Shown here: piece after piece, positions 1 through 64,000 of the stretch | Layout of the letters: every line of letters begins with the position of its first letter | Position numbering within the stretch: position 1 is the first letter of the stretch | NCBI RefSeq assembly: GCF_003670115.1 | Contig: NZ_QQTY01000003.1 | Coordinates: 434,001 to 498,000 of the forward strand | Length of the DNA: 64,000 nt | Direction of reading: 5' to 3' | From: Natronorubrum halophilum | Lineage (GTDB): Archaea; Halobacteriota; Halobacteria; Halobacteriales; Natrialbaceae | The notes under the pieces: model-generated | The model's input: only the letters and a program-made list of their open reading frames with translations | Databases searched by the model: none | Told to the model about the DNA's origin: nothing | Made by a program: the position numbers and the translations under genes

Positions 1-2
1 CC

Positions 3-356
3 GAACTGATCGCGCCCGAGACGTACGACCTCGAGGACGCGGAGTGGGACGCGCTGCGAGAACTCGTCCGCGTGATCGATCGACAGCTAGTCGAGCCGTC
101 GCCGCCGGCGGCGCTCAGGAGTCGATATCTGGACGGCGTGGACCTGCCCCCGGACGCCGACGAGGTCGTCGAACGGGCCCTCGAGCGCTTCGCCGACGAG
201 GAGTCCGAGCGGGCCGCCGAACTCCTCACCGAAGCGTTCGTGACACCCAGCGTCTGTGCTCGAGAGATGCCGAGTTACGAGATCGATTCGGTCGTCGGAA
301 CCGGTACGCACTCCGTCGCGTGTCATCGGTGCGCCGAGAACGCGCACAGCGGCTGA
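3..356 (+). CDS. C-terminal part of an unrecognised protein, truncated by the window edge
   Basis: The reading frame is open from base 3 to a TGA at 354-356, giving 117 residues of a protein whose start lies outside the window. The visible part is acidic and probably helical in its first 80 residues. It ends with a short tail carrying two cysteines in a CHRC arrangement and one earlier cysteine. I do not recognise a family. The frame is favoured over overlapping frames because its composition is typically haloarchaeal (many Glu, Asp, Ala, Val), while the others are Arg-rich. The gene is convergent with the deacetylase-like gene that follows. Confidence 0.55.
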   Translation, partial: ELIAPETYDLEDAEWDALRELVRVIDRQLVEPSPPAALRSRYLDGVDLPPDADEVVERALERFADEESERAAELLTEAFVTPSVCAREMPSYEIDSVVGTGTHSVACHRCAENAHSG

Positions 357-403
357 TCGCCGGCCGTCCCGTCCTCTCCGATTGCTGTCTCCGTTGGTCG
401 CGA

Positions 404-1228
404 TCAGCGATCGACGAACGCGTCGACGACGCTCGAGAGCGTCCGGAACTCGACGTCGGAGCGCGCGCGCATGGACTCGAGCAGTCGTTCGAGGTTCGCC
501 AGTCGGTGCGATTGTCCGCTGACCTGCGGGTGGATCGTGAGGACGAACACGCCGTCGTCGACGTGCTCGTGCATCCACTCGAACTGCGTCTGCCACTGGT
601 CGAACACCGACCGTTCGGTGACGAACCCCTGACCGCGCCGGTAGGCGAACGGCGGAAAGTCGTCGCGCTGCCACGAGACCGGAAGTTCGACGATTTCGGT
701 CGGGACGCCCCTGTCGAACGGCCCGTCGAGCGGCGCCTCCCAGTCGTCGTGGAGTCTGTACGGGAGGAAGTCCGATCCCATCTGACTCGAATCCCACTCG
801 AACTCGAGGTCGCGAAGGATGGACAGCGTCCGCGGCGAGAAGTCCCACGACGGCGAGCGAAAGCCGACCGGACGGCGGCCCGTGAGGGCTTCGATGCTCT
901 CGATCCCGCGTTCGATGTCCGCCCGTTCTTCGGCTTCGGTCTCGTAACTCGACAGCGGCCGGTGGGTCCATCCGTGGTGTTGGACCTCGTGTCCCCGCGA
1001 CCAGACCGTCTCGCAGACGTCGGGGAAACTCTCTATCGTGTGCCCCGGAACGAACCACGTCGTCTCGATATCGTGGCGGTCGAACAGGTCTAGGAGTCTC
1101 GGCGTGCCGTGATCGACGCCGAAGAGGCCTCGCGACAACTTCGTCGGACTCTCTCCCGCGTCGAAGAGGTGGAGCCACGCCGATACCGCATCGAAGTCAC
1201 AGGTGATGCAAACCGTCGATCTGGACAT
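404..1228 (-). CDS. Polysaccharide deacetylase family protein (CE4/PuuE-like)
   Basis: This 274-residue protein has the NodB-fold signature of carbohydrate esterase family 4: a CDFD metal/catalytic motif at residues 10-13, an HHGWTH metal motif at 84-89, an RSPSW motif near 124-128, and a late LTIHP motif. The family removes N-acetyl groups from glycans, but a branch (PuuE allantoinase, cyclic imide hydrolases, HpPgdA-like) opens cyclic amides. There is no signal peptide, so it is probably cytoplasmic, which fits the cyclic-amide branch better than cell-wall deacetylation. Hydantoinase and carbamoylase genes nearby support that reading. A TATA-like element at about 1254-1262 sits 26-34 bp upstream of the chosen ATG, consistent with a leaderless transcript. 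Family is confident; substrate is inference. Confidence 0.85.
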   Translation of the reverse strand: MSRSTVCITCDFDAVSAWLHLFDAGESPTKLSRGLFGVDHGTPRLLDLFDRHDIETTWFVPGHTIESFPDVCETVWSRGHEVQHHGWTHRPLSSYETEAEERADIERGIESIEALTGRRPVGFRSPSWDFSPRTLSILRDLEFEWDSSQMGSDFLPYRLHDDWEAPLDGPFDRGVPTEIVELPVSWQRDDFPPFAYRRGQGFVTERSVFDQWQTQFEWMHEHVDDGVFVLTIHPQVSGQSHRLANLERLLESMRARSDVEFRTLSSVVDAFVDR

Positions 1229-1379
1229 ACGGAGCGTACCGGCGGCGGCAACCTAAACATTGGTATCCCGGGCGCGTGCGTGCGTCGTCCGTTGCAACCG
1301 ATCGATTGTTTTCGCCTCCTCGAAACTGAGTCGACACGACGGGTCGGGAGCCGATGACGGTTCGGTCGCGCCCTCGAGA

Positions 1380-2471
1380 TCACTCCGCGAACGTCAACAG
1401 TCGCTTCGGGTTCGTCTCGAGCATCGTCGAAATCTCCCCGTCGCCGATCCCGCGGTGGCGCATCATCGGAACGATCGTCTCTAGCACGTGGGCGTACCCC
1501 TCCCCGCCGTAGGTGCTCCTGGTCGTCTTCGTCGCGACGTCCTGGGAGAGCAGGACGTTCTCGAGGTAGCCGGCGTCGATCAGTTCGCGGATCGAATCGA
1601 CGCGCCACGAGTCCGAGGGGTACCCGTCTTCGATCGCCTCGAGATAGGCGTGCCGACCGAAGAGGTCGTACTCGAGGTACGCGCCGCGAGCCGCGACCCG
1701 TTTTTGGTACCCGAGATCCGCGTAGAGCGACCGATCGACGTGCCCGATCACGACCCGTTCGGGCGCGAGTCCTTCCTCCTCGATAATGTCCAGGATCTCC
1801 AGTCCCCACCTCGACGTCGGATAGGTGCGGTCTCTCTGGCTGTACCGGGTCTTTCCCGGCGGGTGAACCGTCAGCGGTGCGCCGGTTCGCGTCGCCGCTC
1901 GAGCGGCCGCGCGGAGCACCGTCTCCTCGTCGTCGTGGATCCGACCGCTCACGCCGATCTCGCCGATGATTCCCGCCCGAACGTCGGTGTCGTCGATCCC
2001 GTCGCGCACGTCCCGAACGAACTCGTCGGCGATCGCGTCCGCGGAACGGTCCGCGAGGGAGTCCGGGTGCGCCCCCTGAACGTAGTACCCCGTCCCGTGA
2101 ACGATCGTGAGGCCGGTCTCCCGCGAGATCGCCCTGACGCCAGCGGGATTCTCACCGAGCCCTTTGGGCGTCACGTCGACGAGGGCGTCGCCGCCCGCTC
2201 GCGAGAACTGGCGGAGTTCGTCGACGAGTTCCGCGGCGGAGTTCGCGCGAAGATTGTCGCGACTGCCGGCCGGATGCCGTCGGAGCCACGAGAGGTGTTC
2301 GATCGAAACCGGCCGCCGAGCGATCGCTCGCTCGGCCGCCGACTCCGGTTCGACGAACAGCGGGTCGACCCCGTCGAAGAAGACGTGTTCGTGTGGGAGC
2401 GTCACTCCGAGATCGCCCGGATCGATACGCCCGGTTACGGTAACGACGGAGCCCCTATCCGTTCTCGACAT
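1380..2471 (-). CDS. Phosphotriesterase-family metal-dependent hydrolase
   Basis: This 363-residue amidohydrolase-superfamily protein of the phosphotriesterase/PHP type begins with the family pattern GxxLPHEH (metal-binding HEH at residues 27-29). It continues with IGEIGVSG, TVHPPGK, VIGHVDRS and LLSQDVATKT, which hold the remaining metal ligands of the TIM barrel. The bridging position appears to be Glu (in GEIG) rather than carbamylated Lys, as in E. coli PHP-type members. Family members are lactonases, esterases or phosphotriesterases, and the substrate here is unknown. An in-frame ATG lies 24 bases further upstream (2495). I chose 2471 because a TATA-like stretch at about 2496-2505 lies 25-34 bp before it. 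Neighbours suggest small-molecule catabolism. Confidence 0.87.
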   Translation of the reverse strand: MSRTDRGSVVTVTGRIDPGDLGVTLPHEHVFFDGVDPLFVEPESAAERAIARRPVSIEHLSWLRRHPAGSRDNLRANSAAELVDELRQFSRAGGDALVDVTPKGLGENPAGVRAISRETGLTIVHGTGYYVQGAHPDSLADRSADAIADEFVRDVRDGIDDTDVRAGIIGEIGVSGRIHDDEETVLRAAARAATRTGAPLTVHPPGKTRYSQRDRTYPTSRWGLEILDIIEEEGLAPERVVIGHVDRSLYADLGYQKRVAARGAYLEYDLFGRHAYLEAIEDGYPSDSWRVDSIRELIDAGYLENVLLSQDVATKTTRSTYGGEGYAHVLETIVPMMRHRGIGDGEISTMLETNPKRLLTFAE

Positions 2472-2554
2472 GACTACCGAGACGAACCCCGTCAACGTAT
2501 ACGTACCGTTCGACGCGCGGTGTTGCCCTTTCGACGCCGGATCCGCGATCTAGC

Positions 2555-2565
2555 GGATTTATGTT
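2555..2565 (+). promoter_or_regulatory. TATA-like promoter element of the VOC gene
   Basis: An AT-rich TTTATG-containing stretch lies about 25 bp before the ATG at 2587 in otherwise GC-rich DNA. The position is right for a haloarchaeal TATA box driving a leaderless transcript. Confidence 0.45.
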
Positions 2566-2586
2566 CCGTCGGTTGCACGACCACGT

Positions 2587-3444
2587 ATGAACGGCGGACT
2601 CGGTGCGTTCCGGTTCGATCACGCGATCCTCGCGAGTCGGGAACTCGAGCCGATGAGCGAACGGCTCGCCTCCCGCGGACTCGTTCCGGAGTACGGCGGC
2701 CTACACGCGAACGGTGTCACGCACAACGCGCTCGTCGGATTCGACGACGGAAGCTACCTCGAACTGCTCTCGACCGTCGACCCGGACGAGACGCCGCCGC
2801 GGCGCGCCCGGTTGATCCGCGAGACGGCGGGTCCCTGCGGGTGGGCCGTGGGAACGACGGCCCTCGAGGCGGCGATCGAGCGGTTCGCCGACCTCGGGTT
2901 GACGGTCGACGGACCGATCGAGATGGAACGCCGGACGGACGACGGCGAACTCGCGAAATGGGCGTGTGCGTTCCTCGGCGACTGCGTCCCCGGAACCCGG
3001 TATCCGTTTCTCATCGCCGACCGAACGCCGCGGTCGCGACGCGTCCGCTCGAGCGAATCCGTCCGCGGGACGGAACTGACCGGCGTCCGGACGGTGTTGC
3101 TCGGCGTCGCCGAACTCGATCGAGCGGTGGCCGAGTACGAGCGCTTCTTCGGACTCGAGTCCGACGGTCGGTGGGTCGACGACGACCTGGGTCTCGAGGT
3201 CGGGACGTTCGAGGGGTCGCCGATAATCATCACGGCACCGCTCCCGGAGAACGAGTGGTTGACCGAGCGCCTCGAACGGTTCGGAGCCCTCCCGTGGGGA
3301 TTCCTCCTCGAGACGACGGACTTCGATCGGACGGCGGCCCGGTTCCCCATCCGCCGGTGGGAGCGGCCGTCTTCGGGACGGGCCGGGTGGATCGACGCGC
3401 CGTTCGGCGTCGACGGCAGACTCGGGGTGGTCGAACGTGCGTGA
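2587..3444 (+). CDS. VOC-superfamily protein (glyoxalase-like domain)
   Basis: This 285-residue protein starts with the vicinal-oxygen-chelate pattern FDHAILASREL, followed by GTHNALVGF-like and YLELLS elements. These match the glyoxalase-3-like family (PF13468 type), which has two paired beta-alpha-beta-beta-beta modules. The second half (residues 160-285) repeats the fold, with a conserved Glu in the strand around FEGSPIIIT. Members bind a divalent metal and act as lyases, dioxygenases or isomerases; many are uncharacterised. The gene is divergent from the phosphotriesterase-like gene and is followed 123 bp later by a flavin oxidase on the same strand. Specific activity cannot be assigned. 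Confidence 0.8.
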   Translation: MNGGLGAFRFDHAILASRELEPMSERLASRGLVPEYGGLHANGVTHNALVGFDDGSYLELLSTVDPDETPPRRARLIRETAGPCGWAVGTTALEAAIERFADLGLTVDGPIEMERRTDDGELAKWACAFLGDCVPGTRYPFLIADRTPRSRRVRSSESVRGTELTGVRTVLLGVAELDRAVAEYERFFGLESDGRWVDDDLGLEVGTFEGSPIIITAPLPENEWLTERLERFGALPWGFLLETTDFDRTAARFPIRRWERPSSGRAGWIDAPFGVDGRLGVVERA

Positions 3445-3493
3445 TCGAATCGTCCCGCCCGGGGGAGACGGGCGAACGTTGCGTTCAGTCGTC

Positions 3494-3510
3494 CGGACGG
3501 GAACCGTCCG
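3494..3510 (+). terminator. Short perfect hairpin after the VOC gene
   Basis: CGGACGG and CCGTCCG form a 7-bp stem with a GAA loop, 50 bp after the VOC stop codon. There is no following T-run, so a role in termination is only a possibility. Confidence 0.25.
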
Positions 3511-3519
3511 ACGACCCCG

Positions 3520-3562
3520 TTCGACGACGAACCGACGACGACTCCATTCGACGACGAACCGA
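3520..3562. repeat. 16-bp direct repeat in the leader of the flavin oxidase gene
   Basis: The sequence TTCGACGACGAACCGA occurs at 3520-3535 and 3547-3562 (27-bp period), ending 5 bases before the ATG at 3568. It could be a tandem regulator site or a replication-slippage product. Confidence 0.5.
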
Positions 3563-3567
3563 GTACG

Positions 3568-4704
3568 ATGACCCGCAACACGCACGACGTGATACTCGTC
3601 GGCGGCGGAATCGTCGGCGTCAGTACCGCCTACTACCTTTCGACGCGGACGGATCTCGACGTCGCGCTGTTCGAGGCCGACCGGATCGGCGGACGCTCGA
3701 CCGGCCGCTCCGCCGGCGGCATCAGACAGCAGTTCTCGAACGAACTCGAGGTGCGCCTCGCGATGGAGAGCGTCGAGCGATTCGAGCGCTTCGCGCGGGA
3801 AACGGACCGCGTTACGTTTTCGCGGAACGGCTACGTGCTCCTCGCGCGGACGGACGACGAGGCGACGCGGCTCCGAGTGGACGCGACGCTCCAACGCCGG
3901 CTCGGCCTCGACGTGAGGGAACTGGCACCCGAGACGCTCGCGGAGTACGTCTCCTACCTCCGAACCGACGATATCGTCTCGGCGAACTACTGTCCGACCG
4001 ATGGCGTCGTCGATCCCCACTCGGTGACGACGTGGTTGGCCGGCCGTGCGCGGGAAGCGGGCGTCACCGTGCGCGAACGAACGCCGGTTACCGACGTTCG
4101 AACGAGCAATACGGGTACGATGACTGTGACGGCGGGGAACGACGAGTTCGTCGCCGGGACGGTCGTCGTTGCCGGCGGCGTCTGGTCGGAGCAGTTGCTC
4201 TCGACGGCGGGCGTCTCGCTCCCGGTCGATCCGACGCGAATCCAGATTATCGTGACGGAACGACACCCCAAAATCGACGGCGACGATCCGTTCGTCGTCG
4301 ACCTCGAGCGACGGATGTTCTTCCGTCCGGAAGCCGGCTCCTCGTTGCTCGTGAGCGGGCAGCTCCCGACAGGTGACGAGCCGGTGGATGTCCGAAACTA
4401 CGAAACGGCTCACGATTACGCGTTCAGCGTGGCGGTGTCGGAATTCCTGCTCGATCGGACCGTCGGACTCGGCGACCTCGAGGTCGCGAACGGATGGGCG
4501 GGGCTCAAGGGCGTGACGCCCGACGGGCTCCCGCTCGTCGGACCCGTTTCCGACGACGAGGGGCTGCTCGTCGCGACGGGATTCAACGGTCACGGGTTCA
4601 TGCTCGCCCCGGCGATCGGTCGTGCGCTCAGCGACTACGTTACGACCGAAACGTGGTCGGACCTCGACCTCGAGCCGTTCTCGCCGAGACGATTCGATCG
4701 GTGA
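3568..4704 (+). CDS. FAD-dependent amine/amino-acid oxidase (DAO family, sarcosine/glycine-oxidase-like)
   Basis: This 378-residue protein opens with a Rossmann dinucleotide motif, VGGGIVGVSTAYYLS (residues 11-25), with an acidic residue closing the second strand (LFEAD). A GRSTGRSAGGIRQQF stretch follows that is typical of the DadA/SoxB-like D-amino-acid-oxidase family. The C-terminal GLKGVTPDGLPLVGP and ATGFNGHGFMLAP blocks contact FAD and substrate. The family oxidises secondary or primary amines such as sarcosine, glycine or proline to imines plus ammonium or methyl loss. Nearby hydantoinase and carbamoylase genes make sarcosine or an N-substituted amino acid plausible, but this is inference. 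No signal peptide is present. Confidence 0.88.
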   Translation: MTRNTHDVILVGGGIVGVSTAYYLSTRTDLDVALFEADRIGGRSTGRSAGGIRQQFSNELEVRLAMESVERFERFARETDRVTFSRNGYVLLARTDDEATRLRVDATLQRRLGLDVRELAPETLAEYVSYLRTDDIVSANYCPTDGVVDPHSVTTWLAGRAREAGVTVRERTPVTDVRTSNTGTMTVTAGNDEFVAGTVVVAGGVWSEQLLSTAGVSLPVDPTRIQIIVTERHPKIDGDDPFVVDLERRMFFRPEAGSSLLVSGQLPTGDEPVDVRNYETAHDYAFSVAVSEFLLDRTVGLGDLEVANGWAGLKGVTPDGLPLVGPVSDDEGLLVATGFNGHGFMLAPAIGRALSDYVTTETWSDLDLEPFSPRRFDR

Positions 4705-5442
4705 CCCGCTCGACTGCCGCGAGCGCACCCGCTGTCGGTCGGCACGACGACTCGTCCGTTCGGCGTCCATCACTCTCGAGCGGGCGACGCGGTCGTATCG
4801 AACCGAGAGTTGGTGGATATCCGTCACGACTAACGGCGATCGGTCTTGGACGGACGCGGCAATAGTCGGCGGATCGAAACGCGTTCTCGATGGCGGAGGG
4901 ACTGAAGTGCGAGTACTGATCAGTTGGTACGTTTTGATACCCTTTGACTGCGTGAAACGATCTCTCCGAGACCGCGTTTCTCGTCGTCGGTTGGGGCGAT
5001 CCGACTTCCACCTTTCGAACGAACGATTCGACGACGCTGGGCGAACCCCGACCGAACCGCGGTTGGGACCGTCGAAGCGAGAGCGGATCGGTTCCACGAC
5101 TCGAGAGTCGGCGACCGGGTACGTATCCGCGGGTAACGTGTTCGATACGTGCACAACTAGCACACGCTACGATCGAATTGGACGCGTAACTGATAGGTGC
5201 CGGTGAAGCGTCACGGGAGACGGGGCTAACGCACTCGAGGAGTCCGAAGACGCCGTTTCGTGACTGGAACCGTCGCTCCTGTTGTTTTCCGTGTTTACGT
5301 CGCGACGGGTTGCATCGGCGTGCCAACTGAGAACGAAACTTGCCCTTCCGTTCAGCAATCTATCGTTCCAGGCCACATTCGCAGTTGTAGTACCGGATTT
5401 GCCGGATAGATATCAGAATTTCTACGGATAATAGCAGAGTGT
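4705..5442. other. Non-coding stretch before hyuA
   Basis: About 740 bp with no convincing gene; open frames here are Arg/Ser-rich and lack family features. GC is lower than in the neighbouring genes. It may hold the terminator of the oxidase gene and distal regulatory sites of the hydantoinase operon, but I see no clear motif. Confidence 0.5.
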
Positions 5443-5451
5443 TAATATACG
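5442..5451 (+). promoter_or_regulatory. TATA-like promoter element of hyuA
   Basis: The stretch TTAATATAC lies about 30-38 bp before the chosen ATG at 5481, so it would produce a very short or absent leader. No Shine-Dalgarno sequence is visible at that ATG. Confidence 0.45.
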
Positions 5452-5480
5452 CGGCGTATGTTGGTTGCTGTGTAGGCACA

Positions 5481-7505
5481 ATGACCCGAACAGGAGTAGA
5501 TATCGGTGGAACGTTCACTGACGTCATCGTTTTCAACGAGCGTACAGGCGAGATAGAAATCACGAAGACGCCGTCGACGCCCTCGAACCCGGCGGAGGGC
5601 GTCATCAACGGACTGCTGAAGGCGGATACGGAGATCGCCGATCTGGACTTCTTTTCCCACGGATCGACGGTCGGGACGAACGCCCTCATCGAGCGCGAGT
5701 TGCCCCGTATCGGGTTGATAACGACCGAGGGGTTCCGCGACGTTCACGAAATCCGTGACGCGACGAAGAGCGAACTCTGGGACGCGTACGAGGACGTCGC
5801 GGAGCCCTACGTTCAGCGCCGCGACCGACTGGAGGTGCCCGAGCGGGTCGACGCCGCGGGTGAGATCGTCGAACCGCTCGACGAAGCGGCGACCCGAACG
5901 GTGGCCCGTCTCCTCCGAAAACGGGGGATCGACACCGTCGCCGTCTCGCTCGTCAACGCCTACGCAAACGGCGAACACGAGCAGCGCGTCGCGGAAATCG
6001 TCGCGGAGGAACACCCGGACGCGTTCGTCTGTACGTCGAACGAGATCCTTCCGGAGATGTTCGAACACGAACGGACCAGTACCACCGTTATCAACGCCGC
6101 GCTGGTGCCGGTCGTCCGCGAGTACCTGACCGATCTCTCGACGCAGTTGTCCGACCGGGGTTACGACGGGGACGTCCTCGCGATGCACTCCGGCGGCGGT
6201 GTGATGACCACCAAGGCGATCGCCTACTACGCCGCTCGAATCGCCAACTCCGGCCCGACCGCCGGTGCGATCGCCAGTCAGTACATCGCACAGCAGTGCG
6301 GGTTCGAGAACGCCATCGGATTCGACATGGGCGGAACGAGCGCCGATGCGTCGCTCACCTATCAGGGCGACATCGAGATGACCGACGAGTGGGCGGTCGA
6401 ATACGGCTACCCGATCATGTTCCCGTCGACGGACATCGAAACGATCGGTGCCGGCGGCGGTTCCGTCGCGTGGATCGACGACGGCGGATCCCTCCGCGTC
6501 GGCCCCAAGAGCCAAGGTGCGGACCCCGGCCCGGCCTGTTACCTCCGCGGCGGCGACAAGCCGACGACGACCGACGCCAACGTCGTCCTCGGATGGATCG
6601 ACCCGGACGAGTTCCTCGGCGGAGACATGGACGCGACCGCCGAACCGGCCGAACGGGTTATCCAGCGCGATATCGCCGATCCGCTCGGACTCGACCTCAC
6701 CGAGGCCGCCTCGGCCGTCGAACAGATCGCCGTCGCCAACATGTCGAACACCGTTCGTCTCGTCTCGACGAGCAAGGGGTACGACCCACGAGACTTCGCC
6801 CTGATCGCCTTCGGCGGCGCGGGGCCGGTCCACGCCGCCAACGTCGCCACCGAGATGAACATTCCGACGGTCATCGTCCCGCCGTACCCGGGCATCAACT
6901 CGGCGCTCGGCTGTCTCCTCGTCGACGTCGAACACGACCTCTCCCGGACGTTCATCGCCGATGCGACCCCCGACGTCGCCGACGACCTCGAGGCGGCCTT
7001 CGCGGAGATGGAGGGTGAGATCCGCGAGCGACTCGCAGGGGAGGATATCGACGACGACGAGATACGGATGGACCACGAGGTGAAGATGCGGTACACCGGT
7101 CAGTGGCGATCGCTCGAGGTTCCGTGCTCGCGCCCCATCGACGACGTCGAGTCGATCCGCCGGCGGTTCCACCGCCGACACGAGCAGACCTATGCCTACT
7201 CGGACGACGCACAGCCGGTCGAGATATACGGACTGCACGTCACCGGAAGTGGCGTCGTCGACAAACCGTCCTTCCCGACGATCGATGCCGGCGACGCAGC
7301 CGACGCCCATCGAGGGACTCGAGAGGCGTACTTCAAGGAGAGCGGTGCGTACGTGGAGACGGATATCTACGACCGGGAGGCGCTCGGCGCGGGGGCGACG
7401 ATAGACGGGCCGGCGATCGTCAATCAGATGGATTCGACGATCGTGATCCCGCCACACGCAACGGCAGCGATGGACGAAATCGGAAATATCCGTATTACGG
7501 TGTAA
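5481..7505 (+). CDS. hyuA: Hydantoinase/oxoprolinase family protein, subunit A
   Basis: This 674-residue ATP-binding subunit of a hydantoinase/5-oxoprolinase-type enzyme has an actin/Hsp70-like ATPase signature in GVDIGGTFTDVIVF at the N terminus. FSHGSTVGTNALIE, SGPTAGAIAS, FDMGGTSADASL and a late AFGGAGPVHA follow in the usual order. HyuA works with HyuB to open cyclic amides (hydantoin, N-methylhydantoin, 5-oxoproline) or to carboxylate acetone-like substrates, coupled to ATP hydrolysis in the cytoplasm. The frame extends 42 bases upstream, but I start at 5481 because MTRTGVDIGGT matches the family N terminus and the TATA-like stretch at 5442-5451 overlaps the longer version. hyuB follows after two bases, so the two form an operon. 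Confidence 0.93.
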   Translation: MTRTGVDIGGTFTDVIVFNERTGEIEITKTPSTPSNPAEGVINGLLKADTEIADLDFFSHGSTVGTNALIERELPRIGLITTEGFRDVHEIRDATKSELWDAYEDVAEPYVQRRDRLEVPERVDAAGEIVEPLDEAATRTVARLLRKRGIDTVAVSLVNAYANGEHEQRVAEIVAEEHPDAFVCTSNEILPEMFEHERTSTTVINAALVPVVREYLTDLSTQLSDRGYDGDVLAMHSGGGVMTTKAIAYYAARIANSGPTAGAIASQYIAQQCGFENAIGFDMGGTSADASLTYQGDIEMTDEWAVEYGYPIMFPSTDIETIGAGGGSVAWIDDGGSLRVGPKSQGADPGPACYLRGGDKPTTTDANVVLGWIDPDEFLGGDMDATAEPAERVIQRDIADPLGLDLTEAASAVEQIAVANMSNTVRLVSTSKGYDPRDFALIAFGGAGPVHAANVATEMNIPTVIVPPYPGINSALGCLLVDVEHDLSRTFIADATPDVADDLEAAFAEMEGEIRERLAGEDIDDDEIRMDHEVKMRYTGQWRSLEVPCSRPIDDVESIRRRFHRRHEQTYAYSDDAQPVEIYGLHVTGSGVVDKPSFPTIDAGDAADAHRGTREAYFKESGAYVETDIYDREALGAGATIDGPAIVNQMDSTIVIPPHATAAMDEIGNIRITV

Positions 7506-7507
7506 TC

Positions 7508-9478
7508 ATGGCAGACACACAACCACAGGCAGATATCGACCTCGACCCGGTGACGTTCGAGGTGCTCCGGAGTTCCTACCGGAACCTCGTCGATCGAATG
7601 GCCGAACAGATCCAGCGGACCTGCTACTCGTTCGTTATCTACAACCGCGACTTCAGCAACTGTCTGAACGACGCGCAAGGAAACACGATCATGCAGGGAT
7701 CGCAGGATATCGCCGTCCACGTCGGGACGCTCCACTACACCTGCAAGGAGACCCTGGAGTACTTCGAGGGCGATATCAACCCCGGCGACGTGTACATCGT
7801 GAACGATCCCTACGCCGGCGGGACGCACATCAACGACGTCCGGATCATGCGTCCGGTGTTCTACGACGACGAACTCATCGCCGTCACCCAGTCCAACGGT
7901 CACTGGGCCGACGTCGGCGGCCCGGCACCCGGCTCGTTCAACATCGACGCGAACGAGTACTTCGCGGAGGGGCTTCGCATTCCGCCGGTGAAGATCTGGG
8001 ACGCCGGCGAGTACCGCGAGGACGTCGCCAACCTCTTGACGACCAACATGCGTCTCTCCGAGGACCGAATCGGCGACATGCGGGCCCAGACCGAAGCGAC
8101 CCGCATCGCCGAGGAACGACTGATCGAACTCGCCGACAAGTACGGCGTCGAGACGGTTCTTACCGCGTTCGACGAGTCAAAAGATTACGTCGAGCGCATG
8201 ATGCGGGAGAAAATCCGAGCGCTTCCGAACGGAACGTGGAAGACCCAGGACTACATCGACGCCGACCCCAACGGGGCGGAAGGGCTCGTGACGGTCGACG
8301 TCGAGATGACGATCGACGACGACGAGGTTCACTACGATCTCTCCGGATCCGACGGCTACATCGGGAACTTCCTGAACTCGACGTTCGGAACGTCCTTCTC
8401 GGCCGTTATCGCGGGTACGAAGATGTTCTTCCCCGACGTGCCGCTGAACTCGGGGATGTACCGCGTCGTCAGCGCCGACCTTCCCGAGGGAACGGTGGTG
8501 AACGCGCCGGAGCCGGTTCCCGTCACCGGCTCGGTCGCCGGTGCCTACGAGAAGGTGATGAACGCCATCTTCGAACTCTGGTCGGAGGTGCTGCCCGAAC
8601 GCGCGATGGCGTGTGCGTTCAATCTCGAGTACCTGCTCGCCGGCGGACGGGATCAGCGTTCCGGTCGCGACGGGCGAGAGTTCGCCTGGTACGACTGGAT
8701 GGCCGGTGGCTGGGGCGGGCGAGACGGGAAGGACGGGGCCAACGCGACTGCGCCGGTCTTCGGTGCCGGCCTCGCCGTCCAGTCGCTGGAAGGCCAAGAG
8801 CGCGACGCGCCGCTCGTGACGACCGAGCATTCGATCGTCACCGACTCGGCGGGGCCGGGCGAGCACCGCGGCGGGTGTGGGCTTCGAAAGGGAGGGCGAA
8901 TGCTCGCCTGCGAAAACAGCGTCATCTCCTACTGCTCGGATCGCGCCCGGTCGATCACCTGGGGTATCAACGGCGGACTTCCGGGCGTTCCACACGGCGT
9001 GACGCTCGATCGGGACGGTCACGAGCCAGAGGAGATGGGCACGGTGTTCTCGAGCGTCCCGATTGAGGAAGGCGACACGTTCGTCCGTCCGTCCTCCGGC
9101 GGCGGCGGGTTCGGCGATCCGCTCGAGCGTGACCCCGAAGCCGTCCTCGAAGACGTAAAAGACGACTACGTCTCAATCGAGCGAGCGGCCACGGACTACG
9201 GCGTCGTCATCGATCCGATCGATCCGGAGCTCTGCGAGTACGAGATTGACAGCGAAGCCACGGAACGGAAACGAGCGCACATTCGCGAAAACCGTGACGG
9301 GTGGCTGCACGAGGATCCGGAAGCCGTCGCCGAGCGCTACCACGACGGTGAGCTCGACAAACTCGACCTCATCCGGCAGTACGGCGTCATTCTCGACTGG
9401 TCGACCGGCGAGTTACTCGAGAACACGACTGCGCAGTTCCGGGAGATGCTCGAGGAACGCGCCGTCGGCGAGTGGTAA
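7508..9478 (+). CDS. hyuB: Hydantoinase B family protein
   Basis: This 656-residue catalytic partner of HyuA has the conserved N-terminal DPVTFEVLRSSYRNLVDRM block. A metal-site region NDPYAGGTHINDVRIMRPVF follows, then SNGHWADVGG, and later GPGEHRGGCGLRKGG and SGGGGFGDPLERDP. All are standard for HyuB/acetone-carboxylase-beta-like subunits. The open frame continues far upstream inside hyuA, but the ATG two bases after the hyuA stop gives the family-typical N terminus. The C-terminal 100 residues (from about 560) are an acidic tail often seen in haloarchaeal members. It probably forms a heteromeric complex with HyuA. The precise substrate is not determinable from sequence. Confidence 0.93.
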   Translation: MADTQPQADIDLDPVTFEVLRSSYRNLVDRMAEQIQRTCYSFVIYNRDFSNCLNDAQGNTIMQGSQDIAVHVGTLHYTCKETLEYFEGDINPGDVYIVNDPYAGGTHINDVRIMRPVFYDDELIAVTQSNGHWADVGGPAPGSFNIDANEYFAEGLRIPPVKIWDAGEYREDVANLLTTNMRLSEDRIGDMRAQTEATRIAEERLIELADKYGVETVLTAFDESKDYVERMMREKIRALPNGTWKTQDYIDADPNGAEGLVTVDVEMTIDDDEVHYDLSGSDGYIGNFLNSTFGTSFSAVIAGTKMFFPDVPLNSGMYRVVSADLPEGTVVNAPEPVPVTGSVAGAYEKVMNAIFELWSEVLPERAMACAFNLEYLLAGGRDQRSGRDGREFAWYDWMAGGWGGRDGKDGANATAPVFGAGLAVQSLEGQERDAPLVTTEHSIVTDSAGPGEHRGGCGLRKGGRMLACENSVISYCSDRARSITWGINGGLPGVPHGVTLDRDGHEPEEMGTVFSSVPIEEGDTFVRPSSGGGGFGDPLERDPEAVLEDVKDDYVSIERAATDYGVVIDPIDPELCEYEIDSEATERKRAHIRENRDGWLHEDPEAVAERYHDGELDKLDLIRQYGVILDWSTGELLENTTAQFREMLEERAVGEW

Positions 9479-9522
9479 CGAGCGACTGAACGCTGTTTTC
9501 GTCGTTTTGACGCCGGTGTCCG

Positions 9523-9699
9523 CTATCGGCGTAGTCGGACCTCGAGCGGGTGTTCTCCGAGTAGCGCATCGGATACTATCGTCGCTTCGAGGGGACTGAC
9601 AGCATCGTTCTCTTCGCACTGGTTCTTGAGGCAGACGGCGATCGGAGTAGACATCCCACTGAAGTGGCGCGTCGGCGGCTTCCGATTCGGATCGTGCAT
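9523..9699 (-). CDS. Possible small protein of 58 residues
   Basis: A 58-residue frame starts at ATG 9699 (alternative ATG at 9654, 43 residues). It contains a CLKNQC motif and an acidic middle (CEENDAVSPLEATIV), with composition closer to real haloarchaeal protein than the surrounding frames. A TATA-like CTTATAC lies at about 9755-9762 on this strand, which would give a leader of roughly 30 bases. No family is recognised and the gene may not be real. Confidence 0.28.
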   Translation of the reverse strand: MHDPNRKPPTRHFSGMSTPIAVCLKNQCEENDAVSPLEATIVSDALLGEHPLEVRLRR

Positions 9700-10168
9700 A
9701 CGGCAGCGAACGACTTCGCTCGAGTCGATCCGTCTGGGCCACGTTGCACATTGTATAAGAGATACGAGTAGCGTGAAAACGAGTCCCGATTTAACTCCAC
9801 GGATGGGAAGATTTTTAACCAATGGCGGATATGGTGATAATGGGATGGTAATACATAACGGACTGGTCCGGACGAATCCCGGGAGGCCAGTCTCAACGTG
9901 CGGGTTGACCCATCCTCGAACGTGCCCCACTCCCGGACAGCATCGAACGTCTCGTCAACCAAGCAAACCACCAAACCACCAGATCACTTGGACCCCATCG
10001 ATGGCCAGCTCTCAGTTGGCATCCACATCGATGGCACAGCGATGACTGCCGTAACTGGGCACAGTACAGAGGCGGACCGGGAAGAGCGCAGTTACTGCGC
10101 GACCCCACTCCCGGTTTACTCACCCACCTGACACTATCCGGGCGCCGTACCCGCCCTCGATTTATCCC
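9700..10168. other. Non-coding stretch between the hyu operon and the GNAT gene
   Basis: No convincing gene. Around 9805-9860 there is an AT-rich segment, and around 9955-10060 an A/C-rich segment. I see no transposase remnant or structured RNA that I can name. Confidence 0.4.
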
Positions 10169-10639
10169 ATGACCGATCACGACAGCGACCACGACCGACC
10201 CGCGACCGTTCGAGAACTCACGTCTGAGACGGATCTGCGGGAGGCGTTTCCGATCCTTCGCGAGCTTCGCGCTCACCTCGACCGCGATGAGATGAGCGCG
10301 CTCTACGAGCAGATGCGCCAGGAGGGCTATCGGTTGTTCGGCCGCCACGACGCCGATTCCGAACTCGTCGCCGTGGCCGGACTCTCCGTGGGAACCAATT
10401 TCTATCTCGGACGGCACGTCTTCGTTTACGACCTGGTAACGACGGCGGAGCGACGCTCCGAGGGACACGGGAAAGCGCTGCTCACTCACATCCACGAGTG
10501 GGCCGCCGACCGGGATTGCGAGACCGTCGAACTCGAGTCCGGGCTCTGGAGAGACGAGGCCCACCGCTTCTACGAGGAGTTGGGGTACGAGAAGTACTGC
10601 TACTCGTTCAAGTACGACCTCGCGGAGAACGACACGTAA
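10169..10639 (+). CDS. GNAT family N-acetyltransferase
   Basis: This 156-residue single-domain Gcn5-related acetyltransferase carries the acetyl-CoA-binding motif A as RRSEGHGKALLTHI (about residues 101-114). It is preceded by the beta-strand VFVYDLVTT and followed by VELESGLWRDEAHRFYEELGYEKY, the typical motif B helix and strand. It transfers an acetyl group from acetyl-CoA to an unknown amine. The protein is soluble with no signal peptide. It stands alone on the plus strand between the hyu operon and an Lrp-type regulator, and context does not indicate the acceptor. Confidence 0.9.
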   Translation: MTDHDSDHDRPATVRELTSETDLREAFPILRELRAHLDRDEMSALYEQMRQEGYRLFGRHDADSELVAVAGLSVGTNFYLGRHVFVYDLVTTAERRSEGHGKALLTHIHEWAADRDCETVELESGLWRDEAHRFYEELGYEKYCYSFKYDLAENDT

Positions 10640-10803
10640 CGACGAGGGCGACGGAACCGAAGACGGCGTAGCGAGGGGGGCGGACGAGAAACCGGCCGCG
10701 ACTACTGCGCGCGATGCCTCGAGAGGGGTGTACCCAAACCGGACTCGTCCTCCGTGCTACTGACGGGCACAATCAAGTACGTACGTTCCGACAGTAGCTA
10801 CCG

Positions 10804-11316
10804 ATGAGCGAAATAGTAGACAAACGGGACCTCAAGATCCTCTGTGCGATCGCGGAGTGTGAGTCGTTCAACACCGAAACCGTCCACGAAGCGACGGGCG
10901 TCCCCAAATCAACAGTTCACTACCGGATACAGAAGCTAAAGGAAAACGGCGTGATTACGAACGATCTATTCGAACTCGACCGAGAGAAACTCGGACTCGA
11001 GATCACCGTGATCTCGGAAGTCTGGGCGGAGTTCGGCGAAGGGTATCACGAAGAGATCGGGCGGAAACTCGGCGAGATCGAGGGCGTCAACCAGGTCTAC
11101 TTTACGATGGGCGATACCGATTTTATCGTCATCTCGCGGCTCACCTCTCGAGATATGGTCGAACGGCTCGTCGAGGACTACGAGTCGATCGACGAGATTC
11201 GCCGCACGAGTTCGAAGTTCGCGATTTCGACGCTCAAAGAAGGCACCAGTATCGGGATGCTTCGTGACTACAGCGAGGAGACATTGTTTTCGGGATTCGG
11301 ACTCGCGGACCGGTAA
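10804..11316 (+). CDS. Lrp/AsnC family transcriptional regulator
   Basis: This 170-residue protein has an N-terminal winged helix (residues 1-60: DKRDLKILCAIAE, then GVPKSTVHYRIQKLKENGVI as recognition helix). A RAM-type ligand-binding alpha-beta sandwich follows (INQVYFTMG-like, DTDFIVISRL). This is the Lrp/AsnC layout, in which the C-terminal domain senses amino acids or related metabolites and the dimers oligomerise on DNA. Its position next to a convergent class III aminotransferase, 66 bp away, suggests it controls amino-acid catabolism, possibly that gene and the hyu operon. The start codon directly follows a short leader with a palindromic ACGTACGT at about 10778-10785. Confidence 0.88.
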   Translation: MSEIVDKRDLKILCAIAECESFNTETVHEATGVPKSTVHYRIQKLKENGVITNDLFELDREKLGLEITVISEVWAEFGEGYHEEIGRKLGEIEGVNQVYFTMGDTDFIVISRLTSRDMVERLVEDYESIDEIRRTSSKFAISTLKEGTSIGMLRDYSEETLFSGFGLADR

Positions 11317-11382
11317 TCGGTCTCGCTCGACCGTGAACGAACGCCCGACTCGACCCGATTCAACAAATCGATAGCGGTGACC

Positions 11383-12747
11383 CTACTTCGAATCGCCCGT
11401 ACTGGTTTCGATGGCGCGACAGATCACGTCGGCTCCGATCTCGGCCTGTTGTTCGGTCAGCACCAGCGGCGGAATCAGGCGAAGAACGTTTTTGTACCGG
11501 CCGGCGTTCCAGACCAGCACACCGTTCTCGTAGCAGCGTTGCTGGATCTCCGTTACGAGGTCCGCATCCGGTCGCCCGTCGGCATCGACGAACTCGATTC
11601 CGATAAACAATCCCTTCCCGCGTACAGACGCGATCTCGGGCGTCGTCGCCGCGGTCTCCGCGAACCGGTCTCGGAGGTACGCACCGAGTTCGGTCGCGTG
11701 CGACAGGAGATCGTGCGATTCGATGTACTCGATCGCTCGAATACCGCCGACCATGGCGGGAACGTTCCCGCGGAACGTTCCGACGTGGCCCCCGGGACCC
11801 CACGTGTCGAATTTTTCGTGATAGAGCATCGCACCGATCGGCAGTCCGGTACCGCCGAGCGCCTTCGCCATCGTAATCGCGTCGGGCGTCACATCGAAGT
11901 GATCGGAGGCGAACCATTCGCCCGTGCGTCCGATACCGGTCTGAATCTCGTCGACGATCAACAGCGCGCTGTTGTCGTCGGCGATGTCTCGCAACCCCCG
12001 AAGAAACTCCGCCGGCGGGACGACCACACCGCCTTCGCCCTGGATCGCTTCGAGCCAGATTCCGGCGGGCGTTTCGTGCCCGCCGTAGGGGTTCTCGAAC
12101 TTTCGTTTCACGGCCTCGAGCGCGTCCGCACAGTCCACCGCCGTCTCGTCGCTCGCGGATGGATAGGGGAGATGGACGACGTCAGGAAGGAGGGGTCCGT
12201 ATCCGTCTTTGTACGCTTTGCCGGCGGTCAGACTGAGGGCACCGGCCGTCGTTCCGTGATACGATCCCTCGAACGCGAGCAGTCCGTGCCGCCCGGTGTT
12301 GTGTTTCGCGAGTTTGATCGATCCCTCGATCGCATCGCTCCCGGTCGGACCGCCGAAAACGACGTTGCTGTTACCCTGGAGGTCACCGGGTGCGATCTCG
12401 CGAAGCCGCTCGATGAGGTCGAGTCGCGCTTCCGTCGGGAAGTCGATCGTGTGCGTGTACGTCGCTATCTGCTCCTGGACTCCCTCGAGCACGTACGGGT
12501 TCGAGTGACCCACGTTCAAGACGCCGATGCCGGCGAAGAAGTCGAGGAACGTGTTTCCGTCGACGTCGCGAACCGTCGCTCCGCGGGCTTCATCGAGTGC
12601 GATCGGAACCCGTCTCGGGTACGCAACGGCGTTACTTTCGATCTCCTGTTGACGCTCGAGTAAGCGTTTGGAGTCCGGTCCCGGAACGGAGTCGACCGAC
12701 GGCGCGTCGGCGAAGTGTAGCTCTTCTATCGATGGCCCTACAGGCAT
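11383..12747 (-). CDS. Class III aminotransferase (aspartate aminotransferase family, PLP-dependent)
   Basis: This 454-residue class III PLP aminotransferase shows the family hallmarks: DVDGNTFLDFFAGIGVLNVGHSNP near the N terminus, the cofactor-binding FGGPTGSDAIEGSIKLAKHNTGR, the YHGTT loop, and LLIVDEIQTGIGRTGEWFASDH. The Schiff-base lysine is in ITMAKALGGTGLPIG, followed by the GTFRGN loop. Members act on 4-aminobutyrate, ornithine, beta-alanine or similar omega-amines with 2-oxoglutarate or pyruvate. A GTG 42 bases upstream (12789) could add 14 residues. I prefer ATG 12747 because the family begins near MPVGPSIEELH and a TATA-like ACTATA lies about 27 bp before it. The neighbouring Lrp gene is the likely regulator. 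Confidence 0.9.
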   Translation of the reverse strand: MPVGPSIEELHFADAPSVDSVPGPDSKRLLERQQEIESNAVAYPRRVPIALDEARGATVRDVDGNTFLDFFAGIGVLNVGHSNPYVLEGVQEQIATYTHTIDFPTEARLDLIERLREIAPGDLQGNSNVVFGGPTGSDAIEGSIKLAKHNTGRHGLLAFEGSYHGTTAGALSLTAGKAYKDGYGPLLPDVVHLPYPSASDETAVDCADALEAVKRKFENPYGGHETPAGIWLEAIQGEGGVVVPPAEFLRGLRDIADDNSALLIVDEIQTGIGRTGEWFASDHFDVTPDAITMAKALGGTGLPIGAMLYHEKFDTWGPGGHVGTFRGNVPAMVGGIRAIEYIESHDLLSHATELGAYLRDRFAETAATTPEIASVRGKGLFIGIEFVDADGRPDADLVTEIQQRCYENGVLVWNAGRYKNVLRLIPPLVLTEQQAEIGADVICRAIETSTGDSK

Positions 12748-12817
12748 AGTCTCTGGTCTCCAGTGGAGGATATAGTCTTTGTTCTTCACCCGACTCTCGA
12801 ATTCTATATTGGATAAT

Positions 12818-13993
12818 ATCCAAGATATTGGGAGTCACAGGCAACTAGTACGATCGTTCCGGGCTCGTGTCGATTTGGTCGGCGACTCGATCGATCGCCG
12901 TGAAGAGCCGGTAACGGTGTTCAACGGTCGACTGCCGAGGATTGGTACACATGAGCGGTGATCGGCGGAATGTCACCTCTCCATCAAGATTGCATTTTTA
13001 CACTCATATGATCGTAAATTCTCGACAGGAACGGATTTGCCGAAGACGACTTTTTCTAGCGCGTAATCGGATATATCACTCACACTTTCGAAATCTGAAA
13101 TCGATCGTGCGAAGAAATTCTGCGATAACTACACAACTAGTGGTTTGGATATTATACAACTCGGTATCACTAGATGGTCGCCTACGATCCGAGCTGATCG
13201 TGGAATAGAAACACCGTTCTGGCTGATCTCCGTTCGAGAGCGTTCGCTTCGGTGAGAACGGCGACTGAACGGCTATCTACTCCGTGACAGAGACCGGCAC
13301 GGCGACTGTTTCTCGGACTCGAATCCTCGTCTCCTTCTAAAACAACAATATACGATGTAATATGCCAATTTGATAGCTCGAACATTCAAGAGCCCCTATT
13401 CGACGGTTCAAAGTGGGGATCACAGAGCGACGCTCTGACCCGACGTCGATCGACGCGTAGATTCCAGTCGAACTGATGAACGCAGGTCCAATTCCGAAGG
13501 AACCGTACTGACTATGGCCGTCACCGGTATCGAATCGTTCGATTCACGCTTTCCGACGGTCACCCGTACGGGTTCGAGCCGGTTGTGCGCGTCTCCGTTC
13601 GAAACCGTGTGAGGGACGCGATCTCGAGGATGCTACATTTCTTGATACTGACTAGCAATCGTTTCGGGCACCACACCGACGATTTCGATACAGGTTTTGC
13701 TGGGACCGACGTGAAAACTGGAACTCGATTACCTGATTGATTCCATATAGAACAGACCTCTGTTCCGTTTCAAACTATTTACCACACAAACCAACGGCCA
13801 CGAAACTGTGACGGAGACTGAATGTCAACGTACTACTACGTCCGTTTCGAAACCACTGATAGCGGTCTGTTTACAAGCGAGATAGGAGAATGCCCTGGGG
13901 CTTGACCCCGGGGCGATTCACTGCGTGCGTCCTGACTAGCGGATCGGTATGGAACCGAACTGTCGAATCCAGCGCTCGGTCGCGGTGAAGTAC
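12818..13993. other. Gene-poor, AT-richer region with mobile-element debris
   Basis: About 1.2 kb without a convincing gene. The segment 12960-13400 is clearly AT-richer than the flanks, which suggests acquired or decaying DNA. A strong hairpin lies at 13892-13914. The right border is the target duplication of the mobile element that follows. Confidence 0.6.
13892..13914 (+). other. Strong hairpin, possibly the 3' end of a lost TnpB-type element
   Basis: GCCCTGGGG and CCCCGGGGC form a 9-bp stem (one T-G pair) around a CTTGA loop, in a context GGAGAATG...CGATTCAC. This resembles structured 3' ends of haloarchaeal IS200/IS605 TnpB elements as I remember them. No tnpB frame is present next to it. 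Confidence 0.35.
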
Positions 13994-14100
13994 ATTAACT
14001 TGGCTCTGTTGAAATCCTCTTCTTTAGATACTTGTCCTCGTGAAGCTACTACACACTACACGTGCTTATTGACCACACCTCCATTCCGACACCACTGAAG

Positions 14101-14224
14101 GGCCTTGTTGAAACCCTGGGTCGCTGATATTCGGTAAAGGTGCTCTCCTAGCCACTCACGACGAAAGCCGTAGAAACCAGCCTCTATACGAAACCGCAAG
14201 ATACAAGAGGGTTTCAACAGAGTC
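14101..14224. repeat. 124-bp inverted-repeat miniature element nested in the kinase element
   Basis: The left end GGCCTTGTTGAAACCCTG at 14101 faces the inverted end GAGGGTTTCAACAGAGTC at 14207-14224. These have the same terminal type as the surrounding element. No matching 8-bp flanks were found (CACTGAAG versus ACATGTAA), so it may be a remnant of an earlier insertion or recombination. Confidence 0.5.
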
Positions 14225-14372
14225 ACATGTAACTCTCTGGATATTTAAACAAATACGTTTCCACCTGTATTTATCGCTCATTGGTAGTAGAAAAGGGCAT
14301 TCGAACTGTTCCAAGTCTTCCTCAACTACCACCAAAACGACTAAGGGAGACTGGGAGGTCATGCTATTCAAT

Positions 14373-16055
14373 ATGGAGATCAGTCTTCTTGCGCATGTCC
14401 TTCTCTTTGCTATCTCTGGTGTCGCTTGCCTTGCTAGTATCCTCCGAGCACGTATGATCCAACATCCTGGGACACGGAACTGGCTCGTTGTTTTTCTTGG
14501 TTCGGTCGCTCTCTGGTGTGGTGGATATCTTGGCTACTTGCTTGCGCCGACGACGACGAGTAAACTCATGTTGTACATCATTGGGTTTGTCTTCGCGTTT
14601 GTCGCGGTCGGTGCGTGGGTGTGTTTTTGTGCGGAGTATACCGGGCGGTCACTACAGAACACGCCGTTCCGCTACCCGGCACTAGCTGTCTTTCTCTTCA
14701 TCATCGCACTCAAGATCACGAACCCGCTTCACAACCTCTACTTCACGTCGGAGTGGACAACACAGCCCTTCCCGCATCTTGCGATCAATCACCAGTTACT
14801 GTACTGGGTTGTCCTTGGGTTTTCCTACGCCGTCATTATGGTCGGGTTCTTCATGCTTGCTGAACGACTGTACTATACTGGGGCAGATAGCCGTCCACTC
14901 ATCATCCTTCTTGGAATCACGGGGGTTCCAGCACTCGCTACGATCCTTAGCCACCAGATGGAACCGCTGCTCCCCCTCATGTATGAGCCACCGGGTGTGG
15001 CGGTATTCGCTGTAGGTACACTATTTGTGTATTTTAACCGTTTTGAAGCGATCCAGCTGACCGCTGGAACGACTGAACCGGCGATCTATCTCGACCAATC
15101 GAACCGAATTCGAGACTATAACCAAGCTGCAGAAACGACTTTCCCCGCGCTCACTGACGCGGTTGGAGACTCAATCGATGTCGTGAGTTCCACGCTTGCG
15201 GGCCACATCTCCGATCCAGGTGTCGTGGCTGTTACAGAGAACGGTGGGACACGCTATTACGAGGTCTCAACGACCGCATTCGTATCTGGGGAAGTACAGA
15301 CCGGCCAATTAGTGACAATCACGGATGTCACTGATCGGGAATCCTACCGCAAGCAACTCGAACAGAAAACCGAGCAGCTCGAAGCATTAAATCGGGTTGT
15401 CCGACACGACATTCGGAACGATATGGCCGTAGTTCTCGGGTGGGCAGAATCCTTGCGAGACCATGTGGACGAAGATGGCGAAGCAGCACTCGAACATGTC
15501 CTTCAAAGTTCTAACCATGTAGTTGATCTGACTGATACTGCACGAGAATTCGTCGAATCACTCACAGATAGTGATGCTGCGGAAGTACGGTTGGTTGACT
15601 TACGCAACACCGTCGATACGGAACTCGTCAAAGTCCGGGAATCACATTCAGATGCACACTTCGAGGTCGCTGGTGAGATTCCGCAGGTTACGGTTCGGGC
15701 AAATGAGATGCTGTCATCAGTGTTTAGGAATCTCCTAGAGAACGCCGTCCGACACAACGACAAAGCAACTCCAGAGATCACAATCTCTGGGAGTATCCAT
15801 GAGGACACAGTGCAGGTACGGGTTGCCGACAATGGCCCGGGGATTCCGGATGAACAGAAAGAATCTATCTTCGGGAAAGGCGAGAAAGGAATTGATAGCC
15901 CAGGCTCTGGGATCGGATTATACCTTGTTCATACGTTAATGAACCAGTATAATGGCACTGTCTGGGCCGAAAACAACGACCCTACAGGGTCAGTATTCGT
16001 CGTGGAACTTCCAATATGTGAATCCACAGAGTTAGGTACTACAAGTAACTCTTAG
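14373..16055 (+). CDS. Membrane sensor histidine kinase (cargo of the mobile element)
   Basis: This 560-residue protein has an N-terminal region of about seven hydrophobic helices (residues 1-215, the histidine-kinase 7TM type seen in haloarchaea). A PAS-like segment (about 225-325) and a short coiled coil (QLEQKTEQLEALN) follow. Then come a HisKA phosphoacceptor box VVRHDIRNDM with the phosphorylated His, and a HATPase domain with NLLENAVRHN, VADNGPGIP and GSGIGLYLVHTLM. It should autophosphorylate and pass phosphate to a response regulator, but none is nearby. An ATG 12 bases upstream (14361) is an alternative start. A GGAGGT at 14354-14359 lies too close to 14361 and 13 bases from 14373, so it does not settle the choice. 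GC is lower than in chromosomal genes, and the gene lies inside an IS6-like element. Confidence 0.88.
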   Translation: MEISLLAHVLLFAISGVACLASILRARMIQHPGTRNWLVVFLGSVALWCGGYLGYLLAPTTTSKLMLYIIGFVFAFVAVGAWVCFCAEYTGRSLQNTPFRYPALAVFLFIIALKITNPLHNLYFTSEWTTQPFPHLAINHQLLYWVVLGFSYAVIMVGFFMLAERLYYTGADSRPLIILLGITGVPALATILSHQMEPLLPLMYEPPGVAVFAVGTLFVYFNRFEAIQLTAGTTEPAIYLDQSNRIRDYNQAAETTFPALTDAVGDSIDVVSSTLAGHISDPGVVAVTENGGTRYYEVSTTAFVSGEVQTGQLVTITDVTDRESYRKQLEQKTEQLEALNRVVRHDIRNDMAVVLGWAESLRDHVDEDGEAALEHVLQSSNHVVDLTDTAREFVESLTDSDAAEVRLVDLRNTVDTELVKVRESHSDAHFEVAGEIPQVTVRANEMLSSVFRNLLENAVRHNDKATPEITISGSIHEDTVQVRVADNGPGIPDEQKESIFGKGEKGIDSPGSGIGLYLVHTLMNQYNGTVWAENNDPTGSVFVVELPICESTELGTTSNS

Positions 16056-16111
16056 TCCCGCTTTTGGATTCGAACAGGGTCTCTAAGTTATACGCTGAAC
16101 AGGCGCAATAT

Positions 16112-16172
16112 CACGCTCTTTAGGGCGTGGATACGCGCCGCCGATTGATGCAACAATTCACCGCCTGTTGCA
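16112..16172. other. Two adjacent hairpins resembling an IS200/IS605-type right end
   Basis: CACGC/GCGTG (16112-16116 and 16125-16129) around a TCTTTAGG loop is followed by TGCAACA/TGTTGCA (16149-16155 and 16166-16172). The TTTAGGGCGTGG core resembles ends of haloarchaeal TnpB elements. No tnpB is present, so this would be a solo end. Confidence 0.3.
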
Positions 16173-16275
16173 TGGCCGGATATTCTGTTTCTATTCAAAC
16201 CCTCTTCTTCAGATATAATTTCGAATGAAACAGCGGATCGCTGAAGACTGTGAACGTACCGTTCCGGGACGTATT

Positions 16276-16533
16276 TCACTCTGAAGATTCACAGAGCGCA
16301 ATACGCACCTCATCGTTGGCAACAGTGATTATTACGACTTCTAACCCATGTCGATTAGCGATCTTCCGTATGGTTCTTGGAGCATGCTCCGGGTCAGTAG
16401 CTACGGCACCACCACTGCCCGGTAAAGCGTCAAGAATCCGTATTAAAAGCGGTTGATTCTCCCGTTTTAATCTCCCCTCACGCATAATCTCACCAACCAC
16501 CCCCGAACAATCCCGGCACAGCCGTCTCCCCAC
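16276..16533 (-). CDS. Hypothetical small protein inside the kinase element
   Basis: This is an 85-residue frame with a CRDC motif near the N terminus and a beta/alpha-like C-terminal half (EHAPRTIRKIANRHGLEVVIITVANDEVRIALCE). The same frame stays open further upstream without an ATG, reading RPTILDSSSIVGRRLCRDC. That resembles the start of a PIN-like domain (ILDSS), so the true product may be longer or have lost its start by frameshift. An ATG in a different frame at about 16601 reads into the same region for about 35 codons. No family is firmly recognised. It could be a toxin remnant or a degraded gene carried as cargo. Confidence 0.45.
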   Translation of the reverse strand: MGRRLCRDCSGVVGEIMREGRLKRENQPLLIRILDALPGSGGAVATDPEHAPRTIRKIANRHGLEVVIITVANDEVRIALCESSE

Positions 16534-16697
16534 TATTGAACTCGAATCCAGAATAGTCGGCCTCTCGGAGTTCCTGCCTCACACGCTCCCAGTCAGTCAT
16601 TAGTCGTCTAATCGAACGATACCGATAATAAGCACTTGTTCTGTACTGACCACATAGGATACAGATCTATCTCTTTCTAAGGGTTTCAACAGAGCGA

Positions 16698-17099
16698 TTA
16701 ACTTGACTCGAGCAGATCGGCCGCAGACTCCGGGTCTTTCCAGAGGCGGATATCCCCGTTTCGCTGATCGTACTCGATAAGCAATTTATCAGCGAGTCTC
16801 GGAAGATGGTCGTGATGCAGTGCAATTTCCGTTCGCTCTGAATCATCCCGGGGAAGCGTTTCGTCAGCAGCAAGTACTGCAGCTAACTCGTCCCGCTGAA
16901 TAGTGTCCCGGTCGAGAAGTATTGAAACGATACGATGGCGCAGTGGATGAGCGAGCACTCCACTGGATTGCAACCCGAATACATAGCCCTCATCGACCAG
17001 TGAAACGATCGCAACAGCGGCCTCAATGACTAACGTACTCGCCATAGAGGGGAATGTCCAGATTCCAACAAAAGTATTTGTGTTGATATCGCCGGTCAT
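16698..17099 (-). CDS. DUF7344-like winged-helix protein
   Basis: This 133-residue protein has a C-terminal winged-helix core (HPLRHRIVSILLDRDTIQRDELAAVLAA, then IALHHDHLPRLADKLLIEYDQRNGDIRLW). It resembles the DUF7344 domain common in haloarchaeal regulators, where a BHxHLPxLxD-type motif precedes the wing. The N-terminal 40 residues contain a hydrophobic stretch (VIEAAVAIVSLV). An internal ATG at 17045 is an alternative start. The stop codon is formed inside the 8-bp target duplication of the adjacent mobile element, so the insertion preserved the last codon. A second DUF7344-like gene precedes it on the same strand. The target genes are unknown. Confidence 0.65.
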   Translation of the reverse strand: MTGDINTNTFVGIWTFPSMASTLVIEAAVAIVSLVDEGYVFGLQSSGVLAHPLRHRIVSILLDRDTIQRDELAAVLAADETLPRDDSERTEIALHHDHLPRLADKLLIEYDQRNGDIRLWKDPESAADLLESS

Positions 17100-17164
17100 C
17101 GATGCCCCCGCCAGGTTCGGAAAACGGAGATTCTAACACGACTGGTGGGATTCTCTCGCAGTGA

Positions 17165-17530
17165 TCAGTCAGTGTCCGTCCTATCCAGCTCAGGATCGAT
17201 TTCGAAGATAGCCGAGAGATACGGTTGCATCCGCTCGAGTCGCTCCGTCGGTTCCAGTAGCTGACGATCGTTCTCGTACGTGACCACGTTCGCATCCGCT
17301 AATTTTGGGACGTGTTGATGGCATAACGACAGGTAGATCTGATTCACGGTCCGACTGGGAACGTCAGTGATCGCCGCGTGATGGTTCCGTTTTACGATCT
17401 CTTTCATCAGGTCGTTCAGCGTGAGCGCCCGTTGTTCCCGCACGAGAATTCCAAGGATGATCCGACGGTGCTTACTACTACATAATTTGAGGGTCGTCTC
17501 GAACTCACCCGGATCAGTATCCATTGCCAA
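17165..17530 (-). CDS. DUF7344-like winged-helix regulator
   Basis: This 121-residue soluble protein has a clear winged-helix plan: LKLCSSKHRRIILGILVREQRALTLNDLMKEIV as helices 1 and 2. VNQIYLSLCHQHVPKLADANVVTYENDRQLLEPT then gives the recognition helix and wing. This is the haloarchaeal DUF7344 pattern. It lies 65 bp upstream of the similar gene on the same strand and downstream of an HTH-10 regulator, so three putative DNA-binding proteins stand in a row. Family members are mostly uncharacterised. No ligand-binding domain is present. Confidence 0.72.
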   Translation of the reverse strand: MAMDTDPGEFETTLKLCSSKHRRIILGILVREQRALTLNDLMKEIVKRNHHAAITDVPSRTVNQIYLSLCHQHVPKLADANVVTYENDRQLLEPTERLERMQPYLSAIFEIDPELDRTDTD

Positions 17531-17612
17531 CAGGTAGATGGCTGTGCATCTTGAGATTCAGTCCTTCTATAGAAGGGTTTCAAGGCTTCGAGATCAAACG
17601 ATCCTCTCGGTC

Positions 17613-18260
17613 TTACTGTGAGTTCACAACGAGGGTCTGTTCTACCAGCGTCTGATAGGCCCGATGTAACAGCTTTGAGAGGGACTGTGGAGTAATGTCG
17701 AGTTCGGCAGCGACGTCCGCAAGGGTCATGTCCCCGGAACTGAAGTACTCCATCTCGTATGCAGTCACCAACGCGTCGTACTGTTTTGCCGTCAACCCGT
17801 ACTGACTCCCCGTCCGGGGCTGTGTGAGTTCGTGAAGACGGGTAAGCTGAAACGAAATCTCTTGTTCGTCACAGTAGTGTTGAAACTGGTGCAGGTCTTC
17901 GTGCTCGTCGAAGCGCATGCAGAGGTTCCACTCGTCGTACTGTCCGGTGGCCTCGAGGATGGTCGCTCCGACCTGGGTATAGGCGTACACGATGGTTTCG
18001 ATGTTTTCGGTCCAATCGGCTCGGAACAGCGTGGACCGCTCGAAGTCATCCAATCGACGAAGATTGTGAACCGTCGGGTCGCTCTCGCTTACGGCCTCGA
18101 ACTCCTCGAGGTCATCGCCGCTTGCCCAAAAATACGGCGTGAGGAACTCGTCGGTGGCGACGACGCGTTCGATTTCGATGACCATCTCGGGTAGCTCTTC
18201 CAACGTGTACTGGAGCGCGAGTTTCTCCGCCGGAATGGTGAACTCTCCGAACAAGCTCAT
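17613..18260 (-). CDS. Bacterio-opsin activator-type HTH-10 regulator
   Basis: This 215-residue protein has a C-terminal HTH-10 domain (residues about 155-210: GLTAKQYDALVTAYEMEYFSSG, LADVAAELDITPQSLSKLLHRAYQTLVE). That is the DNA-binding signature of haloarchaeal Bat-like regulators. The N-terminal 150 residues form the alpha/beta sensor domain usually found with it (LALQYTLEELPEMVIEIERVV at the start). Such proteins are one-component transcription factors whose ligands are generally unknown. It is transcribed toward the two DUF7344-like genes but separated from them by 82 bp. Confidence 0.87.
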   Translation of the reverse strand: MSLFGEFTIPAEKLALQYTLEELPEMVIEIERVVATDEFLTPYFWASGDDLEEFEAVSESDPTVHNLRRLDDFERSTLFRADWTENIETIVYAYTQVGATILEATGQYDEWNLCMRFDEHEDLHQFQHYCDEQEISFQLTRLHELTQPRTGSQYGLTAKQYDALVTAYEMEYFSSGDMTLADVAAELDITPQSLSKLLHRAYQTLVEQTLVVNSQ

Positions 18261-18413
18261 ACCGGATCGTGTCTCGCCAGCCGAGAAAAAGTGGCGGGAT
18301 CGTTCTATACAGTGCCACGAAGTCGATACGAGCGTTCAATTCGCCAGGAAGACGGTCGCACTGCAATCCGCCGCACTCTCGGGACGCGTGGTCTCCTGCA
18401 GACGGGTGACGGA

Positions 18414-19070
18414 TCAGACGATGCGGAACAGGCCTGCAAGCAAAACGAGTAGTAGCAACACGGGGGTCACTCTGAGTGCCACGTTGCGCATCGGCAGCAA
18501 CCGCGCCTTGTTCGACCAGTTGATAACGGAGCTACAGACCTGAACGGGACCGAAGATATCGCGCCGTCGCAACAGCTTGGACGCCGCCACAGTCTCGTCG
18601 GCCCACTCGAGAAACGGCTGCAGATCCGGATGTGCCGTACTCTCCCGCGTCATCTCGAGACCCAGTTCGATGTTGTACTCGAAGGCGACCTGCGTGATGT
18701 TCGCGGAGCCGATGATACACCGCGGATTCGGGCCGTCGCGGATGTAGAGCTTGGCGTGGAGCCCCCGCGATTGCTTGTATAGTTCCACTCGATCGGAGTC
18801 GTCGAGCGCCCAGAGGTCGTAGGCGATCCGGGCCGAGAACTGATCGGAGGCGGGGCCGACGACCACAATCAGTTTGTTTTCTCGAGAGCGCTCGAGAAAC
18901 GAGACGATGTCGGCACGTATCGCGAGATAGCCCTGGTATGTGAAATAGCCGCTGACAAGGTAGATCGTCCCGTCGCCGGCAAACAGGTCGGTCAACGCCT
19001 CCTGGACCCGACGGTCGGAGTCGTTCGTTCCCAGTAGCCCGACGGTCGATTCATCCTCAGTCTCGTTCAT
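18414..19070 (-). CDS. Phospholipase D-like domain protein with a C-terminal membrane anchor
   Basis: This 218-residue protein carries one HKD motif, HAKLYIRD at residues 105-112 (HxKxxxxD), followed by CIIGSANIT. This is the catalytic core of the PLD superfamily (phospholipases, nucleases, cardiolipin synthases). One motif means it would have to work as a dimer, as Nuc-type nucleases do. The first 100 residues contain the Rossmann-like half-domain (TIYLVSGYFTYQGYLAIRADI). The last 20 residues are strongly hydrophobic (VTPVLLLLVLLAGLF), suggesting anchoring to the membrane. It lies 66 bp downstream of the EEP-family gene on the same strand, so the two phosphodiesterase-type enzymes may be co-transcribed. 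Confidence 0.83.
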   Translation of the reverse strand: MNETEDESTVGLLGTNDSDRRVQEALTDLFAGDGTIYLVSGYFTYQGYLAIRADIVSFLERSRENKLIVVVGPASDQFSARIAYDLWALDDSDRVELYKQSRGLHAKLYIRDGPNPRCIIGSANITQVAFEYNIELGLEMTRESTAHPDLQPFLEWADETVAASKLLRRRDIFGPVQVCSSVINWSNKARLLPMRNVALRVTPVLLLLVLLAGLFRIV

Positions 19071-19136
19071 CGACTCACCTCTAGTGGCGAGGGTATTGAA
19101 TTCTGGGTGTTACGTTCCGGGCGGCCCGCGAGTCGC

Positions 19137-19916
19137 TTACCGGCCCGTTTCCAGTACGATCGGCCGGTGGTCGGACAACTGGACATCGAGAACGTCGCAT
19201 CGTTCGACGTCGATGGACGGCGAGCAAAGGAACAGGTCGAGACTGCGCGAGGTGACCAGCAGGTCGTCGAGCGGTCGCGACGGAACGGTCTCACCGGGGA
19301 CTCGCGTCTCGAGTCCCGTTCGGTCGGAGAAGGCGTCCAGTTCGTCGGTCTCGGCGAAGGTGTTGAAATCGCCGGTCACGATAACGTCCCGTCCGTCGGT
19401 TCGCTTGGCGATCAGTTCGGCGAGCTGGCGGAGCTGGCGTCCCCTGCTCCGAGCACCCAACGAGAGGTGGACGACGAACAGGACCGTGTCGGCTGTGAGT
19501 TCCATCTCGATGACGAGCCGTTTCCGACCGGCCGACAGGTAGTGTGTGGTCGCCAGACGGTCCGTGCGCGAGAGAACGGCGTTCGCGAGGTGGCCGAAGA
19601 ACGGCAGCAACTCGACGATCCCGCCGTCGCCGTACTTGTTGGCGACGTCGCCTCCGTAGGACAGGCCTCGCTCTCGGAGCGACTCGACGAGCGTTCGAAA
19701 CTGCCCGCCGGTGATCGTCCGGTGGGACCCTCGGTCGACCTCGAGGAGCGAAACCACATCGGGGCTCTCACGCTCGATAACCCCGACGAGCTGCTCGAGT
19801 TTCCGCCGTTCCGTCTCGGCGTCGCCGAGCAGCGAGCCGACCGGTGGCGGAACGTACCCGCCGAGAATGTTCTGGTATCCGAGCAGGTAGCCGGCGTTAC
19901 AAGAGAGGATCTTCAT
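19137..19916 (-). CDS. Endonuclease/exonuclease/phosphatase (EEP) family protein
   Basis: This 259-residue EEP-fold protein starts with MKILSCNAGYLLG (first strand with the metal-contacting Asn), then VVSLLEVDRG with the metal-binding Glu. VTGDFNTF supplies the central Asp and Asn, and SDHRPIVLE at the C terminus supplies the catalytic Asp-His pair. The family cleaves phosphodiesters in DNA, RNA or phospholipid/inositol substrates using Mg2+. No signal peptide is apparent. The adjacent PLD-like gene acts on the same bond type, so joint action on nucleic acid or lipid is possible but unproven. Confidence 0.85.
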   Translation of the reverse strand: MKILSCNAGYLLGYQNILGGYVPPPVGSLLGDAETERRKLEQLVGVIERESPDVVSLLEVDRGSHRTITGGQFRTLVESLRERGLSYGGDVANKYGDGGIVELLPFFGHLANAVLSRTDRLATTHYLSAGRKRLVIEMELTADTVLFVVHLSLGARSRGRQLRQLAELIAKRTDGRDVIVTGDFNTFAETDELDAFSDRTGLETRVPGETVPSRPLDDLLVTSRSLDLFLCSPSIDVERCDVLDVQLSDHRPIVLETGR

Positions 19917-20089
19917 AGCGTATCAGGGTGGAGGACGTCTCGGCTACTCGTTCGATCTTTGCCGGGTGGACCGTATCTCTGCGTTATGAACACTGATCCC
20001 CGTATGGCGTCCGAGATATTAAGCATATAGCAATTGTCCCGCCGGTCGACGCTTCGTGAGAAGATCTGTGAGCTTCATTGTGAACTACC

Positions 20090-20437
20090 CTACCCTACTC
20101 GCTTACGGCTGACGCCGTTCGCTCCTTGAGGGTAGGGCTTCCTGTTTCCACGACGCGCTTTGCAGATACGGACGTATCCACAGGGAGCGCAGTCTCCACA
20201 GGCGTTCGAAAATCGCTGTGCGATTTTCGCAGCCCATCAGAATCGGGGAGCGATTCTGAGGACGTTGATTCGGAGTGTCCCACTCCTATATCTTGTAGAC
20301 CGCGAGAAAGGATGTTCCACGCCGCGTTCGCGTCCCTGTCCGCCTCAAACCCGCAGGCAGGACAGGCGTGTTCACGGACCCACAGCGGCTTCTTCGTCGA
20401 AACGCCGCACGCCGCGCACTCTTTCGTCGTTCTTCTA
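20090..20437 (-). pseudogene. C-terminal remnant of an IS200/IS605-type tnpB
   Basis: On the minus strand the frame reads a TnpB zinc ribbon (KECAACG, then EHACPACGFEADRDAN) followed by AAWNILSRGLQDIGVGHSE and a variable tail ending in TLKERTASAVSE. This is the usual haloarchaeal TnpB C terminus. An in-frame stop lies immediately before the zinc ribbon, and the catalytic RuvC part is missing, so this is a truncated relic. The tail is encoded by several short hairpins (for example GAAAATCGCTGTGCGATTTTC at about 20208-20230, and a pair around CAGAATCGGGGAGCGATTCTG). The segment downstream of the stop (GTAAGCGAGTAGGGTAG) is the typical right end. Intact TnpB is an RNA-guided nuclease; this copy cannot be. 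Confidence 0.82.
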
Positions 20438-20499
20438 TGCTACTCTACTGCAAAAACGTTGCGGCTGCGCGGGCCTATGGGCCTACCACCGAACCGTGT

Positions 20500-20645
20500 A
20501 TGAGAATCGTGCGGCGTTGACGAGACACTTCGCGTCTCGTTCGCACACCAGAAATCTTCGATTTCTGGGGACGCTGTATCCCCTCCCTGCTCGCGCCTTC
20601 CCTTCGGTCGGCGCTCGCTGAGGAAGGGGGCTTAGCGCCTCAATT
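20500..20645. other. Hairpin-rich segment next to the tnpB remnant
   Basis: Short perfect stems occur in quick succession (GACGAGAC-ACTTCGC-GTCTCGTTC, then CCAGAAATC-TTC-GATTTCTGG, and a longer one in the last 50 bases). It is probably further decayed IS200/IS605 DNA. No coding capacity is apparent. Confidence 0.45.
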
Positions 20646-20691
20646 CAGCTAAACTAACTCCACGGCCTACTCGGTTCTCAAACTGGCCTAA

Positions 20692-20777
20692 CTATAGTAA
20701 CAACTGAAAGTCAGTGCACACCCGATCGCACGACAGCTGTGCGATCGGTGTGTAAATAGTTTCAGTTGTTACTATAG
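20692..20777. repeat. Palindromic MITE (86 bp)
   Basis: Perfect 18-bp terminal inverted repeats CTATAGTAACAACTGAAA (20692-20709) and TTTCAGTTGTTACTATAG (20760-20777) enclose a second inverted repeat, CACACCCGATCGCAC and GTGCGATCGGTGTG. Nearly the whole unit can fold as one hairpin. The outer CTATAG may include a short target duplication. A decayed copy lies at 52241-52317. Confidence 0.8.
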
Positions 20778-20871
20778 ACACTCCCTGTCCGTCACTCGTA
20801 CTCCGTTGTTCGAGCGCACCGACCGCCCCAAACCGTTCGATGCCTTGTGTACTCAAGGCCGATCGCGTCGT

Positions 20872-22074
20872 TCAGTCGTCGCTCTCGGCGAATCGAAGCC
20901 AATCCCAGTCGACGCCCTGTGTCGACCGGAAGCCAATACTCATTTCGTCTGCGATGCCATCCGTCACACTCGTGCTGACGGTGCCGAGTATAGTGCCGTC
21001 GAGCTCTTGGATCCGAAACGCGACCCCCTTAGAACTGTCAGCGATAAACCGACAGTCGATAGTCTTGTCGACCAAATTCGGAAGTCTCGAGTTCATATCA
21101 TGGATTTCAACACCACTCCCCGTCTCTCGACCGATCCGAATTCCACCGTTCGGGTCAATAATGAGCCGCCACCCCGGGGTTTCTGTGGACCAAACGTCGT
21201 CCTCCATCCCGAGAAGAATCCAGGGCTGGACGGTGTTCGAGCTGGGACGCATAAGTACGGAGATCTCGCGGCCGTCTTCGGGATAATTCGGTAGTCCCTG
21301 ACCGGGGAAGGAACGAACGTTCGAGTCGCCGCGTTGCCGAATACCCTGACTCGAGTCCTCGTGTAGGGCCGCACTCGAGGAGACGTTGGCGTTGCCAGTC
21401 CCGTCAAGCGTCCACGGACCCAACTGACCGCCGCTGTCGTAGTCCTCGAAGTCGTCGATCATCAGCGCAGCTAAATCGTCGGGTTCGTCACTCTCGTTGC
21501 TGGGATCGTCGATCTCGAGTTCGTATGCAGCGGCGTCCTTGCAGTTACTGAGCGGGAACGAGTAGATGGCGGTGTCGTTCGGTGAGGGACCAGGTTCGTC
21601 GGCGTAGTACGTACTCGCGAGTTTGGCGCCGTCCGCGTTGTAGATTCGTGCTTCCATGTTGACGACGATTTCGTCGTCGTCGGCGTTCTCGAGCTCAACG
21701 TGGACATTACATCCGTCTCCCGGCGGGTCGTCGTTCCAGGAGTAGGCATGTCTCGGGGCCGAGAGAGCCTCACTTACGGCCTCAGAGATAATCACTTCGC
21801 CCTCTATGGACGTGTCCTCATATACCTGATCGTCATCATCTGAGTCGCTCGATTCGTTGTCCTGTTCATCGTCGTTTTCAGTGTCGTTCTCGTCAGTCCC
21901 CTTGTCCTGTTCATCGTCGTTTTCAGTGTCGTTCTCGCTGTTCTCGTCGGGCCCGTTGTCCTGTTCGGGATTCTCCCCGGTTTCGTCATCAGTTGATTCG
22001 ATGAAGTCCCCGCATCCGGCTAGCGTTACCGAGAGCGCCGTTCCGGCACCGCCAAGTATCGCTCGTCGTCGCAT
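20872..22074 (-). CDS. Secreted lipoprotein with acidic repeats and a concanavalin-like domain
   Basis: This 400-residue protein starts with a Tat-like RRRAILGGAG and a lipobox TLAGC (Cys about residue 21), so it is exported and lipid-anchored. Residues 25-85 are an Asp/Glu/Asn/Gly-rich linker containing two copies of an 11-residue unit (DTENDDEQD). The next 110 residues form a beta-rich domain of unknown family. The last 190 residues (IDDFEDYDSGGQLGPWTLDGTG onward, with SVLMRPSSN, WRLIIDPNGGIRIGRE and VDWDWLRF) look like a concanavalin/laminin-G-type jelly-roll found in surface glycan-binding proteins. The frame extends 33 codons upstream, but the ATG at 22074 puts the signal peptide at the terminus. 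Binding target is unknown. Confidence 0.72.
   Translation of the reverse strand: MRRRAILGGAGTALSVTLAGCGDFIESTDDETGENPEQDNGPDENSENDTENDDEQDKGTDENDTENDDEQDNESSDSDDDDQVYEDTSIEGEVIISEAVSEALSAPRHAYSWNDDPPGDGCNVHVELENADDDEIVVNMEARIYNADGAKLASTYYADEPGPSPNDTAIYSFPLSNCKDAAAYELEIDDPSNESDEPDDLAALMIDDFEDYDSGGQLGPWTLDGTGNANVSSSAALHEDSSQGIRQRGDSNVRSFPGQGLPNYPEDGREISVLMRPSSNTVQPWILLGMEDDVWSTETPGWRLIIDPNGGIRIGRETGSGVEIHDMNSRLPNLVDKTIDCRFIADSSKGVAFRIQELDGTILGTVSTSVTDGIADEMSIGFRSTQGVDWDWLRFAESDD
21857..21937. repeat. 36-bp direct repeat encoding the acidic linker
   Basis: The same 36-bp sequence occurs at 21857-21892 and 21902-21937 (45-bp period) inside the lipoprotein gene. The repeats are identical at DNA level, which suggests recent slippage or unequal exchange. 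Confidence 0.8.
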
Positions 22075-22406
22075 GAGTAGGTATTCTATACGGGATGAAT
22101 AACAGTACCGAATTCCGGATCTCATGGGGTGCAGACATTTGTTCTGGGCGAATCCGAGGGCCGAGTTAATCACTAAACCGCGTACTGTCTGTACAAATTA
22201 CTTGATCGGGTTCTGAACATCGTTGTACGGTCGTTCGTGCAAGATGCCTGCTACTCACTACCGACCGGATAACCGTGTCTGATGAATGACTAACACGGCC
22301 ATCCGTCTGTTGGTTCGTGTTATCACGATTCCCGCAAACAGTTTAATTGAGCCTCTGATAGGCACTACAACGACTTTGAAACGGTCACATACTATGCAAT
22401 GATAAC
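22075..22406. other. Divergent intergenic region
   Basis: A 332-bp gap between the divergent lipoprotein and EamA genes. It should hold both promoters, but I see no unambiguous motif, repeat or RNA gene. Confidence 0.4.
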
Positions 22407-23402
22407 ATGACAAAAACAGAAGACATGTTGCTATTCGGTGCGCTCGCATTCGTCTGGGGAACAGCCTTCACAGCGATCGAAATTGGGCTGGAAACCCTGC
22501 CGCCACTCCTCTTCGCAGCGGCTCGCTTAGACATCGCTGCGTTCATCTTCACCGGCGTTGTTCTACTCAGCCGAATCAAGTGGGTACCTCGGACTAGCGC
22601 GGACCTGGCGCTCATCCTCTCGAACGGCATCCTCGTCATCGGAGCGCACTTCGCGTTTTCCTTCATCGGCCAGAGTTACGTCTCGAGTGGTGTCGCCGCG
22701 ATCGTCCTCAGTTTCACACCGATCATCACTCCCGTCATCGCGATCCGTCTCCTTCCAGCAGAACGCATCTACGCGACCGACGTTATCGGTCTCTGTACCG
22801 GGCTCGTCGGCGTGATCGCGATCGCGATCGCCGGCGGGTCATTCGACGGACAACTCCTCGGCATCGGACTGCTCCTCGCGTCCGCAGTCGTCTTCGCGCT
22901 CGGCTCCGTGCTGACGGAACGTTGGACGCCGGTCCTCCCGACAATGTCGCTCCACACGTGGTCGATGGTTACCGGTGCGCTGTTCCTCCACGCTATCGCC
23001 TACGCTTATTCAGGGGCGTCGATACGGGACGTGACGTGGACGCCGTCAGCCGCCGCCGCGCTCACGTATCTTGGTATCTTCGCTACAGCGGGAGGGTTCC
23101 TTCTCTACTTCACCTTGCTGAACCGGATCGGCGCAACGAACGCCGGTCTTATCAACTACGCATCACCCGTTGTCGCGACGATCTTCGGTGCGACGCTCCT
23201 CGGTGAGCAAATCACCACAGCGACCGTTGCGGGATTCGCACTCATCGTTGCCGGATTCGCGCTTTGCAATATCCGACCGCTCTGGCGGGTGACTCGGACC
23301 ATGCAGAGCCCGGCCGTACGTAATCGGTCGCTCGAGCGCAATGAAGTCCGCGTCCAAGGTAACGTGTACAAGACGAAGGCCGACTCGCAGAACTACCTGT
23401 AG
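22407..23402 (+). CDS. DMT-superfamily transporter (EamA family)
   Basis: This 331-residue membrane protein has ten predicted transmembrane helices in two EamA repeats. The first is GALAFVWGTAFTAIEIGLETLPPLLFAAARLDIAAF and the second begins GIGLLLASAVVFALGSVLTERW. The second repeat has the family-typical VVATIFGATLLGEQITTATVAGFALIVAGF near residues 250-280. Members export amino acids, purines or other small metabolites; the substrate is unknown here. The C-terminal 45 residues are a soluble basic tail. It is not in an obvious operon, and a decayed TnpB end follows directly after its stop. Confidence 0.92.
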   Translation: MTKTEDMLLFGALAFVWGTAFTAIEIGLETLPPLLFAAARLDIAAFIFTGVVLLSRIKWVPRTSADLALILSNGILVIGAHFAFSFIGQSYVSSGVAAIVLSFTPIITPVIAIRLLPAERIYATDVIGLCTGLVGVIAIAIAGGSFDGQLLGIGLLLASAVVFALGSVLTERWTPVLPTMSLHTWSMVTGALFLHAIAYAYSGASIRDVTWTPSAAAALTYLGIFATAGGFLLYFTLLNRIGATNAGLINYASPVVATIFGATLLGEQITTATVAGFALIVAGFALCNIRPLWRVTRTMQSPAVRNRSLERNEVRVQGNVYKTKADSQNYL

Positions 23403-23413
23403 CCGACCGAGTA

Positions 23414-23466
23414 CACTACCCGATTCGCTTACGCCTGACGTCATTCGTACCTTGAGGACGGGGGAT
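23414..23466 (-). repeat. Solo TnpB-element 3' end
   Basis: The sequence CTACCCGATTCGCTTACGCC continuing to CCTTGAGGACGGG matches, with scattered mismatches, the end of the tnpB remnant at 20086-20140 (CTACTCGCTTACGGCTGACG and CCTTGAGGGTAGGG). There is no reading frame for TnpB beside it, so only the structured right end remains. Confidence 0.55.
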
Positions 23467-23517
23467 GTCTCTCCGAAAACATCAACAGTAAAGACGTAAC
23501 AGCCCCACGACATTCGT

Positions 23518-23799
23518 ATGGTGTACAACCTTTCCCGCTGGTTTGAGACGAAGCCGTTCCAACAGCAGATCATCATCCTCGCGGTTGTTCTCGATCCGAT
23601 CGGATTTGCCGCTGGCTACCTGCTCGCTCCCTCCCTGGGCGTTGAGCCGCTAATGGGTGGTGTCTACGGCCTTCTCGTCGCGAGTCTGCCGATGTCCTGG
23701 CTCGTTATGCGACAAAGCTCTTCACCAGTGAATCGGTCGGGACGTGAGTCGGGATATCGTTTACCACCCGGCGTCGACCGTTCTCACAGCGCGGTCTGA
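23518..23799 (+). CDS. Small hypothetical membrane protein
   Basis: This 93-residue protein has two hydrophobic helices (IIILAVVLDPIGFAAGYLLAP at about 19-39 and LMGGVYGLLVASLPMSWLV at about 46-64) and a charged C-terminal tail. No family is recognised. The composition and the position of the helices make a real gene likely. It stands alone between the EamA gene and a gene-free stretch. Confidence 0.55.
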   Translation: MVYNLSRWFETKPFQQQIIILAVVLDPIGFAAGYLLAPSLGVEPLMGGVYGLLVASLPMSWLVMRQSSSPVNRSGRESGYRLPPGVDRSHSAV

Positions 23800-24281
23800 A
23801 ACAACACGGATGTAATTTCCCACCTATCTCGTATATTGCCATAACTTCCGAAAGACAGTCTTGTATAAATTTTGCAATAGATATGCGGAACGCATTTCGA
23901 CAGTGTTGCGTACGGGAGGACATCGAATCAGACGTTGCCTCTCCGTACTAACAGACGCCGAGGAGCACAATATTCTCGAGGCGATGACAGCGAATTGCAC
24001 ATCTCCTTCTTTCGATTAGAGCTGAAAGGACGAGTTCGACCGCGTCGATCGAAACTACAGCAAACGTGAGTCACACGCCCGAGAACGAGAATTGATTCGG
24101 CCACCACGCTCGAGTTGCGGTCGGTCGAACGTTGGATGGTCCTGTTCGATATACACATTACTGTCCTCTACAATACTCAAACAAGTCACTCGTAAGACAT
24201 CACCCGATTGGGTGATAACACGTCGGTATATGACGAAAATAGGTACTTTCGTCACGACGGACCACGCCAACAGCCTACGAG
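23800..24281. other. Non-coding stretch
   Basis: About 480 bp without a supportable gene, AT-richer than the flanking genes. No repeat or known motif was seen. Confidence 0.4.
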
Positions 24282-24941
24282 TTACGACGGATGTCGCTGG
24301 AGATCGACCGCCGGATACCGTTCCGTCCAGTCTTCACCCGTCGTACGCGCGACCTCGTACACTCGCTCGAGTTCGGTGACGGCGTCGTGGTGTTCGTCGA
24401 CGCGGACGTCGTGTTCGAGTCGTGGCGTCTCCGGATCGAACACGGAGAGTGCCGCGCTCTGGGCGTGATCGCCTCGTTTGTCGCCACCGGCGTCCTCGCC
24501 GGCACGGAGTGCGACGAGGAGTCGTTCGTCGAGCGACCGATCGGCGTCGCGCTCGAACGCGTCGCCGACCGCCTCGAGGACGCTCTCGCCGGTGAGCATG
24601 TTACCGGCGACCGTGTAGCCGTCACCGTCGAGGTGTCCGGCCCACGACTCGCACGCGTCGCCCGTCGCTGTGACGGTCGTCCCCGTGCCGTCGACCCCGT
24701 GGACCTGTCGACGGTCCGCGTTCGGATCCGCCTCGAGCTGCGTCCGGACGGCGTCGTCGATCGGCACTCCGTCCTCAAGTTGCCGAGTCGTCCGAACGCC
24801 GATCGGGGTGTTCGTGGTCGCCTGCGTACAGACCGCGCCGTCGTGGCAGACGAAGGAGGCGGTCGATCCGACGGCGATCGCCTTCGTCGCTATCGCGACG
24901 CCGTGGCGGCCGTCGACCGTCGCACAGATGGAGAACGTCAC
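24282..24941 (-). CDS. DUF1028 domain-containing protein
   Basis: This 219-residue protein has the DUF1028 pattern, an Ntn-hydrolase-like family: [25 protein letters not shown] at the N terminus, CTQATTNTPIGVR, then YTVAGNMLTGESVLEAV, and GGDKRGDHAQSAALSVFD. Family members are often encoded next to peptide transporters or amidases and may be peptidases or amidases themselves, but activity is mostly untested. Its start overlaps the ABC ATPase stop by four bases, so it is the last gene of the five-gene transporter operon. That suggests it acts on the imported compound. Confidence 0.87.
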   Translation of the reverse strand: MTFSICATVDGRHGVAIATKAIAVGSTASFVCHDGAVCTQATTNTPIGVRTTRQLEDGVPIDDAVRTQLEADPNADRRQVHGVDGTGTTVTATGDACESWAGHLDGDGYTVAGNMLTGESVLEAVGDAFERDADRSLDERLLVALRAGEDAGGDKRGDHAQSAALSVFDPETPRLEHDVRVDEHHDAVTELERVYEVARTTGEDWTERYPAVDLQRHPS

Positions 24942-27070
24942 AGCTGTTTCGCCTCCGATTCGGACGACCGCCCGACGAGTGGCTCGCTCATCGCCTCACA
25001 CGAGAGGTGACAGGCGATCGTGTGGTCGTCGTTCTCGCCGACCGGCTCGGGACGTGGTTCGTCGCGTTCGCACTCCGGACCGATTTTCTTCGGACACCGG
25101 GTGTGGAACGGACAGCCCGACGGCGGATCGAGCGGGCTGGGAACCGTTCCCTCGAGGAGAATCCGTTCCGTCCGTGCGTCCGGGTTCGCGTGGGGAACGG
25201 CCGACAGGAGGCTTTCCGTGTAGGGGTGGTACGGCGGTTCGAACACCTGCTCGACCGATCCGAACTCGGCGATCTTGCCGAGGTACATGACGGCGACGCG
25301 GTCACAGAGGTGCTGGACGACGCTGATGTTGTGTGAGATGAAGAGGTACGAGAGGCCGAACTCGTCCTGGATGTCGTCGAGCAGGTTGAGGATCTGGGCC
25401 TGAACGCTCACGTCCAGCGCCGACACCGGTTCGTCACAGACGATGAGATCCGGTTCGACGGCGAGCGCGTTCGCGATGGCGATCCGCTGTTGCTGACCGC
25501 CCGAGAACTGGTGGGGGTACTTGTCGATGTCGCCCGCCTGCAATCCGACGCGCTCGAGCAGGGTCTCGATCCGCTCGCGTTTTTCGTCCCCGGTCGCGAT
25601 ACCGTGTTTTTCCATGCCGCGACCGATGATCTGGCCGACGGTTTTGCGCGGATTAAGCGAACTCTTCGGGTCCTGGAAGATGATCTGCATCTCCTGACGG
25701 AGGCTTCGGATCTCCGACTTCCCGAGGTCGTGAAGCGGATGGCCGTCGAAGTACACCTCGCCACCGGTCGGTTCGAGCAACTGCATGACGGTCCTCGCGA
25801 CCGTCGACTTCCCGCAGCCGCTCTCCCCGACCAGCCCGACCGTTTCGCCGCGGTTGATGGTAAAACTCACGCCGTCGACCGCTTTGACGTACCGACGCTC
25901 GAGCGTCAGGCTGCCACCGTCGGTTCGCGTAAGCGAGAGGTTTCCGAACAGGCCGTCGCCCGCCGAGAAGTGCTTCTCGAGGTTTCGAACCTCCAGCAGC
26001 GGTTCGGTGTGTTCCTCTCGGCGACGGTGTCCGGTATCGTCCCCGACGGCGGGTTCCGAAAGGTCGAGTTCGTCGGTCCGGATACACGCGGCGTGAGCGC
26101 CGGGTGCGCCCGGTACGGCCTCGAGTTCTGGATCGGGGCCGACGCGACAGTCGTCGGTCGCGTGCGGACAGCGGTCGGCGAAGTTACAGCCGTCCGGCAG
26201 CGCCTGCAGATCGGGCATCGACCCGTCGAGCGCGTACAGTCGATTCCGGTTCGCGCCGACTTCCGGAATCGCGTCGATGAGCGTCCGGGTGTAGGGATGT
26301 CTCGGCCGATCGAAGATATCCGTGACTGGCCCCGTTTCGACGAGGTTTCCGGCGTACATGACCCCGACGCGGTCGCAGGTCTGGGCGACGACGCCGAGGT
26401 TGTGGGTGATCATCAGGATCGCGACGTCGTGCGTTTCGCGCAGGTCGTTGAGCAACTCGAGGATTTTCGCCTGCGTCGTCACGTCGAGCGCCGTCGTCGG
26501 CTCGTCCGCGATGATGAGGTCCGGCTCGCAGGCGAGTCCGATCGCGATGAGGACGCGCTGTCGCATGCCGCCGGAGAACTCGTGGGGATACTCGTCGATA
26601 CGCGATTCGGGATCCGGAATCTCGACTTCTTCCATCGCGTCGATCGCGACCTCGCGAGCTTCGGATTCGCTGACGTCCTGGTGGAGACGGACGGTCTCGA
26701 TGATCTGCTGACCGACCGTGAGAACGGGGTTGAGCGACGTCATCGGGTCCTGTGGGATAAGCGCGATCTCGTTTCCGCGAACGCGTTGCATCTCCTTTTC
26801 CGAGCGCTCGAGGAGGTCCTCGCCGTCGAACCTGATCGAACCCGACACGATCTCGCCCGGATACGGAACGAGGCGCATGATCGATTTCGCCGTGACGCTC
26901 TTTCCGGCACCCGACTCGCCGACGATTCCCATCACTTCCCCTCGCTCGAGGGCGAACGAGACGTCGTCGACTGCGGTGACGGTTCCGTCTTCGGTCTGAA
27001 ACTGGGTGCGGAGCGCTTCGACTGAGAGCAGCGGATCGGTCGTCGGAGTGGTTGTGTTGGTGGTCGTCAT
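24938..27070 (-). CDS. Dipeptide-type ABC transporter ATP-binding protein, fused DppD-DppF
   Basis: This 710-residue protein contains two complete ATPase halves. The first (1-340) has Walker A GESGAGKS, signature SGGMRQR, Walker B LIIADEP and the oligopeptide-transporter C-terminal motif with [10 protein letters not shown]. The second (about 350-710) has [22 protein letters not shown] and a matching CPFHTRC Cys cluster. Bacterial Dpp/Opp systems usually use two separate proteins; fusions are known in archaea. It energises the two permeases that precede it. It overlaps both neighbours by four bases, showing translational coupling. Confidence 0.93.
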
Positions 27071-27990
27071 TCGATAATCTCCCCCTTCGGATCGAGGACG
27101 TCACGGAGACCGTCGCCGAGTAGGTTGAACCCGATCACCGCCATGGCGATGGCGAACGCCGGGAAGAAGACGAGCCACGGGGCATCGCCCATGAACGCCC
27201 ACCCCTGGTTGATCATCAGCCCCCACGACGGCGTCGGCGGCTGAACGCCCAGTCCGAGAAACGAGAGACTCGCTTCCAGCAACATCGTGAACGCGACGTT
27301 GATCGACCCCTGTACGAGCAGCGGGCCGACGCAGTTGGGCAACACTTCCCTGAAGATAATGTAGGAGTCGCTCTCGCCGCGGGCGACGGCCGCTTCGACG
27401 AACGATTCGTTGCGAACGGACAGCGCGGCGCTGCGCGCGACCCTGGCGATGAAGGGCGTGTAGACGAACGCCAGCGCGAGGATCAGGTTGAATAGATTCG
27501 GCTCCATTACGGCGACGATCGTCAGCGCGAGCAGGATCGGCGGGAACGACATCATCGCGTCCATCGCTCGCATCAATCCCTCGTCGACCAGCCCCTGATA
27601 GTAGCCGGCGACGATGCCGATCGTCGTCCCGAAGATCATCGCAATGCTGATCGATGTGAAGCCGACCAACACCGAGATTCGTGCTCCCGCAAGGACGCGG
27701 CTGAAGATGTCACGACCGAGATTGTCGGTTCCCATCAGATGCTCCATCGATGGGCCCTGTTCTCGATTCTGGACGTTCGTGGCCTCGGGATCGTGTGGCA
27801 CGAACGAGAACGGCTGTACCGTCACGTCGATGTACGGAACGGTGATCTTCTGTGCGAAGATGGCCACGAAAAAGAGCGCGACGATGATGCCGAGCCCGAT
27901 CATCGCCTTCTGGTTGCCGCGGAACTGGCGGATGAATCGCCCGTAGTGGGCCTTGCGTTCGTCCGTCAGCCGGAATCGATTCGTCGACAT
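27067..27990 (-). CDS. ABC transporter permease, DppC type
   Basis: This 307-residue inner permease has about six transmembrane helices. The N-terminal cytoplasmic segment RFIRQFRGNQKAMIGLG is typical of DppC/OppC. The conserved LMGTDNLGRDIFSRVLAGARIS appears in the periplasmic-side loop, and the EAA-type coupling motif is near VEAAVARGESDSYIIFREVLPN. It forms a heterodimer with the DppB-type protein encoded immediately upstream (one-base overlap). The C terminus ends with the family motif GLRDVLDPK. Confidence 0.93.
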   Translation of the reverse strand: MSTNRFRLTDERKAHYGRFIRQFRGNQKAMIGLGIIVALFFVAIFAQKITVPYIDVTVQPFSFVPHDPEATNVQNREQGPSMEHLMGTDNLGRDIFSRVLAGARISVLVGFTSISIAMIFGTTIGIVAGYYQGLVDEGLMRAMDAMMSFPPILLALTIVAVMEPNLFNLILALAFVYTPFIARVARSAALSVRNESFVEAAVARGESDSYIIFREVLPNCVGPLLVQGSINVAFTMLLEASLSFLGLGVQPPTPSWGLMINQGWAFMGDAPWLVFFPAFAIAMAVIGFNLLGDGLRDVLDPKGEIIE

Positions 27991-28949
27991 TATTCGGACC
28001 CTCCGTATCGAATTCGCGGATCGACGTACGCGTAGAACGTGTCGGCGAGAAAATTCGATACCATGTAGATGAGCGCGATCACGATAATACAGCCCTGTAA
28101 GAGCGGGATATCTCGGTTTTCGATCGCCGTCAGCGTCAGCTGGCCGATGCCGGGCCAGGAGAACACTTCCTCGAGGACGACGACGCCGCCGAACGCGTAG
28201 CTAAACTGGAACGCGACCACCGTGATGATCGGGATCGCGGCGTTTTTCAACGCGTGTCGGAGGACGACCGAGCGTTCGCTGAGCCCCTTCGATCGGGCGA
28301 ACTCGACGTAGTCTTCGCTGAGTTCGTCGATCATGCTCGAGCGCGTCATTCGCATGATGTACGCCGTCAGCGCGACGCCCATCGCGCTCGCCGGGAGCGC
28401 GAGGAAGTGAAGCGACGCGAGCGGATCGACCAGCGGTGAGACGTAGCCTCGAGTCGGGAACCCACCCAATGTGAGCGCGAACACGTAGATGAAGACGAGC
28501 CCCCACAGGAAGATGGGAAGCGAGAGGCCGACGAACGCGAGCATCGACGCGGTGAGGTCGGCGGGCGTGTTCTTTTTCACCGCTGCGATGATCCCCAGCG
28601 GGATCGAGAGACTCACCGAGATGATCGTCGCGGAGATCGCGAGCAACAGCGAACGCGGTAAGCGCAGCGCGATCTGATCGGCAACCGGCGTGTTGTACCG
28701 CAGCGAGGTACCCATATCTCCGGTGAGCAAGCCGGTGATCCACTGGAAGTACTGAACGTACAGCGGCTGGTCGAGTCCGAGCTGTGCTTCGAGTTGCGCG
28801 ATCGATTGCTCGGTGGCGTTCGGTCCGAGAATCAAAAGCGCCACGTTGCCCGGCAACACGTTGGTGAGCCCGAACGTGATGAGCGACACGAGAAACAACG
28901 TGACGAGGGTGAATCCGAGCCGCTTGAACAGGTAACTAGCGAATGCCAT
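27990..28949 (-). CDS. ABC transporter permease, DppB type
   Basis: This 319-residue permease has the N-terminal DppB/OppB pattern (LFKRLGFTLVTLFLVSLITFGLTNVLPGN), six transmembrane helices and the coupling loop VEFARSKGLSERSVVLRHALKNA. It ends with the family-typical FYAYVDPRIRYG. It pairs with the DppC-type permease to form the channel. The gene starts 68 bp after the substrate-binding protein gene in transcription order, consistent with one operon. Confidence 0.93.
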   Translation of the reverse strand: MAFASYLFKRLGFTLVTLFLVSLITFGLTNVLPGNVALLILGPNATEQSIAQLEAQLGLDQPLYVQYFQWITGLLTGDMGTSLRYNTPVADQIALRLPRSLLLAISATIISVSLSIPLGIIAAVKKNTPADLTASMLAFVGLSLPIFLWGLVFIYVFALTLGGFPTRGYVSPLVDPLASLHFLALPASAMGVALTAYIMRMTRSSMIDELSEDYVEFARSKGLSERSVVLRHALKNAAIPIITVVAFQFSYAFGGVVVLEEVFSWPGIGQLTLTAIENRDIPLLQGCIIVIALIYMVSNFLADTFYAYVDPRIRYGGSE

Positions 28950-29017
28950 TTATGACGGAATGTGCGAGTCTGTGTGGTTCATGTGTGCGGAATGCGTTCG
29001 AGTGTCTACGACGAGCA

Positions 29018-30586
29018 TTACTCGAGTTGCGTGTCTTCGAATCGAAACGTCGAGCCGTCCGGTGCCATGACCTCGCCCGTGAAGTCGTTCGTGCGAGCCA
29101 TCAGCGTCGGCATCCAGTACAGCAGGATGTGGCCCGAACGACGCTCTTTGAGTAGTTCGGCGGCGTCGTGATACAGCGGCGCGCGTTCCTCGATGTCGTA
29201 GAGTTGCCGCGCTTCGTCGACGAGGTCGTTGTACTCTTCGTCCTCCCATCCGGTAAAGAAGAACGCGCCGTCGGAGTGGAGCGGACGGTGGAATCCGGCA
29301 TCGGGGAACCAGAGGCCCAGGTAGGAACTGGTCGTCGCCTGGAAGTTCTGATCCGTGTAGACGTCGCTGAGCCAGTTACTCCACGTGATCATCTGGATAT
29401 CGAGTTCGATGCCGACCTCCGACGCCTGGGATTCGATGATCTGCGCCGCGCTCACCTGATCGTTGTACTGTTGTGGGATCTGGAACGTCGCCTCGAAGCC
29501 GTCGGAATACCCCGCCGCATCCAGGTGTTCCTGCGCCAGTTCGTAATCCTGTTGCCGCGGCTGGAGGTCGGGATGCTCCCACTCGCTGTCGGGTGCGGCG
29601 GGACTCGCGGCGACCTGTCCCTGACCGTACAGCGCCGCTTCCATGACTTCGTTCTTGTCGATCGCATACTCGAGTGCGAGTCGCGCGTCGCGGCTGTCAA
29701 ACGGTTCCTCGTTGCAGTTCACGCCGAGGTAGACGAGCGATTTCGGGAACCGATTGATGAAGTCGACCTCCGAATCGTCCTCGAGGTCCGACGCGTGTCG
29801 TGGCGGCACGTCGTTGATGAAATCCACTTCGCCGGCTCTGAACGTATTGAGGCGATTGTCGTTGTCGGGAATTTCGTTCTTCGTGACTCGCTCGAGGTGC
29901 GGAAGGCCGTCGTCCCAGTAGTCGTCGTATTTCACCATGACGAACTCGGAGTCGATCTCCATGCTCTCGAATTCGAAGGGACCGGTTCCGATCGGCTCGG
30001 TGAACTCGTCTTGGCTCTGTTCGGCCTGATGGGCCGGAAGAACGTGCATGTGAGACGTCGCCATTCGCGACAGTAACGGCGCGAACGGCTCGGTTAGCAC
30101 CATCTCGAACGTGTACTCGTCCGCCGCGTCCATCGAGTCGACCAGCGCCATGTAATCCGCCGCGAGCCCCTCCTGCTCTTCGATGCGGGTGAACGACGCG
30201 AGCACGTCGTCGGCGGTGAGCTCCGTACCGTCGTGAAAGAGGACGCCCTCGCGAAGCGAGAACGTGATCTCCAGGTTGTCCTCGGAGGTCTCCCAGGACT
30301 CCGCCAGCAGCGGCTCGAGTTCGTAATCCCAGTTGACTCTGACGAGTCCCTGCGTGATGTTCTCGAGGACGCGTGCGGTGGCCGCTGCGCTCTCAAAGTG
30401 TGGGTCGAGGCTCTGGACGGGGACGCTCCCACCCCACAGAAGTTCGCCGTCGGGTCGACCATCGTCGACGTCGCCGGCACACCCTGCGAGGGCGAGCGGA
30501 ACACTGGCTGCAGCGGTTTTCATGAAGAGACGGCGGCTCGGACCGTCTGATGACAGTTCGATCGCTGGATTGTCAGGACTTGCCAT
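29018..30586 (-). CDS. ABC transporter substrate-binding lipoprotein, family 5
   Basis: This 522-residue protein starts with a Tat signal and lipobox (SRRLFMKTAAASVPLALAGC), so it is exported folded and anchored on the outer membrane face. It has the family-5 (peptide/nickel/oligosaccharide) pattern: DPHFESAAATARVLENITQGLVRVN, then LREGVLFHDGTELTADDV, IGTGPFEF and ALEYAIDKNEV. ATGs at 30601 and 30688 are alternatives. I choose 30586 because a strong TATA-like TTTATTATAC lies about 30-38 bp upstream. The next upstream gene is a carbamoylase and the last operon gene is DUF1028, so the ligand may be a peptide, hydantoin or N-carbamoyl compound. Confidence 0.9.
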   Translation of the reverse strand: MASPDNPAIELSSDGPSRRLFMKTAAASVPLALAGCAGDVDDGRPDGELLWGGSVPVQSLDPHFESAAATARVLENITQGLVRVNWDYELEPLLAESWETSEDNLEITFSLREGVLFHDGTELTADDVLASFTRIEEQEGLAADYMALVDSMDAADEYTFEMVLTEPFAPLLSRMATSHMHVLPAHQAEQSQDEFTEPIGTGPFEFESMEIDSEFVMVKYDDYWDDGLPHLERVTKNEIPDNDNRLNTFRAGEVDFINDVPPRHASDLEDDSEVDFINRFPKSLVYLGVNCNEEPFDSRDARLALEYAIDKNEVMEAALYGQGQVAASPAAPDSEWEHPDLQPRQQDYELAQEHLDAAGYSDGFEATFQIPQQYNDQVSAAQIIESQASEVGIELDIQMITWSNWLSDVYTDQNFQATTSSYLGLWFPDAGFHRPLHSDGAFFFTGWEDEEYNDLVDEARQLYDIEERAPLYHDAAELLKERRSGHILLYWMPTLMARTNDFTGEVMAPDGSTFRFEDTQLE

Positions 30587-30615
30587 GTCGTTGTGCAGCA
30601 TTGAAAGTATTGTAT

Positions 30616-30626
30616 AATAAATCTTT
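30616..30626 (-). promoter_or_regulatory. TATA-like promoter element of the dpp-type operon
   Basis: A TTTATTATAC stretch on the minus strand lies about 30-40 bp before the chosen ATG at 30586, the most AT-rich point in the gap after the carbamoylase gene. It suggests that the transporter operon has its own promoter. Confidence 0.45.
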
Positions 30627-30768
30627 GCATAGGGGGCAAACATCTGTCGTCCGAACGCCGGAAACGCGATCATGTTCCGCCGTTCCAAGCGCTAAGACTG
30701 TACGTTCCACAATCGCCCCTCTCGTCGTTCCTCCGAGCTCGACAGCCACCACCGCCCATCATCTCGAG

Positions 30769-32019
30769 TCACGCCTCGGCGAGTCGTGCGAGCGCTTCGG
30801 CGAGAACGGTAGTCGCTGCAGCGCAGTCCTCCCACTCGGTCCACTCTCGAGGGTTGTGCGAGATTCCGCCGCGGGACGGTGCGAACAGCAGTCCTGCATC
30901 GGTCACTCGAGCGACGTTCATCGTATCGTGAGCGGCCCCCGAGTGCATGAGAGACGCACGAACGTTCGTCGCAGCGGCTGCTTCGATCAGCGTCTCACGG
31001 CACCGATCCGTCATGGGCTCGGGCGGCACGTCGTACGGACGGGAAACGCTCGCCTCGACGTTTCGCTCCCGCTCGATCCGTCGCGCGCTCGCCTCGAGTG
31101 CGTTGACGAGTTTCGCGATCGAATCGCTCGAGACGTCCCGAATATCGATCCCGAGGCGGACCTGTCCCGGAATCACGTTCGTCGCGTTCGGTTCGACGAC
31201 CGATTTTCCGACCGTTCCGACCGCCGACGGCGACGCGTCGGCGACGATGCGATTCGCGGCCGCCTCGACGTCCAGGACGACTTCGCTCGCTGCAGCCAGC
31301 GCATCGGTTCGGTCGGTCATCGGCGTCGATCCCGCGTGGTCCGCTTCGCCGGTCACCTCGAGATAGCAGTGGGTGATTCCCGTAATATTCGTGACGATTC
31401 CCGCGGAAGCACCGTCCTGCTCGAGCCGCGTGCCTTGCTCGACGTGGAGTTCGAGCCACGAATCCCACTCGGAGGCGTCGATTCGTCCGCTCCCGTGAAA
31501 GCCGATTCGGTCGAGCGCCTCCTCGAGCGTCGTTCCGGATTCGTCCTCGAACGCGAGCGCGTCGTCGACCGACTGCTGGCCGGTTGCGACGGACGAACCG
31601 AGGATTCCGTTGCCGAATCGTTGTCCCTCCTCTTCGGTGAAACACACGACGTGTAACGGCCGCTCGAGCGACCGATCCGACTTCCGTATCGCCCGAACCG
31701 CCTCGAGCCCGCCGTAGACGCCCAGCGGGCCGTCGAAGATTCCGCCGACCGGGACCGAGTCGAGGTGGCTGCCGGTCACGACCGGCGGCGCGGTCGGGTC
31801 CGCGCTGGGCGGCACCCATCGGCCCACGATGTTCCCGACGGCATCGATACGAACGTCGAATCCGCCCGCCTCGAGTCGATCAACGAATCGTTCGCGTGCT
31901 CGGCGGTTAGCGTCCGTTCCGGTGAGCGCAGTTCGCCCCTGTCCCTCGGCGTCGGGCAACGCGCCAAACTGGGCGTTAGCTTCGATTTCTCGCCGAAGCT
32001 TCCCCTCGGAGACCTTCAT
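30769..32019 (-). CDS. M20-family N-carbamoyl-L-amino-acid hydrolase / allantoate amidohydrolase
   Basis: This 416-residue protein is a Zn-dependent amidase of the hydantoinase/carbamoylase type. Evidence includes GRTALTGTDANRRARERFVDRLEAGGF, GNIVGRW, the metal motif GSHLDSVPVGGIFDGPLGV, CFTEEEGQRFGNGILGS with catalytic and metal Glu, and ELHVEQGTRLE. HAGSTPMTDRTDAL follows in the dimerisation lid, and MLHSGAAHDTM carries the last His. It would cleave N-carbamoyl amino acids to amino acid, CO2 and ammonia, the step after hydantoin ring opening. A TATA-like ACTTAAC at about 32045-32053 lies 26-34 bp upstream. The divergent IclR gene is the likely regulator. Confidence 0.93.
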   Translation of the reverse strand: MKVSEGKLRREIEANAQFGALPDAEGQGRTALTGTDANRRARERFVDRLEAGGFDVRIDAVGNIVGRWVPPSADPTAPPVVTGSHLDSVPVGGIFDGPLGVYGGLEAVRAIRKSDRSLERPLHVVCFTEEEGQRFGNGILGSSVATGQQSVDDALAFEDESGTTLEEALDRIGFHGSGRIDASEWDSWLELHVEQGTRLEQDGASAGIVTNITGITHCYLEVTGEADHAGSTPMTDRTDALAAASEVVLDVEAAANRIVADASPSAVGTVGKSVVEPNATNVIPGQVRLGIDIRDVSSDSIAKLVNALEASARRIERERNVEASVSRPYDVPPEPMTDRCRETLIEAAAATNVRASLMHSGAAHDTMNVARVTDAGLLFAPSRGGISHNPREWTEWEDCAAATTVLAEALARLAEA

Positions 32020-32044
32020 GAGTCACTGCTTGATCTGAAGTACT

Positions 32045-32053
32045 CTGTGTTAA
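32045..32053 (-). promoter_or_regulatory. TATA-like promoter element of the carbamoylase gene
   Basis: An ACTTAAC element on the minus strand sits 26-34 bp before the ATG at 32019, the spacing expected for a leaderless haloarchaeal transcript. Confidence 0.45.
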
Positions 32054-32435
32054 GTGTTTGCGTTCTTCGTAACTATCCTTCCACCCACCGGATGTCCACC
32101 GACACCGAAGGGACCCCGTCGTGAGCGATCACACCGTCGATAATCGTTCCCGTTTCCCGAATAGAAACTGGTTGGGGAGCGACCGGCGGAACGGACGAAG
32201 CCGAGTCGGCGGGATCGGATCGGTAGCTGCCGAAATGAGCGACTGTTCGCGCTACCGAACGGGGATCTCGACCGGACGGGTACCGCGCGTGACGTGACTC
32301 TTCGCTACCGAAATACGAATTCGAACGACCGCAGAGCGCGACCCTGCCGGCACGCCGTAGCCGGGTTAGCGGATCGACCAGATGCTGCGTTTTCGAAAAG
32401 CGAACAACTATCGTCCTGGCCGGCAACGGTATCGT

Positions 32436-33236
32436 ATGCCCGACGCCAACGATCGATCCCCTCGGCAGTTGGAAACCGTCGCGCGGTCGTGCGACGTCAT
32501 CGAAGCGCTCGAGGAACTGGACGGAGCAGGCGTAACGGAACTGGCCAACTACCTCGATCTCTCGAAAAGTTCGGCGTACTCGTATCTCGCTACGCTCCGC
32601 GAGAAGCGACTCGTCGTCAAAACCGATCAGACGTACCGACTCAGCCTCGAATTTTTGTATCTCGGAAAAACGGTCCGTCACCGGCACGTTCTCTTCGGAC
32701 ACGGCAAGGAACAGGTCGAAGCGCTCGCCGACGAAACCGGGGAGTACGTCCATCTCATGTGCGAACAACACGGCCTCGAGCGGAACATCCACAAGGTCGC
32801 AGGCGAAAACGCAGTCGGTGATACGTATCATACGGCCAAAGAACGGAAAACGGACTATCTCCACTTCACCGCGACGGGAAAAGCCGTCCTCGCATACCTC
32901 CCGGAAAGCCGCGTCGAGGAAATAATCGACGAGCACGGTCTCGTCCGAAAGACCGAAAATACGATCACGGACAGGGAGGCGCTCTTCGAGGAACTTCGGT
33001 CCGTCCGAGCGCAGGGGTACGCGGTAAACGACGAAGAAGAGATCAAGGGGATTCGCGCGGTCGGCGCACCGATTCGCAGCGACGATGGAACCGTTCTCGG
33101 AGCGATCAGCGTTTCCGGGCCGACGAGCCGAATCAACGGCGATCGGTACCACGAGACCCTGCCGATGAACGTCATGGAACGCGCGAACATCACGGAGGCG
33201 AGTATCAATCTCTCGAGCGCCAGTCGGTCGCTTTGA
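32436..33236 (+). CDS. IclR family transcriptional regulator
   Basis: This 266-residue protein has an N-terminal winged helix (CDVIEALEELDGAGVTELANYLDLSKSSAYSYLATLREKRLV). A GAF-like effector domain follows with HHLMCEQHG-, LHFTATGKAVLAYLP-, GYAVNDEEEIKGIRAVGAPI- and GAISVSGPTSRI-type motifs, all standard for IclR. The frame is open 18 codons further upstream. ATG 32436 is preferred because an AACTATC element 24-31 bp upstream suits a leaderless transcript. The gene is divergent from the carbamoylase-transporter block, which it probably controls in response to a pathway metabolite. It also lies next to a palindrome at 33253-33274. Confidence 0.92.
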   Translation: MPDANDRSPRQLETVARSCDVIEALEELDGAGVTELANYLDLSKSSAYSYLATLREKRLVVKTDQTYRLSLEFLYLGKTVRHRHVLFGHGKEQVEALADETGEYVHLMCEQHGLERNIHKVAGENAVGDTYHTAKERKTDYLHFTATGKAVLAYLPESRVEEIIDEHGLVRKTENTITDREALFEELRSVRAQGYAVNDEEEIKGIRAVGAPIRSDDGTVLGAISVSGPTSRINGDRYHETLPMNVMERANITEASINLSSASRSL

Positions 33237-33252
33237 GTGCGAGGCGTATGTT

Positions 33253-33274
33253 ATTACAACCATACGGCTGTAAT
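33253..33274. promoter_or_regulatory. Palindromic motif downstream of the IclR gene
   Basis: The arms ATTACAACC and GGCTGTAAT (one mismatch) surround ATAC. The core TTACAACCATA recurs in a second palindrome at 52556-52581. It may be a transcription-factor site. Confidence 0.4.
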
Positions 33275-33394
33275 GTTATGGAAAAATCGAGAGAAATCGC
33301 GGATCACCGATTCGGAGCGATCGATACCCAACTTCGTAGAGACCCGGACACGACGTGTACGTATCGATGAACCGAAACCGACTCCGGTGGCAGT

Positions 33395-33660
33395 ATGAAC
33401 ACGACAGATTCGGTCGGTCGTCTCGATGAACAAATCACCGAACTACTAGCGAATAGAGACTCGATTACCCAATATCGTGGTAATCGATGCGGATTCGAAC
33501 GATCGTTGAGAACACCTGCCGGCGTAGCGTTTGCATTTCGAGAACGTAGACAGCGAGTGCGTTGGCCCGGATTGCGGGAACTATCGGAAGGACGACAATC
33601 AGGTCGTCGTCGCCGACACGTATTACGAACTGTGCTGTGGGCGAACTGCTAACACGATAC
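33395..33660 (+). pseudogene. Possible frameshifted small Cys-rich protein gene
   Basis: The frame from ATG 33395 reads MNTTDSVGRLDEQITELLAN and later RCGFERS. At about 33530-33545 the coding character passes to another frame reading ENVDSECVGPDCGNYRKDD, then VADTYYELCCG. Joined, these would make a protein of about 85 residues with a metal-binding-like Cys set. Neither half alone looks complete. This is a tentative reading. Confidence 0.3.
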
Positions 33661-34206
33661 CTGTGTCACGGCACGCTCCGACGGACGATTTCGGAACGCG
33701 GCATATTTACATTCGTACTCATGTCATTACATCGGCCACCAAGTCTCTCGAGCAAGAGATTCGGTGCTCTGGAGCGGTACTCGCAGAATCCTTGTTCGAA
33801 CTGCTGCTACCGAACAGACCGGACGACGACGCGGCATTCTAGTACCGATACGCCGAATCACACATCTACACACCGTATGGCTGTCAGCCGAGTACCGTCA
33901 GAGCCGAATACTGACCTCGGGCAGTTTATGTCCTACTTCTGTCTCTTAGTCCGCTATCAAACAGATTTATTAGATATTCGATTGGGGCTCGTCCGTCGAT
34001 TCTCGAGTTATATCGGAGAAACGAATATATGATAGAGAGAGTATCTTTCCGTGAGATCAGGAACAGGGCTCCCTGTTCGGACGGTGAATCCACCGGCAGG
34101 TGACTTCCGGTCAGCGACGACGGCCGATGGGAGAAAGGCGCGGCGATCCCGATCGCGAACCGAGCGGTCGACGACGAAAACGAGTCCGTAGGACGGCGCG
34201 GCTGTC
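33661..34206. other. Non-coding stretch before the GH3 gene
   Basis: About 550 bp with no convincing gene on either strand. The middle part, around 33940-34040, is AT-rich. No mobile-element end was recognised. Confidence 0.45.
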
Positions 34207-36447
34207 TCAGTCGCTACGCGGACGGACGTCGAGGTCGAACGTTCGATCCCCGACGGAGAGTCGAAGGCTCCCGTCGTCGATCCGCCCGTCGCGCGATCGT
34301 TCGAAGAGCCCGATCTCGTCCGCGTCGATTCGGAGCGTCACATCCGCTCGCGCTCCGCGCTCGAGTTCGACGCGCTCGAACGCCCACAGTTCGCGGACGG
34401 GCGTTACGACCGAACTGAACTCGTCTCGGCCGAACACCTGGACGACCTCGCTCCCGCGTCGATTGCCCGTGTTGGCCACCGTGACTCGGACCGTGACGTC
34501 CTCGTCCGGACGAATCGTGTTCTCCGATAGTTCGATCGACTCGTACTCGAGGGTAGTGTAGCTCAGGCCGTGGCCGAACTCGAAGAGCGGATCGTACGAT
34601 GCCGGGTGCTCGTCGGGTCCGATCGGGTGCGGGTGTGGCATGTGGTTGAAGTACGTCGGGAGCGTCTCCGCCGACCGCGGGATCGAGATCGGGAGCCGTC
34701 CGCCGGGTTCGGACTCGCCGAACAGCGTCTCCGCGATTACCTCGCCGCCGACACGGCCGGGGTAGTACGCCATGAGGATCGACGGCACCGTCTCCGCCAG
34801 CCACTCGACGGCCAGCGGCCGCCCGGTGACCAGGACCGCAACGACGGGCGTCCCCGTCTCCGACACCGCCTCGACGAGGTCGCGCTGGGCGTCGGGGAGC
34901 GAAAGCTTGCCGCGCGTCGGGAACTCGCCCGTCTCGCTGGCGGTCTTCGCGGAGGGGCCGAACTCGTGAAGGTACCAATCCTCGCCGAGTGCGACCACGG
35001 CGACGTCCGCTTTTGCCGCTCGCTCCGCAGCGGCCTCGACGTCGACGGGGGCGCCGATAGCGCTGCCGGGTTCGTGGGTGACGGTTGTCTCGTCGTCCAC
35101 CGTGTCGTCGACTCCCTCGAGGATCGTCGTTCCCGGGATGCCGGCGTCCGCGTTGCAGCTCCACCCGCCGTTCTGGTGGACCATCTCGTCGGCGTTCGGG
35201 CCGGTCACGAACACCTCGTCGACACCATCGCCGAGGGGGAGGAGGTCGTCGTCGTTTTGTAACAGCGTGAGCGACTTCCGGACGGCCTCCCGCGCCGTAT
35301 CGAGGCTCTCGTCGGAGCCCAGTGTCGCCGCGGCTTCGGGGTCCGGATACGGATCCTCGAAGAGGCCGAGAGCGAACTTCGCCCGCAGCACTCGCCCGAC
35401 GCTGTCTTCGAGCAGGCGTTCGGATAGCTCGCGCTGCTCGAGCAGGTCCCGAACGTGCTGTGCGTGGTCGGCCCCGGCGACCGAACCGATGTCGAGGCCC
35501 GCACGGTGTGTCTGGCGCGCCGCTTCGATCGGGCTTCCCGCCGTCCGGTGCTCCTCGTGTAACTGCGTGATCCCGTTCCAGTCGGAGACGACGACGCCGT
35601 CGAAATCCAGTTCTTCGCGGAGGAGTCCCGTCAGGAACCGGCGCGACCCGTGAGCCGGTTCGCCGTCGATCGAGTTGTAACACGGCATCACCGCGCCGAC
35701 GCCCTCGTCGATCGCCGCCTCGAACGGCGGAAGGAGTACGTTACGGAGCGTGTGCGAGGACACGTCGACCGGCGCGGCGTCCTCCCCGCGCGTGGGCACC
35801 CCGTAGGCCGGGAAGTGCTTCGCCGTCGCGAGCACCGAGTTGGCGTCGAGTTCGTCGCCCTGGTACCCGCGAACTTCGCTGGCGGCCAGCGTTCCGACGA
35901 GGTAGGGGCTCTCGCCGAACGTCTCTCCGGTTCGTCCCCATCGCGGATCGCGTACGACGTCGCACGTCGGACCGTAGTTCTGGGCGGAACCGGTCGCCCG
36001 CATCTCTTTCGCGGTGATTTCGGCGGCGCGTTCGACGAGGTCGGGGCTCCACGTCGCCGCCGCACCCAGGTTGTTCGGAAAGACGGTCGACTCCGCGATG
36101 TAGGCGTGACCGTGAACCGCGTCGGCTGCGAACAGCAACGGGATACCGAGGCGCGTCGCTTCGACGGCGTGCTCTTGCAGTCGGCGAGCCGCGTCGACGG
36201 CGTCCTCGACCGACTCGTTGGGAGAGCCGCCCCAGCCGAAGGGGGCGACGGATCCGATGTGATACTCGTCGATTTCGTCGATAACGTCGTCGACTCCGTG
36301 GAGCCCCTCGTCGAGCACTCCGACGTAGGAACCGGCCAGCTGGCCGATCTTCTCTTCGGTCGTCATCCGATCGAGGAGGTCCGCAACGCGCGCTTCGATC
36401 GGCAGCGACGGATCTAGGTACGGCTCGCTGTCCTCTAGGCCTGTCAT
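34207..36447 (-). CDS. GH3 family beta-glucosidase
   Basis: This 746-residue glycoside hydrolase family 3 enzyme has an N-terminal TIM-barrel-like domain with KHFPAYG (Lys210, His211) and the nucleophile motif GVVVSDWNG (Asp289). An alpha/beta sandwich follows, with VTGPNADEM and ALGEDWYLHEFG, and then a fibronectin-III-like C-terminal domain (YTTLEYESIELSENTIRPDEDVTVRVTVANTG). It lacks a signal peptide, so it should act in the cytoplasm on imported gluco-oligosaccharides. The frame is open 53 codons further upstream. I start at 36447 because a TATA-like ACTTATTTG at 36472-36481 lies 25-34 bp before it. The oligosaccharide-type transporter is encoded divergently next to it. Confidence 0.93.
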   Translation of the reverse strand: MTGLEDSEPYLDPSLPIEARVADLLDRMTTEEKIGQLAGSYVGVLDEGLHGVDDVIDEIDEYHIGSVAPFGWGGSPNESVEDAVDAARRLQEHAVEATRLGIPLLFAADAVHGHAYIAESTVFPNNLGAAATWSPDLVERAAEITAKEMRATGSAQNYGPTCDVVRDPRWGRTGETFGESPYLVGTLAASEVRGYQGDELDANSVLATAKHFPAYGVPTRGEDAAPVDVSSHTLRNVLLPPFEAAIDEGVGAVMPCYNSIDGEPAHGSRRFLTGLLREELDFDGVVVSDWNGITQLHEEHRTAGSPIEAARQTHRAGLDIGSVAGADHAQHVRDLLEQRELSERLLEDSVGRVLRAKFALGLFEDPYPDPEAAATLGSDESLDTAREAVRKSLTLLQNDDDLLPLGDGVDEVFVTGPNADEMVHQNGGWSCNADAGIPGTTILEGVDDTVDDETTVTHEPGSAIGAPVDVEAAAERAAKADVAVVALGEDWYLHEFGPSAKTASETGEFPTRGKLSLPDAQRDLVEAVSETGTPVVAVLVTGRPLAVEWLAETVPSILMAYYPGRVGGEVIAETLFGESEPGGRLPISIPRSAETLPTYFNHMPHPHPIGPDEHPASYDPLFEFGHGLSYTTLEYESIELSENTIRPDEDVTVRVTVANTGNRRGSEVVQVFGRDEFSSVVTPVRELWAFERVELERGARADVTLRIDADEIGLFERSRDGRIDDGSLRLSVGDRTFDLDVRPRSD

Positions 36448-36471
36448 GGATCTACCCATCTCTCGAGGTGA

Positions 36472-36481
36472 CAAATAAGTG
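36472..36481 (-). promoter_or_regulatory. TATA-like promoter element of the GH3 gene
   Basis: An ACTTATTTG stretch on the minus strand, 25-34 bp upstream of ATG 36447, fits a leaderless transcript and helped choose the start. Confidence 0.5.
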
Positions 36482-36645
36482 TATCCCTCGGCAGTCGAGC
36501 GGCGACGCTCGGGCGAATAATCGACGAGTACGCGCGGTCGGACCCGTCCGTCGCTGACCGTACGTACACGCGATGAAACTTTGCAAAAGATAGTTATAAA
36601 CTCCAAAAATTATTTACAATCGAACACTCAAGGTAGGGTAGCACC

Positions 36646-38433
36646 ATGCTACCAGACGATGCGCTCCCCGGAGACGCAGAGGCATCACGCCGCCGATTCT
36701 TGCAGGTGACCGGCTTAACGGGTGCAACGGCACTCGCGGGTTGTTTCGGCGACGACAACAGTTCGGGCAACGAGGAGATCACCGGCGACGAGCCGATGAC
36801 CGACCGGACGTTCACCGCACCGACGTCGGTCCTCCCCGGCGACATGCAGTGGAACGCCGCGAACGAAAGCAACTACCCGGACCGACCCGGGTTCGTGGTT
36901 TACGACCGGCTAGTGTACTTCCGGGCGACGAGCGGCGAGTTCGTCGAGGGCGCCCTCGCTGACTGGGAGATCGGCGAGGACACGGCGACGCTCACCCTCC
37001 AGAACGACCTGACCTGGCACGACGGCGAGGACGCCACGGCGGCGGACCTCGTCCGGAAGCTTCACATCTCGCTGTACGACAATCACCCGATCGGGAACTT
37101 CACCTCGGTCGAGAACGTCACGTCCGTCGACGACACGACCGTCGAAGTCGGACTCGAGGCGTCCGTCTCCGAACCGGTCTTCCTCAACTCGATCAAGAGC
37201 CTGGAGCTTGACACACCGGCCGAGCAGTACGATGACATCCTCGCGGAAATGGAGGACGATTCCGAGTCGACGGTCCTCTCGGAGTTCGCACCCGAGGAGC
37301 CGATCGGAACCGGTCCGTTCCAGTACGACAGCGCCGGCGAACAGGAACTCATCACCACGAAATTCGAGGACTCGTACTGGGCAGACAACGTTAATTTCGC
37401 CGAGTATCGATTTCGATTCATCGACGGAAACGAGACGGCCTGGCAGGCGATTCGCGGCGGATCGGTCGACGCCCTGCACAACATCTTCACGTCGCCGGAC
37501 ATCATGGCCTCGTTCCCGGATCACGTCCTCGAGATCCAGCAACCGGCCAACTGGGGGCTGTCGATCGCGTTCGACCACGACCACGAACACTTCGGGCAGC
37601 GGGAGGTCCGCAAGGCGATCGCCCACGTGATCGATCGCGAGATCGTCGCGGAGAACTCCTCGGGCGGCGGCGACGCGAAAGCGCCCGTGCGGACGCCGAC
37701 GGGCATCGTCGGGAATTTCGACGGGTCGGCCGACGACTGGCTCGACGAACCGGACGCCTTCGAGGATTACGCCGGACGGAACACCGACAGGGCCACCGAA
37801 CTGCTCGAGTCGGCCGGCTTCTCGAAGGAGGGAGACACCTGGGTCGACGAGGACGGCGAGACGCTATCTTTCGAGTTCAAGGTGCCCGCCGCCTGGAACG
37901 AGTGGGTCGACGCCTCGATCACGTTCAACGAGCACTTGCAGGACTTCGGCATCGAGACCAACCTCGTCACCAGAGACGATAGCGTCTATTTCGGGCAGGA
38001 CCTCTACGGCGACGCGGGCTTCGACGCGGCCGGATTTTGGTGGTCCGACGGCTGGACGTACCCGTACCACTCCCTCGATTGGAACCTCAACAGCTGGGAC
38101 GCCCAGAACGTCTACAACTACCCCACGTCGGTCGACGTGCCGCCGGTGGGCGATCCCGACGGCGAGGCCGAGACGGTCGAACTCGCGCCCGAACTCGAAG
38201 CGCTCGTCGGCATGGACGCCGACGGCGACGACGCGCGCCAGAAAATTCAGAAGCTGGCGTGGATCTTCAACTACGATCTCCCGCAGCTACCGATCCAGGA
38301 GAAGATCGATCAGTGTTTCGTCTCCGTCGAGAACTTCAAAGTCGTCGAGAACTCGCACCCGGCGACGTCCGTCCAGTATCCGACGACGTACCTTCCCCGC
38401 GTCGGAAAGCTCGTCGCAAAGGCCGACGAATAG
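36646..38433 (+). CDS. ABC transporter substrate-binding lipoprotein, family 5 (probable oligosaccharide binder)
   Basis: This 595-residue protein has a Tat motif and lipobox (SRRRFLQVTGLTGATALAGC), followed by a family-5 binding protein with LQNDLTWHDGEDATAADLV, IGTGPFQYD, REVRKAIAHVIDREIV and YWADNVNF-type motifs. Family-5 proteins bind peptides, but several hyperthermophile members bind cello- or laminari-oligosaccharides. The setting here, among GH3, GH16 and GH81 genes, makes a beta-glucan oligosaccharide the favoured ligand (inference). It is the first gene of a five-gene operon. The 80 bp upstream are AT-rich and shared with the divergent GH3 promoter region. Confidence 0.9.
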   Translation: MLPDDALPGDAEASRRRFLQVTGLTGATALAGCFGDDNSSGNEEITGDEPMTDRTFTAPTSVLPGDMQWNAANESNYPDRPGFVVYDRLVYFRATSGEFVEGALADWEIGEDTATLTLQNDLTWHDGEDATAADLVRKLHISLYDNHPIGNFTSVENVTSVDDTTVEVGLEASVSEPVFLNSIKSLELDTPAEQYDDILAEMEDDSESTVLSEFAPEEPIGTGPFQYDSAGEQELITTKFEDSYWADNVNFAEYRFRFIDGNETAWQAIRGGSVDALHNIFTSPDIMASFPDHVLEIQQPANWGLSIAFDHDHEHFGQREVRKAIAHVIDREIVAENSSGGGDAKAPVRTPTGIVGNFDGSADDWLDEPDAFEDYAGRNTDRATELLESAGFSKEGDTWVDEDGETLSFEFKVPAAWNEWVDASITFNEHLQDFGIETNLVTRDDSVYFGQDLYGDAGFDAAGFWWSDGWTYPYHSLDWNLNSWDAQNVYNYPTSVDVPPVGDPDGEAETVELAPELEALVGMDADGDDARQKIQKLAWIFNYDLPQLPIQEKIDQCFVSVENFKVVENSHPATSVQYPTTYLPRVGKLVAKADE

Positions 38434-38454
38434 CCCGGACGAACAGCACACCCT

Positions 38455-39483
38455 ATGCAACGATATTACATCGAACGCACGCTTCAGGCGGTCGTCACGG
38501 TCGTCTCGGTGATGAGCCTCGCGTTTTTCCTCCTGCGACTGATGCCCGGCAACCCCGCGGACGCCTACCGGGCCGAACTCATCCAGAACAACCCGCAACT
38601 GTCACAGGCCGAGATCGACCACCGCGTCGAACAGAAGCTCAACGTGCTCCCGGACGCGCCGCTCCACGAACAGTACGGTAACTACGTGCTCGGATTGCTG
38701 CGAGGCGACCTCGGCGAGTCGATCAACGAGGGCGTCCCCGTGTCGGAGATCATCGCGGAGGCGCTCCCCTGGACGATCTTTACGATGTCCATCGCGCTGT
38801 TGCTCTCGTTCGCCATCGGCATCTCGCTCGGTGCCGTGATGGCGTACAAGGAAGGGAGCTCCTTCGACAGCGGGTTCTCCGTGCTCTCGATCCTGTGTAA
38901 CTCGGTCCCGAACTACATCGTCGGCATTCTGGCGATCTGGTTCCTGGGCTACCAGTTCGAGCTGTTCCCCACGGGCGGTCGGTACTCGACGGAGATGGAG
39001 CCGACGGTGGGGCTCCTAGAGCCCGTTCAAACGCTCGCCTTCCTCGGCGACGCGCTTTGGCATGCCTCGTTGCTGATCCTGTCGTACGCGGTCGTCGCAG
39101 CCGGCGGCTGGGCGCTGCGGATGCGGGGCAACAGCATCCAGGTACTCGGCGAGGATTACCTGCGGGTCGCGCGGCTTCGCGGGCTCTCGGAGCGACGGAT
39201 CGCGACGCGCTACGTCGGGCGCAATGCGGTGTTGCCGCTGTACACGGCGCTCCTGATCGCGATCGGCTTCGCGCTCGGCGGCAGCGTCATCCTCGAGCAG
39301 GTGTTTACGTATCCCGGCGTGGGCTACTACATGATCGAGGGGTTAGAGGCGCGCGACTATCCGCTCATGATGGGCGTCTTCCTCGTCATGACGGTCGCGG
39401 TCGTTCTCGGCGTCTACGTTGCCGACCTCACGTACGGACTCATCGATCCCCGCGCCCAGACGCGGGGAGGTGACCACCGATGA
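38455..39483 (+). CDS. ABC transporter permease, DppB/OppB type
   Basis: This 342-residue permease starts with RYYIERTLQAVVTVVSVMSLAFFLLRLMPGNP, the DppB N terminus. It has about six transmembrane helices and the EAA-like loop LRVARLRGLSERRIATRYVGRNA. It ends with the family motif YGLIDPRAQ. It starts 22 bp after the binding-protein gene and overlaps the next permease by four bases. The extracytoplasmic loop after the first helix is about 90 residues, normal for the family. Confidence 0.92.
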   Translation: MQRYYIERTLQAVVTVVSVMSLAFFLLRLMPGNPADAYRAELIQNNPQLSQAEIDHRVEQKLNVLPDAPLHEQYGNYVLGLLRGDLGESINEGVPVSEIIAEALPWTIFTMSIALLLSFAIGISLGAVMAYKEGSSFDSGFSVLSILCNSVPNYIVGILAIWFLGYQFELFPTGGRYSTEMEPTVGLLEPVQTLAFLGDALWHASLLILSYAVVAAGGWALRMRGNSIQVLGEDYLRVARLRGLSERRIATRYVGRNAVLPLYTALLIAIGFALGGSVILEQVFTYPGVGYYMIEGLEARDYPLMMGVFLVMTVAVVLGVYVADLTYGLIDPRAQTRGGDHR

Positions 39484-40520
39484 GCGAACGCACGGAGCAG
39501 GTTCGCGTCCTCGACGACGACGAGGCGTTCGAAGCCGTGGCGGAGAACACGATGGGCCGCGGGGAGCGCTACCGCCGACTGTTCGACCGCTGGGTGCTCG
39601 CTCCGGGTCGAATCATCTGGGACGACGTCCGCGCCCGCGTCGGAGCGTCGATCCTCCTGCTGTACGTGCTCGTCGGCCTGTTCGGACCGGCCGTCTACAA
39701 GGAACCGAAGGTCAACCAGGGGCCGCGGTCGCTCACGCCGCTCGCCGAGGGACTGACTTACCCCCTCGGGACCGACAACCTCGGCCGCGACATCCTCGCT
39801 CAACTCGTCCATGCGACGCCGTCGATGCTGCAGATGATTACGGCCGGCGGCCTGTTCGTGACGGTTATGGGCGTCACCGTGGGCACGACCGCGGGGTTCG
39901 CCGGCGGACGGACCGACCGGTTCCTCTCGCTGATCACGGACATCGTGATGACCATTCCGGGGCTGCCCCTCATCGTCATCCTGGCCGCGCTACTCGAGCC
40001 CCAGGATCCGATCGTCACGGGACTCATTCTGACGATCAACGTCTGGGCGGGCCTCGCTCGAGAGATCCGCTCGCAGGTCCTCTCGATCAGCCGCCACTCC
40101 TACGTGGAAGCGTCCCAGGCGATGGGACTGTCGACGCCGACGATCATCCTCAGAGACATCCTTCCGAACATCATGCCCTACGTACTGATCACGTTCGTCA
40201 ACGCGGCGAGACAGGTTATCTTCGCATCGATCGGACTGTACTTCCTCGGCGTGTTGCCCTACGACAGCGTCGTCAACTGGGGCGTCATGATCGACCAGGC
40301 GGTCAGCGGCGGCGCGATGCACGTCATGTCGATGGCCCACTGGCTGATCGCGCCGCTGGCGACGATCACGCTCCTGTCGTTCGGACTGATCCTGTTCTCA
40401 CAGGGGACCGACAGGATGTTCAACCCCCGCGTTCGCGCCCGACACTCCTCGACGACCCGCTCGAACGACGAACCGACGGACGACGGTGCGACCGCGACGA
40501 CCGGGGGTGGCGTCCGATGA
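39480..40520 (+). CDS. ABC transporter permease, DppC/OppC type
   Basis: This 346-residue permease has the DppC motif GTDNLGRDILAQLVHATPS (about residue 98), six transmembrane helices and the EAA-like YVEASQAMGLSTPTIILRDILPN. The N-terminal 55 residues are a longer acidic extension than usual. The C terminus ends in a charged tail rather than the frequent LRDxLDP motif (it reads FSQGTDRMFNPRVRARH). It overlaps both neighbouring genes by four bases. It partners the preceding DppB-type permease. Confidence 0.92.
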   Translation: MSERTEQVRVLDDDEAFEAVAENTMGRGERYRRLFDRWVLAPGRIIWDDVRARVGASILLLYVLVGLFGPAVYKEPKVNQGPRSLTPLAEGLTYPLGTDNLGRDILAQLVHATPSMLQMITAGGLFVTVMGVTVGTTAGFAGGRTDRFLSLITDIVMTIPGLPLIVILAALLEPQDPIVTGLILTINVWAGLAREIRSQVLSISRHSYVEASQAMGLSTPTIILRDILPNIMPYVLITFVNAARQVIFASIGLYFLGVLPYDSVVNWGVMIDQAVSGGAMHVMSMAHWLIAPLATITLLSFGLILFSQGTDRMFNPRVRARHSSTTRSNDEPTDDGATATTGGGVR

Positions 40521-41572
40521 GCGAACCCGCCGACGCGGTGTCCGTCGTCGGGACCGATTCTCGGCTCGAGACCGTCCTCAGCTGTCGCGATCTCTCCGTG
40601 GCGTTCCACATGGATCGCGGCACGTCGACGGTCCTCAACGGGCTGGATATCGACATCGAGCGCAACGAGATCATCGGTATCGTCGGCGAATCCGGCTCCG
40701 GAAAGTCGATGTTCGCCTCCGCGCTGCTGGACGCCGTCGTCGAACCCGGCGTCACGTCGGGGACGATTTCCTACCGGCCGACGGACGGTCCGGCGGTCGA
40801 CGTCCTCGACCTCTCGGACGATCGGCTTCGCCGACTTCGCTGGGAGGAGATCTCGATGGTGTTCCAGGGGGCGCTCTCGTCGTTCAACCCGACGCTGAAG
40901 CTCCGCGGCCACTTCGTTGAGACGCTCGAGGCTCACGACTACGACGTCGAGCGGGGGATGGAACGAACGCGCGAACTCCTCTCCGATCTCTACCTCGACC
41001 CCGAGCGCGTGTTGGGCAGCTATCCGCACGAACTCTCCGGCGGGATGAAACAGCGCGCGTTGATCGCGCTCTCGCTCGTCCTCGACCCGGACGTGCTCGT
41101 GATGGACGAACCGACGGCCGCGCTGGATCTGCTCATGCAGCGGTCGATCGTCAGCCTGCTCTCGGATCTCCGAGACAAGTACGACCTGACGATGGTGTTT
41201 ATCACCCACGATCTGCCGCTCGTGACGAAGCTGGCGGACCGGATCGGCGTCCTCTACGCGTTCGAACTCGCGGAGGTCGGGACCACCGAGGAGGTGCTCA
41301 CCGCACCAACTCATCCCTACACGCGGGCGCTGTTGAACTCGACGCCCGACATCGAGTCGCCCCTCGAGGAGATGCGCCCGATCGACGGGGCGGCGCCCGA
41401 CCCGGTCAACGTTCCACCGGGCTGTCCGTACCACGAGCGGTGTCCGATCGCGACGGACGACTGCGCGACGATCAAGCCCCCGATGGAGGCGGCCAGCGAA
41501 ACGCACGACGTCGCCTGTCATCACCGGGAGCGAGTCGACGAGATCGAACTGACCACGGGGGTGGACCGATGA
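40517..41572 (+). CDS. ABC transporter ATP-binding protein, DppD type
   Basis: This 351-residue ATPase has Walker A GESGSGKS, Q-loop region SMVFQGALSSFNP, signature SGGMKQR and Walker B VLVMDEP. The oligopeptide-type C-terminal cap carries the Cys cluster CPYHERCPIATDDC. The frame is open far upstream inside the permease gene, but the ATG at 40517 overlaps its stop (ATGA) and gives the normal length. It forms the heteromeric ATPase pair with the next gene. Confidence 0.92.
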   Translation: MSEPADAVSVVGTDSRLETVLSCRDLSVAFHMDRGTSTVLNGLDIDIERNEIIGIVGESGSGKSMFASALLDAVVEPGVTSGTISYRPTDGPAVDVLDLSDDRLRRLRWEEISMVFQGALSSFNPTLKLRGHFVETLEAHDYDVERGMERTRELLSDLYLDPERVLGSYPHELSGGMKQRALIALSLVLDPDVLVMDEPTAALDLLMQRSIVSLLSDLRDKYDLTMVFITHDLPLVTKLADRIGVLYAFELAEVGTTEEVLTAPTHPYTRALLNSTPDIESPLEEMRPIDGAAPDPVNVPPGCPYHERCPIATDDCATIKPPMEAASETHDVACHHRERVDEIELTTGVDR

Positions 41573-42651
41573 GCGCCGACGACCCCGTCGTCTCGATGCG
41601 GGACGTCGACATCCACTTCGAGGACGACGGCGGCCTCAACCCCTTCGCCGAATCGAAGACGGTCCGGGCCGTCGACGGCGTCGACCTCGACATCCCCGAA
41701 AACGACGTCGTCGCGATCGTCGGCGAGTCCGGCAGCGGGAAGACGACGCTCGGCAAGGCGGCGGTCGGCCTCCAGCGACCGAGCGCCGGCACCGTCAGCT
41801 TCCGCGGACAGGACGTCTGGACGGCCAAAAAGCGCTTCTCGAACCCGACGATCGCCTACTCCGAGATCCGTCGGTCGCTGCAGATCATCCACCAGGATCC
41901 GGGATCGTCGCTGAACCCCCACCAGACCGTCGAGTCGTCGCTCGCCGCGCCGCTGAAGAAGTACCAGTCGGAACTGGGGCCGGAGGACCGCGAGGCTCGG
42001 ATCCTCGCGATGCTCGAACGCGTGGGAATGACGCCGCCCCACGACTACGCGCGGCGCTATCCCCACCAGCTTTCCGGCGGGGAGAAACAGCGCGTCGCGC
42101 TGGTCCGGGCGTTGCTGATGAACCCGGATCTCATCCTGGCCGACGAGGCCGTGAGCGCGCTCGACGTCTCGCTGCGCGTCGAAGTGATGGACCTGATGCT
42201 CGACCTGCAAGCCCAGTTCGACACGTCGTTCCTGTTCATCTCGCACGACCTCTCGAACGCGCGCTACCTGGCCGAGCACGCCGGCGGACGACTCGGCGTG
42301 ATGTATCTGGGTGAACTCGTCGAACTCGGCGACGCGGACGAGGTGCTCCGCGATCCCCAACACCCCTACACGAAGGTGTTGAAGTGGGCGACGCCGTCGC
42401 TCAGTCTGGAAGAAGGCGCTGCGGAGCCGCCGGTTCGGGAGATCGACATTCCCGATCCGGTCGACCCGCCGTCGGGCTGTCGGTTCCACACGCGGTGTCC
42501 GTACGCGACGGACCACTGCCGGACGGAGGCACCTGACCGGCGTTCGGTCGGCGATGGTACGCACCGGGCATCCTGTTTCCGCCTCGAGGAGGACGGCGAC
42601 TACTGGCACAGCGAACCGCTTGAGGGTGCCAGTATCGACGCGGACGAATAG
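41569..42651 (+). CDS. ABC transporter ATP-binding protein, DppF type
   Basis: This 360-residue ATPase has Walker A GESGSGKTT, the DppF-type Q-loop LQIIHQDPGSSLNPHQTV, signature SGGEKQR, Walker B LILADEA and the C-terminal Cys motif CRFHTRCPYATDHC. The start at 41569 overlaps the previous gene by four bases. This is the last gene of the transporter operon; the next gene is convergent. Here the two ATPases are separate, unlike the fused form in the other transporter of this window. Confidence 0.92.
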   Translation: MSADDPVVSMRDVDIHFEDDGGLNPFAESKTVRAVDGVDLDIPENDVVAIVGESGSGKTTLGKAAVGLQRPSAGTVSFRGQDVWTAKKRFSNPTIAYSEIRRSLQIIHQDPGSSLNPHQTVESSLAAPLKKYQSELGPEDREARILAMLERVGMTPPHDYARRYPHQLSGGEKQRVALVRALLMNPDLILADEAVSALDVSLRVEVMDLMLDLQAQFDTSFLFISHDLSNARYLAEHAGGRLGVMYLGELVELGDADEVLRDPQHPYTKVLKWATPSLSLEEGAAEPPVREIDIPDPVDPPSGCRFHTRCPYATDHCRTEAPDRRSVGDGTHRASCFRLEEDGDYWHSEPLEGASIDADE

Positions 42652-42804
42652 CCGGGTCGATCCCGGTTCCGTCGGTTCGCCAGTCGCGGACGGCTCCGCT
42701 GATCGGCACCCACCGTTCCTCGCCGCCGACTGTACCGTTGTAGAGCGGATAGAACGGGCCGTCGTCGAAGGCCCGCTCTCGCCCTGCTGGGCGTCACCGC
42801 CGCT

Positions 42805-45639
42805 TCAGGCGGTAACTACCTCGATCCCATTGAGCAAGGCGTTGTCGGCGTCGGTGTTGAACGAGACCGTCAGCGTGCCGTCCGAGGCGTCGACCCCGGA
42901 GATCGTCCGAACCAGCGCTGCGCCGTGGCCGACCGCACCGTGAACGTCGAGGTCGGTAATCGCTTCGTCACCGTTCACCAAGACGTCGAACACGCGGTCG
43001 CCGTCGGCGGTCCAGTACGTCTCGGCGAAGTGCAACACGACGTCGTAGGTGCCGTCGGCGACCGAGATATCGTAGCTGAAATCACCGTACCGTTCGGACT
43101 GATACAGCGCGTCGTCGTCGGTGCCGGCGATCGGATCGCCCGTACTCGCGGTAGTACCGCCGCTGTACCCGGTATCAGCCTGGAACTCCGTCCCGTCGCC
43201 GACGGTGTAGCTCGATCCACCGACGTTGATCGCTGTCTCGACCGCGGCGGTGTCGCTCGAACCGGGCTCGATCCGTCCGCCGACGAGCCGCGGATCGGTT
43301 TCTGCATCACCAGGCGCGACATCCTCGAAGTAGACCCGTCTGTCGTCGAGCCAGTACTCACGGTCCCAGTCGGTGTGGATATCGTCCGACGGGTTCATGT
43401 AGATCTCGTACCCGTCGTCGACGTCCCACATCTTGGTGGTGGGGTTGCCCGCGAGGATCTGCTCGCCACGGATGTTGATCTCGTAGTTCTGGATGTTGCT
43501 GAACGTCGGATTTCGGATCTCCATGAGCCCGTCCGTCAGCGCGCCGATGCCGCTACTCCAGTTCTCGATGGTCGCGTCCTCGATCACCATCCCCTCGGCT
43601 CGCATGTTGTGGGTGATGCCGACGCCCTCGCCCACGCCGATGAGCCGCGGGTTCACGACCTTGAGGTGGCTGGCGTACCGCATCGCGAGGCCGATGCCGG
43701 TCCCCCGCGGGAACTCGAAGCTGAGATCGCCGTTCTGGTAAATTTGGGTGTCTGGAAGGTCGCTCTCGCCGTCGCGTTGGCCGATGTTCCACGCGGTGTA
43801 GTCCTTGATGAGCCCGTAGTAATCGGTCTGCCGATCCATCTGCGAGCCGGCGCCGCGCATGTGGTTCATGACCTCCATGCCGCTCCCGCAGGCGAAGGCC
43901 GTGTTGCCGATATCTCGGATCGGGATCGACCCCTCGTCGACGAAGACCGTGCCGTCGTCGGCAGTGTCGGTCGCGTGAGCGAACTCCGCGACGTTCGGGC
44001 CGGCTGACCCCGGCGCCACGTTGTACTGTTCTGACGGTCGGTCGTCGGCGTACGGGGCGGGCACGTTCGGGATCGTCCCCCGGTGTCTGCCGATGTCGGA
44101 CTCCTCGATCTCGCGCTCGAGTTCGGAGGGCGGGATCGCGGGATCGTCGACTTCGTCGGGCACGTAATCGCCGATCGCCCGGTTCCAGTAGGCGAACCCG
44201 TGGTTGCGTTGGCCCGCCGCGACGTTGTCCCTGTTCAACACGAGCGGCCCGTGAAGCCAGAAGCCGATCCCGTTGTGGCCGTAGTCGTCGATCAGCGGCC
44301 GGTTGGCGTGATCGGCCCAGGCGACGACTTCGCGGAAATCGGGGTCGTCTCCGCTGCCCGCCGATCGCAGCGCGAAGTTGTTCACGAAGCTGCCGAGTTC
44401 GACGCCCGTCTCGGTCTGGAAGTGCGAACCGAGCACCTTGTAGCTCACACAGTCGTGGACGTGAGCGGAGCTCTGGTGGTTGACGAAGCCCCACCCGGGG
44501 CTGCCCTTCCAGCCGTTCCCGCGGGTCCGCGGCGCGACCACGCAGCCGGTCGCGTCGTGGGGTTCCACGTCCGTTCGGGGACCGGTCTTGTGGTAGTGCA
44601 GCGCGTATCGGGCCCGCCGGTTGTCGTTGACGTCCAGGTCGAACACGCCGTCATTCCGGATCTCGCTCTCCTTGTACGCCGGGTTCGAGAACGGGATGCT
44701 CTTGTCGGTCCGGCCGAGTTCGTAGAGGCCCGCATACCGGATCGTCGAGCCCGGCGACATGATCATCACGTGGCCGCGGCGCTTCATCTCGGTGCTCTCG
44801 GACCGCAATCGGACGTGTCGCTCGAGGTTGAGCGCGTACGAATCGAGGCCGCCCGCCGGCGGCACGTGGTCGTACTGGAGCGTCTCCTCCAACTGGACCG
44901 TCGAGCCGGTGACGCTCGCAACGGTCACTTCCTCGTCGTGGTTCTCCTGCGGCGAGACGCCCGGGACGACCAGCGCATCGCCGGCCCGCCAGTTCGTCGG
45001 CGTCGCGTCGAGCTCGAGGGCGGAGTCACCCGCCATTGGATGGTGCGCCAGTGTCGCGTGTGGCGTCTTCGCCGCGCCGTGGACCTCGACGGTGCCGGCC
45101 GCCACCAGCCCCCGGGTCTTCCGCTCCGGGTCCCAGCTCTCGTCGATCGGTCCGCGGTCGATGAAGGTGATGGTTAGCTCGCTCGAGGGGCCGACTGGAT
45201 CGCTCTCCGTGCCGAGCTGAATCGCGCTGTCCTGGGTCGTGATCAGCGTGTCGACCTGCAGTTCGGCCGTCTGGCTCGTCGCGGCCCTGAGCGTCCCGTC
45301 GATTCGGACCCAGTGCAGGCGCGCGCTGGGATTCGCGTCGACCGTCACCGTGACGCCGGATGGAACGTGGACGCGCGCGCCGTCGTTCGGAACTCCGTTG
45401 TCCCAAGTTGCCGAGTCGGTCCACGGGCCGCTCGTCGTCGCGCTGTGCGTCGCATCCGACGTCGGTACGAGGTCGGCGACGTGATGGTCGTCCGTGTCGT
45501 GTTCCGACGCGACTGCCGTCGAACCGAGCCCCGACAACGCAGCGAGTGTCCCCGTGGTCTGTAACAACCGCCGACGCGAGAGGCGTGGTATTCCTACTGG
45601 CTGTCCGTCCCCGTCTCCGCTGTTGCTTTCTTCCGACAT
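42805..45639 (-). CDS. Tat-exported G8/parallel beta-helix protein with C-terminal malectin domain
   Basis: This 944-residue protein starts with a Tat signal (SRRRLLQTTGTLAALSGLGS), and the mature part begins near residue 45. Residues about 65-300 match the G8 domain plan (GPWTDSATWDNGVPNDGARVHVPSG, repeated Gly and short strands). Residues 300-780 are a long beta-helix-like region with His-rich stretches (HNGIGFWLHGPLVLN, MEVMNHMRG, GVGITHNMRAEG). The last 145 residues are a malectin-type carbohydrate-binding domain (YSGGTTASTGDPIAGTDDD, then LHFAETYW). Parallel beta-helix folds are common in polysaccharide lyases and hydrolases, and the G8/CEMIP family acts on hyaluronan. Position within the beta-glucan locus suggests a glycan-active surface enzyme, but no catalytic residues are assigned. 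The promoter is a very AT-rich run just upstream (45648-45690). Confidence 0.85.
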   Translation of the reverse strand: MSEESNSGDGDGQPVGIPRLSRRRLLQTTGTLAALSGLGSTAVASEHDTDDHHVADLVPTSDATHSATTSGPWTDSATWDNGVPNDGARVHVPSGVTVTVDANPSARLHWVRIDGTLRAATSQTAELQVDTLITTQDSAIQLGTESDPVGPSSELTITFIDRGPIDESWDPERKTRGLVAAGTVEVHGAAKTPHATLAHHPMAGDSALELDATPTNWRAGDALVVPGVSPQENHDEEVTVASVTGSTVQLEETLQYDHVPPAGGLDSYALNLERHVRLRSESTEMKRRGHVMIMSPGSTIRYAGLYELGRTDKSIPFSNPAYKESEIRNDGVFDLDVNDNRRARYALHYHKTGPRTDVEPHDATGCVVAPRTRGNGWKGSPGWGFVNHQSSAHVHDCVSYKVLGSHFQTETGVELGSFVNNFALRSAGSGDDPDFREVVAWADHANRPLIDDYGHNGIGFWLHGPLVLNRDNVAAGQRNHGFAYWNRAIGDYVPDEVDDPAIPPSELEREIEESDIGRHRGTIPNVPAPYADDRPSEQYNVAPGSAGPNVAEFAHATDTADDGTVFVDEGSIPIRDIGNTAFACGSGMEVMNHMRGAGSQMDRQTDYYGLIKDYTAWNIGQRDGESDLPDTQIYQNGDLSFEFPRGTGIGLAMRYASHLKVVNPRLIGVGEGVGITHNMRAEGMVIEDATIENWSSGIGALTDGLMEIRNPTFSNIQNYEINIRGEQILAGNPTTKMWDVDDGYEIYMNPSDDIHTDWDREYWLDDRRVYFEDVAPGDAETDPRLVGGRIEPGSSDTAAVETAINVGGSSYTVGDGTEFQADTGYSGGTTASTGDPIAGTDDDALYQSERYGDFSYDISVADGTYDVVLHFAETYWTADGDRVFDVLVNGDEAITDLDVHGAVGHGAALVRTISGVDASDGTLTVSFNTDADNALLNGIEVVTA

Positions 45640-45663
45640 CAGATTCTATATTGTATAATACCC

Positions 45664-45672
45664 ATTTAAATT
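45664..45672 (-). promoter_or_regulatory. TATA-like promoter element of the G8 gene
   Basis: A TTTAAAT element lies 25-33 bp before ATG 45639, inside a run of almost pure A/T from 45648 to 45692, the most AT-rich point near the glucan genes. Confidence 0.45.
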
Positions 45673-45905
45673 TATTTTAATATATTTTAAAAGGTTATAC
45701 TTTCGGAACCTGCAGCTGTCGGTGCCTTGCGGAGTACTGCGCCGGGTGCGCAGACCCGTTCGTGGGTATGACCGATCGTCACAGGGATAGCGATTCGTGC
45801 GTACGTCGGGTGACGAGACCGCCGCGTGCGATCGGTCAGACGGCGATGGTGTTGGAAGCGGGCCAGTGAGTGCGACCGGGTGGTGAGGTCGGTCCTCCGT
45901 CGAGC

Positions 45906-47273
45906 CTACGCCTCCTCGAACAGCCGGACGTAGTCGATCTCCATCCGCTGGGGGAACGTCGTCGTTGCGTCGGGCGATCCGGGCCACTCGCCGCCGACGG
46001 CGCAGTTGAGGAGCAACCAGAACGGCCCGTCGTCGAAGACCCACTCGTTGCCCTGGCTCTCGACGTCTTCGCGGGTGACCGTAAAGAAGTGCTCGCCGTC
46101 GACGTACCACTTGATCACGCCGGGATCCCACACGACGGAGAACACGTGGAATTCGTCGGCGAAGGTGCCGACGTCCAGGTGGTAGTCCCCGCCGATGGAG
46201 CCGCCGCCGGAGTAGCCGGGTCCGTGGACGGTACCGTGGACCGCCGACGGCTGGTCGCCGACCAGTTCCATGATGTCGATCTCGCCGTCGTCGGGCCAGG
46301 CCGTATCGCCGGCCGGCAGCATCCAGTGTGCCGGCCACATCCCCTGATCCTCGACGAGTTTCGAACGGAAGTCCACGCGGCCGTACTGAAAGTCCAGATT
46401 GCCTTCGGTCACCAGCTTCGCCGACGTGTAGTCGTAGGTTCCGTGCTCGTCGGAGACCGTCTCCTCGCGGATTTCGACGACCAGGTTGCTGTTCTCGACC
46501 CATCGGTTGTCCTGGCTGTAGTACTGCTCCTCTGCGTTCCCCCAGCCGGGGACGCCGTAGTCGTGGCCGTTGCCCTCCTGGTCCGCCCAGACGGACGTAT
46601 CGAGCGAATCACCGTCGAAGTGATCGGCGAAGACCTGGTTCCACGACCGGCCGTCGAGGTCCCCCGGATCGCCGGGGTAGCTCGCGCTGCCGCCAGCCTC
46701 GACGACCTTGATCGCGCCGATCGTCGCGTTATCGACGTCGGTGCTGAACGAGACGTTCAGTGTGCCGTCCGAGACGTCGACCCCGGAGATCGTCCGCACC
46801 AGCGCCGAATCGTGCCCGACCGCGCCGTGGACGTCGAGATCGGAGATCCTCGCGGCACCTTCCGCGGAGACGTCGAACACGCGGTCGCCGTCGGCGGTCC
46901 AGTACGTCTCGGCGAAGTGTAACTCGATGTCGTAGGTTCTGTTGGCGACCGGAATCTCGTAGCTGAAATCGCCGTACCGTTCGGACTGGTACAGCGTGTC
47001 GTCGTCGGTACCGGCGATCGGGTCGCCCGTACTCGCGGCAGTACCGCCGCTGTACCCGGTATCGGCTCGGTAGTCGGTGCCGTCGGCAGCGGTGTACGCG
47101 CCGCCGCCAGCGTTAACCGCGAAGACGACATCGCCCGGGGCCGCGCTCGCGGTCGGACTCGCGAGGCCGGCTGTGGCTGCGGCCGCCGCGGCCGCACCCA
47201 TGAACCGTCTGCGTAACATACTCGTATCGCTCGATTCGTCCGTTCTCCGTACCGACCGTTGGCTATCTGTCAT
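45906..47273 (-). CDS. Tat-exported GH16 endo-beta-glucanase with N-terminal malectin domain
   Basis: This 455-residue protein has a Tat-like signal (RRRFMGAAAAAAATAGLASP, residues 21-40) and a malectin-type domain at about 49-191. A GH16 domain follows at about 205-455. The catalytic GH16 motif EIDIME lies at residues 331-336 (Glu331 nucleophile, Asp333, Glu336 acid/base), with upstream GMWPAHWMLP and downstream FHVFSVVWDPGVIKWYVDGE typical of laminarinase-type members. It should cut beta-1,3- or mixed beta-1,3/1,4-glucans outside the cell. An internal ATG at 47219 would give a shorter signal. No TATA box is close to the start; the nearest, at about 47422-47431, implies a leader of about 125 bases. 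A perfect 8-bp hairpin sits at 47285-47306. Confidence 0.92.
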   Translation of the reverse strand: MTDSQRSVRRTDESSDTSMLRRRFMGAAAAAAATAGLASPTASAAPGDVVFAVNAGGGAYTAADGTDYRADTGYSGGTAASTGDPIAGTDDDTLYQSERYGDFSYEIPVANRTYDIELHFAETYWTADGDRVFDVSAEGAARISDLDVHGAVGHDSALVRTISGVDVSDGTLNVSFSTDVDNATIGAIKVVEAGGSASYPGDPGDLDGRSWNQVFADHFDGDSLDTSVWADQEGNGHDYGVPGWGNAEEQYYSQDNRWVENSNLVVEIREETVSDEHGTYDYTSAKLVTEGNLDFQYGRVDFRSKLVEDQGMWPAHWMLPAGDTAWPDDGEIDIMELVGDQPSAVHGTVHGPGYSGGGSIGGDYHLDVGTFADEFHVFSVVWDPGVIKWYVDGEHFFTVTREDVESQGNEWVFDDGPFWLLLNCAVGGEWPGSPDATTTFPQRMEIDYVRLFEEA

Positions 47274-47284
47274 AGGTTCTCAGC

Positions 47285-47306
47285 GAAGCCGGTGTCTGCC
47301 GGCTTC
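47285..47306 (-). promoter_or_regulatory. Perfect hairpin just upstream of the GH16 start
   Basis: GAAGCCGG and CCGGCTTC form an 8-bp stem with a 6-base loop, ending 12 bases before the ATG at 47273. It could be an operator or a leader RNA structure affecting translation. Confidence 0.45.
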
Positions 47307-47421
47307 TGTCGTGCCACTTCTTTCCGTTGACGGACTGGACGCCATCCGAGTGTCGTCCGTTATCGCGACGCAACGTCCGTTCTCCTGCCGCTTGCGGCAC
47401 GAGACATTCGTCCACGTATGT

Positions 47422-47431
47422 CGTGATAAAT
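47422..47431 (-). promoter_or_regulatory. TATA-like promoter element of the GH16 gene
   Basis: A CATTTATCAC stretch on the minus strand is the best TATA candidate before the GH16 gene. It would start transcription near 47400, leaving a leader of about 125 bases. Confidence 0.35.
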
Positions 47432-47543
47432 GTTCTCACTATTGTTCGTTCATCTATATGTATTTCGGCGTATAGATAACGCACGACGTCGAGCGTAACT
47501 CCCGGAGAATCAGGTTCGACGTCGCCGCGCTATCCGCATCCGG

Positions 47544-47783
47544 TCAGTTACCGGCGCGACGCTGCCGGCAGCGAGACAGGACGTAGCCCGCGGCGAGAAA
47601 GCCCGTACCGACGAGGACGAAATCGACGGCGAGTACGGTTCTCGTTCCGGATCCCGTCGGCTGCAACCATAACGCGATCACGAGGAGTACCAACAGGACG
47701 GCTTCGATCCCGAGTAGCAAGACGACGGCGGAGCGATACTGGCAAACCGTCTTCCAGAACCGATCCGAGTACGTATCGGCCAT
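47544..47783 (-). CDS. Small hypothetical membrane protein
   Basis: This 79-residue protein has two hydrophobic helices (AVVLLLGIEAVLLVLLVIALWL at about 19-40 and TVLAVDFVLVGTGFLAAGYVL at about 48-68) and a basic C-terminal end (RCRQRRAG). I start at the ATG at 47783 (MADTYSDRFW). The same frame is open 12 codons further upstream. No family is recognised. It lies between the TrmB gene and the GH16 gene on the same strand. Confidence 0.55.
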   Translation of the reverse strand: MADTYSDRFWKTVCQYRSAVVLLLGIEAVLLVLLVIALWLQPTGSGTRTVLAVDFVLVGTGFLAAGYVLSRCRQRRAGN

Positions 47784-47927
47784 TGGTAACACTGCTCTGG
47801 CGCTGGTACTTGGCTCCACCGGTCGTATCCGTTCCTCGAGCGAATGCGATCAGCGATCGTTCCGATCGGCTCGTGGCTCCCTTCGGCCGGACGCTCGAGC
47901 GTCTACACGGGGCGACCGAAAACCCGA

Positions 47928-49061
47928 TCAGTCGTCTTCCGCCGCGCGGCTGGCATCCGGCGCGCCGAGATCGACCACATCCGTCCCCGTCGGATCGTCG
48001 AACTCGATGTGCTCGAGGACGATCCGGACCGCTTCGATATCCTCGTAGACCGCACCCCAGCCGCCGACGCTGTACCGTTCGTCGTCGGCGACGAGTTCCA
48101 GTTGCAAGAACCCGGCCAGTTGCTCGAACGACGGCCGCCCCTCGGAGCGGTACGCGCCCGGATACTCGATGTGAGTGACGATTCCGGTGATCTCGCAGGG
48201 TTCGTTCGTCTCGACCAACGTGCCCTCGATCGTCACCGCGACGTTCGCCCCCTCCGCCCTCAGCGGTGCCACGTCGCGGACGAACTCCTCGAGGGTCATG
48301 TAGACGTACGGCGGGTCGGTGTCCTCGCAGATCGTCTCCCAGAGGGCCCAGACGCCCGTCTGGAAGTACCAGTGGAAGATCAGCGAGAGGATGTAGTCGT
48401 CGATCAGGACGCCGAACGGCCTGTTGGCCCAGTCGTTCGGCGTGAAACACGTCCGCGTGCGGTCCGCCACGAACAGGAACGGCCCCGGAATCCGGCAGGC
48501 GCGAAGCTCCGTCACCGTCCCCGCGAGGTCGATGTCCGCGAGTCGGTCCTCCAGATCCTCGCCGTAGACGGCCACCTTCGAGACGACGCCGCGATCGTGG
48601 GCGTCCTCGAGCGCGTTCGTCAGCGCTCGAAACTGATCGACGGTCGCGGACAGTTCGATGAAGCTCTCCGCGTCTCGGATCAGGTCCCGCGTCCGGTCGA
48701 TGACCGTCTCCTCGTGCTTGACGACGCTGACCGTGTGATCGCTGACCGCCGGCCGCTCCCACCGGTCCTCAATCGCGTCGGCCGCCTCGTTCATCAGCTG
48801 TCCCCGGGATCGAAGGTCGCGGAGGACGCCGATCGGCTCCTTGGGACGGGCGTGGAGTTGGTCCTGGTCGAACGTCTCGACATAGTCCGTTCGCTCGAGA
48901 GCGCGAAGCACGTCGTAGATCTGGGACACCGGGACGGAACACTGGTTTGCGACCTCCACTGCCGGCAGCATTCCTCGCTCGAGCAGCGTGATGTAGGCGT
49001 CGGCCTGATACGAGGTCAACCCCGCGTTCTGGAGCGCGTCTCGGAGAGGGTCCCTGTCCAT
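47928..49061 (-). CDS. TrmB family (sugar-responsive) transcriptional regulator
   Basis: This 377-residue protein has an N-terminal TrmB winged helix (DALQNAGLTSYQADAYITLLERGMLPAVEVANQCSVPVSQIYDVLRALERTDYVE). A short coiled segment (LRSRGQLMNEAADAIEDRW) follows, then a PLD-like/TrmBL C-terminal sensor domain with FTPNDWANRPFGVLIDDY and FHWYFQTGVWALWE. TrmB proteins bind sugars and switch sugar transport and glycolysis genes. Its place between the GH16 and GH81 genes makes it the likely regulator of the beta-glucan locus. The frame is open 13 codons upstream; 49061 is preferred because it aligns with the family start and a TATA-like ATTACTGG lies 20-28 bp before it. Confidence 0.9.
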   Translation of the reverse strand: MDRDPLRDALQNAGLTSYQADAYITLLERGMLPAVEVANQCSVPVSQIYDVLRALERTDYVETFDQDQLHARPKEPIGVLRDLRSRGQLMNEAADAIEDRWERPAVSDHTVSVVKHEETVIDRTRDLIRDAESFIELSATVDQFRALTNALEDAHDRGVVSKVAVYGEDLEDRLADIDLAGTVTELRACRIPGPFLFVADRTRTCFTPNDWANRPFGVLIDDYILSLIFHWYFQTGVWALWETICEDTDPPYVYMTLEEFVRDVAPLRAEGANVAVTIEGTLVETNEPCEITGIVTHIEYPGAYRSEGRPSFEQLAGFLQLELVADDERYSVGGWGAVYEDIEAVRIVLEHIEFDDPTGTDVVDLGAPDASRAAEDD

Positions 49062-49232
49062 GCACCATAACGACAACAACCAGTAATCAGTCTTTTGCAA
49101 AACCGGGGCGGAGCGCTTCCGTTCGTCGACGTTTTCGCTCGTACCCGAGCCAGACGCGAGTCCCTCGCCGTGATCGACAGCACCGTCCGTCGGGACTCGA
49201 ACGGCTCAGCCGGGACGGTCCGCGGGTCCCGG

Positions 49233-51869
49233 TCAGTACTCGTGAGTGAACGCGTCGGAGACGTACTGTCCGTCGGCGCCGTCGCCCCAGACGAAGCGGA
49301 CGTCGATCGAGGCGCCGTCGCCGGAGGCGTCGCGCGTGTGAGTGTGAGTCCCTCCGTCGGACTCCATGCGGTAGCCTATCCAGCCGCCACCGCCGTCGAA
49401 CTGGATGTCGGCCCAGTCGGCGTCGTTGTCCGGATCGAACTCCCAGTGGCTGGCGTCGCCGTCGTCGGTGACGGTTGCAGTCCAGCCGTCACCGGAATAG
49501 GTGTTCTCGCCGTTACCGCCATCGCCACCGTCTCCGCCGTCTCCTCCATCGCCGCCGTCATCACCGCCGTCACCGGTGTCCTCGCCGGTGGACGTGGCCA
49601 GCGAGTTCGCGGGGACGTCGAGTTGCGTGCCGTCGGAGAACGTCACGGTCGCGGCGGAGTCGCCGGCGTTGTAAGCCACGTAGGTTCGCTGGCTGCCGTC
49701 GCTGAACACCTGGTAGAACGGCGTGTCGGCGGTGACGTCGCCGTCGGGTGCACCCATCTCGTGGAGATTGTAGATCCAGTGATACGTCTGAGCGCGAGTG
49801 TGGCCGGCCTCGACCTCATAGCTGTCTTTCCGCGCCTCGAACTTGTCGACGGCGTCCTGTCCGTCGGAGAACGCCCGGTACATCCACATGAGATCGGGCC
49901 AGTAGTCGAACTCGTCGGTGCCCTTGTTCGCGACGAGTTCGTCGTAGTTCACTTCCGGCACCGCGTCGTCCCAGCCGAGGTGCAGCGAGTAGCCGGCCAG
50001 GGGCAGCCAGTTGATGCCGTGGATCGCCTCTTCGTCGTCGGTCCACCAGGTGGCGTAGGCGTACCCGTTGCCCCACACCATTCCGGCGGTCCCGTAGTCC
50101 CACGAGTCGGGGTGATTCTCGTCGTCGGCGTCGAACCAGTACTCGTGGACCGCGTGGAGTTCGGTCGTGTACAGGAAGACGCCGAAATCGCGCAGTTCCT
50201 CGTTGTCCGTGTACTCGCCCCACTCGATGATCGCCGCGTACGCGTTGAGCGCCTCGGAAGACGATTCCTGATTGTTGCCGTCGGCGAACTCGGCGCCGCC
50301 GCCCTCCGCCCAGGAGTGCCCGCAGTACGGGCTGAAGTTGCGTGCGAACGGGAACATGTCGTCCCCGCGTTCGGGGTTGGCGTAGTCGCGGATCAGGTGT
50401 TCGATCATGCCGCCCCAATGATCTTGAGCGCCCCACCCGGGGTCGGTGCGTGCGATTTCGGCGGCGGCGCGCACGTAGTAGCCGTAGTGGAAGTGGTGAT
50501 CGGACAGCGCCGATGCCGAGCCGTGGCTCTCGGGATATCCCAGCAGCGACCCCCAGTTATCGTCGTAGTAGAACAGTTCCTCCGAACCGCTCTCGGCCTG
50601 GAGCCACCGCTCTATGTGATCCCGCAACGAGCCGACGATATCGTCGCGCTTGCCGGTTAGGCCGAACTGCTCGGCCAGCGCTTTGCTCTCGACCAGTCGG
50701 CCGTAGTCCTTGCCGACGTTGTACGTGTCGGGCCCTTCGATCGAGGTGTCGATCTCGTCGATGTACCCCTGAAGCTCCGCGGTGTCGTACCCGCCTTCGT
50801 CGGGCAGGAACGGAAGCATGCCGCCGTAGTCGTAGGTCGTCGAGAACGACGGGCCGGCGACGACGCGCATCTCTCCGCGCGGCGACGTGTAGGTCGTTCC
50901 CAGCGTGCCGTCATCGCTGTACTTCCACTGGTGTGGGTGTAAGGCGGTAATCGTCCCCGCGGCCGCGCTTTCGGGCCTGTCGTTCGTCTCGAAGTTGTAC
51001 GTGGTGTGGACCGCGGCGTCAGCCTGATCGTACTCCCAGTCGATCCGGGTGTCGGTGACGAAGTTGTACGCGTAGTCCTCGAACGTATCGAGGAAGGCGG
51101 TCTCGGGGAGAGCGGCTATCGAACAGTATCCGGCACCGCTGAGGTCGTTGGTGAGCGTGTCGGTGCCGACGCCCGCCCAGGTCGTTCCGGACGGAGCGAA
51201 CAGTCCGTAGTGGTGTCCGTCGACGGTGATACCGAGGACGTTCCCCTCCTCGGCCCAGACTTCCGGAGCGTCGTCGAAGCCGATCTCGGCACCGCCGCCC
51301 TCGTACTCGCAGAAGACGAAGGGTGATCCCTGTGCGAACGTCGTGCGAAGCGTCGTGGCGCTTCCCTCGCCCCAGAGCGCCTCGACCGACCAGTCGCCGT
51401 GGTCGTCCAGGCGCGCATCGGCGAAACTGTCCGCTCCCGCATGCCCGATGGTCAGGTCACGACCGCTGTTGTCCATGACCGTCGTCGAGCCGTCGACCCA
51501 TTCGGTCGGGTTCTTGACGAGGAGTCCGCCGCTCTCCGCCCGGAGCATCAGCGGTTGGGAGAACATGTTCTCCGAGAACGCGTTCCAGACCAGACTCGAC
51601 CACCAGTCGTTGGTCGGAACCGGTCCGTCGCCGAACCCGGTGGTCGTCCAGATGGCGTCCTGGGGCGCTTCCGCACCCGCCGGTAACGCCGTCGTGTAAC
51701 TACCGTTGCCGACGGGTACGTGGTCGCTCGCGCTGGCAGTGCCGACCGCACCGACCGTCCCGACTGCCGATGCAGCGCCAAGCAGTTTGCAGTAGTTCCT
51801 GCGCGAGACGTCGCTCGAGCGCGCGTTACTGTCGATTTTGTCGTCGTTCGAAGGTCGTTCGTCACTCAT
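49233..51869 (-). CDS. Tat-exported GH81 endo-1,3-beta-glucanase with C-terminal binding module
   Basis: This 878-residue protein has a Tat signal (SRRNYCKLLGAASAVGTVG) and a GH81 catalytic region from about residue 50 to 770. It includes PTNDWWSSLVWNAFSENMFSQPL-type N-terminal sequence, SDHHFHYGYYVRAAA with the catalytic Asp457, and NNQESSSEALNAY with Glu535 and Glu539. A Gly/Asp linker of nine or so GGDGGD-type units (about 775-800) joins an 85-residue beta-rich C-terminal module resembling a CBM56-type beta-1,3-glucan-binding domain. GH81 enzymes hydrolyse laminarin and curdlan by inversion. A TATA-like ACTATAATAG at about 52041-52050 would start transcription near 52018, giving a 150-base leader. 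A GTG-started 50-residue extension is possible but would bury the Tat signal. Confidence 0.93.
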   Translation of the reverse strand: MSDERPSNDDKIDSNARSSDVSRRNYCKLLGAASAVGTVGAVGTASASDHVPVGNGSYTTALPAGAEAPQDAIWTTTGFGDGPVPTNDWWSSLVWNAFSENMFSQPLMLRAESGGLLVKNPTEWVDGSTTVMDNSGRDLTIGHAGADSFADARLDDHGDWSVEALWGEGSATTLRTTFAQGSPFVFCEYEGGGAEIGFDDAPEVWAEEGNVLGITVDGHHYGLFAPSGTTWAGVGTDTLTNDLSGAGYCSIAALPETAFLDTFEDYAYNFVTDTRIDWEYDQADAAVHTTYNFETNDRPESAAAGTITALHPHQWKYSDDGTLGTTYTSPRGEMRVVAGPSFSTTYDYGGMLPFLPDEGGYDTAELQGYIDEIDTSIEGPDTYNVGKDYGRLVESKALAEQFGLTGKRDDIVGSLRDHIERWLQAESGSEELFYYDDNWGSLLGYPESHGSASALSDHHFHYGYYVRAAAEIARTDPGWGAQDHWGGMIEHLIRDYANPERGDDMFPFARNFSPYCGHSWAEGGGAEFADGNNQESSSEALNAYAAIIEWGEYTDNEELRDFGVFLYTTELHAVHEYWFDADDENHPDSWDYGTAGMVWGNGYAYATWWTDDEEAIHGINWLPLAGYSLHLGWDDAVPEVNYDELVANKGTDEFDYWPDLMWMYRAFSDGQDAVDKFEARKDSYEVEAGHTRAQTYHWIYNLHEMGAPDGDVTADTPFYQVFSDGSQRTYVAYNAGDSAATVTFSDGTQLDVPANSLATSTGEDTGDGGDDGGDGGDGGDGGDGGNGENTYSGDGWTATVTDDGDASHWEFDPDNDADWADIQFDGGGGWIGYRMESDGGTHTHTRDASGDGASIDVRFVWGDGADGQYVSDAFTHEY

Positions 51870-52040
51870 GATTGCTACCGATAGCGCGAGCGTGATGTCT
51901 CCGCGGCGGCAAGACGGTCTCTTCGGCCGATTTGTTTCAGTTACCGCCGCGTCGCGTTCCGGACGCCCCTGAGGTCGTGGCGTTGCCGAAGCGATTGTCA
52001 CGTTATTGCACGCTACCACCAGAATGTTATCGGCACCATC

Positions 52041-52050
52041 TATTATAGTT
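52041..52050 (-). promoter_or_regulatory. TATA-like promoter element of the GH81 gene
   Basis: An ACTATAATAG stretch on the minus strand is the best TATA box upstream of the GH81 gene and places the transcript start near 52018, about 150 bases before the ATG. Confidence 0.4.
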
Positions 52051-52240
52051 TTTTACCAGTATAGCTATAGTTCGAGCTACACAGATTAGAATAGAACTGA
52101 TGAATGAGTGTGCGAATCAGATAGCGCGGTTTGAGCCGACTACTCGATGACCCCTCGTTCCGCCTTCCTGAGCCCGATCGGATACCTCGAGGGGCGGAAA
52201 GCCCGACTGACCCGGCCGGAGACGGACCTCGAGAATTCGG

Positions 52241-52317
52241 GCAGCAACTAGCCACACACCGATCACACGAAAGTTGTGCGATCGGGTGCGCGGTGACATT
52301 CAGCGGTCTACTGGTAG
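52241..52317. repeat. Decayed copy of the palindromic MITE
   Basis: The inner arms CACACCGATCACAC and GTGCGATCGGGTG, and the right terminal part CATTCAGCGGTCTACTGGTAG, resemble the MITE at 20692-20777 with substitutions and a deletion of about 8 bp in the left part. No reading frame is involved. Confidence 0.55.
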
Positions 52318-52555
52318 CGGCGTCCAAATGATGCGGTTCTCGATCCACCCCAATGATACGCTCTCGTCGTTCATTATCCGAAAGTGGTGATTCATTATTT
52401 CCGATCGATAGCGTGGGAAACGACAGCCGGAAACAGCCTTCTAGTGGCAATATTCTTTCATATACTGGTACAAAAAACAGATTTCTGATAGCTAACGGCT
52501 CGGACGACGAACGATTCCGGCCGGAGCGTCACACTGGACGCAGCGCGCCGCCCTT

Positions 52556-52581
52556 GTTTTACAACCATATTATTGTAAAAC
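52556..52581. promoter_or_regulatory. Perfect 9-bp palindrome sharing a core with the one near the IclR gene
   Basis: GTTTTACAA and TTGTAAAAC are perfect inverted repeats around an 8-bp AT-rich centre. TTACAACCATA is identical to the left arm of the palindrome at 33253-33274. No gene starts nearby. Confidence 0.4.
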
Positions 52582-53229
52582 GCGCACTCTCGAGAGGTGA
52601 TCCGCGGACGGTTCGATGCGAGGCGGACGAACGGAGCTACTGATCGGCAGATTCTGCGTGAGCGTTACCGAAGCGACTCGAGAACGAGGGCTGGGTCGAG
52701 CATTTGGGTGTTTAGAAATCTCGAATGTAGATGTAGCCGTCAAATAACATTGAATATGCCAATGTGCGATATTCACAATACGACCTGGCATTTTTCCGGC
52801 CACGACCTCCGAATTCTGGAAGGGATCGACTCGTCTCTTGTGGATGGGAACCACTGTCCGATCGGATTTTTCTCGCGTGTCAAGTTGGCAGCACGATCTT
52901 GCTCGAGCGAGGGCGATCAGATAGACACGGGCGTTCTCGAGAAACATGGGCTCTAAAACCGCGTTTCTCGGTCAGTTAATACAGAAACGTAACGACTGGA
53001 CCGGTGCCAGTCGTCCAAATACAGTGACGGTGAAGTCCCTTTGCCGCCGTGGCTATTGCAGTAGTTGGTAATACGGCTTTGTTGAAATGGTGTTTTTCAG
53101 AGATGTTTTAGCGTGAAACACACGCTCACTTACGTGCGAACTGAACACCTATCGATATATCTGACACACCGTGAATCGAGAGATCATCTATATATTGTTC
53201 TGAAACGTAATTATAGATGGTGAATAATT

Positions 53230-53673
53230 GTGGCCGCAACTGAACACCGTACTGACAGCGAGGAGCGCTATCGCCGTCTCATGGAAGAGGCAGTAAATGA
53301 GGGGAAGATGGAGACCATCGACGAACTCGTCGCCGATGAGTTCGTCATGTCTGTCGCAGGCGAATCAGAACCGATCCAAGGGCAAGACGGGCTGAAAGCG
53401 TATATTCAGACGTACCGTGGCGCTTTCCCTGACCTTCACCTCGAGGTCGAAGATGTCGTCGTGAACGAGGATCGCGTCAGCGCCCGGTGGACGGTGACCG
53501 GGACGCACGAGGGTAAATTAGCAGGAATCAAACCAACGGGGGCTCGCGTCACCGTCGAAGGGATGGAATTTAATCGCCTCGAAGACGGCAAATTCACCGA
53601 AGTACAGGAACTGTTCGACTCCTATAGTCTATTTCGACAGCTCGGCGTCGTCCCTGACGAACAATCTGAATAG
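53230..53673 (+). CDS. SnoaL/NTF2-like protein (ester cyclase family)
   Basis: This 147-residue protein belongs to the SnoaL-like polyketide-cyclase group of the NTF2 fold. Evidence: YRRLMEEAVNEGKMETIDELVADEFVM as the opening helices, QDGLKAYIQTYRGAFPDLHLEVEDVVVNEDRV, VTGTHEGKLAGIKPTGARVTVEGMEF and a C-terminal DSYSLFRQLGVV. Members are often called ester cyclases but act on diverse small molecules. It starts with GTG at 53230, just after an AT-rich leader. The next ATG is at codon 18 and would cut the first helix. Two paralogues lie at 57972-58415 and 60281-60733. It is cargo of the IS6-like element. Confidence 0.8.
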   Translation: MAATEHRTDSEERYRRLMEEAVNEGKMETIDELVADEFVMSVAGESEPIQGQDGLKAYIQTYRGAFPDLHLEVEDVVVNEDRVSARWTVTGTHEGKLAGIKPTGARVTVEGMEFNRLEDGKFTEVQELFDSYSLFRQLGVVPDEQSE

Positions 53674-53912
53674 ACGACGAGCGGGCACCATAGCGAACTG
53701 GTTCGTGCCCGCTTCCGTTTATCCTGAAAGATATGGCGAGAGCGAGGATGTCGTGGTGAAGCGACTGCACGCTAGCTGTGAAAGCGGCATCTGTTCCGGT
53801 CAGGTTGAACTGAAGCTGGTGCTCTGTCTACGTGCTATACTTACCGCAGAGGGTGCTGAATATATCATTCCGCGTGCATTTCAACAGAACCGAAGTGACC
53901 TTTTTATTCGAC

Positions 53913-54074
53913 CTATTCTTCAGGAATGTCGATCGAGCGGTAGATCTTCGATCGTAATTTAGATGTTTGCTCTTCTCCAATCGTCTCACTCGCTTCAAGT
54001 ACGTCTACAATTTCAACTATCGTATCGCAGAGTTATTCCGGGTTGTCGATGCGAGTTTTAGGCTCGTCTTCCAT
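53913..54074 (-). pseudogene. Small gene interrupted by a single in-frame TAA
   Basis: From ATG 54074 the frame reads MEDEPKTRIDNPE, then TAA, then continues without further stops as LCDTIVEIVDVLEASETIG and EEQTSKLRSKIYRSIDIPEE to a TAG at 53913. Total length would be 53 codons including the internal stop. Coding character (acidic, amphipathic helix) is preserved on both sides, and a TATA-like GAATATACTTG at 54096-54106 lies 22-32 bp upstream. A GAA-to-TAA change (one base) is the simplest cause. The family is not recognised. Confidence 0.45.
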
Positions 54075-54095
54075 ACGCTATCGTCTACATCAAGT

Positions 54096-54106
54096 ATATT
54101 CAACAA
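54096..54106 (-). promoter_or_regulatory. TATA-like element of the interrupted small gene
   Basis: GAATATACTTG on the minus strand is placed 22-32 bp before ATG 54074, as expected for a leaderless transcript. Confidence 0.4.
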
Positions 54107-54383
54107 GGGAGGCACCCATCCGGTGTCTCTTACCAAAAACGAGAAAATCCAACACAACAACCTGACGATTCTCGGATACGATGTTCGCAATCAGACTGCT
54201 GACTTCGTTCACTGATACAATGGAAACTTACCTATACTGACCACAGAGGATACAGAACCTATCTCGATTGCTCTGTTGAAATCCTCAATCGATGATAGGT
54301 ATTCGAAGTCGTGCTGAATACAGAGCATGAGTTCAGCACGATAGTTGTCTTTCTATTCTTGAACTATCCGGAAGAGAATGTGC

Positions 54384-54836
54384 TTATTGTTCGCTCAGCT
54401 GGCCCGATATTTCCTCAATTTGAAGTTCCCACCCTTGAATGTCCTGCATCGGTTCAGCCTCAGAGAACAGGCTTGGATACCATGCATTGTCCCCAATCGC
54501 ATCGACCACGTCAGTCCATTCATCCTCAGCAACCTGTCGAAGCGTCCCCGTCGCAATGACGCTTTGCCAGTTATGCTTTGAAACTACGTTATAGGTGGTG
54601 AAACTGGCCTTCTCGGTTTTCTTAGCGAACTTCTCCTTTTTACTCTGCTCACCAACGCGCAGAAACACGAAGAACAGCCGTGATTCCCCATCATAGCCAA
54701 ATGAAACTGGGACTCCGTACGCTTCCTCCCCGTCGGTTAGTGAAAGAACTCCAAACCCTTGATTACGCAAGAAATCGTCAATTTCTTGTTCATCCATCTG
54801 AATTCCCTGGAGTTCAGCAAGGCTTTCTGGTGGCAT
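54384..54836 (-). CDS. Pyridoxamine 5'-phosphate oxidase family protein
   Basis: This 150-residue protein has the split-barrel flavin-binding pattern of the haloarchaeal PNPOx-like group: MDEQEIDDFLRNQGFGVLSLTDGEEAYGVPVSFGYDGES, then LFFVFLRVGEQSKKEKFAKKTEKASFTTYNV and SVIATGTLRQVAEDEW. Such proteins bind FMN or F420 and reduce small molecules; true PNPOx activity is unlikely at this length. The frame is open 31 codons upstream with earlier ATGs. I chose 54836 because MPPESLAELQGIQMDEQEI is the usual start region. It lies inside the IS6-like element and has lower GC than the chromosome. Confidence 0.8.
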   Translation of the reverse strand: MPPESLAELQGIQMDEQEIDDFLRNQGFGVLSLTDGEEAYGVPVSFGYDGESRLFFVFLRVGEQSKKEKFAKKTEKASFTTYNVVSKHNWQSVIATGTLRQVAEDEWTDVVDAIGDNAWYPSLFSEAEPMQDIQGWELQIEEISGQLSEQ

Positions 54837-55131
54837 CTCTCCCGTAGGATACAACGCCAATGCATGAATCGCTTGGGGCATGAAACACTGACCACCAGCG
54901 AGACATACACCTCTGCACTGACCGATCACCAGCCTTCGCTAATCGACCTTCGGAGAATGTTGTATTCGAGCTGTGTATTCAGCACGCTGTTTGTATCAAC
55001 CGTTGAGGATTTCAACAAAGCCGGTAATACGACTTCTTCATTCAGACTCGGACGCGAAACTGATCTGTCCGATTTGGTAACTGCAGATGCGAACGTACCG
55101 ACCGTGGAGGACAGGTGACCGGATTAGGTCG

Positions 55132-55374
55132 TCAGTCCAGTTCGTTTGAGAGGTGGTCAAGTGCAAGTATACTCATCGTCGTTACAGCGACTGGCACGAG
55201 CGAGGCGTCGGTCGAGAGGGGCGCATACACCGCTCCCATCGTCAGTAGTACGTGAACCACGATGAGAAGCAGAATGAACGCCCGAGCATGTCGGTCTCCG
55301 AGCACTCGATTGACGGCGAGCAATAACCCACCCCACAGCAGACCAATCCCGACCGAGATGAGAAGCGATTCCAT
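55132..55374 (-). CDS. Small hypothetical membrane protein
   Basis: This 80-residue protein has three hydrophobic segments (LLISVGIGLLWGGLLLAVNRVL, AFILLLIVVHVLLTMGAVYA, LVPVAVTTMSILALDHL). No family is recognised. It lies just outside the right border of the IS6-like element. Confidence 0.6.
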   Translation of the reverse strand: MESLLISVGIGLLWGGLLLAVNRVLGDRHARAFILLLIVVHVLLTMGAVYAPLSTDASLVPVAVTTMSILALDHLSNELD

Positions 55375-55613
55375 TGGGTGGGCGTTCCTGTATCTGAACT
55401 TAACCGTTCCGTGAGATGATGTTCACACTGCACGCTCTGTACATCCCGCGAGTTTCGCAGGAAGTTCCGAAGAAAAACCGTACTACTGTCCCGTAGTTGT
55501 TCTGTTGGTGCAATACTATGGACACTCAAATATGGCAGATATATTATATGGGTGTCCTCGATTTCAAGTAGTCAAGCGCGGCTAACGACTGCTGTTCGAG
55601 AATCCGCTGCGAT

Positions 55614-55892
55614 TCACTCCCGGATGGATAACGCGGCATCCTCGGCGGTCCGTGCCTCGCGCCGCCAGACCAGTTCGAATTCGATGCGCTGTTTCGCTTT
55701 TGTATCCCCGTCGGACCAATCGGATTCGGCCTCCAGTGTGAAGGTGACGGGATCGGACGGGTTCAACAGCACTTCCTTCCCGCCGAGCTCGAGCGTCACG
55801 TCGCCGCCACCGCCGAGTTGGTCGGCCAGTTTCCGAAGATCGTCGGCTATTTTCGCCCGTGATCGTTGCGCTTTCGTCTCGAATGCTCCCAT
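55614..55892 (-). CDS. amphi-Trp domain-containing protein
   Basis: This 92-residue protein matches the small amphi-Trp family of halophiles: KAQRSRAKIADDLRKLADQLGGGGDVTLELGGKEVLLNPSD, then VTFTLEAESDWSDGDTKAKQRIEFELVWRRE. The domain alternates charged and hydrophobic residues in beta-strands and carries conserved Trp residues. Function is unknown, with suggestions of membrane or envelope association. It is a single-gene unit, divergent from the TIGR00341 gene. Confidence 0.87.
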   Translation of the reverse strand: MGAFETKAQRSRAKIADDLRKLADQLGGGGDVTLELGGKEVLLNPSDPVTFTLEAESDWSDGDTKAKQRIEFELVWRREARTAEDAALSIRE

Positions 55893-56168
55893 ACCGATCG
55901 AGACGACGACGAGAGTGATAATTGGATCAGGCAGCCGTAAGCAGTCGCGACTATCCTCTTTCGGTGTAAGACACGATCACTTCGGCACGGTGAGATTCGA
56001 CGAGCGGCCCGGTTGGCAGGTGGATCGCCGACTCGGCGTGGACGCTCTCACGTTCCTGGATCTCGTGGGCGAACTGCGACGGATCGGTTCCTACCGGATA
56101 ACCGACCGCGACGACCCCCGTCGTGTACGAACCCGAGCGTATTTTGGGTTGGTCGTGGTCGTCCCTGT

Positions 56169-57539
56169 GTGAGGACTCTCTATGTGCGAGTTCCGGAACG
56201 CTGTCGCGATGAGGCGCTCGTGGCGCTTACCGAACTGGACATCGAGTATGCAGTACTAGGTACTGGATCGTTGGCAAATATCCCCGACGCGGTCGAGTCA
56301 GTTGCTGGGTCGGACGACGAGACGGTTCTGCTTCAGATTCCGCTTCCAGCCGACGCCGTCGGACCGGTGCTGGACGCTCTCGAAGACGCTGGCGTCGATA
56401 CTCGAGAGTACACGATCATCTCCAGCGGCGAAACCGCGATGACATCGACGTGGGACACACTGTTGAAGCGATACGCGAGAGATTTCGACCCCCTCACGTT
56501 TCCCGAACTTCGATCGAAGTCGATGAACCTCAGTCAGGATCCCGGCTCGTACTACGCGCTGATGGTCCTCAGCGCGCTGATCGCAACCGCCGGGCTGCTC
56601 GCGGACTCGCCGGCGATCGTCGTCGGATCGATGGTGATCGCACCGGTGGTCGGACCGGTGTTGACAACGAGCGTCGGTGCGATCACCGACGACCGGCGAA
56701 TGGTAATCGACAGCCTCCGAATGCAGGCGTTCGGGCTCGCGGTTGCGGTGCTCGCCGCGATGGCGTTCGGCCTCGTCTTGCAAACGTTTCAGTTCGTGCC
56801 GCCGGTACTCGACCTGAGTACGATCGAACTGATCGGCGTGCGACTTGCACCGAACATGCTCGCGCTGATCGTCGGCCTGGCTGCGGGAGCAGCGGGCGGA
56901 ATCGGGTTGACGACGAAAGGACCGATGTCGCTGATCGGGGTCATGGTCGCCGCGGCACTGATCCCAACCGCTGCTGCCGCCGGGATTGGAGTGATCTGGA
57001 ATCGCCCGCTCGTCTGGATCGGAACGCTCGCCCTGTTGCTCGTCACGATAGTCGTGATCAACATCGCCTGCTTCGCGGCGCTGTGGGCGATTTACCGCCC
57101 GAATCCTTTCACGGACGGTGGCGTCCTCGCGTTCCAGTCCCTGCGAGAGGCGGCGCTCGTTTGTGCGGCGCTTGCCGTCCTTGCGGTGATCGTTGCCGGG
57201 ACCGTCGGTGCCTCGGCACAACAGATCGCGTTCGAGCAAAACGCCAACGGCGCAGTTCACGACGTCATCGACGATTCCGAGCACGAAAACCTAACGGCCG
57301 TAGCGGTCCGCAGCGAGTACGCCGATCCCTCACCGTTCACCGGGCCCCAAACGGTCACGGTGGTGCTTAGCGATACCGCCCCCGGCGAAGCGCCGCCGTC
57401 GGACCTCGCCGGCGAAATTGCGGCTGAGATCGAGACCCGATCCGATCGCTCGGTCACCGTCCGCGTCCGATTCTTCGAGTATCAGGAAACGACGGCATCG
57501 ACGCCGGCAGGAGCCAGCGCTCCGATCGCGTTCGGATGA
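56169..57539 (+). CDS. TIGR00341/DUF389 family membrane protein
   Basis: This 456-residue protein has an N-terminal soluble ferredoxin-like part (RTLYVRVPERCRDEALVALTELDIEYAVLGTGS, residues 1-110). A DUF389 membrane domain follows with about six helices (YYALMVLSALIATAGLLADSPAIVVGSMVIAPVVGPVLTTSVGAI onward), and the protein ends with an extracytoplasmic C-terminal domain (about 345-456). Members are uncharacterised integral membrane proteins. The frame is open 52 codons upstream. I start at GTG 56169 because VRTLYVRV matches the family N terminus and the upstream part reads as out-of-character sequence. There is no operon partner. Confidence 0.87.
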   Translation: MRTLYVRVPERCRDEALVALTELDIEYAVLGTGSLANIPDAVESVAGSDDETVLLQIPLPADAVGPVLDALEDAGVDTREYTIISSGETAMTSTWDTLLKRYARDFDPLTFPELRSKSMNLSQDPGSYYALMVLSALIATAGLLADSPAIVVGSMVIAPVVGPVLTTSVGAITDDRRMVIDSLRMQAFGLAVAVLAAMAFGLVLQTFQFVPPVLDLSTIELIGVRLAPNMLALIVGLAAGAAGGIGLTTKGPMSLIGVMVAAALIPTAAAAGIGVIWNRPLVWIGTLALLLVTIVVINIACFAALWAIYRPNPFTDGGVLAFQSLREAALVCAALAVLAVIVAGTVGASAQQIAFEQNANGAVHDVIDDSEHENLTAVAVRSEYADPSPFTGPQTVTVVLSDTAPGEAPPSDLAGEIAAEIETRSDRSVTVRVRFFEYQETTASTPAGASAPIAFG

Positions 57540-57971
57540 GGCGGGTCCGCGTGACGGTCGTCTTTCGACGGTAGGCGACCACCGGACGTGGATTGAACCT
57601 CACTGACGCGCTCGAGCGCTGTTGCACCGTTCAACGCGCAATTCGATGGGGCTCCATTCGTTTATCTCTCGTTGCACAAAGTCAGACAGTGTCTGAAATG
57701 ACGGGACAGGATGCGACGGTGTGCATCGATATCAATCCCGCTTCGGATCTCGATAGGAGCCACGAGTGTCTGTGACTCGAGGTGACCTGAACGCCAGGAA
57801 GGGGGTCGAGCAGGGTCGAACCGTTGTTCGAGGTACTGACTGCCACTGACGAGGTGGCGCTGTTCGAAGTTCGGGAAGAGACACCGCTTCGGCTCGGTAG
57901 CAACCCCGTAGGAGGTCGTTCTGAGAGGGCGGATACTTCTGTTCTGTCGTGGCCGAGTCGAGTCGGGGAGG
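57540..57971. other. Non-coding stretch with possible coding relic
   Basis: About 430 bp. A frame at 57791-57990 (plus) reads EPLFEVLTATDEVALFEVRE, which has real-looking composition but has no start codon and stops inside the next gene's end. It may be a relic. Nothing else was recognised. Confidence 0.35.
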
Positions 57972-58415
57972 CTACGCCGGCGGGAACTCGATGACCCCGA
58001 TTTGGTGGAGAAGACTTAGGTTATCCGGGAGGAACCACCGCTCGGCGATCATCCCGTCTTCGATGCGGACGAAGGCCATCTGTTGGACCTCGATCTCCCT
58101 TCCGGTCGGTTCGATCCCCCAGAGCTCTCCCGTGTGCGTCCCGCGACTCACGAGAAACATAGCAACTGTATCGCCTTCCACGATGATGTCCACGACGGTC
58201 TGGGAAACGTCGGGAAACGCATCGAGAAAGGCTTCATACGACGCTCTGATCGCCCGTCGACCCTGCTGATCGCCAAACGCGTTACGGTCGACGGCGTCCG
58301 CCGCGTACAGTTCTTCGAGCAGGTCGAGGTTCCCGTCCCCGAAGACGTCCTCCGGGATACGCCGGGCAAGTTGCTTGTTTCGCTCCTCCTGTGGCGTGAG
58401 TGATGCGTCAGTCAT
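57972..58415 (-). CDS. SnoaL/NTF2-like protein (ester cyclase family)
   Basis: This 147-residue protein is clearly related to the one at 53230-53673. It reads ARRIPEDVFGDGNLDLLEELYAADAVDRNA, IRASYEAFLDAFPDVSQTVVDIIVEGDTVAMFLVSRGTHTGELWGIEPTGREIEVQQMAFVRIEDG and NLSLLHQIGVI. The GxxPTG(R/A) motif and final LLxQxGV helix are shared. ATG 58415 gives the normal length (the frame continues upstream). The HTH-10 gene at 58561 is divergent and could regulate it. Confidence 0.83.
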   Translation of the reverse strand: MTDASLTPQEERNKQLARRIPEDVFGDGNLDLLEELYAADAVDRNAFGDQQGRRAIRASYEAFLDAFPDVSQTVVDIIVEGDTVAMFLVSRGTHTGELWGIEPTGREIEVQQMAFVRIEDGMIAERWFLPDNLSLLHQIGVIEFPPA

Positions 58416-58524
58416 GCGTGATATACTCCCCTGGTGTCGGTCGACGCGTCGGTTCGTGGATTCATTGCAACCGTGTAGAACGGAGGCGATTGATCGCCGT
58501 GAGTTCACACAGCAACATGTTTCT

Positions 58525-58532
58525 ACGTATAA
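58525..58532 (+). promoter_or_regulatory. TATA-like promoter element of the HTH-10 gene
   Basis: A CGTATAAG stretch lies 29-36 bp before ATG 58561, the spacing of a haloarchaeal TATA box. Confidence 0.45.
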
Positions 58533-58560
58533 GTCGACTCGAAGCCAACGCTCCGAACGG

Positions 58561-59211
58561 ATGCCACAGATCACGGTGAAACTCAACGGGATGGCAGTAG
58601 ACGGATGGTTAGCGGAGATCTCCACCGAGTTTCCGGACTCCGAACTCAGAATTTTGGCGACTCAGGTACGCGACGTGGACGCGCTTGTCATCCTCGAAGC
58701 GAGGACATCGTCGCCCGGTGACCTCGCCGCTCGATTCGAGAGCACGCCCGAAGTGGACTCGTTCGAGAGACTACACAGCGATGATCGGATGGTGCTGATC
58801 CGGTTTTCAACTTCGAGTACGAAATCGTTTGACCCGCTCTCCAGGTCGAAGAACATCTCGGTGTACCCGACTACGCTTCGGGACGGTTGGTTTACCGTGA
58901 CGTTGATCGCGTCACACGAACGGCTGTCGAAGTACACGGACGAGTTAGCCGCGGCCGAAATTCCGTATCGAGTTCTGTCGCTGGCCCAATCGTACGACTC
59001 GAGCGAACTTCTGACGGATCGTCAATCGGAGATCATCTCCAGGGCGGTCGAATGCGGCTATTACGAGACGCCTCGGAGCTGTACGGTCACGGAGCTATCA
59101 GCGCTCCTGGGGATCCACAAATCGGCGGCGAGCAGATTGCTCCATCGCGCCGAGAGCAGGATCATCAGGGCGTTCGTCGACGACGGAGTGAGTGGCGACG
59201 CTCGCGAGTGA
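58561..59211 (+). CDS. Bacterio-opsin activator-type HTH-10 regulator
   Basis: This 216-residue protein has a C-terminal HTH-10 domain (LTDRQSEIISRAVECGYYETPRSCTVTELSALLGIHKSAASRLLHRAESRIIRAFV). The N-terminal 150 residues form the alpha/beta sensor region (ITVKLNGMAVDGWLAEISTEFPDSELRILA, then DGWFTVTLIASHERL). The frame extends upstream, but ATG 58561 has a TATA-like element at the correct distance. It is divergent from the SnoaL-like gene at 57972, so that gene is a candidate target. It is the second HTH-10 protein of this window; the two are not close paralogues. Confidence 0.87.
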   Translation: MPQITVKLNGMAVDGWLAEISTEFPDSELRILATQVRDVDALVILEARTSSPGDLAARFESTPEVDSFERLHSDDRMVLIRFSTSSTKSFDPLSRSKNISVYPTTLRDGWFTVTLIASHERLSKYTDELAAAEIPYRVLSLAQSYDSSELLTDRQSEIISRAVECGYYETPRSCTVTELSALLGIHKSAASRLLHRAESRIIRAFVDDGVSGDARE

Positions 59212-59646
59212 AATCGTGGGTGCTCGAATTCGTGTAAGACGGTGGCTTTCGAAAATCGAAAAGCGACAGGTCCGACGACGAGAGGGGCAGCCTCGCCGCC
59301 GGAGACCACGGTAGGGTGTCAGTGGGGCTGATTTGGGTTGCGGTCTGTCGCGCACGGTGGGTCGCGCGACAAGTAACACATCTGGCGCAACTGTTATCAA
59401 CTTCTACCCGATTCCCAGTCGCTCGAAATCGTCCTGTGCCTTTGAAGAGGTAGCCGAAAGCGCCGCGCGGCCGTCGCGTCTGCTGGTTCGCCAGAACCGA
59501 CGATGCAGTCCCACCCAGCGCGTCGTAGTGGGCCACGGTCAGTTTCCGTACTGACCGTCGAAAAAACCGGCCCTGTCGAAATTCGCCTTTTCGGACGGCC
59601 GTTCTGGCGGAACGGCTGCACGCTACAGATGCGAGAGTGTCGCTAC
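59212..59646. other. Non-coding stretch
   Basis: About 435 bp between convergent genes, with no convincing gene, repeat or RNA. Confidence 0.45.
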
Positions 59647-60276
59647 TTACTCCCCCGCATCATCCAACGCGAACGACCCGTACTCGATCTCCCCCGCCCG
59701 CTCGTATCGGAGCATTTGGACTCCCGTACTCGACGTCTCGACAGCCGTCAATTCGAGGGCCGCGGGAATCGTACCGTCGCCAAACAGCCGCTTCCCCTCC
59801 CCCAGGACCAGGGGGAAGACCCAGAGCCAGAACTCGTCGACGAGGTCGTGTGCGAGCAACGTCTGGATCAGATCGTGGCTCCCCTGCACCATGATCGCGT
59901 CCCCGCGCTCGTTCTTGAGGTCCTCGACGGCCGCTGCGACATCCCCCGAGAGGAGCGTCGAATTGTTCCATTCCACCGCGTCGAGGGATCTCGAGGCGAC
60001 GTACTTGGGCATGCTGTTCAGCTTCGCCGCCACGGGATCGTCCTCCCCATCGACGTGGGGCCAGTGCGCGGCGAAAATCTCGTACGTCCTCCGGCCGAGC
60101 AACAGCGCGTCGGCCTCGTCGAACTGGTCGTCCATGATCTCGCCCATCCCCTCGTCCCAGTAGGTGACCGTCCACCCGCCGTGCTCGAAACCAGCGTCGC
60201 GGTCCTCGTCTGGACCACCCGGTGCCTGCATCACGCCATCGGCCGTGAGGAACGTTCCAACGACGAGATCGCTCAT
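59647..60276 (-). CDS. Dihydrofolate-reductase/RibD C-terminal family protein
   Basis: This 209-residue protein starts MSDLVVGTFLTADGVMQAPGG, the RibD_C/DHFR-like opening. It continues with DALLLGRRTYEIFAAHW, MPKYVASRSLDAVEWNNSTLL, IMVQGSHDLIQTLLAHDLVDEFWLWVFPLVLGEGKRLFG and a last strand near LRYERAGE. It binds NADPH and reduces an unknown small substrate; this branch is rarely involved in folate synthesis. The next gene in transcription, on the same strand upstream, is a SnoaL-like gene ending five bases away, so the two may form a unit. Confidence 0.88.
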   Translation of the reverse strand: MSDLVVGTFLTADGVMQAPGGPDEDRDAGFEHGGWTVTYWDEGMGEIMDDQFDEADALLLGRRTYEIFAAHWPHVDGEDDPVAAKLNSMPKYVASRSLDAVEWNNSTLLSGDVAAAVEDLKNERGDAIMVQGSHDLIQTLLAHDLVDEFWLWVFPLVLGEGKRLFGDGTIPAALELTAVETSSTGVQMLRYERAGEIEYGSFALDDAGE

Positions 60277-60280
60277 GGCC

Positions 60281-60733
60281 TCACGATGCCTCCGGGGAGA
60301 ACAGGTCCTCCGAGAGTATCCCGATTTGTGTGAGCATCGGGATCATACCGACCTCCTGCCACGTTTCGACGAGTTGTCCGTTCTCGAAGCGGTCGATTTC
60401 GATACCCGTGACGGTCACCTCCTCGTTCGTGGGATCGATCTCCTCCATCTCCCCGACGTGCGTGCCCGTCTGCTTCCAGCGGATCACCACGTGGTCGCCC
60501 GCTGGAAGTAGCTGTTCGATCTCGAGCGGTCCGTCGATAATCTCGGAACCCATCTCGGCCATCTGGCGATAGCCATCGCGGCCGGCGGGCCACTCAGTCT
60601 CTTCCGGCATGGACGGATCGTGGAGGACGTAGTCCTCGGCGACGAGTTCGTCGATGATGTCGTAGTTATGGTTTTGCCATATTTCTTCGAAAATCTGCCG
60701 GGCGATCGCCTCGGTGTCTTCTTGTGTGCTCAT
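60281..60733 (-). CDS. SnoaL/NTF2-like protein (ester cyclase family)
   Basis: This 150-residue protein is the third SnoaL-like paralogue of the region: AIARQIFEEIWQNHNYDIIDELVAEDYVLHDPSMPEETEW, GYRQMAEMGSEIIDGPLEIEQLLPAGDHVVIRWKQTGTHVGEMEEIDPTNEEVTVTGIEIDRFENGQLVETWQEVGMIPMLTQIGIL. ATG 60733 matches family length; the frame continues upstream. It ends five bases before the start of the DHFR-family gene, so they are probably co-transcribed. Confidence 0.85.
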   Translation of the reverse strand: MSTQEDTEAIARQIFEEIWQNHNYDIIDELVAEDYVLHDPSMPEETEWPAGRDGYRQMAEMGSEIIDGPLEIEQLLPAGDHVVIRWKQTGTHVGEMEEIDPTNEEVTVTGIEIDRFENGQLVETWQEVGMIPMLTQIGILSEDLFSPEAS

Positions 60734-60860
60734 GCTGCTCACGTACCCGATACTGGGCGTTAGAGAACAACACCAGCAGTTGCTTATAACGAATAGTATG
60801 CTATCCGAGTCCCCTGACTTTCCGTCTCGATACCGACTCGGTGGGCAGTCCAACTAGTCA

Positions 60861-61241
60861 TTATACTCGAATAACCCACGTTATGAGATAAACAGTGACG
60901 ACCGTGATCAGTGGAATCATCCCGACGATCATCGCGACTAACAGGGCGGGCGGGTATATGAACAACCCGGGCGGCAAGGTATCATCGTATTTGTTGAGTA
61001 TATCGAACACAATAGCCGGGCCGGCAAGAACCGTTGCTGGAAGCACAGATAGTACAGCAACTGTCTCCAGTGCCCATTCTGGAGTAGCCGTGAAATAAAC
61101 CAGAAAGATAAGAACAGCGGCACTCACACCAGATAACGCTGGAAGATACCACCACCTATCGGTCCATGCAGCGATGGATTCAACTGAATTGAGGACTCCC
61201 ACAGAGAGATTTGTTTGGGCAGCCATACCTTGAGATGACAA
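60861..61241 (-). CDS. Hypothetical membrane protein
   Basis: This 126-residue protein has three hydrophobic helices (WWYLPALSGVSAAVLIFLVYFTA, VAVLSVLPATVLAGPAIVFDIL and PPALLVAMIVGMIPLITVVTVYLITWVI) and a polar 30-residue N terminus. An ATG five codons in (61226) is an alternative start. No family is recognised. Its GC is lower than that of nearby genes, and IS6-type ends lie just upstream. Confidence 0.65.
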   Translation of the reverse strand: MSSQGMAAQTNLSVGVLNSVESIAAWTDRWWYLPALSGVSAAVLIFLVYFTATPEWALETVAVLSVLPATVLAGPAIVFDILNKYDDTLPPGLFIYPPALLVAMIVGMIPLITVVTVYLITWVIRV

Positions 61242-61303
61242 CGTTTCTTGTTAAATAATCTTACTATTGGCGTCGTGCTGTGCCCACCGTTCTGTTCGAC
61301 GTG

Positions 61304-61568
61304 TAGTGAGCGTGTGTTTCACGCTAAAATACGGCTGAAGAATAGGATCTCAACAGCGCCTCGAATTACTATACGACGGCTCTGTTAAAACCCTCTGATA
61401 GTGATGAGTTTAGAGTGTTATTCGATAAGTACAGAGAACGAACTTTTTCCGCCTCGGGTTCGTCTCCGACGAACCACTCGGCGCAAAAACTTCGATGAAA
61501 AAGACCGACAGCTGTAGTGAACGTGTGTTTTACGCAACGACATCTGAAAAGTGGGATTTCAATAGCGT
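61304..61568. repeat. Cluster of three degraded IS6-type ends
   Basis: Right-type ends run 61304-61360 (TAGTGAGCGTGTGTTTCACG to CTCAACAGCGCC) and 61515-61568 (TAGTGAACGTGTGTTTTACG to TTTCAATAGCGTC). A left-type end, GGCTCTGTTAAAACCCTC, is at 61378-61395. The first two match, inverted, the left end of the element at 53075-53131. No matching 8-bp flanks were seen, and no transposase. Confidence 0.6.
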
Positions 61569-61625
61569 CAAAAATTGAACGATCGCGGGCTGGACGGACG
61601 CCACGCGAATACCAGCGGAGTCCTG

Positions 61626-63401
61626 CTATTCAGCGCCGTCGTCGTCATCGGAATTCGGTAGCACGTTGAAGGGACGCATCATATCGTGGTCTTCGTGCTC
61701 GATCATGTGGCAGTGCCACATGTACTCGCCCGTCTGATCGTTGAATAGCCCGTCGTACTCTCCAAAGTGGACGATCACGTGGACGACTTCGGCTGGGTGG
61801 ACGGCGACCACGTCGTTCCACCCCAGTTCGTACGGCTTCGGGGGCTCGAGCGCGTCCAGTTCGATATCGTCCTCAGCCGGATTGTAGTCGCTGACCGGTT
61901 GTCGCCCCAGCACCTGAAAGTGCACGAGGTGGATGTGCATCGGATGGGACATCGAGGTGAGGTTGGCGAAACTCCAGATCTCGGTATCGCCGAGCGTGGG
62001 CTCCTCGGTGACGGGATCGTCCAACCTGAGGCCGGACTGCGATTCCTCGGTTCCGAGCAGATGTAACATCCGTCCGTAGTCGTCGACCCCTGGAACGAGC
62101 GTGAGATACCGCTCGGTATCGACCGAATCGACGGGGATCTCCGGAACCTGGGTCAGGTCGCCCGGAAGTCGACTGGCGTCCCGTTCGTCTCCCGAGCCAC
62201 TCACGTCCACGAGCATGATCTCGGGAAGCGGTTCGGTATCCGTCTCATCCTCCCCGACCGTCCCGCGATACATCGTCGGCGCGTCGTTGTGGAGGAGCAA
62301 CGTCTCGCCCGCGTAGTCGTCGAAATCGACGACGACGTCGGCACGGTGACTCGAGCCGAGCTCGAGGCGGTCGTCGATCTCGACCGGTTCCGAGAGCAGA
62401 CCGCCGTCGGTTCCGATCTGGACGAACGGTGGGCCGTCACTGCCGGTCTCGCCCGACGACTCGTCGTACTCGAGCAGCTTGAGGTTGTAAAAGCGGCTGT
62501 TGGCACCGTTGAGGAGCCGGAACCGGTATTTCCGCGGCTCGACGGATAGCCGAGGCCAGGCTTTCCCGTTGACGACCGACGTATCCCCGTAGAACTGCGG
62601 AACGATGCTCGGTTCGGGGTGTGAACTGTCGTCACCGCCTTGCTCCTCCGGGACGGCCGTCGGGTAGAACAACGACCCGTCCTCGTTGAAGCTTCGGTCC
62701 TGAAGGACGAGCGGGATCTCGTACTCGCCTTCGGGCAGGTCGAGATTCCGTTCGTGGTCGTTCCGAAGGAGATAGAAGCCCGCGAGGCCAGCGTACACGT
62801 TTAGCCGCGTGATACCGAGCGAGTGGTCGTGGTACCACAGGGTCGCCGGCGGCTGGTCGTTCACGTAGTAGTAGTCCTTTTTCTCGAACGCAGGCCCCGT
62901 TTCCTGGAAGTTCCGGGTGAACCAAGCCTGGGCCTTGCCGTCGCTCTCGGCTTCGACGTTCCCTCCGTGAAGGTGAGGTACGACCCGCACGCCCGGCGCA
63001 TCGTACGGAACCAGATCGCTGTGAACCGTCGTGTCCTCGGGGAGGAGGTGGTCGTCCGGCAGTTCGTTTTGCCACCGAACGTAGATCGGTTCACCCTGCT
63101 CGGCTTCGATCGTCGGGCCGGGATACTGGCCGTCGTACCCCCAGACGGTCGTCGCCGGGAGGTCGCGGTGTATCTTCTGCTCGACCTCACGTATCTCCAT
63201 CTCGTAATAGGGTTGTCCGTCCTTCGTTCCGGTCGGGTCCATGACATTCGGACGCGGGACCTCGTCGACCCACTTCTCGAGCCCGGAGGTCGTACGACCC
63301 GCTGAACAACCTGCGAGAACCGAGATACCCGTGGCACCGGTTGCCAGGAGAACCTCTCGGCGCGATACACCCGTTTTGAGCGTCTCAACGTGGTCTCCCA
63401 T
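61626..63401 (-). CDS. Tat-exported multicopper oxidase (CotA/bilirubin-oxidase-like)
   Basis: This 591-residue lipoprotein-type protein has a Tat motif and lipobox (SRREVLLATGATGISVLAGC). It contains the four copper-binding blocks of a three-domain multicopper oxidase: HLHGG (143-147), WYHDHSLG (189-196), HPMHIHLVHFQVLG and HCHMIEHEDHDMM near the C terminus, where the Met five residues past the last His is a T1 copper ligand. GQYPGPTIEAEQGEPIYVRW and TLWYHDHSLGITRLNVYAGLAGFYLLRND are typical of CotA/laccase-like proteins. It would oxidise phenolic or metal substrates while reducing O2 at the cell surface. The open frame continues 35 codons upstream, but 63401 puts the signal first. Confidence 0.93.
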   Translation of the reverse strand: MGDHVETLKTGVSRREVLLATGATGISVLAGCSAGRTTSGLEKWVDEVPRPNVMDPTGTKDGQPYYEMEIREVEQKIHRDLPATTVWGYDGQYPGPTIEAEQGEPIYVRWQNELPDDHLLPEDTTVHSDLVPYDAPGVRVVPHLHGGNVEAESDGKAQAWFTRNFQETGPAFEKKDYYYVNDQPPATLWYHDHSLGITRLNVYAGLAGFYLLRNDHERNLDLPEGEYEIPLVLQDRSFNEDGSLFYPTAVPEEQGGDDSSHPEPSIVPQFYGDTSVVNGKAWPRLSVEPRKYRFRLLNGANSRFYNLKLLEYDESSGETGSDGPPFVQIGTDGGLLSEPVEIDDRLELGSSHRADVVVDFDDYAGETLLLHNDAPTMYRGTVGEDETDTEPLPEIMLVDVSGSGDERDASRLPGDLTQVPEIPVDSVDTERYLTLVPGVDDYGRMLHLLGTEESQSGLRLDDPVTEEPTLGDTEIWSFANLTSMSHPMHIHLVHFQVLGRQPVSDYNPAEDDIELDALEPPKPYELGWNDVVAVHPAEVVHVIVHFGEYDGLFNDQTGEYMWHCHMIEHEDHDMMRPFNVLPNSDDDDGAE

Positions 63402-64000
63402 AGTACACGTGAGCGTACGAACTCCCGGCAGATAGCGGGTCAAGCCGGTTCTTAGCGCGTGGGAAGCGGAGTGAACGTGTTCGCGACCAGCCCTATATCT
63501 GTGCACCCGCTACTTCGTGGGGGACGTCTCTCTTTTCACCCCATTTCGTGTCCGCATTGGGATACTCTCCTCACGTATTTCGGAATCGTCCTCGAGAATG
63601 ATACGTGCTGAGTTGCCGGTGCTGTAGGGAGGTGCTACAACGGACGTAGTGGGTACAAGATCCACAATATATACAGTAGATACGATATTTGCAATAGGTA
63701 TAATAGGCTCAATAGGTATAGTATCTACAAGCGGTTCAGTAAGAACTGTCGAGAAGTTCGAGAATGGTATAACGAGACGCGCGAGAGCGCGTGCGACCGC
63801 ACTCAGAACGTGGGTGCTGATTACAAGTGCGTCAACACACGATGGCTGGCATGTCCGAATACTGTCGTTAGCAACGAAGTCCCCGATAACAGTGACGCCG
63901 TCTAATCGGGAGAAGGCACACGAGTAAAATCGTCGGAGTCGTCACCGGACGTACGTACCATACGCTATATCCTTTCTCTCAACTGCTCTCGGAATCTTTA
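63402..64000. other. Non-coding end of the window with a short AT-rich repeat
   Basis: No convincing gene. At about 63660-63730 there is an AT-rich stretch with AATAGGTATA twice (about 63696 and 63712) and an inverted pair GTAGATAC / GTATCTAC enclosing it. Function is unknown. Confidence 0.4.

Follow-up and report, generated by a model that had tools for sequence, protein, structure and literature searches.

A segment at 53067-55030 of the window (the whole 64-kb stretch of DNA analysed here) holds genes between short inverted ends, and it raises the question of what kind of mobile unit this is, which transposase system its ends belong to and how its genes came to share one pair of ends. The first-pass annotation had described it as a single cassette of three genes, lacking a transposase and bearing IS6-type ends. 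Perfect 14-bp inverted ends, GGCTTTGTTGAAAT, lie at 53075-53088 (+) and 55009-55022 (-) and delimit an element of 1948 bp, which we call A-M-B after its three modules; directly outside them stand two exact copies of the 8-bp sequence GGTAATAC, at 53067-53074 and 55023-55030. Ends and direct repeats both agree in position and sequence with what had been reported. We found no transposase match among the open reading frames of the element that were tested, and the SnoaL-like and PNPOx-like genes inside the ends are present and open, with Pfam scores clearly beyond the cut-off. The earlier view of a cargo-carrying element without a transposase, inserted with an 8-bp duplication, is supported.

The agreement of the flanks is unusual for the window. 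Among 19 perfect 14-bp inverted pairs spaced 0.3-4 kb apart, with flank agreement scored as exact or with up to two mismatches, the 53075/55022 pair was the only one with agreeing 8-bp flanks, and no inverted pair in 30 Markov-shuffled windows had exact ones, which bears out the claim that the arrangement is not due to chance. Exact 8-mer agreement at this spacing occurs in the window at a rate of 1.1e-4.

For the insertion site, the query was the two flanks joined without the element, with a single GGTAATAC kept. Matches of about 65-80 bp ran across the joint in other genomes (G027, G074 and G071); the sequence at the joint is CAGTAGTTGGTAATACGGTTTCTT in G027 (L088), and the sites in G074 (L083) and G071 (L086) are alike. 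These related uninterrupted sites carry GGTAATAC in single copy, so that the duplication is the expected trace of insertion, as had been proposed. Of the comparison suggested at the time, the related sites were found, whereas none of 125 genomes of the family showed the exact orthologous site in its empty state. The outer ends, the duplication and the related uninterrupted sites can all be read directly from the DNA and, judged by sequence, A-M-B is an inserted unit. The left flank (52810-53028) has about 68% identity to IS6 transposase genes of many haloarchaea and is probably a decayed remnant of such a gene; together with the matches across the joint, this indicates that the element is embedded in repeat DNA. 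The insertion site (53051-53074 with 55031-55100) is part of an approximately 80-bp repeat in many haloarchaeal genomes, some of which hold several copies, and this repeat may be one end of some other mobile element.

Modules and ends within the element

Ends of this kind were sorted by subterminal sequence into four types, named R, L1, L2 and T5 (T5 for the transposase 5' side), and the three inner ends of A-M-B were kept out of the building of the end-type profiles. Module A (53075-53891, +) is a complete R...L1 cassette of 817 bp with two complete ends, of types that are paired in simple cassettes. Its left end (type R, 53075-53148, +; TIR GGCTTTGTTGAAAT; profile score 54 bits) also bounds the entire element on the left and has copies of 83-84% identity elsewhere in the same genome, and its right end is an inner L1 end (53826-53891, -; TIR GGTTCTGTTGAAAT; 34 bits). 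The cargo is a SnoaL-like gene of 147 aa (53230-53673, +; PF07366, 1.2e-35). Roughly 3 kb beyond the element the window has another SnoaL-like gene, at 57972-58625 (-; PF07366, 4.2e-32).

Module B (54269-55022) is a complete L2...L2 cassette of 754 bp. The inner, left L2 end (54270-54341, +; TIR TGCTCTGTTGAAAT, from 54269; 64 bits) has a 90% identical copy in G049, and the right one is also the outer right end of the element (54955-55022, -; TIR GGCTTTGTTGAAAT; 54 bits). Between them is a PNPOx-like gene of 150 aa (54384-54836, -; PF12900, 4.5e-20), whose start was taken from the Natrinema annotation; the open frame reaches 54929.

Between A and B lies module M (53892-54268), a fragment with 80-86% identical copies in G101, G075, G059 and G070. 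It begins with GAAGTGAC, the presumed target of A, and finishes with ATCTCGAT, the presumed target of B. Homology to the copies in G075 and G059 starts exactly at 53892, adjoining A. The small gene of M (53913-54074, -; 53 codons) is interrupted by an in-frame TAA at codon 14, and its 53-aa homologs are open in G101, G075 and G059, so the nonsense mutation noticed earlier is real. On its right, M retains an L1 end without the outer 22 bp (54229-54266, -; 22.5 bits over profile positions 23-60), and ATCTCGAT lies within this end. In other genomes, copies of M retain the inner portions of an L1 end, and the G075 copy those of an R end as well; by these remains, M was likely, though not certainly, once a full cassette. 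In G101, M adjoins a gene that by eye encodes a 2-oxoacid oxidoreductase-like subunit.

The ends of A-M-B are thus oriented + - (M) + -, which indicates that A and B are each complete, with M between them. The internal ends at 53891 (-) and 54269 (+), overlooked in the first-pass annotation, make A-M-B a composite, and its picture of one cassette holding three genes gives way to three joined modules. The complete ends of A and B and the cut end of M are plain to read, as are the copies of M elsewhere that lack A and B.

The transposase family of the ends

An 8-bp duplication agrees with IS6 yet is not specific to it. IS6 elements, too, typically duplicate 8 bp and have ends of 14 bp (PMC7986276), but ISH1, of an IS5 subgroup, likewise duplicates 8 bp (PMC10264941), a length that A-M-B fits. 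The two families are told apart in this genome by what lies between the ends. Its IS6 transposase genes have the ends GGCACTGTCTAGTT (L011, whose protein matches NF033587 (IS6) with 196 bits, and L017, with an exact duplication GCCTGCAT), whereas the transposases between GGCTCTGTTGAAAY ends are of the IS5 family (NF033579, 207-220 bits; PF01609), and no match to PF13610, the Pfam family of the IS6 transposases, was found inside any GGCTCTGTTGAAAY pair of the genome. By eye, these transposases fit the Y-2-R-3-E-6-K pattern of IS4-like transposases. IS5 transposases lie between ends of the same kind with duplications at L126, L129, L132, L136 and L142. Close relatives are annotated as IS5, ISHxa2 or ISHla2 in plasmid records; the L136 protein is 94.5% identical to annotated ISHxa2 and 91.9% identical to the ISHla2 protein. 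One plasmid copy annotated as ISHxa2 (L206) has no agreeing 8-bp flanks between the detected ends, and no IS5-type transposase was confirmed in viral contigs.

Because the IS6 copies end otherwise and the transposases between GGCTCTGTTGAAAY ends are IS5, the ends belong to an IS5 system. A non-autonomous IS6-family element moved by an IS6 transposase would account for the duplication and the 14-bp ends, and the genome does hold IS6 transposase genes; this origin is already contradicted by the family of the transposases and by the ends of the IS6 copies, and we give it practically no credence. The IS6 label falls with it, as does the expected autonomous IS6 element with identical ends.

An intact IS5 transposase gene of 290 aa lies on the same contig (G000:C3:601961-602830; element span G000:C3:600760-602862). 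It adjoins a 215-aa open frame and is the only intact IS5 transposase of its type seen in the genome. Since its ends, GGCCYTGTTGAAAC, are somewhat different and it has no duplication, its action on the ends of A-M-B is uncertain.

Proposed assembly of the composite and competing explanations

The flanks of the modules are laid out as GGTAATAC-A-GAAGTGAC...ATCTCGAT-B-GGTAATAC. The inner flanks are unpaired (5 and 7 mismatches), so neither A nor B has a duplication of its own, and the other copies of M that were found lack A, are unbroken at its junction and have a GAAGTGAC-like sequence. This layout points to insertion of A into M and of B into M's end, followed by joint movement of all three. 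We consider it probable that A-M-B is a composite, without a transposase, of an IS5-family (ISHxa2/ISHla2-like) system, assembled in this way and then moved as a unit. IS5 transposases of this family would move GGCTCTGTTGAAAY-ended cassettes in trans and leave 8-bp duplications. Cassette A, with the SnoaL-like gene, would have entered M at GAAGTGAC, and cassette B, with the PNPOx-like gene, M's L1 end at ATCTCGAT, in either order. The A-M-B block would then have entered its present site at GGTAATAC as one unit, through the outer R end of A and the outer L2 end of B. We infer the IS5 transposase as the acting enzyme, and its action in trans, from this pattern. Against the composite we count that no second copy of A or of A-M-B was found elsewhere, plasmids included for the whole block, and that the exact orthologous empty site is missing.

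That no second A-M-B is known would suit a history in which A and B were inserted separately, side by side, with the outer GGTAATAC copies matching by chance or gene conversion and no movement as a unit. The low rate of exact 8-mer agreement, the single repeat at the related uninterrupted sites and the want of a separate duplication for A or B make this very unlikely. Somewhat less improbable, though still an outside chance, is that one non-autonomous element gained three genes stepwise inside fixed ends, the internal end-like sequences being leftovers of recombination. Related ends are numerous on the contig and could recombine, and the occurrence of the same cargo with different ends requires some exchange of ends. 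However, the inner ends of A-M-B are complete, with both TIR and subterminal sequence, and are oriented as for two whole cassettes, and the match between M and other genomes breaks off precisely at A's end, which favours the joining of modules over stepwise gain.

Cargo is seen again between ends of other types. The PNPOx gene has 92% DNA identity to a gene on a plasmid of Natrinema sp. DC36, where an independent mobile copy, seen directly in the sequence, is the only gene of a 651-bp L1/R element bordered by the duplication AAGTGAGT/AAGCGAGT; here the ends are L2/L2. Over 151 codons the pair differs at 22 codons synonymously and at 7 nonsynonymously (dN 0.021, dS 0.297), and the dN/dS of 0.07 indicates that the cargo is maintained under purifying selection. 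L2/L2 ends of the B type enclose another gene in Haladaptatus halobius, with a 1-mismatch duplication. The PNPOx gene of Haladaptatus salinisoli (71% DNA identity) has no recognisable ends nearby, and that of G005 (L147, 47% aa identity) is bordered by end-like sequences whose repeats, GGCTCCGTTCGAAT / GGCTCGCCCGAAAT, have decayed; it lacks a good duplication and was not counted. Relatives of the SnoaL-like protein (up to 46% aa identity) were never seen between two ends, and a contig scan with it returned bacterial MAG homologs only (42-43% aa identity).

Related elements and known systems

This genome has 39 GGCTYTGTTGAAAY ends at up to one mismatch and none of the reversed pattern. Exact GGCTCTGTTGAAAYCCT is present in 214 of 292 Halobacteria genomes (reversed control, 0), and GGCTCTGTTGAAAYC in 109 of 125 genomes of the same family; the ends are therefore shared well beyond this genome, as the first-pass annotation had expected. 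We sampled 39 convergent end pairs from the genome match lists and scored a duplication as 8 bp with at most one mismatch. Duplications were found in 24 of them, where about 0.03 would be expected at the window rate, and were present in 13/20 pairs without an IS5 transposase versus 11/19 with one; some transposase genes among the 19 are broken or fragmentary. One of the 13 (L140, G037:C3:1383767-1385761) has L1/L1 ends and an exact duplication GACGGACC; by eye, its main open reading frame resembles transposases of the IS110 type and may be a nested insertion. Pfam-matched cargo comprises alpha/beta hydrolases, a PQQ-repeat protein, a bile-acid-symporter-type transporter, Amphi-Trp, HalOD1, a metallo-beta-lactamase-fold protein, a methyltransferase and DUF7344. 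The description of the cargo as metabolic holds in part; across the family it is mixed, with sensor kinases, hydrolases, Amphi-Trp, HalOD1 and a transporter. Two relatives pair an intact IS5 transposase with passenger genes inside an exact duplication, as in a tIS: L129 (G009:C4:145501-147144), with a methyltransferase, and L142 (G042:C44:47664-50471), with a hydrolase and a regulator-like protein.

We looked for inner ends in 30 elements whose duplications have at most one mismatch, using profiles built partly from the scanned elements and a threshold of our own choosing, in a small sample in which long elements offer more room for matches. Inner ends were present in five: A-M-B, the window's element at 14002-16696, L141, L185 and L201. 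All five are longer than 1.9 kb and lack an IS5 transposase; L185 and L201 are plainly multi-gene, and the gene of the second module of L141 was not identified. Small one-gene elements and transposase-bearing ones among the 30 had no inner ends. R and L2 formed the outer pair only in A-M-B and L201, both with inner ends. This pattern fits the joining of modules.

Among known classes, A-M-B is closest to the mobile insertion cassettes (MICs), in that it has the inverted repeats of an insertion sequence family, passenger genes in place of the transposase, a duplication of 8 bp, the length also seen where such ends enclose an IS5 transposase, and proposed movement in trans. Described MICs include MIC231 of Bacillus cereus with IS231A, the composite MIC231D and mic elements with qnrD or qnrS2; movement of MIC231A1 in trans has been shown, and both composites and a modular construction have been described (PMC3913671). 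A-M-B differs in its IS5-type rather than IS231/IS4-type ends, its archaeal hosts and class-wide spread, its end types (R, L1, L2 and T5) and its three-module block with two complete cassettes. Haloarchaeal MITEs are moved in trans (PMC3119063), and ISH2 and part of ISH8A were inserted jointly under one common duplication (PMC10264941). Like these MITEs and ISH2 with ISH8, A-M-B is haloarchaeal, has no transposase and shares its ends and duplication length with an insertion sequence; unlike the MITEs, which are short and mostly non-coding, it carries cargo genes of known families and has an IS5-like partner, and its 1948 bp and two intact genes rule out that class. It shares the kind of ends and the 8-bp duplications with ISHxa2 and ISHla2 but differs in its genes and lacks a transposase. 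The tIS class (transposase plus passenger gene) is ruled out for the same lack of a transposase. As in compound transposons, two mobile units flank a segment under a single outer duplication; that class is ruled out by the dissimilar flanking units (A with R/L1 ends, B with L2/L2), which carry different cargo and no transposase.

Our search of the literature, chiefly outside subscription journals and ISfinder, yielded no account of IS5-ended cassettes with cargo genes across the haloarchaea. Haloarchaea hold many transposase-free repeats, and we tentatively raise the possibility of a class-wide haloarchaeal cassette system with IS5-type ends and a shared transposase pool, in which one-gene cassettes may swap ends and stack into units of several genes, in a manner that recalls integron cassettes to some extent but relies on transposition. 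If movement in trans holds, any cell with an ISHxa2-type transposase could move and join genes that have no mobility function of their own. This would be an ordinary route for small regulators, kinases and enzymes onto haloarchaeal plasmids, and internal ends of defined types would be a marker of the order in which multi-gene units were put together.

The window's other element, at 14002-16696, belongs to the same end family, and both elements have exact 8-bp duplications, as had been noted. It has outer R and L1 ends with the duplication ATTAACTT and is also a mosaic, in which an L2 end is found some 100 bp inward and a further R end at approximately 16190-16260. Its cargo is a histidine kinase, with 61% protein identity to one in a Haloarcula marina element that has an exact duplication GTCAAAAC, and a small protein with 39% aa identity to the sole cargo of a Natrialba magadii element (L072).
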